Below, piece by piece: positions 1-8,377 of a stretch of DNA of 8,377 nt (position 1 is its first letter; the number at the start of each line of letters is the position of its first letter). Origin of the DNA: Deltaproteobacteria bacterium RBG_13_61_14 (GTDB lineage: Bacteria > RBG-13-61-14); NCBI GenBank assembly GCA_001797815.1, contig MGQK01000091.1, positions 16,984 through 25,360 on the forward strand, in the 5' to 3' direction. Both the position numbers and the translations under genes were made by a program. The notes beneath the pieces were generated by a model. That model did no database searches, was not told where the DNA came from, and saw only the letters and a list, made by a program, of their open reading frames with translations.

Positions 1-2
1 GG

Positions 3-914
3 CCGCCCGGCGACCTCGAACCGATTGTCGCGCTCAAGTCGCGCCGGCCTTTTTCCCTGATCCTGGAATTGCCCCGGCCACAGGCCTCCTGGTGGTCCCG
101 GGTTTTAGGCCGGCGAGCGGCCCGCCGATGGTCGGGCCCGGGCCGGAACCCGGCCATCGCCGGATTCGTGGCGCGCAGCCGGAGCGGACGGCGGCTGATC
201 GAAAAAGTCTTCGGCGCCGATCCTTCCCGGGTCTTGTGTTTGAGCCTGGGAGTGGATGCCGAGCATTTCCAGTTCCATCCCGAGGCGCGGGGGTGGTGGC
301 GCGAGCGGCTGGGTTTGGGTCACTGGGAAACCCTTTGCCTTCAGCTTGGCCCTTTCCGCTCCCAGGCCGAGGTGGAGATGATCTTTGCGGCCGGGGGTCA
401 CATGCTGCGGGAGGGTCGGGCCTTGCTCGCTCTGGTCGGCAATGGGCCGTGGACCTGGCGGGAGCTGGTGCGGGAGCAGGCGCGCCGGCTGGGAGTCCTC
501 CATCGGGTCAAGTTCCTGGGGGAGATTCCTTCTCGCGACCTTCCCGGCCTTTACAGCGCCGGGGACCTTGGCTTCGCTTTGGGGGCCGACCCCGCGCTCA
601 TGGCCGCGGCCATGGCCTGCCGGCTTCCGCTCTTGCCTTCGGCCGAAGGCGCGCTGGCCTGGTGGAGAGAAAGGAGCCTGGGATCGGAGGCGCGAGTGGA
701 GGTCGGATCTGGGAACGGACTGCGCCGGCAACTGACGCGCCTGGTCTTGGAACCGAGCCAAAGGCGGCGGCAGGGCGAGGCTGCGCGCTGCTTCATTGAG
801 GCCGAGTGTGCCTGGTCGGCGCAGGCGGAAAAGATGTGTCGGTGGTATCGAGAGCTGGCGGTGATGCCGGCGGCCGGGGAGATGGAGTCAAGGGAAGAGC
901 GGCTGGCGGCTTGA
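3..914 (+). CDS. GT4-like glycosyltransferase, degenerate, 5'-partial
   Basis: The reading frame is open to the left edge (303 visible residues), so the N-terminal acceptor-binding domain lies outside the window. A TTG at 69 has no Shine-Dalgarno sequence and is not the start. What is visible resembles the donor-binding half of GT-B fold GT4 enzymes: a phrase like 'SLGVDAEHF' (the usual '.NGVD...F'), then 'LCLQLGPF', 'ALVGNGP', 'VKFLGEIPSRDLPGLYSAGDLGFAL' split around residues 170-192, and 'AMACRLPLLPS'. The key donor-binding residues are not there. The Arg and Lys of the usual GRLxxxKG become Pro and Ala (GPFRSQA, about residues 116-122), and the EX7E motif is replaced by ADPALMAAAMA (about 195-205), with no Glu at either position. 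The C-terminal helix region is normal in length. It ends 12 bases before the next gene and is probably co-transcribed with it. It may be non-catalytic or have an unusual donor. Family call is fairly sure, function is not. Confidence 0.8.
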   Translation, partial: PPGDLEPIVALKSRRPFSLILELPRPQASWWSRVLGRRAARRWSGPGRNPAIAGFVARSRSGRRLIEKVFGADPSRVLCLSLGVDAEHFQFHPEARGWWRERLGLGHWETLCLQLGPFRSQAEVEMIFAAGGHMLREGRALLALVGNGPWTWRELVREQARRLGVLHRVKFLGEIPSRDLPGLYSAGDLGFALGADPALMAAAMACRLPLLPSAEGALAWWRERSLGSEARVEVGSGNGLRRQLTRLVLEPSQRRRQGEAARCFIEAECAWSAQAEKMCRWYRELAVMPAAGEMESREERLAA

Positions 915-926
915 GGAGGGTGAAAG

Positions 927-1961
927 ATGATTCGATTGGCCGTATTGGGATTGGGAGAACGAGGCCGGCAGAGGCTGCAAACGCTCACCGCCCTGCCGGA
1001 GGTGGCCGTGGAGATGGTCTACGACCGGGACGAGACGGCCCGGCGGTGGGTCAAGGCGCGTTATCCGGAGATCGAGGTGGTCGCGGACCTGCACCGGGTC
1101 TTGGCGGATCTCGCCATCCACGCGGTAGTAGTGGCCCTGCCCGCGGCCGAGCAGCCAGCCCTGGTTTGTCAGGCCATTGCTTCAGGCAAACATTGCCTGG
1201 TCGAATGGCCGCCGGCCGTCTCGCTCGAGGGGCTGAGAGAAATCCAGGCGTTCAGCCGGGAGCGGAAGCGCGTGGCGGTCATCAGCTTGCCGCTCCTGTT
1301 TCATCCGGCCGCGGTCCGGGCCAAGGAGCTGATCGAGCGGGGCGACCTGGGCTGGGTATTTTATGTCTCGGCCATTCATCACCGGCCGGCTTCGTTTCTG
1401 GTGGATCAACATGTGACCTGGAGCCTGGCCTACGAGGAGGTTTCCCTGGCCCTGTTCCTGCTGGGGGAGACCCCTCGCCGGGTCCGGGCCACGGGTTTTT
1501 ATTTCTTGAACCATCGGGCGGACACGGTGTCGCTCCATCTCGAGTTCCTTTCCGGCCGCCACGCCCTGGTGGAGGTGAGCGGCCTGGGTGCGGAACCGTC
1601 CCGCTCCTTTTCGGTGGTGGGTTCCAAACGGTCGGCGCGGTTGGACCTGCTGAGCGCCCAGGCGCCCCTGGCCCTGCACACTCCCCTCCGGGAAGGGGAA
1701 ACGGAGGCGCTCGGGAGCAATCCGTGGGCGCTGGAGACGCGCTGGCTGAGCTTGCAGGCGGTGGCTGCGCTCCAGGAAGAAACCCAGCATTTCCTGGAGT
1801 GCATCGGCCAGGGCCGAGCGCCCCTGGCCGACCTCGGCCGGGTCGAGGATCTGCTCCGGGTGCTCCTGGCCGCGGACCTCTCGCTCCGCTACGACGGCGC
1901 GCACGTGGACGTGGCCCGGCAGTCCGTGCAAATCCCGATGGGTTGGCGCGCCGCCGCCTGA
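927..1961 (+). CDS. Gfo/Idh/MocA-family oxidoreductase-like protein, catalytic residues replaced
   Basis: A 344-residue protein of normal length for the Gfo/Idh/MocA family, whose members oxidise or reduce sugars and nucleotide sugars with NAD(P). The ATG at 927 is chosen because GAGGAGGG lies at 913-920 and the Rossmann motif starts at once (GLGERG, residues 8-13). Family phrases follow: 'VVVALPAAEQ' near residue 70, 'ASGKHCLVEWP' at 85-95, and 'LAYEEVSLALFLLGETP' at 167-183. In active members the second phrase reads EKP, with a catalytic Lys, and the third reads 'PHD', with His and Asp. Here these are Trp94, Glu170 and Glu171. The C-terminal alpha/beta domain looks complete. It could bind a nucleotide or sugar without normal redox chemistry, or use different residues. 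It sits between a degenerate glycosyltransferase and a degenerate HAD protein, gaps 12 and 11 bases. Fold assignment is strong; activity is doubtful. Confidence 0.88.
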   Translation: MIRLAVLGLGERGRQRLQTLTALPEVAVEMVYDRDETARRWVKARYPEIEVVADLHRVLADLAIHAVVVALPAAEQPALVCQAIASGKHCLVEWPPAVSLEGLREIQAFSRERKRVAVISLPLLFHPAAVRAKELIERGDLGWVFYVSAIHHRPASFLVDQHVTWSLAYEEVSLALFLLGETPRRVRATGFYFLNHRADTVSLHLEFLSGRHALVEVSGLGAEPSRSFSVVGSKRSARLDLLSAQAPLALHTPLREGETEALGSNPWALETRWLSLQAVAALQEETQHFLECIGQGRAPLADLGRVEDLLRVLLAADLSLRYDGAHVDVARQSVQIPMGWRAAA

Positions 1962-1972
1962 AAGAAGAGACC

Positions 1973-2668
1973 ATGGGCTTCCGCCAGATCTTCATCGCGC
2001 TCGACGGCCCGGTCCTGGACCGGTCGGCCGGCTACTTTGCTCTGTTCCGCGAGCTGATGCAGGAATTTGAGTTTCCTTGCCCTCCCTGGCCGCAGTTTGC
2101 CCTCTCCTTTCAAAAGGGTCTTTCGCTGCGAGCCTTGCTGCCGGCGAGGTGGCCGGCCGCTGTGGAGGAGAAGTTGATGGAGCAGTGGGAAGAGCGCCTG
2201 GAAGAACTGGAGGCAGGTGGAGGCGATCGGGTCTGGCCGGAGGTGCCCTCGGTCCTTTCGACCTGGTCCCGGCACGCCTTCCTGGTCCTGGTCGCGCGCC
2301 GGCGCGCTCTGCACCAGGTGCTCGGGCAGGTAGATGCCCTGGGCTTGCGGCCGTTTTTTCGGGTGATCGTGCTTTCCAGCCAGTGGCACTGGCCCGATGC
2401 GAGGCTTTGGAGCTCGCCCGCGCCTGAATCCAAGAACAGCTTGTTGGTGGCCGGTCATCCCTGGGAACTCCAGAGCGGCAAAGCCCGCGGGCTCATCACC
2501 GCGGCAGTGACCGCCGGCCCTTTTCCGCTCTCCCAGATCCTGGCCGCCAAGCCGGATTATGTCTGGTCCCGACTCCGGGAAGGCAATCCCGTGGTCCGGG
2601 AGCCCGGGCGCCGGGAAGCTGAGCTTCCCCCAACTCCCCGGGCGTTCGCCGTCGCAGGTGGCCGATGA
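1973..2668 (+). CDS. HAD-superfamily phosphatase-like protein, nucleophile missing
   Basis: A 231-residue protein starting at ATG 1973, 11 bases after the previous stop, behind the purine-rich GAAGAGA (1964-1970). The frame is open much further upstream, but that extension only overlaps the oxidoreductase. It resembles HAD hydrolases (phosphoglycolate phosphatase-like) of the type that begin 'FxDFDGPILD'. Here residues 6-16 read IFIALDGPVLD, so the nucleophilic first Asp is Ala9, while the second Asp (Asp11) is kept. Motif II 'LVLVT' becomes LVLVA (Ala108 for Thr/Ser). Motif IV 'GDTxxD' becomes AGHPWE (160-165), losing the first Asp and changing the second to Glu. The flanking scaffold is well kept: 'SGKARGLITAAVTAG' (168-182) and 'KPDYVWSRLREG' (193-204). 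I see no motif III Lys in the usual place. Phosphatase activity is unlikely. The last ~25 residues are Pro/Arg-rich. Its stop overlaps the next start as ATGA, suggesting translational coupling. Confidence 0.8.
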   Translation: MGFRQIFIALDGPVLDRSAGYFALFRELMQEFEFPCPPWPQFALSFQKGLSLRALLPARWPAAVEEKLMEQWEERLEELEAGGGDRVWPEVPSVLSTWSRHAFLVLVARRRALHQVLGQVDALGLRPFFRVIVLSSQWHWPDARLWSSPAPESKNSLLVAGHPWELQSGKARGLITAAVTAGPFPLSQILAAKPDYVWSRLREGNPVVREPGRREAELPPTPRAFAVAGGR

Positions 2669-4170
2669 GCGGGCTCGAGCTTTCACGATGGAATGTCCTC
2701 AGTGGGGGCGAGGGACGGCGGGTCCTGGCCCTGGCGCTCGGGGGCGGGAGCTTGGCCGGGTGCTTGATCCTCTACCATCACGCGCTGGGAGGAATCCTGC
2801 TCCTCTTGCCCCTGGCCGCCATCCTCATCGCGGACCCGCGGCGTTTCCTCCCGGCCGGCCTGATCTTCCTGGCCGTGGAGACGGTCATCCTGAAATACGC
2901 GCCGGCGCCGCTCACGATCCCGATCCGCTACGCGGTGGAAAGCGCCACCGTGGCCTTGGCCTTGCTCACGGTGGCCGGAAAAGCGCTGCGGGGGGAAGTG
3001 CCCCGCCGGACGCCGATTGATCTGCCGCTGCTGTGTTTCCTGGCCACGGTCGCGGTTTCCGCGGCCATCAACCACGTGCCCGGGGTGGTGGCCGCGGCCG
3101 GCGTGAAAAACCTGCTGCGTTTCGTGTTCCTGTTTTACCTGGCGGTCCAGTTGGACTTTTTTCCCCGGGACCTCCGCCGGCTGTTAACGGTCCTTTTTGC
3201 GGTGGCCGCGGCGGAGACGCTGTTTTGTTTGTTCCAACCCATTCTCGGAGTCCGGCTTTTGGATTTCCTGCGCCCGGGCGAAGTGATGGTGGGGGGAATC
3301 CTGCTGCGCGCCGGGGAGGTGGTGGAACAGACGCCTTTTTCCAAGGCCTTCGGCACCATGGGACGCTACAATTACCTGGGCAATTACCTGGCCTTTGCGC
3401 TTTGCCTGGGGATCGCCCCGGTCGCCCTGGGCGCCCGGACCCGAACCCGCTTCGCGCTCCTCGCCTTTCTCGGCCTGGGCCTCTTTCTCACGTCCTCGCG
3501 CATGTCCATCCTCGGCCTGGGCCTGGGAGTAGCCTGGATGTTCCTGCGCGGTCAAAAGCGCTGGCCGCTGCTGCTCCTTTTCGGGTTGGTCCTGGCCCTG
3601 GCCCTCGAGTTTTCCCGGGTCCGGCTCCTTGATTTCGCCGGCGGCGAGACCGGCGCCAGCGCCCGCGACCGTTTCTTCGTCATATACACTCCGGAATACA
3701 GGGAGCAAAGCACGCGCTGGCACACCCTGACCACCATCCTGCCCGCGTTGTTGCAGCACTCGCCGCTTTTGGGGCTGGGCAGCGGGACGATTGCCAGCGA
3801 CGCCTTGAGCATTTTTCCGGAGCAGGATCGTTCGCGGGAGCTGGGGATCGCACCCTATTTCATCACTTGGCTGCCGGACGTGGGCGTGGCGGCGATGATC
3901 GGTCAGTTCGGGCTTTTGGGCACCGCCTGCCTGGGCTGGATCTTGCTCCGCCTGTTCCGGCTGGCCTCGCGGCTGGTCAAGCAGAGTCCTCGCCCGGAGG
4001 TGCGGGCGCTCGGGCTGGGGGTGGCGGGGATCATCCTGGTCATGGCCTTCATCAACCTGCCGGGTTACGCCTTCAATTACCGGGTCCCGGCTTACACGTT
4101 CTGGCTGATGACCGGGGTGATGGCGCGCCTGGCCCAAGCGGAGGAGGGGGACCGATGCGAATCCTCTTGA
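2665..4170 (+). CDS. O-antigen ligase/polymerase-like integral membrane protein
   Basis: A 501-residue protein with about 12 hydrophobic segments, roughly residues 20-39, 40-56, 62-78, 90-108, 119-135, 148-163, 172-192, 236-258, 262-278, 282-314 and three after 403. It has one long hydrophilic loop at about 318-402. This is the architecture of the Wzy_C/WaaL superfamily, which polymerises lipid-linked repeat units or transfers glycans on the outer face of the inner membrane. Family-like phrases are 'GTMGRYNYLGNYLAF' (230-244), 'LFLTSSRMSILG' (273-284, Arg279), 'STRWHTL' (349-355, Arg351) before 'PLLGLGSGT', and 'LPDVGVAAMIGQFGLLG' (403-419). The loop lacks the 'HN' often seen before that last phrase; here it reads 'ITWLPDVG'. 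Sequence alone does not separate polymerase from ligase. The start overlaps the previous stop (ATGA, 2665-2668), and its own Shine-Dalgarno is weak, consistent with coupling. It overlaps the next gene by 16 bases. Confidence 0.9.
   Translation: MSGLELSRWNVLSGGEGRRVLALALGGGSLAGCLILYHHALGGILLLLPLAAILIADPRRFLPAGLIFLAVETVILKYAPAPLTIPIRYAVESATVALALLTVAGKALRGEVPRRTPIDLPLLCFLATVAVSAAINHVPGVVAAAGVKNLLRFVFLFYLAVQLDFFPRDLRRLLTVLFAVAAAETLFCLFQPILGVRLLDFLRPGEVMVGGILLRAGEVVEQTPFSKAFGTMGRYNYLGNYLAFALCLGIAPVALGARTRTRFALLAFLGLGLFLTSSRMSILGLGLGVAWMFLRGQKRWPLLLLFGLVLALALEFSRVRLLDFAGGETGASARDRFFVIYTPEYREQSTRWHTLTTILPALLQHSPLLGLGSGTIASDALSIFPEQDRSRELGIAPYFITWLPDVGVAAMIGQFGLLGTACLGWILLRLFRLASRLVKQSPRPEVRALGLGVAGIILVMAFINLPGYAFNYRVPAYTFWLMTGVMARLAQAEEGDRCESS
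4141..4150 (+). promoter_or_regulatory. Ribosome binding site for the 4155 gene, inside the upstream gene
   Basis: GAGGAGGGGG ends five bases before ATG 4155. It fixes that start even though the frame stays open upstream to about 3867; the upstream stretch merely overlaps the membrane-protein gene in another frame. Confidence 0.7.
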
Positions 4171-5471
4171 TCAACAAGTTTTTCTTTGGGCTGGGCGGGA
4201 CCGAGACTTATCTATTCGAAATCCGCGAGGCCTTGAAAAAAGCCGGCCACCAGGTGGCGGAATTCGCCATGCGCCATCCGAAGAATCGCCCGAGCGAGTT
4301 TTCCGACTATTTTGTGCCGGAGCTGAACCTGGAACCGGCGGAGTTGAGCTTTTGGGACCAGGTCCGCACCGGAGGGAAGGTGATCTATTCCCGGGAGGCC
4401 CGGCGCCGGCTGGCCCGGCTGATCCGCGACTTTCAACCGGACCTGGCCCACCTGCACAACATCCACCGCCAGTTGACGCCTTCGATCCTGTTCGCCCTGC
4501 ACCGGGCGCGCGTCCCGATGGTTTGGACCTTGCACGACCTCCAGCTCGCCTGCCCCAACCATATGATGTTCGACCCGGAAGAGGAAGTGATCTGCGAAGC
4601 CTGCCGGGGCAGGAAATATTACCGGGCCATTTCCCGCGAGTGCATCAAAGGCTCGCCCCTGGCCAGCGCGGCCGGCGCGCTGGAGAGCTATTTGTATGCG
4701 GCCTTGGGCATCTACCGCCACTGGGTCACCTTATACCTGAGCCCCAGCCAGTTCCTGCGCAACCTGCTCCGGGAAGAAGGATTTCCTTCCTCACGCCTGG
4801 TGCATCTTCCCAACTATGCCGATACCGACCGGATCCGGGCCCAGTTCGGAGGCGAGGGCTACGGGCTCTTTGCCGGCCGCCTCTCGCCGGAGAAGGGGCT
4901 GCATACCTTGCTCAGCGCTCTGGCCCGGGTGCCGGAGCAGCGCTTCTACATCCTGGGCGCCGGGCCGCTCGCCTTCGAGCTGCGCCGGCGGGCGGATCAC
5001 CTGGGTCTCAAGCAGGTGCGGTTCCTGGGGCGCCTGAGCGGGGCCAACTTCGAGACGATGCGGCGCCAGGCCTCGTTTGTGGTGGTCCCGTCCGAGTGCT
5101 ATGAGAACTGCCCCTTCTCGGTGCTGGAAGCTTTTGCCGCGGGCAAGGCGGTGCTGGCCAGTCGCATCGGCGGCATCCCGGAGCTGGTGCGCGACGGCGA
5201 GACCGGGTTCCTGTTTCCGCCGGGCGATGCCGAGGCTTTTGCCGCGGGCATCCGCCGTCTGGCCGAGCACCCCCGGGAAACCGAAGCGCTGGGCCGGCAG
5301 GCCCGCCGGGTGGCGGAAGACGAATACAGCCTGGCCGTGCACCTGGATCGGCTCCTGGCGTATTACCAGCGCGCCCTGGGCAAGAGTGAAGCAGGAAAGG
5401 AGGATGAAGCCGCATGCCCGTCCGCGACGCCGTTCTTGCCGTCAGCTACCGATGCAACGCACGCTGCCTGA
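4155..5471 (+). CDS. GT4 glycosyltransferase with a Cys-rich insert
   Basis: A 438-residue retaining GT-B glycosyltransferase that should transfer a sugar from a nucleotide sugar to a growing glycan at the cytoplasmic face. The N-terminal domain opens with MRILLINKFFFGLGGTETY, with the glycine-rich loop at residues 12-15. 'LAHLHNIHRQ' (98-106) and 'WTLHDLQLACPN' (124-135) follow. The donor domain has the Arg/Lys pair in GRLSPEKG (Arg242, Lys247), 'ILGAGP' (266-271), and a full EX7E motif (Glu317 to Glu325 in ENCPFSVLE). Cys133, Cys147, Cys150 and Cys163 form a cluster seen in one GT4 subgroup and could bind a metal; this is inferred. The family core ends near residue 407 ('LLAYYQRAL'). The last ~30 residues are low-complexity, and the final 19 codons overlap the radical SAM gene. 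All catalytic motifs look intact. Donor and acceptor cannot be told from the sequence. Confidence 0.93.
   Translation: MRILLINKFFFGLGGTETYLFEIREALKKAGHQVAEFAMRHPKNRPSEFSDYFVPELNLEPAELSFWDQVRTGGKVIYSREARRRLARLIRDFQPDLAHLHNIHRQLTPSILFALHRARVPMVWTLHDLQLACPNHMMFDPEEEVICEACRGRKYYRAISRECIKGSPLASAAGALESYLYAALGIYRHWVTLYLSPSQFLRNLLREEGFPSSRLVHLPNYADTDRIRAQFGGEGYGLFAGRLSPEKGLHTLLSALARVPEQRFYILGAGPLAFELRRRADHLGLKQVRFLGRLSGANFETMRRQASFVVVPSECYENCPFSVLEAFAAGKAVLASRIGGIPELVRDGETGFLFPPGDAEAFAAGIRRLAEHPRETEALGRQARRVAEDEYSLAVHLDRLLAYYQRALGKSEAGKEDEAACPSATPFLPSATDATHAA
5397..5403 (+). promoter_or_regulatory. Ribosome binding site for the radical SAM gene
   Basis: AAGGAGG lies 10 bases before ATG 5414 and decides that start. 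The nearer ATG at 5404 is in another frame and directly abuts the motif, so it is not a usable start for this protein. The site lies inside the coding region of the upstream glycosyltransferase. Confidence 0.65.
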
Positions 5472-6403
5472 TCTGTCAGATCTGGAAGCTGAAGCCGGAG
5501 CCCGAGCTCCCGGCAAAAGCCTATCGCCGGCTGCCGGGCTCGCTGCAAGAGATCAACCTGACCGGCGGCGAGCCTTTCCTGCGCGACGACCTGCCCGAGC
5601 TGGTGGCCGCGGTGAAAGCGGCCTGCCCCCGCGCCCGCCTGACCCTGATCTCCAACGGCCTGTTGCCCGAGCGGATCCAGAGGTTACTGCCCGTCCTCCA
5701 CCGGCTCGACCCCAAGCTCGGGCTCGGCTTTTCCCTGGACGGCATCGGCGAGGTGCATGACCGGGTGCGCGGAGTTCCCGGCGCTTACGACCGGGTGCGC
5801 AGCTCGCTGGACCTCGCGCTCCGCCTGGGCTTCCACGACCTCCGTCTCTCCTTTACCCAGAGCCGCCACAACCCGGGCGCGCTCGGCCAGGTCTATGCCC
5901 TCTGCCGGGAGCTTAAGCTCGAATGTTCCGCCACCACGGCCCAGGACTCCCCCCTCTATTTCCGCACCCCGGCCGGGGCGGCTCCGGAAAACGGGCATCT
6001 TCGCCGCGACCTGGAACACGTCATCCGGCAGCAACTCCTGTCGTTCTCGCCCAAGCGCTGGGCCCGCGCCTATTTTTATAGCGGCTTGATCGAATTCGCC
6101 GAACAGCGCCGACGCCGGCTTCCCTGCCGGGCCGGCCGCGATCTGTTTTTCATGGACTCTGCTGGCCGGATCTACCCTTGCCCGATGCTCCCGTGCCGCA
6201 TGGGCAGCCTGGTGGAGCAGCCTTTTGCCGAGCTCTGGCTAAGCCCGGCCGCGAGGCGGGCGCGCCGACAGGCCGGCCAATGCCGGGACGGCTGCTGGAT
6301 GGTTTGCAGCGCGCGCTCGGCCATGGTGCGGCATCCACACCGGGTCCTGGGCTGGGTGGTCAAGCACAAGCTGAAAAGTCATCTGGGCCGGGCGCCGCTC
6401 TGA
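5414..6403 (+). CDS. Radical SAM protein with SPASM/twitch-like C-terminus
   Basis: A 329-residue protein. Near its start is the radical SAM cluster motif CX3CX2C (Cys14, Cys18, Cys21 in YRCNARCLIC), followed by 'NLTGGEPFLRDDL' with the GGEP motif at 51-54, 'LISNG' (78-82) and 'GFSLDG' (105-110), all typical of the SAM-binding barrel. The C-terminal part has extra cysteines: Cys238, then G-x4-C ending at Cys256, then Cys261, and Cys290, Cys294, Cys298. The CX(n)GX4C element matches SPASM/twitch domains, which hold auxiliary iron-sulfur clusters, although the later Cys spacing is not the textbook SPASM series. Twitch enzymes such as BtrN oxidise aminocyclitols, so a sugar-modifying role fits the glycan cluster; this is inference. 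No precursor-peptide gene is nearby, which argues against peptide maturation. It overlaps the upstream glycosyltransferase by 58 bases and is followed by a hairpin. Confidence 0.88.
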   Translation: MPVRDAVLAVSYRCNARCLICQIWKLKPEPELPAKAYRRLPGSLQEINLTGGEPFLRDDLPELVAAVKAACPRARLTLISNGLLPERIQRLLPVLHRLDPKLGLGFSLDGIGEVHDRVRGVPGAYDRVRSSLDLALRLGFHDLRLSFTQSRHNPGALGQVYALCRELKLECSATTAQDSPLYFRTPAGAAPENGHLRRDLEHVIRQQLLSFSPKRWARAYFYSGLIEFAEQRRRRLPCRAGRDLFFMDSAGRIYPCPMLPCRMGSLVEQPFAELWLSPAARRARRQAGQCRDGCWMVCSARSAMVRHPHRVLGWVVKHKLKSHLGRAPL

Positions 6404-6405
6404 AC

Positions 6406-6478
6406 ATGGTTTCTGGCGCCTGGTTTCTGGTGCCTGGTTTCATGAACCAGGAACCAGGAACCAGGAACTGCAAACCAT
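6406..6478. repeat. Long hairpin built of 7-base repeats
   Basis: The 95-base gap between the radical SAM and last glycosyltransferase genes is mostly one inverted repeat. The left arm contains 7-base units (GGTTTCT, GGCGCCT, GGTTTCT, GGTGCCT, GGTTTCA); the right arm contains AGGAACC-type units. The inner stem pairs about 6419-6439 with about 6445-6465 (around 21 pairs, one G-T wobble, one mismatch) across a very tight loop. An outer stem pairs ATGGTTT (6406-6412) with AAACCAT (6472-6478) across a symmetric 6-by-6 internal loop. No T-run follows, so it is not a classical terminator. In the transcript it would form a strong hairpin and could affect mRNA decay or expression of the last gene. 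Confidence 0.85.
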
Positions 6479-6498
6479 CTTCACAAGGAAAAGAAGCG

Positions 6499-7623
6499 AT
6501 GAAGATCGCCATGATCGGGTCCCGGGGCATCCCGGTTACTTACAGCGGGATCGAGACGCACCTGAAGGAGATCTGCCCCCGCCTGGTGGGGTGCGGCCAC
6601 CAGGTCACGGTTTACTGCCGGCAGGAGGTGGAATGGCCGGGCGATGAGTTCCTGGGGGTGAAGCTGGTCCGCCTGCCCGCGATCACCAGCAAACACCTGG
6701 AGACGCTCTCCCGCACCACGCTGGCCACCCTGGACGCGCTCCGGCAGCGCTACGACATCGTCCACTACCACGCCTTGGGGCCCGCGGTTTTTTCTTTGCT
6801 GCCGCGATTGCGCGGCGCGGCCGCGGTGGTGACCGTGCACAGCCTGGACTGGAAGCGGGCCAAATGGGGCCGGGCCGCCTCCCTGGCGCTCCGCGGCGGC
6901 GAGTGGGCCTCGGCGCGGTTCCCCAACGCCCTGATCACGGTGAGCCAGACCTTGCGCGAATATTTCCGCCGCAAGTATGGTTTTCTCTCCGAATACATCC
7001 CCAACGGCATCAGCCTGCCCCGGTCCCGGCCCGCCCGGCTGATCCTGGAGCAGGGCCTGCTGCCCTCTCGATACCTCCTTTTCCTCTCCCGCCTCGAACC
7101 CGGCAAAGGCTGCGAATACCTGATCCAGGCCTTCCGCGCCGTCCTCACCGAATTCAAGCTGGTCATCGCCGGCGATGCGGTGCACAGCCGGGCTTACCGC
7201 GATTGGCTCTTGCAACTGGCGGCCGGCGACCCCCGGATCGTCTTCACCGGCTTTGTTCAGGGAGAGTTGCTGGAAGAGCTCCTCAGTCACGCCTACCTGC
7301 TCGTGCATCCCTCGGATTTCGAGGGCATGTCCATCGCCATCCTCGAAGCCATGAGCCATGGCCGGGCCGTGCTGGCCAGCGACATCCCGGAAAACCGGGA
7401 GGTTGTGCGCGAATACGGTTACCTCTTCCCCCAGGGCGACGTGGAGGTTTTAGCCATGACCTTGGCCCGACTGCTCGAGCGGCCGGAAGAGGTGGTCCGG
7501 GTCGGCTGGAAGGCCCGGGACTACGTGGTCCGGGAATTCGATTGGGATACGATCGCCGAGCGGACCGAGGAGGTTTACCAGCAGGCGCTGGAAGAGAAAC
7601 CGCCTCTGCGCCTGGCCGCCTGA
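6499..7623 (+). CDS. GT4 glycosyltransferase
   Basis: A 374-residue retaining GT-B glycosyltransferase. ATG 6499 is chosen because the protein then begins MKIAMIGSRGIPVTYSGIET, the usual opening of a GT4 subgroup related to rhamnosyltransferase-like proteins, and AAGGAA (6485-6490) lies upstream. The frame is open further left only through the repeat hairpin and a shadow of the radical SAM gene. Motifs: glycine loop near residues 10-17, 'IVHYHALGP' (87-95), 'VTVHSLDWKR' (111-120), 'YIPNGI' (166-171), Arg198 and Lys203 in SRLEPGKG, 'VIAGDA' (222-227), and EX7E with Glu275 and Glu283 in EGMSIAILE. All expected donor-binding residues are present. It is probably in the same transcript as the upstream genes but, unlike them, separated by a 95-base gap holding a hairpin. 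Sugar specificity is unknown. Confidence 0.93.
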   Translation: MKIAMIGSRGIPVTYSGIETHLKEICPRLVGCGHQVTVYCRQEVEWPGDEFLGVKLVRLPAITSKHLETLSRTTLATLDALRQRYDIVHYHALGPAVFSLLPRLRGAAAVVTVHSLDWKRAKWGRAASLALRGGEWASARFPNALITVSQTLREYFRRKYGFLSEYIPNGISLPRSRPARLILEQGLLPSRYLLFLSRLEPGKGCEYLIQAFRAVLTEFKLVIAGDAVHSRAYRDWLLQLAAGDPRIVFTGFVQGELLEELLSHAYLLVHPSDFEGMSIAILEAMSHGRAVLASDIPENREVVREYGYLFPQGDVEVLAMTLARLLERPEEVVRVGWKARDYVVREFDWDTIAERTEEVYQQALEEKPPLRLAA

Positions 7624-7628
7624 AAGCC

Positions 7629-7663
7629 GGAGGCATAAGGCATGAGGCCAGAGGCTGGAGGCT
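7629..7663. repeat. Five tandem 7-base repeats (AGGC type)
   Basis: Directly after the last glycosyltransferase stop are five consecutive heptamers: GGAGGCA, TAAGGCA, TGAGGCC, AGAGGCT, GGAGGCT. All share AGGC at the same phase. A related three-unit run (AGGCTGG, AGGCTTG, AGGCCAT) recurs at 7740-7760. Confidence 0.85.
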
Positions 7664-7670
7664 TTAACCC

Positions 7671-7698
7671 GACATACGACATACGATATACGACATAC
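7671..7698. repeat. Four tandem GACATAC heptamers
   Basis: GACATAC, GACATAC, GATATAC, GACATAC in exact 7-base phase, with one substitution in the third unit. A short two-unit TGAACG repeat follows at 7711-7722. No coding frame crosses it convincingly. Confidence 0.9.
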
Positions 7699-7739
7699 CC
7701 TCTTCCAACTTGAACGTGAACGTATCCGAGATCCGCAGA

Positions 7740-7760
7740 AGGCTGGAGGCTTGAGGCCAT
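7740..7760. repeat. Three tandem 7-base repeats (AGGC type, second copy)
   Basis: AGGCTGG, AGGCTTG, AGGCCAT. This is the same unit and orientation as the array at 7629-7663, separated from it by the GACATAC array. Confidence 0.7.
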
Positions 7761-7774
7761 CAGAAAGAGATCAT

Positions 7775-7801
7775 CCGCCGATTCCGCCGATTCCGCAGAT
7801 T
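7775..7801. repeat. Three tandem 9-base repeats (CCGCCGATT type)
   Basis: CCGCCGATT, CCGCCGATT, CCGCAGATT. The related word GATCCGCAGA also occurs at 7730-7739 and, with ATT-like extension, at 7957-7968, so one short word is scattered through the intergenic region. Confidence 0.9.
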
Positions 7802-7816
7802 AAATCGAATTCTTTA

Positions 7817-7852
7817 ACACGGAGAACACAGAGAGCACCGAGAACAAGAAAA
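7817..7852. repeat. Four degenerate 9-base repeats (ACACGGAGA type)
   Basis: ACACGGAGA, ACACAGAGA, GCACCGAGA, ACAAGAAAA in 9-base phase. The last unit is strongly diverged. The stretch is purine-rich on the + strand. Confidence 0.75.
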
Positions 7853-7860
7853 ATATTTAA

Positions 7861-7946
7861 CCACTAAGGCACAAAGTAACGAAGAGGAGAAAAACACAAA
7901 AACCTGACTTTCTTAACTTTAGTGCCTTGGTGTCTTTGTGGTAAAA
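7861..7946. repeat. Imperfect inverted pair of 9-base repeat arrays
   Basis: On the + strand, CCACTAAGG, CACAAAGTA and ACGAAGAGG (7861-7887) form a degenerate 9-base series. The same vocabulary appears inverted at 7920-7946 (TAGTGCCTT, GGTGTCTTT, GTGGTAAAA). CACTAAGGCAC (7862-7872) can pair with GTGCCTTGGTG (7922-7932), 11 positions with one G-T wobble. This is the AT-rich core of the intergenic region. Confidence 0.75.
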
Positions 7947-7982
7947 TTCTTGAATTGATCCGCAGATTCTCTCTTTCCAAAG

Positions 7983-8017
7983 TCTGAAGCCTAAAGCCTG
8001 ATGCCTAAAGCCTCTTC
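7983..8017. repeat. Five tandem 7-base repeats, inverse of the AGGC array
   Basis: TCTGAAG, CCTAAAG, CCTGATG, CCTAAAG, CCTCTTC. Read on the minus strand the unit is CTTTAGG-like, matching the AGGC heptamers at 7629-7663. The two arrays therefore face each other and bound the intergenic repeat region like degenerate inverted ends. Confidence 0.8.
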
Positions 8018-8071
8018 ATTAAGTATTATGTGAAGGGCTTGTTGCCCAAAAGCCATTTGTGACCGAAAAAA

Positions 8072-8377
8072 TCAGACCGCAGGGCATCCCGGGTTCTCCG
8101 GCACCGCAAGAGAAGGAAAAACCAAGATTTCGCGTCCGAGGCTGAAACATCGCATGAAGAAGCTTGCGAGGGTCAAAATCGAGCGAGAAAAAGCCCGAAG
8201 CAAGCCCTGCTTCGCCCCCTTCACCGCCTGGACGGCCCTCGCGGCCGGCCGCCTCCACCCCAGCGCCAGCAGCAGCCGCAGGTTCTGACACGCCGCGATC
8301 AGCCAATCCTGAACTCTCTGCCGGCCCCGCCCCCGCGCCCACCCCCAAATCAGCACCACCAAAAGGGCGCCCAGAGC
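8072..8377 (-). CDS. C-terminal fragment resembling a DDE transposase, partial
   Basis: On the minus strand a frame runs from the right edge to a stop at 8072-8074; its beginning is outside the window (101 visible residues). The segment RGRGRQRVQDWLIAACQNLR (about residues 16-35 of the visible part) resembles the end of IS1182/IS5-type DDE transposases, where an 'RG..RVQ.....AA.QNLK.L' phrase follows the catalytic Glu region. No catalytic residue is in the window, so activity cannot be judged. The last ~40 residues show no family likeness and may be an extension past the usual end, which could mean decay or a recent frameshift. It converges on the glycan operon across the repeat region. The alternative is an unrelated hypothetical protein; a second overlapping minus-strand frame is less convincing. 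Confidence 0.45.
   Translation of the reverse strand, partial: ALGALLVVLIWGWARGRGRQRVQDWLIAACQNLRLLLALGWRRPAARAVQAVKGAKQGLLRAFSRSILTLASFFMRCFSLGREILVFPSLAVPENPGCPAV

Follow-up and report, generated by a model that had tools for sequence, protein, structure and literature searches.

In the genome of Deltaproteobacteria bacterium RBG_13_61_14, three adjacent genes of a predicted exopolysaccharide operon encode a GT4-like glycosyltransferase (gene 1), a Gfo/Idh/MocA oxidoreductase (gene 2) and a HAD-type phosphatase (gene 3), each of which has lost the catalytic or donor-binding residues of its family. This loss in three neighbors of different families, proposed in the first-pass annotation, was borne out by motif alignments. 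The genes lie within a window of 8,377 nucleotides, meaning the whole stretch of DNA analyzed (G000:C91:16984-25360), at the right end of a contig in a 4.7 Mb draft genome of 132 contigs. The reading that we favor, with confidence a little short of even, is that the trio consists of lineage-specific pseudoenzymes derived from a working sugar module and retained as folded, non-catalytic partners of polysaccharide assembly. Its main rival is the slow decay of that module.

Judging from its predicted gene content, the locus is a Wzy-type exopolysaccharide operon. On the upstream side, it comprises genes for a Wzc-like chain-length determinant/tyrosine kinase, an O-antigen ligase-like protein and a polyprenyl glycosylphosphotransferase, followed by a region broken by N gaps. 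It continues with genes 1, 2 and 3, a Wzy-like polymerase, a GT4, a radical SAM/SPASM protein and a further GT4, all on the forward (+) strand, as are all window positions given below. The polymerase gene (2665..4170) encodes an O-antigen polymerase/ligase-like protein of the Wzy_C type (PF04932, E 1e-7). The two GT4 genes (4155..5471 and 6499..7623), identified by motifs and profile, had been put forward as canonical internal controls, and their motifs are indeed intact. The radical SAM/SPASM gene located between them (5414..6403) was assigned by profile match, and its best family match, TIGR03961, lies far below the cut-off.

Other features were observed in the surroundings of these genes. 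Upstream of gene 1, several N runs break a region that seemingly encodes a TPR-like protein (L004:10880-11985), and a TPR gene also adjoins the ligase in a locus of another genome, L156. The intergenic segment between the radical SAM gene and the last GT4 gene (6404-6478) carries a palindromic repeat (ctggtttctgg ... ccaggaaccagg) with 29 matches in the genome including itself, and thus belongs to a dispersed repeat family. The A+T-richer region downstream of the operon (7621-8020) contains several short dispersed repeats, for instance around ccactaaggcacaaag and ttagtgccttggtgtctttgtgg, with 48 genome matches including itself.

The three genes had been described as intact, tightly spaced frames preceded by plausible ribosome sites, and this description holds. 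Stop-free frames extend over positions 3-914 (open at the 5′ end), 927-1961 and 1973-2668, with gaps of 12 bp between the first and second genes and of 11 bp between the second and third. The last 4 bp of gene 3 are shared with the following gene, whose ATG lies at 2665. Shine-Dalgarno-like sequences precede gene 2 (GGAGGG) and gene 3 (AAGAAGAG). From the sequence, the start sites, the spacing and the Wzy overlap all look functional. The span of gene 1 needs correction, since the gene does not start inside the window; its probable start is located 178 bp upstream of the window (L004:11807), beyond an intervening run of 108 N.

The window therefore holds the C-terminal 303 residues of gene 1 (3..914), which was classified as a GT4-like (GT-B) pseudo-glycosyltransferase by its profile matches and by motif comparison with 19 GT4s from the same genome. 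Both profile matches (PF13692, E 5e-5, and TIGR04063, E 6e-9) are below the curated cut-offs. Alignment with GT4s was possible over the C-terminal domain and, in part, over the N-terminal domain, which is cut by the gap. In this alignment, the donor-binding Lys, conserved in 95% of the own-genome GT4s, is replaced by A122 (codon at 366..368), the first Glu of the EX7E motif is deleted together with its loop, and the second Glu is replaced by A202 (606..608). Thus, gene 1 has neither the donor-binding Lys/Arg nor the EX7E motif of an active GT4. Two other GT4 homologues of this genome, in loci L112 (G000:C125) and L116 (G000:C81), also depart from EX7E, so that motif loss among its GT4s is not unique to gene 1.

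Gene 2 (927..1961) was assigned by profiles, motifs and a structural model to the Gfo/Idh/MocA family as a pseudo-oxidoreductase of the UDP-GlcNAc 3-dehydrogenase-like subfamily. It matches PF01408 (GFO_IDH_MocA) above the cut-off (E 2e-14) and PF22725 in its C-terminal domain (E 4e-10), whereas its score against the UDP-GlcNAc 3-dehydrogenase model NF040723 is 78.4, far from the cut-off of 450. The NAD(P)-binding signature is present, with the GxGxxG glycines G8, G10 and G13 and the NAD-type Asp D33. Alignment with subfamily relatives revealed that the EKP motif has become E-W94-P, with a TGG codon (1206..1208) in place of that for the catalytic Lys, and that the His-Asp pair of the PHD motif is replaced by two Glu residues (Y-E170-E171; codons GAG GAG, 1434..1439). 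Further substitutions affect the GH motif (S-L121), a conserved Arg (H151) and a conserved Asn (R153). The equivalent catalytic residues of the related scyllo-inositol dehydrogenase are Lys106, Asp191 and His195, and their Ala mutants are inactive (PMC5969746). The comparison covered 30 relatives from 386 sampled genomes plus the own genome and 11 more from a 359-genome phylum set; the EKP motif, the GH motif and the HD pair are intact in 41 out of 41. Since all of these relatives, and more distant subfamily members as well, keep the EKP Lys, the motif loss in gene 2 is a derived trait.

This divergence extends well beyond the active site. Gene 2 keeps 31 out of the 64 columns conserved at ≥90%, the 33 losses affecting hydrophobic and polar positions alike, whereas in a leave-one-out comparison over the same columns every other member retains at least 84%. 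The conserved positions that are kept include the Rossmann glycines, D33, E93, P95, G142, W165, D199, S218, V231 and G232. Counted by eye, about 18 of 29 polar and about 15 of 35 non-polar conserved columns were lost, a modest excess for which significance is not claimed. The terminal branch of gene 2 (2.04) is the longest in the subfamily, the next ones measuring about 1.04-1.05, and its placement in the tree relative to the subfamily is not firm (support 0.88, with a risk of long-branch effects). Nevertheless, the predicted fold appears intact, with a Rossmann NAD(P) domain and an alpha/beta C-terminal domain: the model reached a mean pLDDT of 88.7 and a pTM of 0.86, and matched Gfo/Idh/MocA dehydrogenases, among them GnnA at a TM of 0.91-0.93 of target length and an rmsd of about 2 Å.

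Gene 3 (1973..2668) was recognized by its motifs and its model as a HAD-type pseudophosphatase with a beta-PGM/phosphoglycolate phosphatase-like fold, its HAD profile matches being weak. All four motifs are altered. Motif I reads IALDGPV instead of FDLDGTL, with A9 (codon GCG, 1997..1999) in place of the nucleophile Asp and P13 in place of the Thr; in motif II the Thr is replaced by A108, in motif III the Lys by S148, and in motif IV one Asp by H162 (codon CAT, 2456..2458) and the other by E165. About 12 residues are absent before motif IV. D11 is the only residue kept from the motif set that characterizes active HAD phosphatases. The model, built on a six-sequence alignment (only five sequences came out of an A3-guided viral search for HAD relatives), has a moderate mean pLDDT of 70.7, and most of residues 183-231 are unreliable. 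It gave 199 PDB matches at E≤1e-3, with VIA Z reaching 14.3 across 185 residues, and with moderate confidence it points to a HAD core with a C1 cap. The open frame that contains gene 3 is 620 codons long and reaches back across gene 2 (806-2668), stops being rare at the local G+C content.

The first-pass annotation had regarded the trio as a conserved cassette, a claim that the searches do not sustain. Neither the trio nor a relative sharing these substitutions turned up in the two genomes of the same taxonomic order, in the 386 sampled genomes, in a scan of near relatives in GTDB, on plasmids or on viral contigs, a genome sampling that is incomplete and in which the host phylum is represented by only three species. 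For gene 2, the scan of near relatives gave one remote match only (21% identity), and the relatives detected in the 386 genomes and in the 359 genomes from the phylum of the best-match genome were at most 36% identical, those inspected being canonical; 156 plasmid matches, compared by identity and not by motif, did not exceed about 31% among the matches listed. Within the 386 genomes, the matches of gene 1 were only about 30% identical to it and invariably have the second EX7E Glu, and gene 3 had weak HAD matches only; no relative of gene 3 was found on viral contigs or plasmids. The flanks of 36 gene 2 relatives, covering from 1.5 to about 9 kb on each side, contained no trio, with one GT4 as a neighbor and one HAD gene located some genes away. 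Homologues with intact motifs, named beforehand as a refuting result, were thus found, and they count against a conserved cassette, whereas the motif losses themselves are unaffected. Within the reach of these comparisons, the trio appears to be lineage-specific rather than a widespread cassette.

Several candidate counterparts were discarded. A second HAD gene of the same genome (C81) does not lie in a comparable operon, and the HAD genes L055 and L056 had a promising cap region, but L055 is outside any sugar operon. The L055 locus of another genome (L055:1483-2831) contains two tandem HAD genes with DLGGT and DVDQT for DLDGT, without a sugar operon. Among the loci retrieved by searching with the Wzy protein, L155 has a GT4b, a Wzy and a glycosylphosphotransferase but none of genes 1-3. 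Locus L156 encodes an O-antigen ligase, a TPR protein, a canonical Gfo/Idh protein with EKP, three GT4s and a Wzy; its Wzy is a remote relative, one GT4b is a strong homologue, and two of its GT4s show EX7E clearly. By their location, the Gfo/Idh and GT4 genes of L156 may be regarded as positional counterparts of the trio genes, without implying orthology.

Whether the three proteins are retained or decaying was approached through their frames and composition. In a neutral simulation of a further 15-40% residue change, with rates assumed rather than measured, drift introduced a mean of 2.3-10.9 stops into the trio, the probability that all three genes stay free of stops ranging from 0.09 to less than 0.001, and at least 10 indels would be expected in addition, assuming one per 10-20 substitutions. 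This agrees with the earlier argument against simple neutral decay, which fits poorly. Since the frames would probably not have survived such drift, retention of the proteins is the likelier case; as the searches yielded no orthologue for gene 1, 2 or 3, selective retention is argued from the open frames only. On the other side, GC content at codon position 2 (GC2) in gene 1 is 0.558, compared with a mean of 0.451 in the 19 own-genome GT4s (z +4.0), with a Trp content at z +4.4, and GC2 in gene 3 is 0.51, compared with 0.43 in one canonical HAD of the same genome. Synonymous codon scores were 0.18 and 0.19 for genes 1 and 3 and 0.29 for gene 2, most other genes tested falling between 0.28 and 0.45. 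In genes 1 and 3, composition and codon bias thus show signs of a weakened-constraint pattern under G+C pressure. Taken together, open frames and weakened constraint suggest that the proteins are kept under demands looser than those for an active enzyme.

Motif loss is rare among the relatives compared, being absent from the 41 gene 2 relatives and restricted to a small minority of the own-genome GT4s, so that independent loss in three neighboring genes is unlikely. These samples were chosen by similarity and the window by the reader, and no probability is attached to the coincidence. A shared cause, either a common function or a common relaxation, is the better reading.

A common relaxation would take the form of slow co-decay, in which one step of a dispensable sugar-modification module was lost and selection then slackened jointly on all three genes, high G+C making stops rare so that open frames persist for a time. 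The GC-rich residue shift and weaker codon bias of genes 1 and 3, the loss of half of the conserved columns in gene 2 along with its long branch, the local rarity of stops illustrated by the extended frame of gene 3, and the presence in L156 of intact GT4 and Gfo/Idh enzymes flanked by ligase and Wzy would all be accounted for. However, the divergence looks too deep for neutral drift to have left three genes without stops or frameshifts, key codon changes need two base substitutions (AAG to TGG; CAC to GAG), gene 2 models as an intact fold, and start sites and couplings look functional. On balance, we consider co-decay unlikely, while giving it real weight.

Two further explanations appear less probable. 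The folds could have been turned to new chemistry with other residues, such as E170/E171 in gene 2, a view consistent with the preserved folds, the charged pair at the HD position and the retained NAD signature; migrated catalytic residues are also known in apparent pseudoenzymes, as passages of PMC10211241 describe. Such neofunctionalization is nevertheless improbable, since no catalytic set can be named either for gene 1, which lacks the donor loop, or for gene 3, which lacks the nucleophile, the motif II-IV residues and about 12 residues. An assembly or sequencing artifact might be suspected from the several N gaps upstream on the contig, one of them inside gene 1. However, genes 2 and 3 and the read part of gene 1 are N-free open frames with a coding-type codon pattern, and the lost residues correspond to whole-codon changes, making an artifact very hard to credit.

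Under the favored reading, retention as non-catalytic partners, a GT4 transferase, a Gfo/Idh/MocA sugar oxidoreductase and a HAD phosphatase would have formed an ancestral module inside the Wzy-type exopolysaccharide operon, and all three would have lost catalysis while staying on as folded proteins. Gene 2 might then serve as a subunit that binds NAD(H) or forms oligomers, gene 1 as a GT-B partner to one of the two active GT4s, and gene 3 as an accessory subunit. We infer that genes 1-3 are translated, that their products bind ligands or one another, and that they act as partners. A stronger version, in which the trio was built as a unit into one dedicated non-catalytic complex with a scaffolding or gating role in polysaccharide assembly, and perhaps with gene 2 as its NAD(H) sensor, seems doubtful; if true, a whole enzyme module would have turned into a regulatory module.

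Known systems resemble parts of this arrangement. Gene 2 shares with the GnnA/NF040723 subfamily (PDB 7bvj) the two-domain fold, GxGxxG and D33, at about 30% identity with the wider subfamily, and differs from it in the replaced EKP Lys, GH His, conserved Arg and Asn, and HD pair. Gal80 has a Gfo/Idh/MocA-type fold and binds NAD(P), and is a regulator rather than a sugar dehydrogenase; it is a eukaryotic transcription regulator, unlike the bacterial gene 2, and the likeness is one of description only. Gene 1 can be aligned in its C-terminal and partly in its N-terminal domain with GT-B enzymes of the GT4 family (TIGR04063/TIGR03088 and the two GT4s of the window), but lacks the donor Lys, both EX7E Glu residues and the loop of the first, every profile score being below cut-off. 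Gene 3 shares its modeled fold and D11 of motif I with C1-cap HAD phosphatases such as beta-phosphoglucomutase and phosphoglycolate phosphatase, but has lost the nucleophile Asp, the motif II Thr/Ser, the motif III Lys and the motif IV acidic pair. Passages of pseudoenzyme reviews describe partner and scaffold roles, and EryCII with EryCIII is a precedent for a non-catalytic partner in glycosylation (PMC3391682). In the GtfA-GtfB pair of serine-rich repeat adhesin glycosylation, encoded in one cluster, a GT-family protein is the chaperone-like partner of the active transferase (PMC6973325). By analogy, gene 1 may work likewise; GtfB, however, binds a protein acceptor and interacts via DUF1975 (PMC6973325), so that its likeness to gene 1 is a lead only, and the pair has no counterpart to genes 2 and 3.

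Lone pseudoenzymes accompanying active relatives are a familiar finding, whereas a run of three from three unrelated families is out of the ordinary. Should selection be keeping the trio, the locus would illustrate in compact form the conversion of an entire metabolic module to a non-catalytic role; should the genes be decaying, they would capture the coordinated loss of a module at a stage when its frames are still open. Either way, up to three enzymes would be attributed to this genome in error by automated annotation.
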